Shown here: positions 1-32,578 of the stretch, one piece after another
Layout of the letters: every line of letters begins with the position of its first letter
Position numbering within the stretch: position 1 is the first letter of the stretch
DNA from: Methanosaeta sp. PtaB.Bin018
GTDB taxonomy: Archaea > Halobacteriota > Methanosarcinia > Methanotrichales > Methanotrichaceae
Assembly: GCA_002067755.1 (NCBI GenBank)
Contig: MVQH01000056.1
Span: forward strand, 1-32,578
Direction: 5' to 3'
DNA length: 32,578 bases
Notes under the pieces: model-generated
Database searches by the model: none
Seen by the model: only the letters and a program-made list of their open reading frames with translations
What the model was told of the DNA's origin: nothing
Position numbers and translations under genes: made by a program

Positions 1-102
1 CTGCCTGGAGTAGCCCAAAGCTACCTCCTGGAAGTTACCCCTCCGCTCTTTGGGGTGCTGCTTTGGCATTTTTACCCGGTTTGGATTTATCTTGGTCGAC
101 AT
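1..102 (-). CDS. gltA: Glutamate synthase small-subunit-like oxidoreductase, N-terminal fragment (partial at window edge)
   Basis: Reading the minus strand from the ATG at 102 down to base 1 gives 34 uninterrupted residues. They begin MSTKINPNRVKMPKQHPKER and run on into NFQEVALGYS. This matches the conserved N-terminus of the GltD/NADPH-dependent glutamate synthase small-subunit family, where a PKQ(D/H)PKERxxNFxEVALGY segment precedes the first cysteine cluster. The rest lies outside the window, so the FeS and FAD/NAD(P) domains cannot be checked. The family transfers electrons to or from NAD(P)H, in glutamate synthesis or, for NfnB-type members, in electron bifurcation. Which role applies here is unknown. 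A TATA-like AATATATT at about 168-175 (minus) could be its promoter. Confidence 0.72.
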   Translation of the reverse strand, partial: MSTKINPNRVKMPKQHPKERRGNFQEVALGYSRQ

Positions 103-687
103 TTCATCACACTTCGCTGTGAGGCCGGCGGCCACAGATCAATGGTCCTCTACTGACGGCCATAAGAATATATTATCTTTGGCTTTATCTCATGGAAATT
201 CCTCTGTGGTGAAATCGTGATGCATGGACCTGACCACGGAGACGAGAGAATTAGTGGCCCGCCCATACAAAACAAAGACCAAAAAAGCACCCCTCGGGCA
301 TAGGCCGGAATAAATCCAAGAACAGATGCGCCTCCCCATCTCACATCTGTCCTTTTCGCTTGATGGAGTAAATACATATTTTATCCTACAAGGTTATAAA
401 CTTATCTATTTAGTATGATTAAATAACTAAAGAATATTGAATATTATTATTGGAAGATGTCGTGCTCTACAACTCGAGGATCAGGATGCCGTATGATGCT
501 GATTTAACATAATTTACTTCTTCATACTGATATGCGCCGGAGCTTGTTATTCTGATTGTGTTTGTCAGCACAGAAACGCTAAATAAAAAAATTTTGTCAA
601 TTTTATTAATTAATACCGGAAAAGGATTAAATATTACTAAGTGCAATTTGGATCAGATGTATCTGTATATGTAGATGAGGGATTGAA
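103..687. other. AT-rich intergenic region without a supported gene
   Basis: This 585-base stretch separates two divergent genes. Its right two thirds are strongly AT-rich, with A/T runs around 400-455 and 580-640. It holds the presumed promoters of the leftward gltA-like gene and the rightward secreted protein. A 75-codon minus-strand reading frame at 150-377 has no ribosome site and no recognisable protein character, so I do not call it. I saw no tRNA and no transposase. Confidence 0.6.
627..634 (+). promoter_or_regulatory. Candidate TATA box for the secreted protein gene at 688
   Basis: TTAAATAT preceded by a purine-rich GAAAAGGA, which could act as a BRE. Transcription starting about 25 nt downstream would leave a leader of roughly 28-30 nt carrying the GAGGG ribosome site just before the ATG at 688. 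Confidence 0.4.
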
Positions 688-1698
688 ATGGGACATCTAA
701 CAATCAGAATAGGTTCAGCACTAATTCTGCTTCTGGCAATTATTGGCAGTTCATTGGCTGGAACATGGGACTACAACCCTGGACAAGAGGCTGTGAAGCA
801 CAGGAACGATGTGACAAGCGACGTTACAGGGACAGGGTATGTCATGGAATATGTGAAGGTCAACACCAACAACCTCTCCATGTTGGAGTACAATCATGGG
901 AGCGGCTCCATGGACTTTGCCGATATATTGTATGATGAGCAGAAGACCACATCTAATACAATCTATTGGATAGACTACACCACAGGGGCATGGACAAAGG
1001 GAAATGCAGGGCCAAACAGCGCCATCACTTACACCAGGCAGTATGACAATGTCCAGGCTCCGATAGCCTTCGCCTATGGAACTGGCTATTATGCTGCAAA
1101 TCCAGTGATATACAACTCGCTCATCAAGGACAAGAACGTCGCCAACAGCTACCAAGAGTCTGCATCGATGCATCGGCAGGTTGAGTATGCGCGGGCTTTG
1201 AAGGGCGACATTGCAATCGATATAAACTGCACTGCTCCCACGGCAACTGCCAGCGGCAAGGGGTCGATCAGCATGAAGATCGACGATGAGGTGACCCAGG
1301 GTACTCTGCATGTCGGCGAGTTCTTGGGAATGCCTATGTACAAGGAGAATATGCCAAAATATGGGGCCAGTGGGACCTACAAGAGCAAGAACGGTTATAA
1401 GCAGGGCATAAAGGATCCAATAATCATGATCGATACCGACTACATAGGAGACTTCAGCGTCCAGAAGACAATGAAGATCGATATCGTGAAGTACGGACCC
1501 TCCTGGATGGAAGACTGGCTACCATGCTGCAGCGGAGGATTCTTCGACATTCCTTCCTATAACTTCGACAAGGAGCGCGGCAGCCAGAAGGGCATCTTCG
1601 ACTGCACCTGCCGCAATGAGTCCATCAAGACTTTCAAGCCAGCGTGGAACACCTCAATGGCGCAGTTCCCAACAGCAAAATACCAGTACAAGCCCTGA
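688..1698 (+). CDS. Secreted protein of unknown function
   Basis: 336 residues starting at an ATG with GAGGG 6 nt upstream. Residues 1-24 form a clear signal peptide (hydrophobic run ALILLLAIIGSSLA, likely cut after SLA), so the mature protein acts outside the membrane. The mature part is rich in Tyr, Asn, Ser and Gly, with alternating hydrophobic residues suggesting beta structure. It has four cysteines near the C-terminus (CC near residue 276 and CTC near 308), plausible disulphides. Several NxS/T sequons are present. No domain is recognised. Extracellular proteins of this style are common in Methanosarcinales, but a surface-layer or adhesive role is only a guess. It stands alone, closed by a terminator that overlaps its stop codon. 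Confidence 0.85.
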   Translation: MGHLTIRIGSALILLLAIIGSSLAGTWDYNPGQEAVKHRNDVTSDVTGTGYVMEYVKVNTNNLSMLEYNHGSGSMDFADILYDEQKTTSNTIYWIDYTTGAWTKGNAGPNSAITYTRQYDNVQAPIAFAYGTGYYAANPVIYNSLIKDKNVANSYQESASMHRQVEYARALKGDIAIDINCTAPTATASGKGSISMKIDDEVTQGTLHVGEFLGMPMYKENMPKYGASGTYKSKNGYKQGIKDPIIMIDTDYIGDFSVQKTMKIDIVKYGPSWMEDWLPCCSGGFFDIPSYNFDKERGSQKGIFDCTCRNESIKTFKPAWNTSMAQFPTAKYQYKP

Positions 1699-1722
1699 GC
1701 GTAAATCAGGGCTCATTTTTTT
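1691..1722 (+). terminator. Hairpin plus U-tract terminator of the 688-1698 gene
   Basis: AGCCCTGA (1691-1698) pairs perfectly with TCAGGGCT (1706-1713) across a 7-nt loop. Two bases later comes a run of seven T (1716-1722). The left arm contains the TGA stop codon. This resembles a bacterial intrinsic terminator. Archaeal RNA polymerase needs mainly the U-tract, so termination here is likely. Confidence 0.75.
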
Positions 1723-1763
1723 GGCCATCTGACGCGGGTTTAATAAAATTGGAGGATCTGTTG

Positions 1764-2807
1764 ATGAAAAAATTTGCTTGTTTGTTGCTAGCCACTGCAC
1801 TATGCCTGATGCTGGCGGCGTCATCTGTATCAGCAAAAGAGAAGATAACGATGAAAGACGACCTTGGAAGGGATGTGACATTTGAGTCTCCATGCGAGCG
1901 GGTCGTCTTCACGATGGAGAATGCGCTCAAGACATATTATGCAGTGGGAGACCCCAAGAATCTTGCAGCCCTAAAAGACGATAAGTGGATGAGAAAGCTG
2001 AGCGAGGACATCTTTCCCGTAGTCGATCCAGACTTTGAAAGGAAGCTCACCGTCAACATCACAGGCGACCAGATAAATCTTGAGTCCCTGGCCAAGGCCA
2101 ATCCAGACCTCGTAGTTCTCTGGGCATCCTCGCCCGAGGACCCCAACTTAAAGGCCATAAACGATACCTTGAAAGTGCCAACATTTGCGATTTACGTTAC
2201 CTCCTTGGATGATGTCTTCAGGCAGGTGGATACCATGGGAGAGATATCAGGCAACAAGGAGAGGGCAGCAGAGGTAAAGGAGATCATGCAACGCTATGAG
2301 GATATGACCACAAATGTGACCGACAAGATCCCGGCCAGCGAGAGGCCCAAGGTCTTCTGGATGTGGACTGATGTGTATGGCACTGCGAGCGTCAATAGCG
2401 GCATGAACGATGTGATCGAGAGAGCCGGTGGCGAAAACGTCATGAGCCTCGCTGGCGAAGATGCCCAGAAGATCGAGCACCCAGTAGTCGATCAGGAGAC
2501 GCTGATCAAGCTCAATCCGGACGTCATTTACATGTGGTATAACGAGAACCTGGACCCTGAAGACATCCTCACGGGAGATGATTTCAAGGGCTGGAAGGAC
2601 ATCAACGCCGTAAAGAACAAGAGGGTCTATGAGATAGAGAACCCATACCTGTTCGATGCATTCTCTCCCAGGATGCCTCTGGCCTTGCTGCATATCGCCA
2701 AGGATCTGCATCCAGATAAATTCAAGGACCTGGATATGAACCAGACCATAGATCAATACAACGTAGATATGTGGGGCGTGCATTACCCCAGCATGGCAGT
2801 GGCCTGA
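1764..2807 (+). CDS. ABC transporter substrate-binding protein, iron-chelate/corrinoid (BtuF/FepB) type
   Basis: 347 residues from the ATG at 1764, chosen because GGAGG (1751-1755) sits 8 nt upstream and a clean signal peptide follows (MKKFACLLLATALCLMLAAS, cleavage near SVSA). The mature protein opens with the family hallmark ITMKDDLGRDVTFESPCERVV. It continues with the two-lobed class III binding-protein pattern: ...ESLAKANPDLVVLW..., ...ERAGGENV..., and ...WKDINAVKNKRVYEIE. Such proteins deliver ferric-siderophores, haem, cobalamin or similar chelates to a FecCD permease, here the next gene. The exact ligand cannot be read from sequence. A methanogen's demand for corrinoids makes B12 plausible. 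An upstream extension to 1644 is open but would bury the signal peptide, so I reject it. Confidence 0.9.
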   Translation: MKKFACLLLATALCLMLAASSVSAKEKITMKDDLGRDVTFESPCERVVFTMENALKTYYAVGDPKNLAALKDDKWMRKLSEDIFPVVDPDFERKLTVNITGDQINLESLAKANPDLVVLWASSPEDPNLKAINDTLKVPTFAIYVTSLDDVFRQVDTMGEISGNKERAAEVKEIMQRYEDMTTNVTDKIPASERPKVFWMWTDVYGTASVNSGMNDVIERAGGENVMSLAGEDAQKIEHPVVDQETLIKLNPDVIYMWYNENLDPEDILTGDDFKGWKDINAVKNKRVYEIENPYLFDAFSPRMPLALLHIAKDLHPDKFKDLDMNQTIDQYNVDMWGVHYPSMAVA

Positions 2808-2818
2808 TTTCAAAATTT

Positions 2819-3865
2819 ATGGGACCTTCTGCCAGGGAGAGCTGCTGCATTGCGGATCGGTCCTCATGCAGACCTCTCCTCCATTTGGTTTTTCTTGGCC
2901 TTCCCATCTTTTCGTTCTTCTTTTCGATGTTCATAGGCTCCTTTCAGGTGCCGCCCGCGCAGCTGATGGACCTCATTGCATCCCATCTGTTTGGCTACAG
3001 CACGAGCTATCCTGAGGTCTACAATACTGTGATTTTTCAGGTCCGACTGCCGCGCATCCTCTTGGGCATGATGGTCGGGGCCAGCCTCTCGATATCTGGA
3101 GCGGCATTCCAGGGGGTCTTCAGAAATCCTCTAGTCAGCCCCTACATCCTGGGCCTGTCCTCTGGAGCAGCCTTCGGAGCTGCGCTCTCCTTGGCCTTCC
3201 TGCCTGGCGTGTCGATCCAGTACGCTGCATTCTTCTTCAGCCTGCTGGCCGTTGGCACGACCTATTTTATGGCCACATCTCACAAAAGCACCCCCACAGT
3301 CTCCCTTGTGCTTGCGGGGGTGATCGTCTCGGCGGTGTTCGACTCGCTCCTGGCCATCATTCAGATAGCCGTGAACGAGAAGGCGCTGCAGAGCATTGTC
3401 TACTGGATCATGGGCAGCCTTGGAACAGCCAGCTGGTCCAAAATCTACAGCGCTTTTCCGCTCTTCGCTCTTGGATGCACAGCCATGCTGCTGCTGCGCT
3501 GGAGATTGAATGTGCTCGCCCTGGGAGATGAAGAGGCGCGCTCTGTGGGCTTGAATCCTGAGGTTTATAAATTAATATTCATAATAGCCGCATCGCTTGC
3601 AGCATCCTCGGCTGTGGCTGTTGCGGGCATCATCGGCCTTGTGGGCCTGATAGTGCCTCATATGCTGCGCATGATCTTCGGGCCGGATCACAGGACATTG
3701 ATGCCCCTTGCGCTGACCTTCGGAGGCTCATTCATGGTCCTCGTAGACAACTTCGCGCGCGCAGGCATGGGCTTTGAGGTTCCTGTAGGCGTCATCACTA
3801 CACTGGTGGGAGCGCCCTTCTTCGCCTATCTGCTCCGTAAAGTTCGGTCGGGTGGTTGGGAGTGA
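2819..3865 (+). CDS. FecCD/BtuC-family ABC importer permease
   Basis: 348 residues from the ATG at 2819, 11 nt after the binding-protein stop. An in-frame ATG at 2771 would overlap that gene by 37 nt and add a non-hydrophobic leader, so it is less likely. The protein is almost entirely transmembrane helices. It carries family signatures: RLPRILLGMMVGASLSISGA near residues 75-95, FRNPLVSPYILGLSSGAAFG just after, and the C-terminal VGLIVPHMLRMIFGPDHR loop that contacts the ATPase. Length agrees with the 330-350 residues usual for BtuC/FhuB-half permeases, which work as homodimers. It is the middle gene of the 1764-4686 importer operon and overlaps the ATPase gene by 4 nt. Confidence 0.92.
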   Translation: MGPSARESCCIADRSSCRPLLHLVFLGLPIFSFFFSMFIGSFQVPPAQLMDLIASHLFGYSTSYPEVYNTVIFQVRLPRILLGMMVGASLSISGAAFQGVFRNPLVSPYILGLSSGAAFGAALSLAFLPGVSIQYAAFFFSLLAVGTTYFMATSHKSTPTVSLVLAGVIVSAVFDSLLAIIQIAVNEKALQSIVYWIMGSLGTASWSKIYSAFPLFALGCTAMLLLRWRLNVLALGDEEARSVGLNPEVYKLIFIIAASLAASSAVAVAGIIGLVGLIVPHMLRMIFGPDHRTLMPLALTFGGSFMVLVDNFARAGMGFEVPVGVITTLVGAPFFAYLLRKVRSGGWE

Positions 3866-4686
3866 GCACACAAAGTGCTGCTGGCATAACAGTGGAGGAC
3901 GTCACATTAAGCTATGGAAGCAGCTTGGTTCTTGCGAGCGTAAGCCTTGCTCTGAGGAGGGGAGAGGTCATAACCCTGCTGGGACCCAACGGATGCGGAA
4001 AGACGACTCTTTTAAAGATAATCAACGGCCTGCTTCATCCCAGCAGGGGAAGGGTCTGCATAAACGGCAAGGAGATAACTCGGATGGGGCAGGCGGAACT
4101 GGCCAGGCTCATAGGCTATGTCCCTCAGGCGCAAAGGTCGTCTTTTCCCTTCTCAGTCCTTGATATAGTGCTAACAGGCAGGATGCCACACCTCTCAGTG
4201 CTCGCTCAGCCTGGAGAGGATGATGTGAACAGATCGCTTCGTGCCCTTGAGCTTGTGGGCGTCTCCCATCTGGCATCACGCCCCTACACCCAAATAAGTG
4301 GCGGGGAGCGCCAGTTGGTGATGATCGCCAGGGCACTGGCACAAGAGCCCGGGTATCTCCTTTTGGACGAGCCCACTTCCTACCTGGATTTCAAGAACCA
4401 GATCCATGTGCTCAAGATGATCAGGGGAATTGCTCGCAGCCAGGAGATGACAGTTGTCATGACACTGCACGATCCAAATCATGCATTGATGTTCTCGGAT
4501 GAGATAGTCCTTCTGAGGAAATTGTTCGGGCTTGAAGGGATGGCAGAGAGGCAGGGCCTTCCAAGGAATTTGGTTGCAGTTGGAGATCCCCTTGAGGTGA
4601 TGACGCCAGAGAATATCAAGGATGCTTATGGGGTGGATGTGGAGGTTCTGGAGGTCAAAGGCCGCAGGATACTGCTTCCAGCTTAA
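3862..4686 (+). CDS. ABC importer ATP-binding protein, BtuD/FecE type
   Basis: 274 residues using the GTG at 3862, which overlaps the permease TGA as GTGA, a typical coupled start. A TTG at 3856 is also possible. Visible motifs are Walker A GPNGCGKTT (residues 41-49), a Q-loop at GYVPQAQ, the ABC signature SGGERQ near residue 146, Walker B YLLLDEPTSYLD near 165-175 and the switch His in MTLHDPN. It energises the permease encoded just upstream. The C-terminus (VMTPENIKDAYGVDVEVLEV) is typical of iron-chelate/cobalamin ATPases. Its stop overlaps the stop of the convergent rfcL gene by a few bases, so the two transcription units meet with no spacer. Confidence 0.93.
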   Translation: MSTQSAAGITVEDVTLSYGSSLVLASVSLALRRGEVITLLGPNGCGKTTLLKIINGLLHPSRGRVCINGKEITRMGQAELARLIGYVPQAQRSSFPFSVLDIVLTGRMPHLSVLAQPGEDDVNRSLRALELVGVSHLASRPYTQISGGERQLVMIARALAQEPGYLLLDEPTSYLDFKNQIHVLKMIRGIARSQEMTVVMTLHDPNHALMFSDEIVLLRKLFGLEGMAERQGLPRNLVAVGDPLEVMTPENIKDAYGVDVEVLEVKGRRILLPA

Positions 4687-6155
4687 AAGTCGAACAGCGA
4701 CTTTTGCCTCTTTTTAACTTTTTGTGGCCCACCCCTCCTGCCTCCCTCAGTCTTGACAGGTGATGCCAGCTCCACAGACTCGGGCTTTGCAGCAGGCTCC
4801 GCCGTTTGGATCGTCTCGACCATTGGACTCGCAGATGTTCGCGCAGTAGCGCCCCAGGCCAGCTCGATCTCCTCGATCTCCTCAGCAGACCGGATCCTCA
4901 TCGCCTCCTCGAAGATGCTCTGCACCTTTTTTGTGCTCGGCGTGCTTCCCAGCAGCAGCGCGATCTCCTCTGCCTCAAGTACCAGCTCTGCTGCCAGCGG
5001 GGCTGCGATCCTCTTGTCCTTTAGCAGCAGCCCCACGAAGTCCATCAGCTCAGCCCTGGCAAAGCTTGCAGAGACATGGCAGTGCCCGGCTATCTTCCTG
5101 GCAGCTGAGTCGCGCACGCTGCGAGCTTTTCTGGTCTGGCCCATTCTGCGCCACATGCTCGGAGGCCGGAAGGCCACATAGCCGTGCCTCGGCTTCGCAC
5201 GAGAGGCCTGCACGCCGCCAGTCATGAGGAAGCCTGCATAGCGCCACAGGCCAAAGTTTTGCCTCCTTGCGACGCGCCCAAGGAAGATGTCTGCTCGCGC
5301 CAGGCTCTCGTAGCCATGCCAGAGATCCTCCCCCTGGTATGCCAGCGGCAGGTTCTCATCCACCCAGTTGATAAGATCCTCAGGGCTTTCGTCGAGATCG
5401 TAGGATGCCTGCAGAGCCTCGCGAGCACTGGCGCCCTTGAAGATGATCTCCAGAACCTTGAAGATCGACGACTTCACATCCCTCTCTGCAGTGGCGACGT
5501 CCTCGAGCTTCAGCTCCCTTGAGCCTTCGGCAGCAGCTTGCAGATCGTTTATTGCCGAGCGCATGTCGCCGCCTGCACGCTCGGCTATGAGCATCAGAGC
5601 ATCTGGATCGCAGGCTATACCCTCGGCCCTGCAAATCTCCCTCAGAGCCTGGGCGATTGTGGTTGATCTGACCGATCGAAACTGGATGCCTTTTGCAGCA
5701 TCCCTCAGGGGCTTTTCAATCTCATAGTACTCATTTGCGATCAAGAGAACTGGCTGCGATGTGTCGCGAACGAGCTTCAGCATTGCTGCAGCTCCTCCGC
5801 GGTCTGCAGTGCCGTGCAGGTTATCGGCCTCATCCAGGATGACAAGGCGGCGCTGCCCAGAGAATGTCCGGCTCTGTGATGCAGGGCCTGCAATCTTCTG
5901 GATCGCTCCGGCTGTGCGCGCATCAGAGGCGTTCATCTCGATCCAATCCCAGCCAAATTGGCGCGCCAACGCCAGGGCCGCAGATGTCTTGCCAGTTCCA
6001 GCCGGGCCATAGAGGATCACAGCCCCAGAGATGGGAGCTCCCCGCTCCCAGGAATTTGCCCAGGCGAGCAACTCATCGACTGCCTTGCCGTTTCCAAGGA
6101 CCTCCTTGAGGGATGAGGGACGGTACTTCTCAGTCCACTTCACTGCAGATGCCAT
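4683..6155 (-). CDS. rfcL: Replication factor C large subunit (clamp loader)
   Basis: 490 residues from the ATG at 6155, directly abutting the TAG of the upstream flavin protein gene. The N-terminus WTEKYRPSSLKEVLGN is the RFC box. Walker A GPAGTGKT spans residues 50-57 and Walker B LVILDEAD about 104-111. The archaeal large-subunit C-terminal extension follows. The last residues, QKSLFDF (484-490), are a textbook PIP box for binding PCNA. With small subunits encoded elsewhere it loads the PCNA clamp on primed DNA. A low-complexity Ala/Ser/Lys-rich linker lies at about 440-483. The length is normal for archaeal RFC-L. Confidence 0.96.
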   Translation of the reverse strand: MASAVKWTEKYRPSSLKEVLGNGKAVDELLAWANSWERGAPISGAVILYGPAGTGKTSAALALARQFGWDWIEMNASDARTAGAIQKIAGPASQSRTFSGQRRLVILDEADNLHGTADRGGAAAMLKLVRDTSQPVLLIANEYYEIEKPLRDAAKGIQFRSVRSTTIAQALREICRAEGIACDPDALMLIAERAGGDMRSAINDLQAAAEGSRELKLEDVATAERDVKSSIFKVLEIIFKGASAREALQASYDLDESPEDLINWVDENLPLAYQGEDLWHGYESLARADIFLGRVARRQNFGLWRYAGFLMTGGVQASRAKPRHGYVAFRPPSMWRRMGQTRKARSVRDSAARKIAGHCHVSASFARAELMDFVGLLLKDKRIAAPLAAELVLEAEEIALLLGSTPSTKKVQSIFEEAMRIRSAEEIEEIELAWGATARTSASPMVETIQTAEPAAKPESVELASPVKTEGGRRGGPQKVKKRQKSLFDF

Positions 6156-6584
6156 CTACCACAGTCCTTCTCTTCCAGTGATCTCCTCGATCTCGATCTC
6201 CCAAATGATCAAGGGCATCTTCTCCAGATCTTCGCGTTGGAACTGCTTGCCTCCGTGGCCCTGCATGCCTTTTCCAGTGAATGCATCGAACATCCTCCTC
6301 TTGGCCTCAAGATCGGATGAAAGGCTTGCTTTGCCAAAGACAAGCACGGATGACCAGCGGCTCTTCTCCACACTGTCCACCTCGAAGCAAATTCGCGGGT
6401 TCTTGCTGACGAACTCGAACTTCTTTCCTCGGTCACGCGAATGGAGGTAGATCTTGCCTTGGGAGAAGACGTATGACATTGGAATGACATAAGGCGAATC
6501 GGACATGGACAAGGCTAGCCTGCCGTACCGGCAATTGGACAGCAACTTCGTGCACTCCTCTGTAGATAGCTCCCTGGGCTTCAT
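6156..6584 (-). CDS. Pyridoxamine 5'-phosphate oxidase-like FMN-binding protein (NimA-like)
   Basis: 142 residues from the ATG at 6584. The split-barrel flavin fold is visible: an RELSTEECTKLL start, the CRYGRLALSMSDSPYVIPMSY strand pair, then the conserved IYLHSRDRGKKFEFVSKNPRICFEVD segment whose His and basic residues bind FMN phosphate. It ends at WEIEIEEITGREG. Members include nitroimidazole-resistance NimA and assorted FMN- or F420-dependent reductases. The substrate cannot be predicted. The mRNA is probably leaderless, because GCATTTATC (6609-6617, minus) lies about 28 nt before the ATG and no ribosome site is seen. The stop touches the rfcL start, so rfcL is probably co-transcribed. 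Confidence 0.85.
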   Translation of the reverse strand: MKPRELSTEECTKLLSNCRYGRLALSMSDSPYVIPMSYVFSQGKIYLHSRDRGKKFEFVSKNPRICFEVDSVEKSRWSSVLVFGKASLSSDLEAKRRMFDAFTGKGMQGHGGKQFQREDLEKMPLIIWEIEIEEITGREGLW

Positions 6585-6608
6585 GAAAAGCTCATTCTTT
6601 GCTCAAAA

Positions 6609-6617
6609 GATAAATGC
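6609..6617 (-). promoter_or_regulatory. Candidate TATA box for the flavin protein-rfcL operon
   Basis: GCATTTATC read on the minus strand, centred 28-29 nt upstream of the ATG at 6584. That spacing places the transcription start at or next to the start codon. Confidence 0.45.
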
Positions 6618-6649
6618 CTTGGCCTGCTCCAGGGATGGCTACTGCGGCT

Positions 6650-6895
6650 CTACAGTCCACGAGAAAGAATCGCACCGATGATGAGCAGCACCATCCCTAG
6701 GGCGATCATTGGCACCCCAGGAAAGGTCGTCTCCACCTCGAACTTCGTTGCCCCAGCCTCAGCCCCAATCAGCTTGAAGCTGTGGTTATCCTGGATCTCT
6801 GCGCCTCCGCTCTCCATCACCTGCACCCCAATCAGGCCGATGCCAGTTAAGATTATGAGCACCCCCATCAAAACTGCTATGTTGATCTGTACCAT
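6650..6895 (-). CDS. Small membrane protein of unknown function
   Basis: 81 residues from the ATG at 6895. The start is chosen because AAGGGAG lies 9 nt upstream; a GTG at 6901 would be too close to that site. Two hydrophobic segments (about residues 6-26 and 57-78) flank a roughly 30-residue polar stretch containing [13 protein letters not shown] and [10 protein letters not shown]. The topology is thus a two-helix hairpin, probably with the loop on one face of the membrane. No family is recognised. It lies upstream of the flavin protein gene on the same strand but has its own TATA-like CAAATATAC at about 6926-6934, so it may be monocistronic. Confidence 0.75.
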
Positions 6896-7054
6896 CTGCA
6901 CTCACTCCCTTCTAAATTCAATCCAGTATATTTGAAGTTAATAAGGCTCTCTTCTGGTATAAATGTTTCACCTAAAAAATATTATCATTCAGTTACTGCG
7001 ACAGCTGCAAGCCACTCCAAAGCTTTTTACTCTGGTAGCACATCACACATAGGG

Positions 7055-8539
7055 ATGTTCAAAAAGATCCTGATCGCAAACAGGGGAGAGATCGCCATCA
7101 GGGTGATGCGTGCCTGCAGGGAGCTTGGCATCTCCACAGTGGCAGTCTACTCCGAGGCTGACAAGAACGCCCTTTTTGCCAAATACGCAGACGAAGCCGT
7201 CTTTATCGGGCCGTCTCCCTCATCGCAGAGCTATCTGAAGATCGAAAACATCATCAATGCCGCCCGTGAGACAGGTGCCGAGGCGGTCCACCCAGGCTAT
7301 GGCTTCCTCTCGGAGAACACCCACTTTGCATCAGCCTGCGAGGAGAATGGGATCGTCTTCATCGGGCCGCCTTCTCACGCAATTGATGCCATGGGCTCCA
7401 AGATCACAGCCCGCCAGACCATGTTGGCGGCAGGCGTTCCAATCGTTCCCGGAATTGAGGAGGGCATCACCGATCCCGAGGATGCCGCAAAGGTCGCTGA
7501 GGATATCGGCTACCCCATAATCCTCAAGCCCGCGGCCGGAGGCGGCGGAATAGGCATGAAGATCGTGCAAAGCAGCGAGGAGCTGCAGCCTGCCCTGGCC
7601 TCCTCCCAGTCAGTGGCCCGCAATGCCTTCGGGGACGATACCATCTACATTGAAAAATACCTGACTGAGCCCAGACACATCGAGTTCCAGATCCTGGCCG
7701 ACAAGAAGGGCAAGACGGTCTACGTATCAGATCGAGAGTGCTCCATCCAGCGTCGCCACCAGAAGCTCATCGAGGAGTCCCCTTCGCCTGTCATGACTGA
7801 GGAGCTGAGGGAGAGGATGGGCTACATTGCCGTCAAAGCTGCAAAGGCCATCGGCTACGTAAGTGCCGGGACTGTGGAGTTCATGTATTCGCGCGGCGAC
7901 TTCTACTTCTTGGAGATGAACACGCGCCTGCAGGTGGAGCATCCCATCACAGAGATGGTGACAGGCGTGGACCTTGCAAAGGAGCAGATCAGGATCGCTG
8001 CGGGCTATCCCCTGGGATATGACCAGAGCGATATGAGAATTCGCGGCTGGGCCATCGAGTGCAGGATCAACGCGGAAGATCCCTTAAACGACTTTTCTCC
8101 GTCACCGGGCAAGATTAAAAGGTACAGAAGCCCTGGCGGTCCTGGCATAAGGGTAGACAGCGGAGTTTACACCGGCTATGTCATCCCGCCCTATTACGAT
8201 TCCCTGATCTCAAAGCTTGTGGCCCTCGGCAAGGACCGCAATGAGGCCATTGCCAGAATGGAGCGCGCCCTCTACGAGTACATCATCGTGGGCGTGAAGA
8301 CCAACATCGTCTTCCATAAAGCAGTGCTCAGAAACGCAAGGTTCAGAAGCGGCGACATCAACACCCACTTCATCAAGGAAGAGAACATAATTGAATCGGT
8401 CAAGAGCGTCGCGGCTGAGGATTATAAAAAAGGTGCATCCTTAGCCTCTGCCCTGGGAGCTGACTCCAGACAGATCGCTGCCATCTCTGCAGCCGTCGGG
8501 TCCTACCTGAGCCAACAAAAGGCAGGTGAGAAGAGTTAA
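7055..8539 (+). CDS. pycA: Pyruvate carboxylase subunit A (biotin carboxylase)
   Basis: 494 residues from the ATG at 7055. The open frame extends to 6932, but the family N-terminus [20 protein letters not shown] begins exactly here. ATP-grasp signatures follow: [10 protein letters not shown], the glycine-rich [13 protein letters not shown] loop near 160-170, [13 protein letters not shown], and [18 protein letters not shown] near residue 286. It carboxylates the biotin of a partner subunit using ATP and bicarbonate. No biotin-carrier or transcarboxylase domain is attached, as in the two-subunit archaeal pyruvate carboxylase that supplies oxaloacetate for biosynthesis. The pycB partner is not in the window. 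An acetyl-CoA carboxylase role is the main alternative. The biotin ligase gene directly downstream supports a biotin enzyme. Confidence 0.92.
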
Positions 8540-9503
8540 GAATGTGTCCTCTCAAGAAATTTTAAATTATTTGAGCTCCGGTGAATGGGTCTCAGGAGAG
8601 GATATGGCAACTCGCCAGGGCATCTCCCGGGCAGCCGTCTGGAAGCAGATTCAGAGCCTTCGTACGAAGGGGTATGAGATCGAATCATCTACCAGAAAGG
8701 GTTACCGTCTGGCAAAATTCCATGACCCCCTTGATGCGGACATGATTTGCGAAGGCCTAAGAACAAAATGGCTCGGCAAGGACCTGCGCTGCTTTGACGA
8801 AGTTTGCTCGACCAATGATGTTGCGAGATCTGTCGCCCGGGAATGCCGGAATGGGACAGTCATCCTTGCTGAGACTCAGACGCAAGGGAGGGGCAGGCTC
8901 TCAAGGCCCTGGGCTTCGCCCCCAGGTGGGATTTGGATGAGCCTGGTCCTCAAGCCAAAGATCTCTCTGGACAGGGCGTATCGCATCAATATGGCAGTGA
9001 GCGTTGCGGTCTCAAGGTCCATGTGCGCTCTTTATGGCCTTGATGTCGGCATAAAATGGCCCAATGATCTCTTGATCGGAGGGCGGAAGGTCTGCGGCAT
9101 ACTTATGGAGATCAGCGCTGAAGTAGACCGCGTTGACTGGGCAGTGGTAGGACTTGGCATCAATGCCAATATTGATGTTATGGGCTTTTCAGTGGATTGG
9201 AGGGCCACATCGCTCCGACAGGAGCTTTGTCAGGATGTTTCGCGGATAGATCTGATCCAGAGGCTTCTTTTGGAGATAGAGGGAACATATCATAGGATGC
9301 ACAGCAGAGATCTATACGAAGAGTGGCGCAGGCGATCTGTCACACTGGGAAAGCAGGTCCGAATAACCTCGGCCTCAGGCGATCTCTCGGGAGAGGCCAT
9401 TGACCTTGCCGAGGACGGGGCCCTATTGATCAGGGCAGAGGATAAGATCAAGCGCGTGCTGGCCGGAGATTGCATTCACCTTCGCGCCCCGGGGGAGGCA
9501 TGA
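8526..9503 (+). CDS. birA: Biotin--[biotin carboxyl-carrier] ligase with N-terminal HTH (BirA)
   Basis: 325 residues if the GTG at 8526 is used (14-nt overlap with pycA). A GTG at 8544, giving a protein starting at SSQEILNYL, is equally reasonable. Residues about 8-60 form a BirA-type winged helix ([20 protein letters not shown]). The catalytic ligase domain follows with [15 protein letters not shown] near residue 120 and [19 protein letters not shown] near 176, which bind biotin and biotinyl-AMP. A short C-terminal SH3-like domain ends the protein. It attaches biotin to the PycB-type carrier. The HTH suggests it can also repress biotin-related genes, as in E. coli, though no operator is evident here. 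Confidence 0.93.
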
Positions 9504-9913
9504 GGAAGAGAAAGGTGTGTGGAATTGCCAGGGATACTCTGCAGTTCATTTTAGAAGCCTCCAGGTCCTCTTTGCCGATGGAGTTTGCAGGGCTCTTGCA
9601 GGCGGACAAGGAGATCATCACAGAGGTTTTAATCCTTCCAGGTACTGAGTCCTCACGCATGAGCGCTTTGATCAGGCTCTACATGCTGCCGAACATGCAG
9701 ATCGTGGGCTCCGTTCACAGCCATCCATCAGCGGACCTGAGGCCTTCCCGGCCTGACATTCAATTCTTCTCGCGCAGCGGAGACTACAACATCATCGTTT
9801 GCCCTCCCTTCGACGAGTCCAGCTGGGCTTGCTATGATGCTGAAGGGGTGCAACGCGACCTGCCAATTTTGGATGTCGATTTCGAGGATGACATATTCGA
9901 TGATGCAAATTAA
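9500..9913 (+). CDS. JAMM/MPN-domain metallopeptidase (Mov34/PAD-1 family)
   Basis: 137 residues from the ATG at 9500, which overlaps the birA TGA as ATGA and has GGGGGAGG just upstream. The complete JAMM zinc signature is present: Glu28 (MEFAGLL), His73 and His75 in VHSHPS, Ser83, and Asp86 exactly ten residues after His75. All catalytic residues are therefore intact. Archaeal JAMM enzymes remove ubiquitin-like SAMP proteins or process sulphur-carrier proteins. The acidic tail (DVDFEDDIFDD) is unusual for a minimal domain. Co-translation with biotin ligase, followed by FAD synthetase and PPAT, hints at a cofactor link, but that is inference. Confidence 0.9.
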   Translation: MRKRKVCGIARDTLQFILEASRSSLPMEFAGLLQADKEIITEVLILPGTESSRMSALIRLYMLPNMQIVGSVHSHPSADLRPSRPDIQFFSRSGDYNIIVCPPFDESSWACYDAEGVQRDLPILDVDFEDDIFDDAN

Positions 9914-9933
9914 CTATCAACGAGGATTTAGGT

Positions 9934-10365
9934 TTGACGCGGGTAGTTGCAACTGGCACCTTTGATCTTCTTCATCCCGGCCACGTCCTATACCTGGAGC
10001 GTTCGAAAGAACTGGGAGACGAGCTGGTGGTGATCGTCGCCAGGGATGTAAATGTGCGGCACAAGCCAAAGCCATTCGTGCCTGAGGAGCAGAGGCTGAG
10101 GATGATCAAGTCTCTGAAAGCAGTGGACAGGGCAGTCTTAGGAGAGCACAAGGACATATTCCGCACCATCGAGCATCTCAGGCCGGATATAATTACCCTT
10201 GGCTTCGACCAGCACTTCGATCCATCTCATCTCGAGGCTGAGCTGTCAAGACGCGACCTGCATCCACGCATTGTGAGGATCGAAGAACAAGATCTCTGCG
10301 AGCTGTGCAGCTCGCGCCGAATCGTCGCTAAAATTTTGGAGCGCTTCGGCAAGGGACGAATCTAA
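9934..10365 (+). CDS. ribL: FAD synthetase, archaeal RibL type
   Basis: 143 residues from a TTG at 9934, with GAGG 8 nt upstream. The nucleotidyltransferase signature TGTFDLLHPGH is at residues 7-17. It is followed by RSKELGDELVVIVARD and PEEQRLRMIKSLKAVDRAVLG, which closely resemble archaeal RibL. RibL adenylylates FMN to FAD and uses conserved C-terminal cysteines. The C-terminal DLCELCSSRRIV provides such a CxxC. Glycerol-3-phosphate cytidylyltransferases share the fold, but the archaeal context and the cysteines favour RibL. It lies 20 nt after the JAMM gene on the same strand. Confidence 0.9.
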   Translation: MTRVVATGTFDLLHPGHVLYLERSKELGDELVVIVARDVNVRHKPKPFVPEEQRLRMIKSLKAVDRAVLGEHKDIFRTIEHLRPDIITLGFDQHFDPSHLEAELSRRDLHPRIVRIEEQDLCELCSSRRIVAKILERFGKGRI

Positions 10366-10375
10366 GCCGCCAGGT

Positions 10376-10383
10376 ACTTATAC
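10376..10383 (+). promoter_or_regulatory. Candidate TATA box for the PPAT gene (leaderless start)
   Basis: ACTTATAC centred about 27 nt before the ATG at 10407. There is no purine-rich ribosome site in between. The spacing fits transcription beginning at the start codon. Confidence 0.45.
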
Positions 10384-10406
10384 GGCTCCTTCATTTGCGG
10401 CCCTGT

Positions 10407-10871
10407 ATGGCCAGAGTTGCAGTAGGAGGCACCTTTGATCCCATTCACGATGGACACATCTCCTTGCTTAGGCGGGCCTATGAGCTGGGAAGGGATGGAG
10501 ACGTGATCATCGGCCTCACCTCCGACGAGATGGCCAGGGAGAGCAGGACCAGGCAGGTTCGAGATTTCAAAGTACGGGAGAGAAATCTGAGGGAGGTTGT
10601 GCGAAGGTGCTTTGGCATCGAAGATGCTAAAATAATAAAGATCGAAGATCAGTGTGGTTCATCGATTTATGAGGATTTCGACTATATTGTCGTCTCTCCC
10701 GAGACTCTGCCAATGGCCAAGAAGATAAATCGCCTTAGAGAGAAGAGAAATTTGAAGCCTCTGGAGATCTCCGTAATAGAATATCAGCTGGCAGAGGATC
10801 ATGTCAGGATAAGCTCGACCAGGATCACTGAGGGAGAGATCGATAAGCACGGAAGGCTGCTAAACGATTGA
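10407..10871 (+). CDS. coaD: Phosphopantetheine adenylyltransferase, archaeal type
   Basis: 154 residues from the ATG at 10407. An in-frame TTG at 10395 is rejected because the TATA box at 10376-10383 places the transcript start at 10407 and the family begins MxxVAVGGTFDPIHDGH. That motif at residues 3-14 contains the HxGH nucleotide-binding signature. The second signature, RISSTRI, lies near residues 135-141. The enzyme adenylylates 4'-phosphopantetheine in coenzyme A synthesis. The archaeal enzyme belongs to the same superfamily as RibL encoded just upstream, so the two adjacent genes are distant paralogues. A weak GCCC/GGGC hairpin with an internal T run follows at 10872-10887 and may end the transcript. 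Confidence 0.93.
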   Translation: MARVAVGGTFDPIHDGHISLLRRAYELGRDGDVIIGLTSDEMARESRTRQVRDFKVRERNLREVVRRCFGIEDAKIIKIEDQCGSSIYEDFDYIVVSPETLPMAKKINRLREKRNLKPLEISVIEYQLAEDHVRISSTRITEGEIDKHGRLLND

Positions 10872-10973
10872 GCCCCCCTTTTTGGGCACAAAAGTTAATT
10901 AATTGCCTGGTCAAATACCATTGAAAAAAATCGCCCCCTCGGGGTATTCTCGGGCGGAGGAAGGAGGAGGTTT

Positions 10974-11408
10974 TTGGATTTGAAGAGATTTGATGCGTTG
11001 CTCGAAAAGGACATTGCCGACTATCATGGTGAATTCGCCCAGCTCATTCGTCAGGCTCCTGCGCTTTACAGGATGATGACCAAGCTTCTGGACGACAGTG
11101 ACCTTCCAAGTTCGATGTCACCGCTCATCATCGCGGCCATAGCTTACTTCATACTGCCAGGAGATGTAATTCCCGAGGACAAGTTCGGGCCGACTGGTTA
11201 TGTGGATGACATATATCTGTGCGCCTTCGTGGCAGACCAGGTGATGAAGGCTACAGGCTCCGAGGATATACTGATCAGAAACTGGGATGGAAAGGAACCT
11301 GTTGTGGCTTTGATAAAGGAGATCCTCGACAGAGAGCAGGAGCTTGTCGGCGACAAGAAGGGCTCCATAATGGAGTATATTGGCTATGACCAGCTGGGGA
11401 CATCGTAA
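10974..11408 (+). CDS. DUF1232 (YkvA-like) protein
   Basis: 144 residues from a TTG at 10974. A second TTG at 10980 is also possible, as the ribosome site AAGGAGGAGG (10961-10970) serves either. The core segment SPLIIAAIAYFILPGDVIPE followed by GYVDDIYLCAFVADQVM is the DUF1232 signature: a short hydrophobic helix, the LPxDxIP turn, then an acidic DD helix. The family is often membrane-associated and its function is unknown. The C-terminal helix is charged. The gene is alone between the PPAT gene and a convergent gene 10 nt away. Confidence 0.85.
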   Translation: MDLKRFDALLEKDIADYHGEFAQLIRQAPALYRMMTKLLDDSDLPSSMSPLIIAAIAYFILPGDVIPEDKFGPTGYVDDIYLCAFVADQVMKATGSEDILIRNWDGKEPVVALIKEILDREQELVGDKKGSIMEYIGYDQLGTS

Positions 11409-11418
11409 CTGACTTTGA

Positions 11419-13098
11419 CTACCGGTTTTGGGCCTGCAGCTCCAGGACAGAGAAAAGAGACGTCAGGTGAATGGCTCTGATCAGTTCTGGTAATGGAAAA
11501 GGTCCATTGAGCCTGCCCAGATGGTTCTCATCAATATTGCGATGCTTCTCGCCCCCCATCTCCTCGGCCATCCTATCGGCAAGATCCTCCCAGGCGATGC
11601 AGCAATCCAAGGTGCTAGTCTCCTGACATGTAAAAGCACGATAATATTCATGAAAGCTGCCCTTCATAAGGCTGCTCAATTCGTCTCTTTTGAAGGATCC
11701 TCTGCTGCGAAAGTAGCATCCCAAAACAAGGCTCATGCTCAGGAGATGCAGGCCTGCATGCTCAAAAAGCTCCTGGGAGGATATCTTTTCATAAACATTG
11801 ATGTGCTCCAGGTCGGCGATTCCTGAGAGCCTGAGGTTAGGATACCGGCAGGACTCCTGCCAATCTTCCAATCTCCCTGCAAGCTTTCTGCTCCAGCGAT
11901 ACACGTCGTCTCCCCCCTCAAGCCCTCTGCGATGACTGAGTGGAATTAGGGAGGTGTGAATCAAGCCGCATCTTACGAGATGGGCGAGATCATGGGCACA
12001 AGTGATCATGCCTTTGCGAAGTCCTTCAGTGGATAGCCTGGGGTCGCCGAGATAGACGAAGTAATCTCGCTTTGCAGTGTAGCAGATCCCATGAGGTTCG
12101 AGCTCCGAGATCCCAATTGCCGACCGAAGGGCAGGAGGAAGGCCATCGACCTTGATGAGGCTGCCTTGAGGCACTGGAAGATGGCTTGATATGCCAAATC
12201 CCTTCAGAAATTTTTGCATTCTTGCCTCAGCCAGGAGCTTTTTTCTATCACCTGCATCGCGGCAGAGTTTGATCGCAACGCAGCCATGGCCAAAGGACGC
12301 AACCAAAGTCCTTCCCATCCTCCTCCAGAATTTTGCGCCATGTTTTGAGAGAAGTTCGTCCAGGTCATAGGACACTATGTCGTCCTCACTCTCCGCCTCG
12401 TTTGCGCGCTTCGTGAGCTGCGGACGACTGTGTCGAAACAGGGACAATTGGACAGCCCCATCTCTACCGCAGAGAGTCTTGGATATGGCATCGAAACCCG
12501 AGTTCTCCACCTTATCCACAATGCCTCCCTTGCGAATTATTCTGAAGCTATAAAGGCTCGCTATGTCCTGAGCAGATACCGCACTCGTTCTGAAGGGGTA
12601 TTCTCCCGGAGGAGAGCGATCCAGTAAATCTCGGAAGTGCAACGCAAGCGTCTGAGCTGCCTGCTGGCGAGTGGGATAAGAGTCGGCTTTCAGCTTTTTT
12701 GTCAAAAAGTCAACAGCACTCTCGCCTATGTCCAGAATTGCCTTCTTGACATGTTCGTCTCCAGAGCAGAGCAGATCCATCAGAAGTTCGAGGTTCTCCA
12801 TCTTGGAGGAGGGCAGGCCCGATATCTCAAGCCAGGCCCTGGCTGCAAGCCCACGTGTGTAGCAGCTACGACCCTTCAGGGGCTTTCGCAGTGCTTCTAG
12901 GGCCTCATAATCTCCTGTTCTTCCGAGGGCTGAGATGGCTGCGTGCCGCACCGAAGGAATGGGATCGTCCAGCGCCCTGACCAGAGCCCTGGACGAGCAT
13001 CCCCTGCATGCCCTGCCAAGCGAGCGTGCTGCAAAGAGGCGGATGCGATGATCTTTGTGTGTGGAGAGGAGCACTTCCAGGCCTTTGCTGTCATCCAT
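11419..13098 (-). CDS. HEAT-repeat protein with a degenerate kinase-like C-terminal region
   Basis: 559 residues from the ATG at 13098, overlapping the RNase P gene by 8 nt. Residues about 1-165 are HEAT/PBS-lyase-type helical repeats (HRIRLFAARSLG, SVRHAAISALGRTGD, YTRGLAARAWLEISG, PTRQQAAQTLALHF). From about 265 on, the layout recalls a protein-kinase-like fold: VAIKLCRD then LLAEARMQKFL (candidate Lys and Glu), later THDLAHL-like CAHDLAHLVRCGLIHT, and GIADLEHI where a DFG-type metal site might sit. Canonical HRD and DFG motifs are missing, so activity is doubtful or divergent. I do not recognise a named family. Close coupling to an RNase P subunit may or may not be functional. Confidence 0.82.
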   Translation of the reverse strand: MDDSKGLEVLLSTHKDHRIRLFAARSLGRACRGCSSRALVRALDDPIPSVRHAAISALGRTGDYEALEALRKPLKGRSCYTRGLAARAWLEISGLPSSKMENLELLMDLLCSGDEHVKKAILDIGESAVDFLTKKLKADSYPTRQQAAQTLALHFRDLLDRSPPGEYPFRTSAVSAQDIASLYSFRIIRKGGIVDKVENSGFDAISKTLCGRDGAVQLSLFRHSRPQLTKRANEAESEDDIVSYDLDELLSKHGAKFWRRMGRTLVASFGHGCVAIKLCRDAGDRKKLLAEARMQKFLKGFGISSHLPVPQGSLIKVDGLPPALRSAIGISELEPHGICYTAKRDYFVYLGDPRLSTEGLRKGMITCAHDLAHLVRCGLIHTSLIPLSHRRGLEGGDDVYRWSRKLAGRLEDWQESCRYPNLRLSGIADLEHINVYEKISSQELFEHAGLHLLSMSLVLGCYFRSRGSFKRDELSSLMKGSFHEYYRAFTCQETSTLDCCIAWEDLADRMAEEMGGEKHRNIDENHLGRLNGPFPLPELIRAIHLTSLFSVLELQAQNR

Positions 13099-13393
13099 AA
13101 GGGCGTCTCATCTGCTTTCCGCAGGATGAGCAGGTTGTGACCAGGATGCCTTCGCGAAGCCTAACCCTTCGGCCCGATGCTGATAGATAGCATCCACAGC
13201 TCTTGCAGACGAAGCTCTTCAGTTGGCGGGGCATCCTGACCCTTGTTCGGGCGCTGATCTTAAGGGCTATCTGCACATATCTATTGCTCCTCTCCGGATG
13301 GGTCTCATATTCCTTGGCCGCTAAAGAGAAGAGTCGCTCCATGCGTTGCACTGCTAGATCTCTGGCCTTGTGGCTGTCTTTTCTGCGTCTCAC
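13091..13393 (-). CDS. rnp4: Ribonuclease P protein component 4 (Rpp21)
   Basis: 100 residues from a GTG at 13393. The N-terminal helices (ARDLAVQRMERLFSLAAKEY, then RSNRYVQIALKIS) and a C-terminal zinc ribbon with Cys63-x2-Cys66 and Cys88-x2-Cys91 match the Rpr2/Rpp21 family. In archaea it pairs with Rpp29 on the specificity domain of RNase P RNA to trim tRNA 5' ends. The region RVRMPRQLKSFVCKSCG is the characteristic lead into the ribbon. The message may be leaderless, since a TATA-like ATTTTATAT (minus, 13418-13426) lies about 29 nt upstream. The stop overlaps the start of the HEAT/kinase-like gene. Confidence 0.93.
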   Translation of the reverse strand: MRRRKDSHKARDLAVQRMERLFSLAAKEYETHPERSNRYVQIALKISARTRVRMPRQLKSFVCKSCGCYLSASGRRVRLREGILVTTCSSCGKQMRRPYG

Positions 13394-13417
13394 AGCTAAT
13401 GTTCTGGCGGATTTGAG

Positions 13418-13426
13418 ATATAAAAT
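13418..13426. promoter_or_regulatory. Single AT box between divergent genes rnp4 and 13441
   Basis: ATATAAAAT read rightward is ATTTTATAT read leftward, so the same box could serve both directions. Leftward spacing to the rnp4 GTG (about 29 nt) is ideal for a leaderless transcript. Rightward spacing puts transcription near 13447, just inside the annotated start of the next gene. Confidence 0.4.
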
Positions 13427-13440
13427 CTATTTCTATCAGG

Positions 13441-13719
13441 ATGTCCATCTTCCAGATGATGTCAGACAATTCCCTTTCCATCGAGATCACGCCCGAGATG
13501 CAAAAGTACATTCGCGCCAGATCAACTGACCTGCGGGTGGCCACCACCTGCGAAGGCCCTCTGATCTTCTCAATAAAAATCAGCCCACCTAAAGCGACAG
13601 ATCGGGTAGTAGTAGTAGGAGAGCGTAAGGTCTACATCTCATCATTGCAGGCGCAGTACATCAAGGCAATCGATGAGCGAATGCTTCCAAGATGCGCCCT
13701 GGAGAGAAGACGGCGTTAA
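13441..13719 (+). CDS. Small conserved-looking protein of unknown function
   Basis: 92 residues if the first ATG (13441) is used. In-frame ATGs at 13456 and 13459 may be the real starts, because the only TATA box (13418-13426) would start transcription near 13447. The protein alternates short strands and helices: SIEITPEMQKYIRARSTDLR, then LIFSIKISPPKATDRVVVVG, then KVYISSLQAQYIKAIDERML. It ends in a basic tail (RRRR). It has one cysteine pair-free core and no signal peptide, so it is probably cytosolic. No family is recognised. Its stop overlaps that of the convergent XTP pyrophosphatase gene by 3 nt. Confidence 0.78.
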   Translation: MSIFQMMSDNSLSIEITPEMQKYIRARSTDLRVATTCEGPLIFSIKISPPKATDRVVVVGERKVYISSLQAQYIKAIDERMLPRCALERRRR

Positions 13720-14255
13720 TTGCGATTCTCGTCAAGCCACAGCTTCAGCGCCTTCATGGAACTTGCGCGATGAGATATCTCGTTCTTCTCCGAAAGATCC
13801 ATCTCTGCCAGGCTGATCTCGTTTATATAAAAGATCGGGTCGTAGCCAAATCCCTTCGTGCCTCGCGCCTTGGTGCCTATTTTGCCATGAACCTCGCCCC
13901 GAAACATTTGGAGCTCCATTCCTGGCTCGATGTAAGCGACCACAGAGCGGAAATATGCCCTGCGGTCCTCCACGCCTTCCATCAACCGCAGGATTCCGCG
14001 GTTACCGATAGTTTTTTGCACATACGCAGAGTAGACCCCAGGAAACCCCGATAGAGCCTCGATGAAAAGGCCGGCATCCTCGAGCATCACTGGCCCTTGC
14101 AGCCTTTCAGCCACCTCTCTCATCCCGAATGCTGCAACTTCCTCCAGTGTGTCTGCCTGAATCTCAGTGTAGCCGATATCCTTCTGGATCAGATCGCCAA
14201 GGATAGCCTTCGCCTCCAAAAACTTTCCCTTGTTGCTGGTTACAAAATAGATCAT
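13716..14255 (-). CDS. rdgB: XTP/dITP diphosphatase (RdgB/HAM1 family)
   Basis: 179 residues from the ATG at 14255, where AGGTG lies 6 nt upstream and the family N-terminus [16 protein letters not shown] begins. A longer open frame to 14402 is rejected. Signature elements are the SNKGK substrate loop, a Glu-rich helix ([18 protein letters not shown]), [24 protein letters not shown] and the C-terminal [11 protein letters not shown] plus [10 protein letters not shown]. The enzyme hydrolyses deaminated purine nucleotides (ITP, XTP, dITP) to monophosphates, keeping them out of DNA and RNA. It lacks other fused domains. It is divergent from gatD with a 149-bp shared intergenic region. Confidence 0.95.
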
Positions 14256-14404
14256 CGCAAACACCTTACGGTCTCTTGACTCTTGGGCCCCAAGTGATAC
14301 TATCCAGCTTTCATGATCTATTAATCTGCTTCGATTCGAGGGCAACGTTTTTAGGGGTCCAGCAGAAAGACGCCAAAGATAATCGATCATCTGGTGAGGC
14401 AAAA

Positions 14405-15646
14405 ATGGATCTGGGGGATAGAGTCTGCATTGAGAGGAACGGCAGGTCCTACGAGGGCGTGCTCATGCCGTCCAGGCGCAAGGATCACGTGGTAATAAAG
14501 CTGGACAACGGCTACAACATAGGCCTGTACCTTCCCAAATCCAAGCTTACGCTCGTTGAGAAAGGGCAGGAGCTGAAGCCTTTGGATGGAGACTGGCAGC
14601 TTCGAAGAAAAGCAGGACTTCCTCAGGTATCCATCCTATCTACTGGCGGGACGATCGCCAGCAAGGTCGACTACAGGACTGGTGCTGTCACCAGTCAGTT
14701 CTCGGCAGGTGAGATCATCGCTGCCATCCCAGAACTGGAGGAGATCGCCAACTACAATGCCAGGGTGATCTATCAGATATTGAGCGAGAACATGCGCGCA
14801 GACTACTGGATGGCGCTTGCGCGCGCAGTGGCCGAGGAGATACGCTCGGGTGCAGAAGGGATCATCATAACACACGGCACAGATACCATGATGTACACCG
14901 CTGCTGCCCTTTCATTCATGTTGAGGACGCCCGTGCCAGTTGTAATCGTCGGCTCACAGAGGAGCTCAGATAGGCCAAGCAGCGATGCAGCCATGAATGC
15001 CATCTGCGCTGCGACTGTTGCCATAAGCGACATTGCCGAGGTCTGTGTCGTGATGCACGGCACTACCAGCGACGACTACTGTTTTATTCATCGGGGCACA
15101 AGGGTGCGCAAGATGCATACATCTCGAAGAGACGCCTTCCAGAGCATGAACCAGCCACCTCTGGGGCGCGTAGATTACCAATCCCGCGAGATCCAGACAT
15201 TCCTGCCCTATCGTCGTCGCAGCGAGTCTGAGCTGGCCATCATGGACCGGCTGGAGACCCAGTGTGCCCTCGTCAAGTACACGCCCGGGGCCTCGCCGGA
15301 GATCTTGAACTACTACATCGACAAAGGCTACAAGGGCATTGTACTAGAGGGCACTGGCCTGGGCCATGTGGCCTCAGATTGGATCGATGGCATCAGAAAG
15401 GCCACAGAGGAGGAGATCCCAGTCGTCGTAACCTCGCAGTGCCTGCGAGGAAGGATAGGCGACCTGGTTTATGATACAGGACGCTACATGCTCGATGCAG
15501 GAGCAATAGAAGGCGAGGACATGCTCCCTGAGGTCGCCTTGGTCAAGCTCATGTGGGTCTTGGCGAACAGGCCAAATGAGGTACGATCGCTCATGAGAAG
15601 GCCCCTTGCCGGAGAGCTATCCTTCTCTACACCCATGTGCGTCTGA
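14405..15646 (+). CDS. gatD: Glutamyl-tRNA(Gln) amidotransferase subunit D
   Basis: 413 residues from the ATG at 14405, with GGTGAGG about 7 nt upstream. The frame is open back to 14276, but the family start [20 protein letters not shown] is here. An N-terminal SH3-like domain (about 1-75) precedes an L-asparaginase-type amidase domain with [18 protein letters not shown] and a later KYTPG, which carry the catalytic Thr, Thr-Asp and Lys. GatD frees ammonia from glutamine or asparagine for GatE, which amidates Glu-tRNA(Gln) in archaea. GatE is not in the window, although the two genes are often adjacent. A plain L-asparaginase is excluded by the N-terminal domain. Confidence 0.95.
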
Positions 15647-15668
15647 TCGATCGGAAGTCAGGCCAAAC

Positions 15669-15677
15669 CTTATAAAC
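15669..15677 (+). promoter_or_regulatory. TATA box of the ribosomal protein L10e/aIF2-beta operon
   Basis: CTTATAAAC preceded by an AAAC stretch. A transcript starting about 25 nt downstream (near 15699) would have a leader of about 25 nt holding GGAGG (15710-15714), 9 nt ahead of the TTG start at 15724. Confidence 0.6.
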
Positions 15678-15723
15678 AAGGTGAATAGAGCACCAATCTC
15701 AGGATTATCGGAGGAATAAAGTT

Positions 15724-16239
15724 TTGACACGTAAGCCAGGAAGCATGTACAGAAGACATGAGCGGCCCTACACGCGCAGAAGGTATATGGGCGGAGTTCC
15801 GGGGAGCAAGGTAGTTCACTACGACATGGGAAATTTGCAGGAGGATTTTCCACTCGAGCTCAGTTTAGTGATACGAGAGCCCTGTCAGATCAGGCATACC
15901 GCACTGGAGGCTGCCAGGGTTGCAGCCAACCGTTTTCTCCTCAAGCAATTGGGCAGGACCAACTTCCGCCTCAAGCTCAGAGTATACCCCCACCACGTCA
16001 TACGCGAGAACAAGCAGGCTACGGGCGCTGGTGCAGACCGTGTCTCAAGTGGGATGAGACGCGCCTTCGGCAAGGCTGTGGGAACTGCTGCACAGCTCGA
16101 TGCTGGACAGAAGCTCTTCACATTGGGGGTTCCCCCTCAGTATCTCAACGATGCCAAGGTTGCATTGACAAGGGCAGGGCATAAGCTGCCGTCTCCAATT
16201 CAGATAATCGTGGAGTCGGGTCAAGAGCTGATCAGGTAA
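15724..16239 (+). CDS. rpl10e: Large ribosomal subunit protein uL16 (archaeal L10e)
   Basis: 171 residues from a TTG at 15724, supported by GGAGG 9 nt upstream. The sequence is unmistakable: [20 protein letters not shown] at the N-terminus, then LQLSLV-type core, [20 protein letters not shown] and [18 protein letters not shown], the loop that reaches the peptidyl-transferase/elongation-factor region of the 50S subunit. Length is normal for archaeal L10e. The gene heads a cluster with aIF2-beta 5 nt downstream, so two translation genes share a transcript, with its own TATA box at 15669. Confidence 0.97.
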
Positions 16240-16244
16240 TCTGG

Positions 16245-16874
16245 ATGGATGATTACTTAGCTGGCCTGGATAGGGCCATGAAGAGGATGCCGACCACTCG
16301 GGAGTCCAAAGAGAGGTTTATCATTCCTTCCGCAAAGGTCTTTTACGAGGGCAAGACCACAGTCCTGGAGAACTTCGGGGCGATAGCTGACACTTTGAAC
16401 CGAGACACAGAACATCTCATGAAGTATCTGCTTCAGGAGCTTGGAACTGCTGGTAAGATCGAAGGGCAGCGCGGGATCTTTCAGGGAAAGTTCAGCGAGG
16501 CTGCCATTGCTCGTCAGATTGAGTCCTACTTTGAGGAGTATGTGGTCTGCACAGAGTGCAGGCTGCCAGATACACACTTAATAAAAAGCGATCGCGTGCT
16601 GACGCTGAAATGCGATGCCTGTGGCGCTCACAGGCCTGTGCGCAAGAGAAAAGCCACTGCCAATGTGCAAAAAGATGTCATCGAGGAGGGAGAGACCTAT
16701 GAGCTGCGCATCGAGTCGGTGGGCAATAAAGGCGACGGGATCGCCAAGGTGGACAAGTATCTCATCTTCGTGCCAAGCGCCGTGAAGGGCGAGATCGTCA
16801 AGGCCAAGATAAAGAAGATCAGCGGCACTCTGGCTTTTGCCGAGGTCGTGGAGAGGAAGGGCAAGGCATCCTAA
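16245..16874 (+). CDS. Translation initiation factor aIF2 subunit beta with C-terminal TRAM domain
   Basis: 209 residues from the ATG at 16245. Residues 1-130 are canonical aIF2-beta: an N-terminal helix, the [19 protein letters not shown] core, and a zinc ribbon with Cys102-x2-Cys105 and Cys123-x2-Cys126. After a basic linker ([10 protein letters not shown]), residues about 145-205 form a TRAM domain ([20 protein letters not shown], then [13 protein letters not shown]), an OB-like RNA-binding fold. aIF2-beta assists initiator tRNA binding with the gamma and alpha subunits. Most archaeal homologues end after the zinc ribbon (about 135-140 residues). As I recall, TRAM-extended versions occur in Methanosarcinales. 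The gene is closely coupled to rpl10e and to the small gene that follows. Confidence 0.95.
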
Positions 16875-17105
16875 ATGGAGAAGATCACTCTGACCTTTAC
16901 AGAGAACCATAAGTATCAGCTTGAGTTCTCTCCATCGTCATTCTGGATGGATTTTGCCAAGGGCTATGGTGGTCTTCCCTGGATAGAGATCAGCGATGAT
17001 TTGGTGGCGCTAGTCGCTGAGAACTATTCCTATCTGCTCGATCTTCTGGTCCAGGCGAGGCTTTACCGCCTCAGCAAGATGCCAGATGATGAGAGGTTTC
17101 AGTAA
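16875..17105 (+). CDS. Small protein of unknown function, translationally coupled to aIF2-beta
   Basis: 76 residues whose ATG directly follows the aIF2-beta TAA with no spacer, suggesting re-initiation by the same ribosomes. The sequence has an amphipathic beginning (KITLTFTENHKYQLEFSPSS), an aromatic patch (FWMDFAKGYGGLPWIEIS) and a C-terminal helix (LVALVAENYSYLLDLLVQAR). No signal peptide and no cysteines are present, so it is cytosolic. I do not recognise the family. It sits between a translation factor gene and cofE, and its operon membership suggests steady expression. The coding character is good: there are no rare features and its length fills the gap. Confidence 0.8.
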   Translation: MEKITLTFTENHKYQLEFSPSSFWMDFAKGYGGLPWIEISDDLVALVAENYSYLLDLLVQARLYRLSKMPDDERFQ

Positions 17106-17126
17106 TTTCATACATAGCTGACCAAA

Positions 17127-17864
17127 ATGTCCGCCTCAGCATCATTGCAGGGTTATCTCATCGAAGGCTTGCCGGTCATAAAGGAGGGAGATGACATAGC
17201 CGGTCAGGTCCAGTCTCTTTTCGAGCTTCATGACGGTGATGTGCTCTGCTTGGCAAGCACCATTGTTGCCAAGTCCGAAGGCCGCGTTCGGGATCTGGAT
17301 GGCTACCGTCCCGGAGCCAGAGCGCAAAAGATCGCAAAAGATATTGGAAAAGACCCAAGGTTTGTTCAGGCAGTTTTAGATGAATCTGCTGAGGTTCTGC
17401 TCGAGAGGCCGTTTCTCCTGGTGGTGACGATGTTTGGCCACATCTGCGTTAATGCTGGAATAGATCAGTCCAATGTGGGAGACGGACGAATATTGCTGCT
17501 GCCGAAAGATCCCAGCGCGAGCGCAAAGGCGATACGCTCAAGGCTTGACAAGGATTGCGCAGTCATCATAACAGATACCTGCGGCAGGCCATTTCGCTGT
17601 GGCGTGGCAGGCGTGGCTGTTGGCTGGGCAGGGATCGGCGCTTTGCGCGATTGGCGAGGGGAGCGCGATATGTATGGCAAGGCCCTGGAGATAACCTTGG
17701 AAGCGATTGTGGACGAGATCGCCTCGGCTGCGAACATGCTCATGGGAGAGGCTGGAGGCGGCACGCCTGCGGTGGTCTTTCGAGGATTGCAGTACCCTCG
17801 AAGTGGGGGCAGTGTCTTCATGCCAAAGGACAAAGATGTGATTTTGCCACATCTGAAGAGTTAA
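17127..17864 (+). CDS. cofE: Coenzyme F420-0:L-glutamate ligase
   Basis: 245 residues from the ATG at 17127. Family landmarks are GDVLCLASTIVAKSEGRVRD near residues 37-56, HICVNAGIDQSNVGDGRILL near 105-125, DTCGRPFRCGVAGVAVGWAG near 150-170 and the C-terminal MGEAGGGTPAVVFRG. The enzyme adds glutamates to F420-0 using GTP and divalent metal, making the polyglutamate tail of the methanogenic hydride carrier F420. Its length matches stand-alone archaeal CofE, with no fused FMN-reductase domain. cofC follows 7 nt later, so two steps of F420 synthesis are co-encoded. Confidence 0.96.
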   Translation: MSASASLQGYLIEGLPVIKEGDDIAGQVQSLFELHDGDVLCLASTIVAKSEGRVRDLDGYRPGARAQKIAKDIGKDPRFVQAVLDESAEVLLERPFLLVVTMFGHICVNAGIDQSNVGDGRILLLPKDPSASAKAIRSRLDKDCAVIITDTCGRPFRCGVAGVAVGWAGIGALRDWRGERDMYGKALEITLEAIVDEIASAANMLMGEAGGGTPAVVFRGLQYPRSGGSVFMPKDKDVILPHLKS

Positions 17865-17871
17865 GGTTTTA

Positions 17872-18576
17872 TTGCGTGCCGACGATGCACCGGGCGTGCA
17901 GCGACCGGTTCAGATCATCGTGCCTTTCAAGCAGAACGACGCCAAGAGCAGGCTGGCTCCTGTGCTGACGCCTGAGGAGCGCAGGCTCCTGGCCTTTGCC
18001 ATGCTAAGAGACGTTTTAGCTGTGGTATCGGGCTATGGCGAGGTCACAGTTCTCTCCCTGCCCGGGCTGAAGAAGGAGGAGATCGGCGTGGATGTTGCCA
18101 TCTCGCAGTCCAGCCTGGAGCTTAACGAGGCCATCAACGCATTCATAGATGCCCATGCGAAGCATGGCTGGCCATCAGATATCTTGATCGTCATGGCAGA
18201 TCTTGCGCTCTTGACTGGAGATGTGGTGGATGGCATTTTGAACTGTGAGGGAGACGTGGTGTTATGTCCGGGGCGGGGCGGTGGAACCAATATGCTTTTG
18301 ACGCGCAGCCCGCGATTCAGGACCTGCTATATCGGCCTGAGCTTTCCAAAACACTGCGCTCAGGCAAAGCTGCTTGGCCTGCACCTAAATATCTTTGAGT
18401 CGTTTCGCGCAGGCTGCGACATCGACGACCCAGGCGATCTCGCCGAGGCTGTACTTCATGGAAGGGGAGATGCTCCTTGTATGCTGAAGAAGATGGGCTT
18501 TGAACTTGCAAATGAGGGAAAGGCTGAGCTGAGACGGGGGGCGAGTCGAGAATTCACGAGCTTATGCAAGCTTTAG
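17872..18576 (+). CDS. cofC: 2-phospho-L-lactate guanylyltransferase
   Basis: 234 residues from a TTG at 17872, with AAGG 5 nt before it. A GTG at 17896 is a possible shorter start nearer the usual N-terminus. Recognisable are IIVPFKQNDAKSRLAPVLTP (nucleotide-binding loop), a DILIVMADLALL stretch, and VVLCPGRGGGTNMLLTRSP with the characteristic GRGGGTN motif. It activates 2-phospholactate (or a related phospho-acid) with GTP for transfer to the deazaflavin Fo during F420 synthesis. It follows cofE. Its last 15 bases overlap the end of the convergent alanine dehydrogenase gene. Confidence 0.94.
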   Translation: MRADDAPGVQRPVQIIVPFKQNDAKSRLAPVLTPEERRLLAFAMLRDVLAVVSGYGEVTVLSLPGLKKEEIGVDVAISQSSLELNEAINAFIDAHAKHGWPSDILIVMADLALLTGDVVDGILNCEGDVVLCPGRGGGTNMLLTRSPRFRTCYIGLSFPKHCAQAKLLGLHLNIFESFRAGCDIDDPGDLAEAVLHGRGDAPCMLKKMGFELANEGKAELRRGASREFTSLCKL

Positions 18577-19542
18577 CCAAACTCCCATGCCGGACGACAA
18601 GGCCTTCTCGTAAACCACAGATCCGACTGCAACATCCTGGATGCCAAGGCCTGTGGAGTCAAAGATTGTGATCTCTTCTTCGCAGGTCCTGCCTGGCTTT
18701 TTTCCCACAATTATCTCTCCGATCTGGGCGAATATATCATCTGGCTTGAGTGCCCCCTCTGAGATCGGCACATTTACCTCGCCAGAGTGAGCAGCCTGAG
18801 CAATATCGTCCACTACGATCTTGGCCTTCCGGGTTAAGGATGACTGAAGCTCCTGCTTGCCTTGGGCATCTGCCCCGATGGCATTGATGTGCGTTCCAGC
18901 CTTCACCCAGGATTCCTTGACAACAGGCCGGCGTGCAGGAGTGGCCGTAACCAGAATATCGCAATCACAGGCATCTTTTGCATCGGTCGTGAGATGGTAG
19001 TCGCAATCCAAGAATTTGCTGGCGTATTTTACAAAGGACTTGGCATTATCGATTGATCGATCGGAGACAATCACTCTCTCGATCTCGAAGATCTTGGACA
19101 GCCCTAAGAGCTGCGTCCTTGCCTGCACCCCGGCACCCACGAGGCCCACGACCCTGGACTTGGGACGCGCGAGATGCTTGGCAGCAACAGCGCCTGCAGC
19201 GCCAGTTCGCATGCTTGTGAGATAGGTCGCGCCCATGATAGAAACAGGAGCCCCAGTCTTCGGAGAATTCAAGACCAATAGAGCCATGACAGTGGGAAGT
19301 CCTATCTCTGGATTCCTGGCATGCACATTTACGATCTTGACGCCTGCTGCTTCAAGTCCCTCCAGATATGCAGGCATAGCTCGAAGGTCGCCGTCGTATT
19401 TGGAGAAATAAAGATAGGACTTAGGAGGCATCTGGGTCAAGCAGCGTCCGTGATCTGCAAAGGCTTTTTCTACAGCGGCAATAGCATCGTCCATGTTCAA
19501 GAGCGAGGTCACATCCTCTTCGGCAAGCCAAAGTACCTTCAT
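18562..19542 (-). CDS. Ornithine cyclodeaminase/mu-crystallin family dehydrogenase, probable alanine dehydrogenase
   Basis: 326 residues from the ATG at 19542, with GAAGG about 9 nt upstream. The family pattern is complete: MPPKSYLYF near residue 38, a substrate-binding Lys in GVKIVNVHARN, TGAAGAVAAKHLARP, then a Rossmann fold with GLVGAGVQARTQL and a second half ending FDSTGLGIQDVAVGSVVYEKA. Archaeal members related to the Archaeoglobus enzyme are NAD-dependent alanine dehydrogenases. Ornithine cyclodeaminase or other imine-forming activities remain possible, since motifs do not separate them reliably. It stands downstream of MC1 but is separated by 91 nt containing a T-rich tract, so independent transcription is likely. 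Confidence 0.88.
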   Translation of the reverse strand: MKVLWLAEEDVTSLLNMDDAIAAVEKAFADHGRCLTQMPPKSYLYFSKYDGDLRAMPAYLEGLEAAGVKIVNVHARNPEIGLPTVMALLVLNSPKTGAPVSIMGATYLTSMRTGAAGAVAAKHLARPKSRVVGLVGAGVQARTQLLGLSKIFEIERVIVSDRSIDNAKSFVKYASKFLDCDYHLTTDAKDACDCDILVTATPARRPVVKESWVKAGTHINAIGADAQGKQELQSSLTRKAKIVVDDIAQAAHSGEVNVPISEGALKPDDIFAQIGEIIVGKKPGRTCEEEITIFDSTGLGIQDVAVGSVVYEKALSSGMGVWLKLA

Positions 19543-19633
19543 TAAACAACCTTCGTGACGGTGTTATTGAAAGCAATCAAAAGGAAAAAAGCTAAAGGAG
19601 ATTTGTGGACTTTAATGCTTGTGAGAGCATAGG

Positions 19634-19906
19634 TTAAAGCTCCTCCAGCTTCTCCACGCCTACCTTCTTTACCTTTGGCTTCCAGATCTTATCCGGCATC
19701 CAGGCGGGCGCGCCTTTGGGCTTCTTCACTTGAACCCTCTCACCTACGAATATGTGCACCTTCTTCGTCCCTCTCTCTCTGAGCCTTATGTCCGTATGGC
19801 CCCTGTTGGCTGCTTTTAATGCCGCTTGTCTCGGTTGCTTTCCTGTAAAAACGCCAATCTCATTGCCTTTCTTGTCTCTTAGAGCAAAATTCCTCGTCTC
19901 GGCCAT
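19634..19906 (-). CDS. Chromosomal protein MC1 (archaeal chromatin protein)
   Basis: 90 residues from the ATG at 19906, where GGAGGG lies 5 nt upstream. The upstream in-frame start at 19924 would place the ribosome site inside the gene. TRNFALRDKKGNEIGVFTGK followed by QPRQAALKAANRG, and later RLRERGTKKVHIF and PAWMPDKIWKP, are diagnostic of MC1. This small basic monomer bends DNA sharply and is abundant in Methanosarcinales and haloarchaea. Compared with the Methanosarcina protein as I recall it, the loop after AANRG is shorter, and the region after KVHIF lacks the usual tryptophan, while the PAWMP tryptophan is kept. Confidence 0.95.
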   Translation of the reverse strand: MAETRNFALRDKKGNEIGVFTGKQPRQAALKAANRGHTDIRLRERGTKKVHIFVGERVQVKKPKGAPAWMPDKIWKPKVKKVGVEKLEEL

Positions 19907-20247
19907 GATATCCCTCCGTCCCAATTTTATAGATCAGGTCGTTCTATATTTGATTTATTACAATGCCAAATACCATTATATTAATTTTATCCAGATAGCA
20001 AGAACGACGCAATGATTTTTTTATTAAACTGGACCTCGTGGAAAGCCCCTTTTTCTGACATTCAAGGGTCATCTTGTGGTGGCAGCTGCACGCTGTATTG
20101 TGTTAAAATAGGCAGACAGCGAGCTGATAGATTACAACAAAGTCCTCCTGGTGGGGCTCGTTGACCATAAGCTCTGATCCAAATGATGCTTCGCGAGCCG
20201 TAGGATCTGCGATGAAAAGATTTGGATGAAATATCTGGACTCTATGA
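19907..20247. other. Intergenic region upstream of MC1
   Basis: The left part (19907-20020) is AT-rich and holds two TATA-like boxes for MC1 on the minus strand: CTATAAAA near 19928-19935 and AAATATAG near 19945-19953. The second would leave room for the ribosome site. The right part (20103-20250) reads on the minus strand as an open, protein-like segment (RVQIFHPNLFIADPTAREAS, SELMVNEPHQEDFVVIYQLA) without a convincing start of its own. It may be a gene remnant or chance. Confidence 0.45.
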
Positions 20248-20538
20248 TCAAATATCCTGTTCTGACTCGATATCGCATAATCCTGGCTTATTGCCATTTG
20301 GAATGAGCCTGTAAATCTTGCCAAGGAGGTTAAGCCTTACATATCCATCTACCGGAACGGCATCGAAGTTGTGTGTGGCAAGGAAGAAGGCCAGGTCTTG
20401 TGAGTCCATACTGATATCTTCAAAGGCCGTTATGAGTCTCTTCAAATCGGAGATGTCTTCGCCGACCGCCGATGCGGTGTTTAGCGGGATCATCAGAGTC
20501 AAGGCAAATGCAGCCAGATATTTCATTGCAGCTTTCAT
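20248..20538 (-). CDS. Small secreted protein, paralogue of the 20714-20989 product
   Basis: 96 residues from the ATG at 20538. The start is supported by a TATA-like TCTATATG (minus, about 20562-20569) 27 nt upstream and no ribosome site, i.e. a leaderless message. Residues 1-24 are a signal peptide (MKYLAAFALTLMIPLNTASA). The mature part has a helix (EDISDLKRLITAFEDIS) and then QDLAFFLATHNFDAVPVDGY, matched by the neighbour's QELAFFLATHDFDARPEDGY. The C-terminus (IYRLIPNGNKPGLCDI) is likewise shared. The core probably forms a small alpha-beta unit outside the membrane. No known domain is recognised. It lies beyond its paralogue and the pentapeptide protein on the same strand. Confidence 0.8.
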   Translation of the reverse strand: MKAAMKYLAAFALTLMIPLNTASAVGEDISDLKRLITAFEDISMDSQDLAFFLATHNFDAVPVDGYVRLNLLGKIYRLIPNGNKPGLCDIESEQDI

Positions 20539-20713
20539 AATTGCGAGTGTACTTCAGCGATCATATAGACGATTACGTTCAAATAACAGAATCGTTCTGG
20601 ACTGATCTTGCTGTACTAATTATTCAGAACACCAATCAGAATTGACGCAAGTGACAGCCACGATGTTATCTCCCTTCAAGCAGTGGTGAATATGCCCCGC
20701 AACCCAGGCAGCC

Positions 20714-20989
20714 TTAATTGATGACGGCTATATCGGCCAACCCTGGCCTATCTTTGTTGGGAGTCACCTTGTAGACCAAATTATCGATCTTGACTGTAAC
20801 ATAGCCGTCTTCTGGCCTGGCATCGAAGTCGTGAGTGGCTAGAAAGAATGCCAGTTCCTGTACACCCATCCTCGCGTCCTCATAACTCATTGTCAGATTC
20901 AATAGGTCCTGATAGTCGACATGACCTTTGCAACATGGCCCTATCAGGCAGATCGCAGCCAATAGCAAAGCTACGAAGCGACCCCTCAT
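20714..20989 (-). CDS. Small secreted protein, paralogue of the 20248-20538 product
   Basis: 91 residues from the ATG at 20989, which has GGAGG (minus, 21001-21005) 11 nt upstream. A GTG at 21007 would place that site inside the gene. The N-terminus RGRFVALLLAAICLIGPCCK is a signal peptide, and its CC could be a lipid-attachment or disulphide site. The mature part contains YEDARMGVQELAFFLATHDF, DARPEDGYVTVKI and VYKVTPNKDRPGLADI, aligned end to end with the protein at 20248. It starts only 40 nt after the stop of the pentapeptide-repeat gene, so the two are probably co-transcribed. Function unknown. Confidence 0.8.
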   Translation of the reverse strand: MRGRFVALLLAAICLIGPCCKGHVDYQDLLNLTMSYEDARMGVQELAFFLATHDFDARPEDGYVTVKIDNLVYKVTPNKDRPGLADIAVIN

Positions 20990-21029
20990 CCCCGATATTG
21001 CCTCCACTCGATCATTCGCACGTCATCCA

Positions 21030-23540
21030 TCATGTTAGCAGGGACTTTTTTGCTGATCTCATCTCTTCTAGATCCTTTTGCAGACCAGGGCTCATGCGGA
21101 CGCCCTCTAGATCCGAGTTGGCCAGGAAGTACAGGGTTATCAGGTCGTACTTGATGCCCTCGAGGTTGGCGCCCCGCAGATCCGAATCTATAAATGCCAC
21201 TTCGGACAGATTTGCACGACTCATATCTGAGCCAGAGAGGTTGACTTTGTGCAAAGACGTCAAACGTAGATTTGAATCTCTGAGATCTGCACCACTGAAG
21301 TCCACTCCGTCATAGGTCGCCGTCTCTATGACTGCAGATCTGAGTTTGGCCTTGCGAAAGACTGTTCCCTCCATGCTCAGCCTCTTCATGACGGTGCCGC
21401 TCAGATCCGCTCCGGACACGTCTGCCCCATCCATATAATTGCTTATAAGCTCAGCATCCCTGATGTTCGCTCCGGATAAATCTGCATTAGTAAGGTCTGC
21501 AAAGTTCAGCTTGGCATTTGTGACTGTAGAGCCGGATAGATTCGCCCTGGGAAGGAACGCCCTGGTAAAGTCCGAGCCGGTCAGATCAGATTCGCTCAGG
21601 TCAGTTCCAAACAGCTCTGCACGGGCAAGCTGAGACCTCACAAGGCGGCATCCCTTCAGATCAGCCCAGTTGAGCTTGGCACCCAATAAGCTCGTCTCTA
21701 TGAGATCAGCACCTTTCAAGATGGTCTGAGTAAGATCGGTTCCAACCAGCCTTGCGTCGCTCAAATCGGCACCAGTGAGATTGGCCCCGTTAAGCATCGC
21801 CCCTGTCATATCCGAGAAGCTCAAGTCGCAGCCTGAGAGATCTGAGTTATTCATATGGGCTAGGTTCAGCCTTGCGTGGCTCAGATTCGATCCAGCCAGA
21901 TTCGCCCGGTATATCCAAGACTCCATGAGGTTGGCACCGTAAAGATTTGCTGAGGAGATATCGCAGAAAAGGAGCACAGATATCGATAGATTGGATTGTG
22001 ATAGATCTGCTCTGCTGAGATTGGCACCGATTAAATTCGTGAAGATCAGTTTGGATCGGCGCAAATCTGCTCCGAAGAGATTAGCGCCTGAGATTCGAGC
22101 CTCAGATAAATTGGCATTCGATAAATTCGCATGAGATAAATTAGCGTTGATGATATTCCCGCCAACAAGGCTTGCATCTGTCAGATTTGCATCGATCAAG
22201 ATCGAATCGCGAAGAAAGGCACGATTCAGACTAGCATTTTTAAAGCTCGCTCTTCGAAGGTCTGATCGGCCTAGGTTAGTTGCTTCTAAGCTTGCATCAT
22301 CGAAATTAGCGCCAATCATAACAGACTCTCCCATCATAGCCTGATCTAGATTTGCTCCTTTTAGATAGGCACCTGTTAGATTCGAGTTCATCATTTCAGC
22401 CCTTTTGAGGATCGCATGTTCTAGAAAAGCCATTGACAGATCGGACCCATGCAGTTCAGACTGACTTAGATTCTTCCTTGTAAGGTTCAGCCCACTGAGG
22501 TCCTCACCAGCGAGATGGGCAAGAGCTTGAAATGGTTGATTGATCATAGTGCTTCCTGGAGGCAGGCGTTCGAGAGGAATGCCCCATTGAATGATCTCGA
22601 AGTAATCAAACATATACTGATTCGGAATTTTATCAATCACAGGGATATTTTCAGGCGCTTCGCCTTGTAGAATGCGGATGGCCAGATCTGCAGCCTCACA
22701 GCCCTGTGAACGACCACTGATCATCTTTCCACCCACGACGCCATATCCCAAATAGAATTCATAAACGCTGTAAAAGGGAACGGGGCTTGATTCTGTGATT
22801 AGCTGGGCAGTATCCTCGTAAGACAAAAACCTCCCAGCACTGTCTCGACTCATGGTCATAAGCAGGATCAGGCTATCGACAGAGAGAGCTGCAAGTCGCT
22901 CGCGAAGCTCATCTACTGTGAGGTTATCCAGATGCTCAAAGGAGACTGAATTCTCAAAGCCGGGGATGACCCTCTCCAAAACCCGCCTTGCTGCCCGCCC
23001 GGTAGCAGTCCGGTCGTTGATAACAGCAATATGCCTTGTGCCGGGATGAAGAGAGAGCATGAGCGAAATTGTGTCTGCTATATCATAAGCCTCTACGACA
23101 CCGGTATAGCCTCGCGTTCCCTTTAGCACATCCGGATCAAAGTCCACGACGCCGCAGAAGACGACGGGCGTCTTGGGAAAGATGTCATCCCTGTTCTTCA
23201 GCAGGAAGTTGAATGCATCTGTATCAGAAGAGATTATGAGATCGAATGTTTGATTTTTGTATTTTTTAATGTATAAAGACTTGAGATCTGCGAGACGCGC
23301 CTCATCTGCGCCCATCCTCTTTGTGTCCATATATTCGACGTATATTCTCGCAGATGGCATCTTCATGGCGAAGTGTAGCTTAATTTCTGAGATGATCTCG
23401 TCCTCCCACTTCATGCCAGGATAATAAGAGGCAAGAATGAGAACCTTCTTGGGAGAACTCTCCTGGACAGTTGGTGATGCTGAGACCATTGACAGAGTAA
23501 TTACCAAAAACAATCCAATTGCCAGCATCTTTCCGCTCAT
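21030..23540 (-). CDS. Exported protein: ABC-type ligand-binding (sensor-like) domain fused to a long pentapeptide-repeat domain
   Basis: 836 residues from the ATG at 23540. CTTAATTC (minus, 23562-23569) lies 26 nt upstream and no ribosome site is seen, so the message is probably leaderless. Residues 1-21 are a signal peptide. Residues about 30-320 resemble the ABC_sub_bind family: KKVLILASYYPGMKWEDEII, FDLIISSDTDAFNFLLK, VVFCGVVDFDP, YSVYEFYLGYGVVGGKMISG. Such domains often serve as extracellular sensors of histidine kinases. From about 345 to 810, nearly every fifth residue is Leu/Met/Ile/Phe in A(D/N)LxX pentapeptides (NLSHANLSNANLSEA), about 90 in all, predicting a right-handed quadrilateral beta-helix of some 23 turns. 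No membrane anchor or kinase follows. The combination is unusual and its function is unknown. Confidence 0.88.
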   Translation of the reverse strand: MSGKMLAIGLFLVITLSMVSASPTVQESSPKKVLILASYYPGMKWEDEIISEIKLHFAMKMPSARIYVEYMDTKRMGADEARLADLKSLYIKKYKNQTFDLIISSDTDAFNFLLKNRDDIFPKTPVVFCGVVDFDPDVLKGTRGYTGVVEAYDIADTISLMLSLHPGTRHIAVINDRTATGRAARRVLERVIPGFENSVSFEHLDNLTVDELRERLAALSVDSLILLMTMSRDSAGRFLSYEDTAQLITESSPVPFYSVYEFYLGYGVVGGKMISGRSQGCEAADLAIRILQGEAPENIPVIDKIPNQYMFDYFEIIQWGIPLERLPPGSTMINQPFQALAHLAGEDLSGLNLTRKNLSQSELHGSDLSMAFLEHAILKRAEMMNSNLTGAYLKGANLDQAMMGESVMIGANFDDASLEATNLGRSDLRRASFKNASLNRAFLRDSILIDANLTDASLVGGNIINANLSHANLSNANLSEARISGANLFGADLRRSKLIFTNLIGANLSRADLSQSNLSISVLLFCDISSANLYGANLMESWIYRANLAGSNLSHARLNLAHMNNSDLSGCDLSFSDMTGAMLNGANLTGADLSDARLVGTDLTQTILKGADLIETSLLGAKLNWADLKGCRLVRSQLARAELFGTDLSESDLTGSDFTRAFLPRANLSGSTVTNAKLNFADLTNADLSGANIRDAELISNYMDGADVSGADLSGTVMKRLSMEGTVFRKAKLRSAVIETATYDGVDFSGADLRDSNLRLTSLHKVNLSGSDMSRANLSEVAFIDSDLRGANLEGIKYDLITLYFLANSDLEGVRMSPGLQKDLEEMRSAKKSLLT

Positions 23541-23561
23541 GTCTAATAAGTTGAATTTGTT

Positions 23562-23569
23562 GAATTAAG
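23562..23569 (-). promoter_or_regulatory. Candidate TATA box for the pentapeptide-repeat gene
   Basis: CTTAATTC on the minus strand, centred 26 nt before the ATG at 23540. This spacing fits a leaderless transcript. Confidence 0.4.
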
Positions 23570-23627
23570 AACCTTTCGTAAGAACGTTTGGAGGAGCCTT
23601 GGCATCGTCAGCGAAGCGGACCAAAAG

Positions 23628-23635
23628 CTTTAAAT
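23628..23635 (+). promoter_or_regulatory. Candidate TATA box for the second BtuF-like gene
   Basis: CTTTAAAT preceded by CCAAAAG (BRE-like). Transcription from about 23657 would give a 29-nt leader that includes GGTGAGAGG just ahead of the ATG at 23686. Confidence 0.5.
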
Positions 23636-23685
23636 CAAATATTTCTGTTTTTAGTTCAATAAATTTTAATTCGTTGGTGAGAGGT

Positions 23686-24600
23686 ATGATTTCGAAGTCG
23701 ATGATCTCGGCCTTGATCGCGATGCTTCTCTTGATCTCGGTAGCATGCGCGCAAGAGAGCAATACAATTACTACTACTGATGACCTGGGCCGACAGGTCA
23801 GCATCTCAAGTGCTCCAGAGAGAATTGTCTCTCTTTCGCCATCCAATACGGAGATACTCTTTGCCCTCGGCCTGGGAGACCAGGTTGTCGGCGTGACCAA
23901 GTACTGCAACTATCCGTCAGTTGTAAAAGACCTCAAAGATAGTGGAAAAATTGCGGTCGTAGGCGGTTATGTAGACCCTGATTTTGAGAAGATCCTATCA
24001 CTTCGACCAGATCTCGTGGTGGCCAGCCAAACTCATGGTAGCGGAGTCGTCACACTCCTGGATCAGCAGAACATTCCAGTCTTCGTCGTTGATTCCAACA
24101 ATCTGTCAGACATCCTTCGTTCCATAGAGAAGATCGGCAAGATCACAGGAAAGGCGGCAGAGGCATCAGCCCTCACTTCGCAGATGCAGTCCCGAATCAA
24201 AGCAGTATCGGATAAGGTCTCATCGCTTCCTAAATTGAGGGTCCTTTATGTGGTATGGCACGATCCGGTTCAGACAGCGGGCTCTGGCACCTTTGAGGAT
24301 GAGATCATACAGACGGCAGGGGGCGAAAATCTCTTCCATGATCTGTCTGGCTACGCACAAGTGGACACAGAGGCGATAGCTGTGCGAGATCCTGAGGTGA
24401 TCATTGCTTGCACGGGCATGGGTGAAGGTGCGGACAAGCCCCTTCAGTGGGCTAAGGCCGAACGCGGACTCGACTTGACGGATGCCAGGAAGAATGATCG
24501 CATATATCAGGCACAAGGCGACCTTATAACCCGCGCAGGACCAAGGATTGTGGACGGCCTGGAGATGTTCGCAAAGTTCATTCATCCCGAGGCGTTCTGA
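23686..24600 (+). CDS. ABC transporter substrate-binding protein, BtuF (cobalamin/iron-chelate) type, without adjacent transporter
   Basis: 304 residues from the ATG at 23686, with GGTGA 5 nt upstream and a clean signal peptide (MISKSMISALIAMLLLISVA, cleavage after ACA). The frame is open back to 23599 but that would mask the export signal. Class III binding-protein features are TTDDLGRQVSISSAPERIVS, LSPSNTEILFALGLGDQVVG, VVGGYVDPDFEKILSLRPDL, ETAGGENLF-like QTAGGENLFHDL and AVRDPEVIIACTGMG. The CNYPSVVKDL segment is typical of BtuF-like corrinoid or haem binders. No permease or ATPase lies beside it, so it either shares the importer at 2819-4686 or works with one outside the window. Confidence 0.9.
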   Translation: MISKSMISALIAMLLLISVACAQESNTITTTDDLGRQVSISSAPERIVSLSPSNTEILFALGLGDQVVGVTKYCNYPSVVKDLKDSGKIAVVGGYVDPDFEKILSLRPDLVVASQTHGSGVVTLLDQQNIPVFVVDSNNLSDILRSIEKIGKITGKAAEASALTSQMQSRIKAVSDKVSSLPKLRVLYVVWHDPVQTAGSGTFEDEIIQTAGGENLFHDLSGYAQVDTEAIAVRDPEVIIACTGMGEGADKPLQWAKAERGLDLTDARKNDRIYQAQGDLITRAGPRIVDGLEMFAKFIHPEAF

Positions 24601-24680
24601 GGCGGATCTCGTGAGGCTGTTGGGCCCAAGATGCAGTATCAGGCTCCTCGCTATTTAGTATGGGTGAACTTGAATCGCAA

Positions 24681-24760
24681 AATCTCTGTGTCTTCGTGAC
24701 TCTGTACTGAAACGTGATTCGCTAACTGAACCACAGAGACACAGAAGGCACAGAGGAGAT
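24681..24760. repeat. Imperfect palindromic (REP/MITE-like) element of the CACAGAGACACAGA type
   Basis: The left arm (24682-24712) includes CTCTGTGTCTTCGTGACTCT. The right arm (24726-24760) includes CCACAGAGACACAGAAGGCA. Reverse-complemented, the right arm aligns with the left with a few gaps, giving a long imperfect hairpin with a short loop. Sequences of this CTCTGTG...CACAGAG style recur between genes in many bacterial and archaeal genomes as small mobile palindromes. Only one copy is present in this window. Confidence 0.6.
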
Positions 24761-24936
24761 ATTTTATGCCCGATCTCACCCACACAATTTAGCGAAGAGC
24801 CCAGTATCAAGCCTCGAATAGCTGGATGGCTGCGAGCGGACCGATTTGGAGAGGAGGCACAGGCAGTACACAGGGCGATAGGATGAGGACGCCTTGGTAA
24901 TATCGTAAGCATTAGTTTCGATCTGCTTCGATAGCC

Positions 24937-24945
24937 CTTAAATAA
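24937..24945 (+). promoter_or_regulatory. Candidate TATA box for xseAB
   Basis: CTTAAATAA preceded by TAGCC, centred about 30 nt before the TTG at 24971. This fits a leaderless or nearly leaderless transcript. No purine-rich ribosome site precedes the TTG. Confidence 0.45.
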
Positions 24946-24970
24946 TCAGCCCATCTAGATAAATCACATC

Positions 24971-26176
24971 TTGACCCAGATATTCACAGTTACCGACCTG
25001 AACGAGAGGATTCGAGATCGCTTGGAGAACGATCCTCGGTTGCACGACCTCTGGGCACGCGGCGAGCTCTCCAACTATGTTCATCACCGTTCCGGCCACA
25101 GGTATTTCACCCTCAAGGATCGCGACTCTCAGATATCTTGCGTCCTGTTCAGGAATGATGGTGTTCGATTGGGCTTTGAGCTGAAAGATGGCCAAAACGT
25201 AATTGTCTATGGGGACGTGGGCGTCTATCGGCCGCAGGGCAGGGTCCAGCTCATGGCCAAGGGCATCAGGCTGGACGAGGGCATCGGCTTGAGGCATCTC
25301 CAACTCGAAGCTTTGAAGAAGAAGCTGGCAGATGAGGGGCTCTTCTCAATCGAGCATAAGCGCTCTCTGCCAAAATACCCAGAGAGGATTGGCATTGTGA
25401 CCTCTCCGCAGGGAGCTGCGCTTCGAGATGTTCTGCGCATCATAGGCCCATATCCTGCGCGCATCATCCTCTCTCCAGCGCAGGTGCAGGGCGAGGGCGC
25501 TGCAGAGAGCATAGCCATGGCCGTTCGAGCCCTGCAAGGCCGCGCAGACGTCGTGATAGTCTGTCGTGGCGGCGGATCGACAGAGGACCTATGGTGCTTC
25601 AACTCAGAGCTTGTCGCCCGCGCTATCTTCGAGTGCGACTCGCCAGTGATCTCTGCTGTGGGCCACGAGACCGACTTCACCGTCGCCGACTTTGTGGCAG
25701 ATGTGCGAGCACCGACTCCCACAGCAGCAGCTGAGATGGCAGTGCCGGACATAGAAAAGCTGCGCTCTTTGCTCGTTCAGGCAACGGTACGAATGAAGCG
25801 CTCCCTGTGGTCGGGACTGGAGCGGAGAGAGGAGCGCCTGGAGTATTTAAAGAGATGCATCTCCGCTCAGAAGATGTATTCCCTGACCGAGGAGGCCCGG
25901 CAGCGCCTCGACTCGCTGGAGAGGCGCCTCTGCGCAGCCGAAAGCGAGAGGCGAACTGCTTTGGAGAGCCGGCTGGAGCAGGCTGAGGGGCGTCTGGCAG
26001 CAGTGGGGCCCCTGGCCACTCTCTCTCGTGGATATGCCATCGTCAGATCGCCAAGGGGCTTGGTATTGAGCTCTGAGGATGTACAACAGGGCGAGGTATT
26101 GGAGCTGATCCTCGCCAAGGGAAGGCTTTTGGTGAGCGTAGTGGAGAACAAGGCAGTAGAGGAGGTTTATCATTGA
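24971..26176 (+). CDS. xseA: Exodeoxyribonuclease VII large subunit
   Basis: 401 residues from a TTG at 24971, the codon opening the family N-terminus TQIFTVTDLNERIRDRLEND. Residues 1-100 are the OB-fold DNA-binding domain (LWARGELSNYVHHRSGHRYF, SCVLFRND). The catalytic core follows with IGIVTSPQGAALRDVLRII, ICRGGGSTEDLWCFNSE (as VIVCRGGGSTEDL) and AVGHETDFTVADFVADVRAP. A coiled-coil C-terminal third (about 265-360) ends with LSRGYAIVRSP. With XseB it degrades single-stranded DNA from both ends. It is somewhat shorter than the roughly 450-residue bacterial enzyme. This is a bacterial-type nuclease found in only some archaea. Confidence 0.95.
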   Translation: MTQIFTVTDLNERIRDRLENDPRLHDLWARGELSNYVHHRSGHRYFTLKDRDSQISCVLFRNDGVRLGFELKDGQNVIVYGDVGVYRPQGRVQLMAKGIRLDEGIGLRHLQLEALKKKLADEGLFSIEHKRSLPKYPERIGIVTSPQGAALRDVLRIIGPYPARIILSPAQVQGEGAAESIAMAVRALQGRADVVIVCRGGGSTEDLWCFNSELVARAIFECDSPVISAVGHETDFTVADFVADVRAPTPTAAAEMAVPDIEKLRSLLVQATVRMKRSLWSGLERREERLEYLKRCISAQKMYSLTEEARQRLDSLERRLCAAESERRTALESRLEQAEGRLAAVGPLATLSRGYAIVRSPRGLVLSSEDVQQGEVLELILAKGRLLVSVVENKAVEEVYH

Positions 26177-26382
26177 GCGAAAAGGATGTCCGTCTGGAAG
26201 AGGCGCTAGACGACCTGGAGCGGATAGTGGAGGAGCTGGAGAACGGCAAGAAGAGCCTGGAAGAGTGCCTCGATCTCTATGAGAAGGGCATGAGGCTTGT
26301 CAAGCATTGCCACGCCCGCCTGGAGAATGCAAAGAGAAAGATCGAGAGCCTGACGGGTGAGCTGCCCCCTGGCTTAGATTGA
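26173..26382 (+). CDS. xseB: Exodeoxyribonuclease VII small subunit
   Basis: 69 residues from a TTG at 26173 that overlaps the xseA TGA (TTGA), with GGAGG (26161-26165) 7 nt upstream. The sequence is the standard XseB helical hairpin: RLEEALDDLERIVEELENGK, then SLEECLDLYEKGMRLVKHCH, then a third helix (ARLENAKRKIESL). Several XseB copies pack on the coiled coil of each XseA. The overlap indicates co-translation, as usual for the stoichiometric complex. Confidence 0.95.
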   Translation: MSEKDVRLEEALDDLERIVEELENGKKSLEECLDLYEKGMRLVKHCHARLENAKRKIESLTGELPPGLD

Positions 26383-26395
26383 GGCGGCGACAAAG

Positions 26396-26404
26396 CTTAA
26401 ATAC
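26396..26404 (+). promoter_or_regulatory. TATA box of trpBA
   Basis: CTTAAATAC preceded by CAAAG (BRE-like). Expected transcription start is near 26425-26427, giving a leader of about 40 nt that contains GGTGA shortly before the TTG start of trpB. Confidence 0.5.
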
Positions 26405-26411
26405 CCCCAGA

Positions 26412-26450
26412 GATGTACTTTTTGATACATCATAGTATTAATTAGTACAT
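26412..26450 (+). promoter_or_regulatory. Candidate operator overlapping the trpBA transcription start
   Basis: GATGTA (26412-26417) and TACATC (26426-26431) form a 6-8-6 inverted repeat. ATGTAC (26413-26418) is mirrored again by GTACAT (26445-26450). These half-sites lie just after the TATA box and across the predicted transcription start, where a bound repressor would block initiation. The TGTAC core resembles the TRP box (TGTACA) recognised by TrpY in Methanothermobacter, but no TrpY gene is in this window. Confidence 0.45.
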
Positions 26451-26467
26451 TTGAAGCTGGTGATCCT

Positions 26468-27661
26468 TTGAAGTGCCAAATTGCAGATGCAGCTGGAATG
26501 AAGTTTGGGAGGTATGGGGGTCTCTTCGTGCCCGAGACCCTGGTGCAGCCACTGTTGGAGCTGGCTGGAGCCTACGAGCAGATGAAAAATAGCGATGAAT
26601 TTCATCGCGAGCTGAAGAACCTCCTGAAGAACTTCGCAGGAAGGCCGACGCCACTCTACTACGCCAGGAATCTGAGCAGGGAGCTGGGCCGCAAGATCTA
26701 CCTGAAGAGAGAGGATCTGGTGCACGGTGGCGCTCATAAGCTCAACAACACATTGGGCCAGGGGCTGGTTGCAAAGAGGATGGGCAAGACCCGGCTAATC
26801 GCTGAGACTGGCGCAGGCCAGCACGGAGTGGCCACTGCAATCGTAGGTGCAAATTTAGGATTCGAGACACAGATCTACATGGGCGAGGTAGACATCGAGC
26901 GGCAGAAGATGAACGTCTACCGCATGCAGCTCATGGGTGCCGAGGTCATACCAGTTCGATCAGGTTCTCGAACGCTGAAAGATGCCATCAACGAGGCCAT
27001 GAGGGACTGGGCTTCCACTTTCGAGCATACTCATTATCTCCTGGGCACAGCTGCGGGTGCCCACCCATTCCCCAGCATGGTCAGGGACTTTCAGAGCGTC
27101 ATAGGAGAGGAGGCCAGAAGGCAGATCTCAGAGGCCGAAGGCCGTCTTCCTGATAGCATTGTGGCCTGCGTTGGCGGTGGCAGCAATGCCATGGGGATCT
27201 TCGCGCCGTTCCTGAAGGACAGAGTTCGCCTCTTGGCGGTCGAAGCTGGTGGGAGGGGTCCTGGCAAGACAGACAAGATCGCTGATAATGGCGCTTCGCT
27301 GGGATACGGGACGGACGGCGTCCTGCACGGAGCCCTCACAAAAATCCTTCAAGATCCCTACGGCCAGATTCTGGAGTCATATTCCGTGGCTGCAGGCCTG
27401 GACTATCCGGGCGTGGGACCTGAGCTGGCATATCTGGCAGAGACGGGGCGCGTTCATCCGAGGATGGCCGATGACAAGGCCGCTATTCGCGGATTTAGGG
27501 CGCTCTCAAGGTTTGAGGGGATCATCCCTGCACTGGAGTCGGCGCACGCCATTGGCTATGCCATGAGCGAGCCTGAAGCCCTGGGAGAGCTGACGATAAT
27601 AAACGTGTCTGGTAGAGGAGACAAAGACCTGGCAACGGTGATGGAATATGAGAATTCTTGA
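26468..27661 (+). CDS. trpB: Tryptophan synthase beta chain (TrpB1 type)
   Basis: 397 residues from a TTG at 26468 with GGTGAT 3-4 nt upstream. An ATG at 26498 is a shorter option. Motifs are [13 protein letters not shown], the PLP-binding lysine Lys91 in [40 protein letters not shown] and the glycine loop [12 protein letters not shown] for PLP phosphate. EAGGRG and GRGDKD near the C-terminus complete the set. It joins indole and serine to make tryptophan. Short length and the GAGQHG/SAGLDYPG-type ([10 protein letters not shown]) segments identify TrpB1, the partner of TrpA, not the stand-alone TrpB2. It overlaps trpA by 14 nt. Confidence 0.97.
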
Positions 27662-28430
27662 AGCTTTTAGCCACAGCCCACTGCTGATCGTCTACATATG
27701 CTCTGGAGACCCATCGCCTCAGGCCACACCTGATCTGGTGCGCAGGCTGGCAAGGGCGGGCGCAGACATCATCGAGCTTGGGCTACCTCATTCCGATCCT
27801 ATTGCCGATGGGCCGACAATCCAAGCGGCAGCACAGAGGGCCATCGCCGCAGGGATGAACACAGATGTTTACTTCGATGTTGCATCTGTGGCTGGCGACG
27901 CAGTCCCTCTGATATTCATGGGCTACTACAACATGGTCTATGCTCGCGGACTGGACAGGTTTGCAAAAGACTGCGAAGATAGCGGCATCTCTGGAATGAT
28001 TGTGCCCGATCTGCCGCCAGAAGAGGCAGCTCCGCTAAAGGAGGCATGTGTGCGGCACGGCGTGGATCTGATCTTCCTGGCAGCCCCAAATACGCCTCCA
28101 GCGCGCCTGAAGATGATCTGCGAGGAGACATCCGGCTTTTTATACCTGGTGGCTCGGAAGGGCGTCACCGGCGCGAGGAGCGACGTCTTGCAGGATACGA
28201 GGGACCTCATAGCTCGCGTGCCTGGAGGGGTGCCAAAGGCTGTGGGCTTTGGCATCTCGACGCCTGAGCAGGCCGCTGATGTTATTCGCGCTGGAGCAGA
28301 TGCTGTCATCGTTGGCTCGGCCTGCGTGGATCTGATCGCTAAGGGCGAGATCGAACGACTGGAGAGGCTGGTGAAGGATATGAAGGAGGCCATCGCCAGA
28401 GCGAAGGGCAAAGCTCCAATAGTTTGTTGA
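27648..28430 (+). CDS. trpA: Tryptophan synthase alpha chain
   Basis: 260 residues from the ATG at 27648, overlapping trpB by 14 nt. Catalytic Glu43 ([11 protein letters not shown]) and Asp54 (IADGP) are both present. The TIM-barrel phosphate-binding parts ([24 protein letters not shown]) and the [11 protein letters not shown] loop are typical. It cleaves indole-3-glycerol phosphate and channels indole to TrpB. The rest of the pathway (trpE, G, D, C, F) is absent from the window, so the operon is split. Confidence 0.97.
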
Positions 28431-28444
28431 AGGACTCCACCAGC

Positions 28445-29062
28445 ATGGACGAAGGGCAGAAGAGGTTTGTGGAAAAAACATTAAAGGATATTCAGAACGG
28501 CTGCAGCGTTACCATAGTCGCCCATGGAGACTCCATCACCGCAGGCTTTGCAGTGCGGCGCGGCTTTCCATCATTCTGGAGGGAGATGCTGCAGATTAAA
28601 TATCCTGATGCCAGAATCGAGCTGATAAACAGCGGCATCTCAGGGGATACCACAATAGACGGCCTGGCCCGGCTGGACTGGTCAGTGCTCTCCTACGAGC
28701 CGGACCTCGTCAGCATCAACTTCGGAATCAATGATTGCGTCATGGGCCTTGGGCTGGACGAGTTCGAATTGAACCTTGTGCAGATGGTTCGACGCATCAG
28801 GGCCGGACCCGGATCGGAGATTTTATTACTATCATCCCAGCCACTGGAGACGCCGCCTTATGACAGACTTGTCCAGGATTACTACCAGGCCGTGCGAAGG
28901 GTGGCCAGCGAGATGGATGTCGGATTCGTGGACGTGTATGGAGCATGGATGGAGCGCGTGCGCCAGGGAACGCCCCTGTCAAGCCTCATCATTCCTGGGC
29001 TTGATCATCCCAACGAGGCAGGATACAAGATCATCGCCGAGGAGCTTATGAAACTATTCTAA
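28445..29062 (+). CDS. SGNH/GDSL-family hydrolase, cytosolic
   Basis: 205 residues from the ATG at 28445, chosen for GAAGGA 10 nt upstream. TTG starts at 28424 or 28427 overlapping the trpA stop are possible. All SGNH blocks are visible: Ser30 in HGDSIT, Gly in SGISGDTT (64-67), Asn96 in FGINDC, and Asp187-His188 in LDHPNEAGY. The Asp sits directly before the His, unlike the usual DxxH spacing. The family hydrolyses esters, thioesters or acetyl groups. No signal peptide is seen, so it acts inside the cell. It follows trpA closely and may share its transcript. The substrate is unknown. Confidence 0.87.
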   Translation: MDEGQKRFVEKTLKDIQNGCSVTIVAHGDSITAGFAVRRGFPSFWREMLQIKYPDARIELINSGISGDTTIDGLARLDWSVLSYEPDLVSINFGINDCVMGLGLDEFELNLVQMVRRIRAGPGSEILLLSSQPLETPPYDRLVQDYYQAVRRVASEMDVGFVDVYGAWMERVRQGTPLSSLIIPGLDHPNEAGYKIIAEELMKLF

Positions 29063-29614
29063 TCACAAATTTGCGAAATGCTCCAAGATCCAACTGTTTC
29101 GCACCTCAGGATGAAATATTATGCCATAGATCGGCAGGATCTTGTGCTTGAATGCCTCCGCATGCTCATCGCATCCTGCCAGGAGCAGGAAATCATCCGG
29201 CAAAGTCACGCCAAAGTTATGCAAATGATAACCCTCTATCGTCCTCGGCTCGCCCAACAACGCAGACGCCCGAATTATCTCAATGGCCTCAAGGCCAATT
29301 GCCTGCTGCGAAACTATCCTGCCGCCAAATACTGATCCTATGACCTGCATCCCTGCGCAGATGCCCAGGACTGGCGTGCTACAGCATTTAATCCAGAAAA
29401 ATGAATTAATATGTTCTGCGTAGTAGTTATCCTTGAGGGCTGTGCCACATAGGATTATTTTATCGAACTTCTCTGGCATGAGTCGCGCAAGCTCCGAATA
29501 ATGCCAGATCTCGACTGAAAAACCAGAGCGTTCGAGGGTGTCTGCAATTGGATGCACGAACTCATACTTCGAGAGAGAGTCCTTCTCAATGCACAGATCC
29601 ACCAACAGGATCAT
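29063..29614 (-). CDS. Class I glutamine amidotransferase domain protein coupled to dph6
   Basis: 183 residues from the ATG at 29614, which overlaps the dph6 TGA (4 bp). The triad is intact: nucleophile Cys86 in LGICAGMQ, with His168 and Glu170 in IFHPEV. The fold recalls the GuaA/TrpG glutaminase, about 185 residues, with no synthetase domain attached. Such a subunit releases ammonia from glutamine for a partner. The N-terminus (LLVDLCIEKDSLSKYEFVHP) is not the usual GuaA start, so I do not name it guaA. Overlap with dph6, whose product uses ammonia, suggests a possible partner. Its stop abuts that of the convergent SGNH hydrolase gene. Confidence 0.85.
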   Translation of the reverse strand: MILLVDLCIEKDSLSKYEFVHPIADTLERSGFSVEIWHYSELARLMPEKFDKIILCGTALKDNYYAEHINSFFWIKCCSTPVLGICAGMQVIGSVFGGRIVSQQAIGLEAIEIIRASALLGEPRTIEGYHLHNFGVTLPDDFLLLAGCDEHAEAFKHKILPIYGIIFHPEVRNSWILEHFANL

Positions 29615-30291
29615 TTGTCCACCAGCCGCATCTCTTCGATGAAAAGCCGTCCGCTGAAATTGCAGTAGCTTCTAGACGACCTCAAGATCTCAAGCCGCTT
29701 TTGGAAGATCGGACCGTCCAAGACCATCGTCTCAAGCTCTCCGCCCTCGCCTGAAGGGCTGACCTTATATCTTTTCCAGAGCTCTTCGAGCCTGCAGATG
29801 CACTCCAAAGTCAGCTCTTGGCCCAGCCAGGAGGCATCGAAGGGATAGGCGAAGACGCCGGTGATGATAACCTGGAAGCCTTCAGATAATAGCAGCCTCA
29901 GATAGTCCACCTGATTTATCTGCCAGAGTGGATTGAAGCACCATAGATCGAGGGCTTTGCAGATTCTCTGTGTGCGCACCGCCTGGTAAACCGACTCGAT
30001 GGCACCACTGACGACGCCCTGTATGCCATATTCATCTCTGGCATCTGCGATGGCAGCTGCCAGATCCTCAAGCTCCTTCTCCTTCTCTCCAAGGGTAGGC
30101 CAGCTGAGCAGTGGTAGGCCAATTGCCTCGGCCTGCAAGCTGGTGCGCTGGATATTGGGCGTGTGGAACATGTAGCTGTCTGGATTCTGGGAGATGAGAG
30201 TAATCAGGCAGGCTACCTGATTCTTTTGCATGGCTCGATAGGTTGCGAAGACGGAGTCCTTTCCGCCTGAGAAGAGAACGCCCAGCTTCAC
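29611..30291 (-). CDS. dph6: Diphthine--ammonia ligase (Dph6-like PP-loop ATPase)
   Basis: 226 residues from a GTG at 30291. The PP-loop SGGKDS is at residues 8-13. Typical family segments follow: FHTPNIQRTSLQAEAIGLPL, a GIQGVVSGAIESVYQAVRTQ stretch, PLWQINQVDYLRLLLSEGFQ, and GEGGELETMVLDGPIF near the C-terminus. In eukaryotes Dph6 amidates diphthine on elongation factor 2, the last step of diphthamide synthesis; archaeal homologues are assigned the same role. It starts 4 nt after the cbiP stop and overlaps the amidotransferase gene by 4 bp, so all three are probably one transcript. Confidence 0.92.
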   Translation of the reverse strand: MKLGVLFSGGKDSVFATYRAMQKNQVACLITLISQNPDSYMFHTPNIQRTSLQAEAIGLPLLSWPTLGEKEKELEDLAAAIADARDEYGIQGVVSGAIESVYQAVRTQRICKALDLWCFNPLWQINQVDYLRLLLSEGFQVIITGVFAYPFDASWLGQELTLECICRLEELWKRYKVSPSGEGGELETMVLDGPIFQKRLEILRSSRSYCNFSGRLFIEEMRLVDK

Positions 30292-30295
30292 AAGA

Positions 30296-31747
30296 TCATG
30301 CGTCCAGGTCGAGCATTCGCCAGATCTTTTTCATGTCCAGACTGCTTTGAACTGCCCCTGCCAGCTCATCGAAGCCATCTCCTCTGGACGCTTGTTCTCG
30401 CGACAGGTTCCGGCGACTGTATAGATAGTCAAGAAATGAATTGCGGAAGTTATCATTCTCGAAGATGCCATGCAGGTAGGTACCAATCACAAGGCCGTCT
30501 TCGGACACTGCACCGTCGTCCTCGAAGGCAGCGTCGCCAGCGGGCTGTGTCACACCCATGTGGATCTCATAACCTGTGACCTCTTGGCCCCGAATATTTT
30601 CCAGAATAGGGCCTCTCCCTGTGACCTTCTTTTTTACCTGTACAGTCCTCTTTTCATAAAGATCGAAACGCGTCACCGCATCCAAGATCCCCAGGCCCGG
30701 GACGGTCCCGAAGGTGTCCTCGATGCCGCAATCGATTATCTCCCGCCCCAACATCTGATAGCCTCCGCAGATACCAAGAACTGGCGTGCCCTTCAGTGAT
30801 AGAATCTGCCGGTCCATACCCTTCATCCTCATCTCCCGAAGATCCGATACTGTGTTCTTGGTGCCAGGGAGGATCACAGCATCAGGATTGCCAAGAGACT
30901 CACCAAGGCCTACGTACCTGACACGGGCGGAACGCTCCAGTGGCTCGAAGTCCGTGAAGTTACTGATGCGAGGAAGCTTGATCACGGCAATCTCGACATC
31001 CTCTTGAGGGCCGCGAGCTTTCTTGTCGCCGAGGGATACCGAGTCCTCCGAGGGTATTTCCAGATCAAGATATGGAAGAACGCCCAAAACGGGAACGCCT
31101 GTAAGCTCTTCCAGCGACTGCATCCCGGATCCGAGGATTGCAGGATCGCCCCTGAACTTGTTGATCACAAGTCCCTTGACCAGCGGCCGAATATCATCGG
31201 GAAGAAGCTGAACTGTGCCAAAAAGGCTGGCGAAAACCCCCCCACGCTCGATGTCTCCAACCAGGATTATCGGGGCCTGCAGGTGGCGTGCGACGTAGAT
31301 GTTGGCGATATCCCTATCGAAGAGATTGATCTCTGCAGCACCCCCTGCACCCTCTACTACTATGTAATCATAGTCCTTCTGCAGCTCCTGGATGGAGCGA
31401 TCGACTACCTCCTTGAGGCCCTCGATGCCCAGATAATATTCCTCAGCAGATTTGTCGGCCAGCGGCTTGCCAAGGACGATGACCTGGCTGGTGCGGTCGC
31501 CCTTAGGCTTGAGGAGGATGGGATTCATGAACTCGCAGGGCTCAGTGCGGGCTGCCCAGGCTTGCACTGCCTGAGCAATTCCGATCTCCCCGCCAGAGCG
31601 CGTCACCCAGGAATTCAAGCTCATATTTTGGGACTTGAAGGGGGCGACCCTCAAGCCACGATTGCTTAGCAGGCGACACAGGGCTGCGACAAGGGTGCTC
31701 TTCCCGGAGTGGGACGTGGTGCCAAGGACTACGATGATGCGAGCCAT
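30296..31747 (-). CDS. cbiP: Cobyric acid synthase
   Basis: 483 residues from the ATG at 31747. A TTG at 31753 overlapping the upstream stop is a slightly longer alternative. The N-terminal half is a dethiobiotin-synthetase-like ATPase: VVLGTTSHSGKSTLVAAL P-loop, APFKSQNMSLNS, VEGAGGAAEINL, VGDIERGGVFASL. The C-terminal half is a class I glutaminase with VLGICGGYQMLG (nucleophile Cys), GYEIHMG and YLHGIFEN. It amidates four side chains of adenosyl-cobyrinic a,c-diamide in cobamide synthesis, needed for methanogen corrinoid methyltransferases. It sits in a five-gene minus-strand run after two small helical proteins. Confidence 0.96.
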   Translation of the reverse strand: MARIIVVLGTTSHSGKSTLVAALCRLLSNRGLRVAPFKSQNMSLNSWVTRSGGEIGIAQAVQAWAARTEPCEFMNPILLKPKGDRTSQVIVLGKPLADKSAEEYYLGIEGLKEVVDRSIQELQKDYDYIVVEGAGGAAEINLFDRDIANIYVARHLQAPIILVGDIERGGVFASLFGTVQLLPDDIRPLVKGLVINKFRGDPAILGSGMQSLEELTGVPVLGVLPYLDLEIPSEDSVSLGDKKARGPQEDVEIAVIKLPRISNFTDFEPLERSARVRYVGLGESLGNPDAVILPGTKNTVSDLREMRMKGMDRQILSLKGTPVLGICGGYQMLGREIIDCGIEDTFGTVPGLGILDAVTRFDLYEKRTVQVKKKVTGRGPILENIRGQEVTGYEIHMGVTQPAGDAAFEDDGAVSEDGLVIGTYLHGIFENDNFRNSFLDYLYSRRNLSREQASRGDGFDELAGAVQSSLDMKKIWRMLDLDA

Positions 31748-31753
31748 ATTCAA

Positions 31754-32050
31754 TTATCCAAAGATCGCTCCCATTCCAGCCTCGGCTGCCTCAGCTTCCT
31801 CACGAAAAGCCTTTAGCAGTCTCTCGCGCTCCTCGCCCAACAGCTCCTTTGCGGGAGACCTCTCCAGGAGTTTCCTGGCCTCCTCTGCCAGCTCATCCCT
31901 GGCCTTGATGTACATGCACATCCCGGCCATGTCCTGCCCCATGGCCTTGCACTCCCGCACCGTAGGCCCGAGCCGCTTCCAGAACTCCTCGTCCAGCAAC
32001 CTTTTCATGGCCTTGTCGCCATCCATTTCATAGGTATAAACCAGCTCCAT
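31754..32050 (-). CDS. Small alpha-helical protein of unknown function
   Basis: 98 residues from the ATG at 32050, with AGGGG 6 nt upstream. The sequence begins with a short strand (MELVYTYEMDGDKAMKR) and is otherwise highly charged helix: EEFWKRLGPTVRECKAMGQD, then MAGMCMYIKARDELAEEARK, then GEERERLLKAFREEAEAAEA. Two cysteines and several methionines (CKAMGQDMAGMCM) lie close together and could bind a soft metal. No family is recognised. It ends 6 nt before the cbiP start, and the second small helical gene precedes it by 16 nt, so a link to cobalt or cobamide metabolism is possible but inferred only from position. Confidence 0.78.
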   Translation of the reverse strand: MELVYTYEMDGDKAMKRLLDEEFWKRLGPTVRECKAMGQDMAGMCMYIKARDELAEEARKLLERSPAKELLGEERERLLKAFREEAEAAEAGMGAIFG

Positions 32051-32066
32051 TTTCGACCCCTGGACC

Positions 32067-32270
32067 TTAAAGATCCCGCACTGCCTTCTTCAGCATTTCA
32101 GTGCACCTATCCATAAGATCTGCAGCATCACATATATCTTGTGCCGCGACCTCGCTTATTGCTTTAACCTGGCTTGCGCGATCGCGAAAAGATTTGCTGT
32201 GGCCTTCGTTATGTTCGATCCAATGGTCGAGCAGCTTCTTTGCGGATTCTTTGCTGATTTCATTCGTCAT
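32067..32270 (-). CDS. Small helical protein with a histidine-containing N-terminal motif
   Basis: 67 residues from the ATG at 32270. The protein is three short helices, with KKLLDHWIEHNEGHSKSF near the N-terminus placing His16, His20 and His24 four residues apart on one helix face, a plausible metal site. It continues with VAAQDICDAADLMDRCTEML, which has two cysteines. I have an uncertain memory of HWIEHNxEH-type small proteins as an uncharacterised family, and I assign no function. It is the first gene of the minus-strand run leading into cbiP and lies downstream of a TATA-like GGTTTATGCC at about 32303-32312. Confidence 0.76.
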   Translation of the reverse strand: MTNEISKESAKKLLDHWIEHNEGHSKSFRDRASQVKAISEVAAQDICDAADLMDRCTEMLKKAVRDL

Positions 32271-32309
32271 CTTACATCGCCTTTCTGGTTTTCAAAATAA
32301 GTGGCATAA

Positions 32310-32326
32310 ACCAAATACCTTTTGGT
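32310..32326. promoter_or_regulatory. Inverted repeat near the promoter of the 32067 gene
   Basis: ACCAAA (32310-32315) and TTTGGT (32321-32326) are exact reverse complements separated by 5 nt. The repeat overlaps the upstream edge of the TATA-like GGTTTATGCC (minus) for the cbiP run, where a regulator could act. It could also be a simple chance palindrome. Confidence 0.3.
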
Positions 32327-32464
32327 AAATCTAGACGCCGTTTTTCTTATGTAGATATTGATAAGTGTGGCACCGTAACCGTCTTCGCGAATAATCCAAT
32401 CGACCTTTCGCTCATTTCAATTTCATACTCCGAACTTTCAGATTTGTAACTTTAAGTTCAGTGC

Positions 32465-32578
32465 GAAATGATCTCGGAACCCTATGCCCCTCTCCGATAA
32501 GGCCAACTACCACTGCCTGAAGGCCGTGGCTTGCAGCTAGTGGTAAGCCCGCTACGGTTGTTGACAGGCAGCCTGGCA
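32465..32578 (+). mobile_element. Possible IS200/IS605-type element end (remnant or start of a neighbouring copy)
   Basis: GATCTCGGAACCC is followed by nested hairpins: TACCACT (32508-32514) with AGTGGTA (32539-32545), enclosing AAGGCC (32520-32525) with GGCTT (32528-32532). Sequence of the form CTGAAGGCCGTGGCTTG downstream of a CGGAACCC motif recalls the 3' ends of TnpB-only (IS1341-like) elements and their guide RNAs. No transposase or tnpB reading frame lies upstream on this strand in the window. Similarity is by memory of the pattern only. Confidence 0.33.

Follow-up and report, generated by a model that had tools for sequence, protein, structure and literature searches.

The window, by which we mean the whole 32,578-nucleotide stretch analysed from Methanosaeta sp. 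PtaB.Bin018, carries on its reverse strand a gene for an exported protein in which a binding-protein head precedes a long pentapeptide-repeat rod, followed downstream by genes for two small exported proteins that are related to each other (Table 1). Strong hydrophobicity in 19-residue windows was confined to residues 1-25, in line with an earlier note that had called the protein exported from the sequence alone. Judged by eye, the signal would be cleaved after VSA, with a signal anchor as the alternative. The same hydrophobicity windows revealed no membrane helix after the N-terminal signal anywhere in the 836 residues, and neither HisKA or HATPase domains nor the membrane helix of a sensor kinase were detected in them by Pfam or hydrophobicity; the rod thus does occupy the place of a membrane helix and kinase, as the note had proposed. 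No lipobox cysteine was seen by eye, and no cell-surface anchor or sorting signal was found in the protein. The note had given no strand and had mentioned neither the helical cap nor the small neighbouring genes.

Table 1. Features of the head-rod gene and its small neighbours in the window.
Feature	Position	Strand	Basis or remark
Whole gene, exported head-rod protein, 836 aa	21030..23540	-	ATG to TGA, intact
N-terminal export signal, residues ~1-22	23475..23540	-	Sole strongly hydrophobic stretch
ABC_sub_bind / TrpX-CD0873-like head, residues ~31-334	22539..23450	-	Pfam PF04392, profile match to 6hni and 3lkv, AlphaFold2, Foldseek
Pentapeptide beta-helix rod, residues ~342-795, ~22.7 turns	21156..22517	-	Pfam PF00805, AlphaFold2 pLDDT ~98
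Conserved outward-facing rod patch, R597 W625 R640 E642 R660 F662 R665 D682	21495..21752	-	Conservation in 33 headed and 15 headless proteins
C-terminal cap, residues ~798-836: tail motif YD...L...L.G..MS..L..DL and two helices	21033..21149	-	AlphaFold2, alignments
Small exported protein 1, possible partner	20714..20989	-	40 nt downstream of head-rod gene
Small exported protein 2, paralogue of protein 1	20248..20538	-	Same family

An AlphaFold2 model, computed from an alignment of 19 family members, shows an alternating alpha/beta head up to residue ~334, then a beta-helix that runs without a break through residues ~342-795, and finally a helical cap. Mean pLDDT was 90.3 overall and ~98 in the rod; the pTM of 0.62 leaves the orientation of the head relative to the rod unsure. 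Pfam, this model and Foldseek agree with the earlier assignment of the first ~320 residues to a sensor-type ABC_sub_bind domain: PF04392 matched residues 91-303 (E 1.3e-7; 31.6 bits, the curated cut-off being 25.9), and the modelled head has the two-lobed type I binding-protein fold, with Foldseek matches to CD0873 (6hni/6hnj), TrpX (3lft) and 3lkv at TM scores of 0.67-0.76 by target length. A PDB search with the single head sequence gave chance matches only, and a profile built from 34 heads was needed to match 6hni and 3lkv by sequence. The head keeps residues that are also invariant in kinase sensors. TrpX and CD0873 share its fold at 13-16% identity, but they are free-standing binding proteins without a rod.

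The rod was matched by the Pfam Pentapeptide family PF00805 in 16 stretches (E 4.5e-86), and a simple register fit counted ~98 pentapeptide repeats in the protein. Pfam, the register fit and the model all place it in PF00805, taken as at least eight contiguous A(D/N)LXX repeats in a four-sided beta-helix, and the model, with 454 residues or ~22.7 turns of 20, comes close to the ~465 residues and about 23 turns first estimated. Its nearest folds in Foldseek were HetL, Np275/276, Qnr, MfpA and designed beta1 solenoids. HetL, Np275/276, Rfr32, Qnr and MfpA form the same four-sided beta-helix but have much shorter rods, lack a binding head and come from other lineages; Rfr32 resembles the window protein further in its signal peptide and in the helical cap at its C-terminus (PMC8145042). 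The bacterial protein YjbI, compared by description only, is likewise an exported pentapeptide protein of the cell envelope, but is located at the outer-membrane surface, and a binding head is not mentioned in its abstract (PMC12864828). Measured against the closest orthologue, dN/dS was 0.21 for the head and 0.17 for the rod, indicating purifying selection on both. The repeats contain many N-L-S/T sites, for which N-glycosylation was considered as a cause and rejected: at the repeat position S/T is rarer after N than after D (0.56 vs 0.65), so the sites follow from the repeat consensus. The source genome has three STT3-type genes. Large clusters of reverse-strand open reading frames at these loci are antisense readings of the repeats and were ignored.

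The architecture is widespread within one archaeal family. The head is present in 32 of 50 Methanotrichaceae genomes, often in several copies, and ~34 copies combine it with pentapeptides, measuring 679-978 residues from stop to stop where complete. The rods have about 15-29 turns, depending on the copy, and 26 of 27 headed proteins differ in total rod length by whole turns, although these copies are related and the independent events fewer. The earlier statement that no described protein has this domain order stands as far as the literature searched goes, since our search found no description of an ABC_sub_bind head with a pentapeptide rod, but with dozens of Methanotrichaceae copies the protein is no one-off. 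The search of related genomes that the note had suggested also disposes of its own caveat, a frameshift joining two genes, and of an assembly error with the same effect. Although the window comes from a 104-contig assembly, the same join occurs in ~34 copies from independent assemblies, among them the one- and two-contig genomes G046 and G016, and the junction is conserved, which makes such an artefact scarcely conceivable.

Outside the family, the same head leads elsewhere. Across the 393 genomes of the phylum, all 20 archaeal head matches read from outside Methanotrichaceae continue into a membrane helix and then PAS or kinase-type regions. A scan of 84,980 species genomes gave 314 relatives, of which the best 80 were taken; among these, all 26 Methanotrichaceae loci carry pentapeptides (a few are labelled merely Methanosarcinales, Euryarchaeota or uncultured archaeon), whereas the remaining ~54 loci, mostly from bacteria of many phyla, carry a membrane helix and signalling domains. 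A tree built from 91 heads groups all 34 fused ones together with support 100, and a single change of state explains the fusion. On this evidence the head-rod design arose once, in Methanotrichaceae, though rare fusions may exist in other lineages beyond the best 80 relatives. The archaeal and bacterial sensor kinases with an ABC_sub_bind domain (PF04392) have heads up to 45% identical to that of the window protein, ending at the same point, LPxGSxxxN.., after which they continue into the membrane helix and PAS or kinase-type domains and the window protein into its rod. As the rod begins at the junction at which the related kinases pass into the membrane, the protein looks like the sensor domain of a kinase re-housed on a rod.

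Methanothrix hybrid histidine kinases with a distant head, 26-30% identical, form a separate clade (loci L090, L091, L093, L094 and L100, with L092 cut off), and in five of these six loci a gene family of 350 aa, by eye a methylthioribose-1-phosphate isomerase, lies close to the kinase gene. A decayed tandem copy occurs at L068:4066-4998, where a complete fused gene is followed by part of a second head (residues 8-230).

The rod is more than the rigid stalk for a binding head that had been suggested earlier; Pfam, AlphaFold2 and Foldseek support the head and the stalk, but the C-terminal end of the rod belongs to a conserved module. The C-terminal region could be aligned among 48 pentapeptide proteins encoded at the loci, of which 33 carry a head and 15 do not. 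At positions that face outward and are neither structural nor part of the repeat consensus, R597, W625 and R640 are conserved in 100% of both groups, E642 in 91% of headed and 100% of headless proteins, R660 in 85% and 100%, and R665 in 97% and 93%; residue 662, F in the window protein, is Y in 94% and 100%. The W, R and E of this set are invariant in alignment A6, and the W/R/E motif is absent from three short copies (L069, L070, L072). The 20-residue period would place R640/R660, E642/F662/D682 and W625/R665 in stacks on one face of the rod, so that the conserved W/R/E/Y/R residues should form one surface patch. The W and the tail motif lie 173 or 174 residues apart in 40 of the 44 proteins, while the stretch from the head to the W ranges from 212 to 412 residues; only the part of the rod between head and patch varies in length. 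Together these spacings describe a constant C-terminal module (the W/R/E/Y/R patch, about 8.6 turns and the helical cap), a variable spacer, and a head in some members.

When the phylum was searched with this module, full-length matches were found only in Methanotrichaceae, at 111-229 bits (self-match of the window protein, 462), and the best match outside the family was partial, at 82 bits. Headless proteins with the same module also occur in Methanotrichaceae members that have no head, and the source genome encodes three other pentapeptide proteins, all headless and, by eye, with export signals. We define these as a family of exported pentapeptide proteins with an export signal, a W/R/E patch 173 residues before the tail motif and a helical cap, a description that the window protein fits. 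Two of the headless genes in the source genome, on contigs C80 and C86 (L244, L245), are nearly identical and share the same upstream gene, and represent either a duplication or two strain versions within one assembly.

The two small exported proteins encoded downstream are 51% identical over 63 residues; for the first, the gap to the head-rod gene shrinks to 22 nt if the upstream GTG at 21007 is its start. They belong to a family with the motif DLAFxLATHxFDAxPxxxxVxVxxxGxxYxLxPNGxxPGLaDI, members of which are encoded close to 20 of the 34 fused genes and in every case on the same strand, at up to 500 nt in 15 loci and at 1.2-2.1 kb in five, with an intervening gene in some. The examined surroundings of the other 14 fused loci, some of them cut by contig ends, contained no member. 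With ~4 such genes per genome, chance alone would produce no more than a few percent, a figure meant as approximate since the loci are related to one another. The family is present in 42 of 50 Methanotrichaceae genomes, some of which lack the fused gene. The small proteins had no match in Pfam or NCBIfam, and their AlphaFold2 model (pLDDT 83) showed no likeness to solved structures, Foldseek giving nothing below E 0.37. In a longer exported form of ~235 aa, the small-protein domain is followed by a C-terminal half that carries Cys, His and Asp motifs, has no Pfam match and looks by eye like a transglutaminase. The longer form lies directly before a headless pentapeptide gene at L081, L243, L246, L249 and L256, in several Methanotrichaceae genera, and its copy in the source genome is at L243:6832-7506 (C81).

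Bmp/PnrA-type binding proteins, SBP_bac_3-Cache proteins and headless rods are likewise encoded repeatedly beside fused genes. No kinase adjoins the head-rod gene within the window; at three loci a multi-PAS hybrid kinase lies beside the fused gene, and no membrane sensor was detected in those kinases. In the window, a Peripla_BP_2-type gene at 23599-24600 is transcribed away from the fused gene, the two starts being 58 nt apart, and is 27% identical to a second gene of this type at 1644-2807. A divergent Peripla_BP_2 gene adjoins the fused gene only in the window and its nearest relative, L082, and at L071 and L089 a weaker relative lies nearby. Genes resembling TrpB and TrpA lie at 26468-28430, 2.9 kb from the fused gene. 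TrpX binds tryptophan. A tryptophan link through the TrpB/TrpA pair was rejected, as the pair was found only in the window, L082 and L080 (another genus, at about 5 kb) and at no other examined locus.

The reading of the head-rod protein that we favour, with a probability of roughly one half, is a ligand-binding receptor outside the cytoplasm, its head kept at a distance from a C-terminal docking module. The head would bind a small, perhaps amino-acid-like, molecule, and the C-terminal module would dock on a common partner in the cell envelope, with the rod holding the head several nanometres from it. Binding would then be read out through the docked partner, possibly together with the neighbouring small exported proteins. 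If the signal were left uncut, the N-terminus could serve as an anchor, which would place the head close to the membrane and turn the rod outward. Such a protein would have originated when the sensor domain of a kinase was joined, once, in Methanotrichaceae, to an existing family of exported pentapeptide rods. In Caulobacter, YjbI is described as a secreted pentapeptide protein that acts upstream of two-component pathways (PMC12864828), and by analogy may serve as a precedent for a receptor in the envelope. Methanothrix filaments are enclosed by a tubular sheath (PMC11576556), which could keep an unanchored exported protein in place.

The sheath would also suit a scaffold, in which the proteins were fixed parts of the envelope or of the space beneath the sheath (PMC11576556) and the head a decoration whose binding was secondary or lost. 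A long rigid rod is a suitable spacer, and proteins with the same module and no head exist in family members that lack the head altogether; yet the head is under purifying selection similar to that on the rod and retains the residues invariant in kinase sensors, and the word pentapeptide is absent from the survey of the sheath (PMC11576556). To judge by the AlphaFold2 model alone, the amyloid-like core of two beta-sheets that marks archaeal sheath (SH) proteins is absent. We consider a purely structural role possible, if doubtful.

A surface adhesin, with the head displayed by the rod outside the cell to attach to other cells or surfaces, seems unlikely. Long rigid stalks are common in adhesins, and CD0873, the nearest of the solved heads, is a tyrosine-binding protein that also acts as an adhesin (PMC6816091), but it is only 13-14% identical to the head, the protein has no recognisable surface anchor or sorting signal, and the sheath may lie outside it. 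We give slightly less credence still to a transport role, in which the head would deliver its ligand to an ABC permease while the rod fixed it in the envelope. Membership of the ABC_sub_bind family, the divergent Peripla_BP_2 gene in the window and the Bmp and SBP_bac_3 proteins encoded beside relatives would all fit such a role. The divergent neighbour is limited, however, to the window and L082, no ABC permease, of the TrpX type or otherwise, was seen beside the fused gene, and in the head tree the heads descend from the kinase-sensor branch.

A broader proposal, which we offer tentatively and hold to be rather improbable as a whole, is that the receptor is one part of an archaeal envelope system. 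The C-terminal docking module would be carried by exported pentapeptide rods with interchangeable N-terminal parts (a binding head or none) and accompanied by a small exported protein, headless rods being associated also with a transglutaminase-like enzyme, and the whole would serve sensing or assembly in sheathed methanogens.

The order of the two known domain types seems undescribed in the literature searched, as do the lineage, the shared module and the small partner. A review from 2021 on pentapeptide proteins never uses the word "fused", mentions archaea once, and reports that a function is known for few members of the group (PMC8145042). The analysis defines a family of exported pentapeptide proteins whose surface carries a conserved site. 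In one archaeal family the sensor domain of a kinase appears to have come off the kinase and onto a rigid rod, once, at the junction normally taken up by the start of the membrane helix. In digesters and wetlands, Methanothrix is a major producer of methane from acetate, and to our knowledge the way in which it senses its surroundings through envelope and sheath is poorly understood. Precise targets for testing are now available in the patch, the cap and the small partner.

Follow-up and report, generated by a model that had tools for sequence, protein, structure and literature searches.

The diphthine--ammonia ligase Dph6 was predicted in a 2012 study (PMC3541065) that described fusions of Dph6 to AsnB-type and RidA proteins and considered that the source of NH3 may vary by organism. 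In that study, Dph6 is marked by the motif EGGExE and the related DUF71-B12 subgroup by ENGE(F/Y)H. Work in yeast found the RidA-like domains to be required and asked why archaeal Dph6 manages without them (PMC3585130), and Dph6 is described as using ammonium on the strength of yeast work (PMC5354562). The archaeal assignments have been called uncertain (PMC8305020).

Described arrangements in which an additional module accompanies Dph6 are of different kinds. The AsnB-type-Dph6 fusions of Methanohalophilus, Methanosalsum and Nanosalinarum tie a glutaminase physically to Dph6 as a proposed ammonia source (PMC3541065). In yeast and plants, Dph6 bears RidA (YjgF/UK114) domains as an extra C-terminal module, for which ammonia supply has likewise been suggested (PMC3541065, PMC3585130). 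The locus analyzed here, in which dph6 is followed by a gene for a class I glutamine amidotransferase (GAT), shares with these systems an added module next to Dph6 but differs from each. The AsnB-type fusions place a class II domain at the N-terminus and contain an extra Asn_synthase PP-loop domain, whereas GAT is a triad GATase, encoded as a separate gene or a C-terminal fusion, with no second PP-loop domain. Class II glutaminases have an N-terminal nucleophile. The RidA domains are deaminases of unrelated fold rather than glutaminases. Like archaeal GMP synthetase, made up of GuaA subunits A and B, the pair combines a separate class I GATase with a PP-loop ATP pyrophosphatase; unlike GMP synthetase, it has a different PP-loop partner, and GAT falls below the GuaA subunit A cut-off and has a signature of its own.

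No class I partner of Dph6 is seen in the main text of PMC3541065, from which Methanosaeta and Methanothrix are absent, and our searches of open-access papers turned up none that treats a class I GAT together with Dph6. As far as these sources reach, a class I GAT partner of Dph6 appears to be new; a fused glutaminase as the ammonia source of Dph6 is not (PMC3541065, class II, 2012).

The dph6-GAT locus

The window, by which we mean the whole 32,578-nucleotide stretch analyzed (contig MVQH01000056.1 of the Methanosaeta sp. PtaB.Bin018 assembly GCA_002067755.1), carries the pair on its reverse strand. The dph6 gene (29611-30291, GTG start) encodes a 226 aa diphthine--ammonia ligase scoring 268.6 bits against NCBIfam TIGR03679 (Dph6_archaeal; cut-off 197.3), with the PP-loop SGGKDS at residues 8-13 (30253-30270, reverse strand) and the motif GEGGELET at residues 181-188 (29728-29751, reverse strand), which has the Dph6 form and not the DUF71-B12 form. 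The three features by which we recognized Dph6, a TIGR03679 score above cut-off, EGGExE and the SGGKDS PP-loop, are thus all present. The GAT gene (29063-29614, reverse strand, ATG start) encodes a stand-alone class I glutamine amidotransferase of 183 aa, matching PF00117 at 68 bits (cut-off 22.8). Its nucleophile Cys86 lies in GICAGMQ (codon at 29357-29359, reverse strand), and His168, Pro169 and Glu170 lie in FHPEV (codons at 29105-29113, reverse strand), so that GAT has both the PF00117 score and the Cys-His-Glu triad that define a class I triad GATase; the combination of a class II GATase domain (GATase_7/GATase_6) with Asn_synthase was not found in it. The only Pfam matches of GAT are PF00117 and PF07722. 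The upstream neighbour, cbiP (30296-31753, reverse strand; NF001989 at 601 bits against 273), ends 4 bp ahead of dph6 and encodes a cobyric acid synthase that itself contains a GATase_3 domain.

The initial annotation, made from the letters of the window, had described a 4-bp overlap of dph6 with a complete class I glutaminase (Cys86, His168, Glu170) lacking a synthetase domain, downstream of a cbiP gene with a glutaminase domain of its own. These points were borne out: the overlap is the ATGA at 29611-29614 (reverse strand), joining the dph6 stop to the GAT start, the PF00117 match and all three catalytic residues are in place, the Pfam scan found no synthetase domain attached to GAT in the window genome, and cbiP has its GATase_3 domain.

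The rest of the pathway is also encoded in the window genome, with Dph5 at 319.6 bits and Dph2 at 279.5 bits. Its EF-2 carries LHEDAVHRGPAQ, holding the histidine of the diphthamide region, which we take to be the modified site. A single PF01902 protein was found in this genome, Dph6 itself, and no second one.

Distribution of the pair across archaea

Among 60 related genomes, clear GAT orthologues were confined to the window's own family; Dph6 adjoins GAT on the same strand in 30/30 fetched loci, and Cys86, His168 and Glu170 are invariant in all 30 aligned sequences, which come from the window and its relatives. Searching species-representative genomes with an alignment of GAT sequences gave 416 stretches and 220 relatives, the best 80 of which provide the counts of named loci given here and below. 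These 80 come from Methanotrichaceae, Methanomicrobiales and Methanofastidiosia and from metagenome-assembled genomes (MAGs) labelled Aenigmatarchaeota, Woesearchaeota, Pacearchaeota, Nanohalarchaeota, Nanoarchaeota, Bathyarchaeota and, in one case, Desulfobacterales. The nearest named locus among the matches listed is from a Methanothrix sp. MAG, with a GAT 91% identical; the window genome is related to Methanothrix. Dph6 lies upstream of GAT on the same strand in 78 of these best 80 of 220 relatives, with exactly the same 4-bp overlap in 59; the genes are separated by a gap within about 115 bp in four loci (L039, L086, L089, L092) and by 2.5 kb in one (L096). Neither of the two exceptions is a counter-example: one locus (L104) starts at a contig end, and in the other (L077) GAT follows a run of N, and its first 27 residues are encoded immediately after dph6 at a distance of about 72 kb in that record (L144). 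This split GAT (CP086218) may reflect misassembly, rearrangement or withheld sequence, which look alike here.

The initial annotation had proposed a survey of gene neighbourhoods and named a lack of conserved pairing as a finding that would go against it. We surveyed 850 archaeal genomes in four phyla (156 Halobacteriota plus 279, 300 and 115 others) and found that the pairing is conserved: the GAT family occurs in 110/850 genomes, Dph6 is present in all 110, and in 102 of them it immediately precedes GAT on the same strand. In Halobacteriota, where 155/156 genomes have Dph6, 38 have GAT; in 37 of these Dph6 precedes it directly, by no more than about 180 bp, and in the exception (G062) by 1.4 kb; the remaining 118/156 genomes are without this GAT, making a lone Dph6 the commoner state. 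For the phylum that includes a Woesearchaeota MAG, the 55 initial hits, spread over 54 genomes, were reduced to 51 GAT genomes out of 279 by removing GuaA-like sequences with GICLGFE or GICFGHQ (G466:C18, G312, G325, G398); in 44 of the 51, Dph6 directly precedes GAT at a distance of up to 0.75 kb. The seven others comprise four with Dph6 on the same strand at 1.3-3.1 kb (G322, G195, G222, G455), one at 41.6 kb (G240), one with the two genes on different contigs and another gene behind dph6 (G466), and one in which contig ends truncate the locus on either side (G212). GAT adjoins Dph6 in 16/16 GAT genomes in the phylum of a Bathyarchaeota MAG (300 genomes) and in 5/5 in that of a Methanofastidiosia MAG (115 genomes). 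By our estimate, chance adjacency would be expected in about one in a thousand genomes of roughly two thousand genes. Because the pairing recurs across archaeal phyla, we do not attribute it to chance. No GAT relatives were found in the viral contigs searched.

Several individual genomes deserve comment. The Desulfobacterales label belongs to a MAG in which the dph6-GAT pair sits on a 5.9-kb low-coverage contig (L078, JALVSJ010000185), which is probably archaeal and binned wrongly. In a one-contig 3.2-Mb genome (L150, G124:C1:2951000-2953500), a frame change disrupts the GAT gene next to dph6, which may be a decay of the GAT subunit or a sequencing error. One genome of the window's family, 99% complete (G145), yielded neither Dph6 nor GAT at the search thresholds and is the only one of the 156 without Dph6.

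Phylogeny of Dph6 and its glutaminase partners

The Dph6 tree has 144 rows, with the GAT-paired near-copies thinned from 148 to 114 and all lone rows taken from the Halobacteriota sample. A single clade of 115 rows holds all 114 that are GAT-paired, its remaining row being the interrupted-GAT locus L144, in a tree whose deepest-node support is weak (74). The pairing label changes twice on this tree, against 27.6 times in shuffles. A separate clade (support 99) consists of six rows in which Dph6 is fused to an AsnB-type (class II) glutaminase, four of them Pfam-confirmed and two (L221, L222) labelled from frame length, and of one row labelled lone (L219), in whose genome a separate AsnB-type gene immediately precedes dph6 (locus L246). 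This gene (L246:3104-4639, forward strand, genome G043) has a class II glutaminase domain, and its placement directly upstream of dph6 makes it a split form of the AsnB-Dph6 fusion. The other 22 lone rows lie outside both the GAT-paired and the AsnB-type clades.

A Dph6 hit in a frame of at least 600 aa was found in 24/155 Halobacteriota genomes, of which the one in G101 is probably open by accident and the other 23 are likely fusions. Asn_synthase and Diphthami_syn_2 were present in all four of these frames that were scanned and GATase_7 in three, the fourth being cut at an internal ATG. The 24 genomes do not overlap with the 38 that have the class I GAT. Four genomes without GAT, one in the window's family (G034) and three in families that otherwise bear it (G169, G093, G189; family codes f13 and f22), have a different Dph6. 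The Dph6 of G034 (L155/L249) is of the lone type and branches far away in the tree, which gives the appearance of a replacement of the entire unit. Because paired, AsnB-joined and lone Dph6 separate in the tree, Dph6 and its glutaminase partner appear to be inherited and replaced together.

Natural fusions and structure prediction

Counted from reading frames, which show some long open frames to be accidental (L020/L047; G153, G116), Dph6 and GAT form a single frame with a linker of 29-57 aa in 14 of the best 80 of 220 relatives; in one of the 14 (L063), the frame is interrupted within the Dph6 portion. We predicted the structure of one natural fusion (L054:5236-6546, 437 aa) from an 80-row alignment, obtaining a mean pLDDT of 93.9 and a pTM of 0.91, confidence being low in the linker, around residues 231-250. 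Residues 1-226 of the model match the ATP-bound Dph6-type protein of Pyrococcus furiosus (3rk1, Z 33.6), and residues 250-437 match GuaA subunit A (2a9v, Z 25.1), the fold that GAT shares (Z 25.1 and 23.6). The pTM of 0.91 suggests that the modelled placement of the Dph6 and GAT domains relative to each other is confident. We put little weight on this arrangement because it comes from one model and a second prediction that used only the 13 fused rows scored poorly (pLDDT 59.9, pTM 0.49). GMP synthetase chains match the GAT part of the model only, and we therefore claim no shared domain arrangement.

Conservation and loss of the catalytic residues

An alignment of the 138 family sequences scoring above 90 bits shows Cys86 in 121 of them, His168 in 135 and Glu170 in 137; Gly57 is kept in 137/138 and Gln90 in 121/138. 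Cys86 is replaced in the remaining 17/138 sequences by serine (11), glycine (5) or aspartate (1). On a tree of the 136 sequences with at least 140 residues, these losses map to four separate changes, giving four Cys-less lineages: a Methanoculleus-type group of ten, a clade from the search of the Bathyarchaeota phylum (L168-L172), and the single loci L167 and L156. The last (G115:C1:1452500-1455500), from the window's own family, has lost His168 as well, and the ten Methanoculleus-type GATs have also lost Gln90, to R or L. Besides L156, L167 and L168-L172, the 17 Cys-less copies comprise those at L081, L082, L084, L093, L094, L099, L101, L102, L107 and L110.

All 17 Cys-less GATs are still beside dph6, and eight Methanoculleus-type pairs show purifying selection (dN/dS 0.18-0.42 for GAT and 0.12-0.29 for Dph6). 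Since Cys86 is lost while the gene and its pairing are retained, hydrolysis through Cys86 cannot be the only role of GAT and is not needed everywhere. Going by their sequences, the Cys-less GATs have a role besides hydrolysis or have turned into a non-hydrolysing subunit, and we regard them as candidate pseudo-glutaminases. In these four lineages GAT is probably a structural or regulatory subunit only, with Dph6 probably working there on free ammonium.

Alternative explanations for the pair

GuaA subunit A is the closest solved relative of GAT in both sequence and fold, and GAT could in principle be the GMP synthetase glutaminase, placed beside dph6 by chance; we consider this extremely improbable. 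The window GAT scores 64 bits against the GuaA subunit A equivalog NF001975, whose cut-off is 198, and a separate GuaA-like protein is encoded elsewhere in the window genome (G000:C60:11975-12298). Family profile scores across the 156 Halobacteriota genomes are bimodal, at 130-268 bits for GAT and at most 85 for GuaA-type hits, and a tree of 132 GATs with 13 GuaA/TrpG rows puts the two on opposite sides of a branch with an SH-aLRT support of 100. Leu14, Glu18, Pro22, His38, Thr58, Leu60, Trp74, Ile106 and Asn173, among others, are near-constant in GAT and differ in most of 12 GuaA-type rows, the GAT signature reading SLSxxEFVxPI and CGTALKD where GuaA has other letters. The conserved pairing with Dph6 speaks against the same reading. 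Orthology to GuaA, which the initial annotation had named as a finding that would overturn its proposal, was tested and not found, and we reject GAT as a GuaA orthologue on the 64 against 198 bits, the separate GuaA-like protein and the tree split. A role of the pair in cobamide metabolism together with cbiP, as in the DUF71-B12 type, has the close upstream position of cbiP and the B12 salvage link of some DUF71 proteins (PMC3541065) in its favor, and is also very unlikely: the window protein passes TIGR03679 and has EGGELE, the Dph6 EGGExE form, instead of ENGE(F/Y)H; the sole PF01902 protein of the genome occurs with Dph2 and Dph5; and among the best 80 of 220 relatives, 19/35 Methanotrichaceae-type loci have cbiP close to the pair, against 0/45 others. 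Membership in DUF71-B12 and a role in the cbiP pathway were accordingly rejected on the motif and on the absence of cbiP from those 45 loci. We give as little credence to the pair amidating some other carboxylate while something else amidates diphthine. The substrate of the pair in these organisms is a prediction, which leaves room for such a reading; against it stand the lack of a second PF01902 gene in the window genome, the single strong Dph6 found in most paired genomes, and the presence of Dph2, Dph5 and the EF-2 target.

A more serious contender, though still unlikely, is that GAT serves Dph6 mainly as a structural or regulatory subunit, for example in EF-2 docking or in stabilising Dph6, with the glutaminase activity vestigial or optional and free ammonium as the nitrogen source. 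The four separate losses of Cys86 with gene and pairing retained, and with purifying selection where measured, are what such a role would produce. The high retention of Cys86, His168 and Glu170 in the family as a whole, along with Gly57 and, largely, Gln90, argues in the other direction, as a whole triad persisting across four phyla is unexpected under a purely structural function; so does the fact that a neighbouring Dph6 clade has been joined to glutaminases of an unrelated class.

A putative glutamine-dependent diphthamide synthetase

We conclude that dph6 and GAT form a real, conserved and functionally coupled pair, with a proposed role for GAT that is well supported by sequence comparison. 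The two genes quite likely encode two parts of a glutamine-dependent diphthamide synthetase, with GAT as the glutaminase subunit. GAT would hydrolyse glutamine through the triad Cys86-His168-Glu170, Dph6 would use ATP to activate the diphthine carboxylate on EF-2 as an acyl-adenylate, and ammonia passed from GAT to Dph6 would amidate the activated diphthine. From the likeness to GMP synthetase we infer a physical complex, channelling of ammonia and glutamine as the nitrogen donor. The suggestion in the initial annotation that GAT is a dedicated ammonia donor of Dph6 thus gains support from the conserved pairing (102/110 GAT genomes), the fusions (14 of the best 80 of 220 relatives) and the separation of the family from GuaA. 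With somewhat less assurance, we lean slightly towards a wider scheme of two archaeal Dph6 enzymes: a lone, ammonium-using form, and a glutamine-dependent form with two branches that have unrelated glutaminases, spread or replaced as a unit, and that would include four pseudo-glutaminase lineages.

If this reading is right, many archaea would have a dedicated putative glutaminase subunit for a step whose described donor of the diphthamide amide nitrogen is ammonium. The natural Dph6-GAT fusions could be expressed as one chain, making the source of ammonia directly testable, and the Cys-less lineages may serve as natural controls for roles of glutaminase subunits besides hydrolysis. Dph6 would offer a clean case of a PP-loop ligase with two unrelated glutaminases in neighbouring clades.
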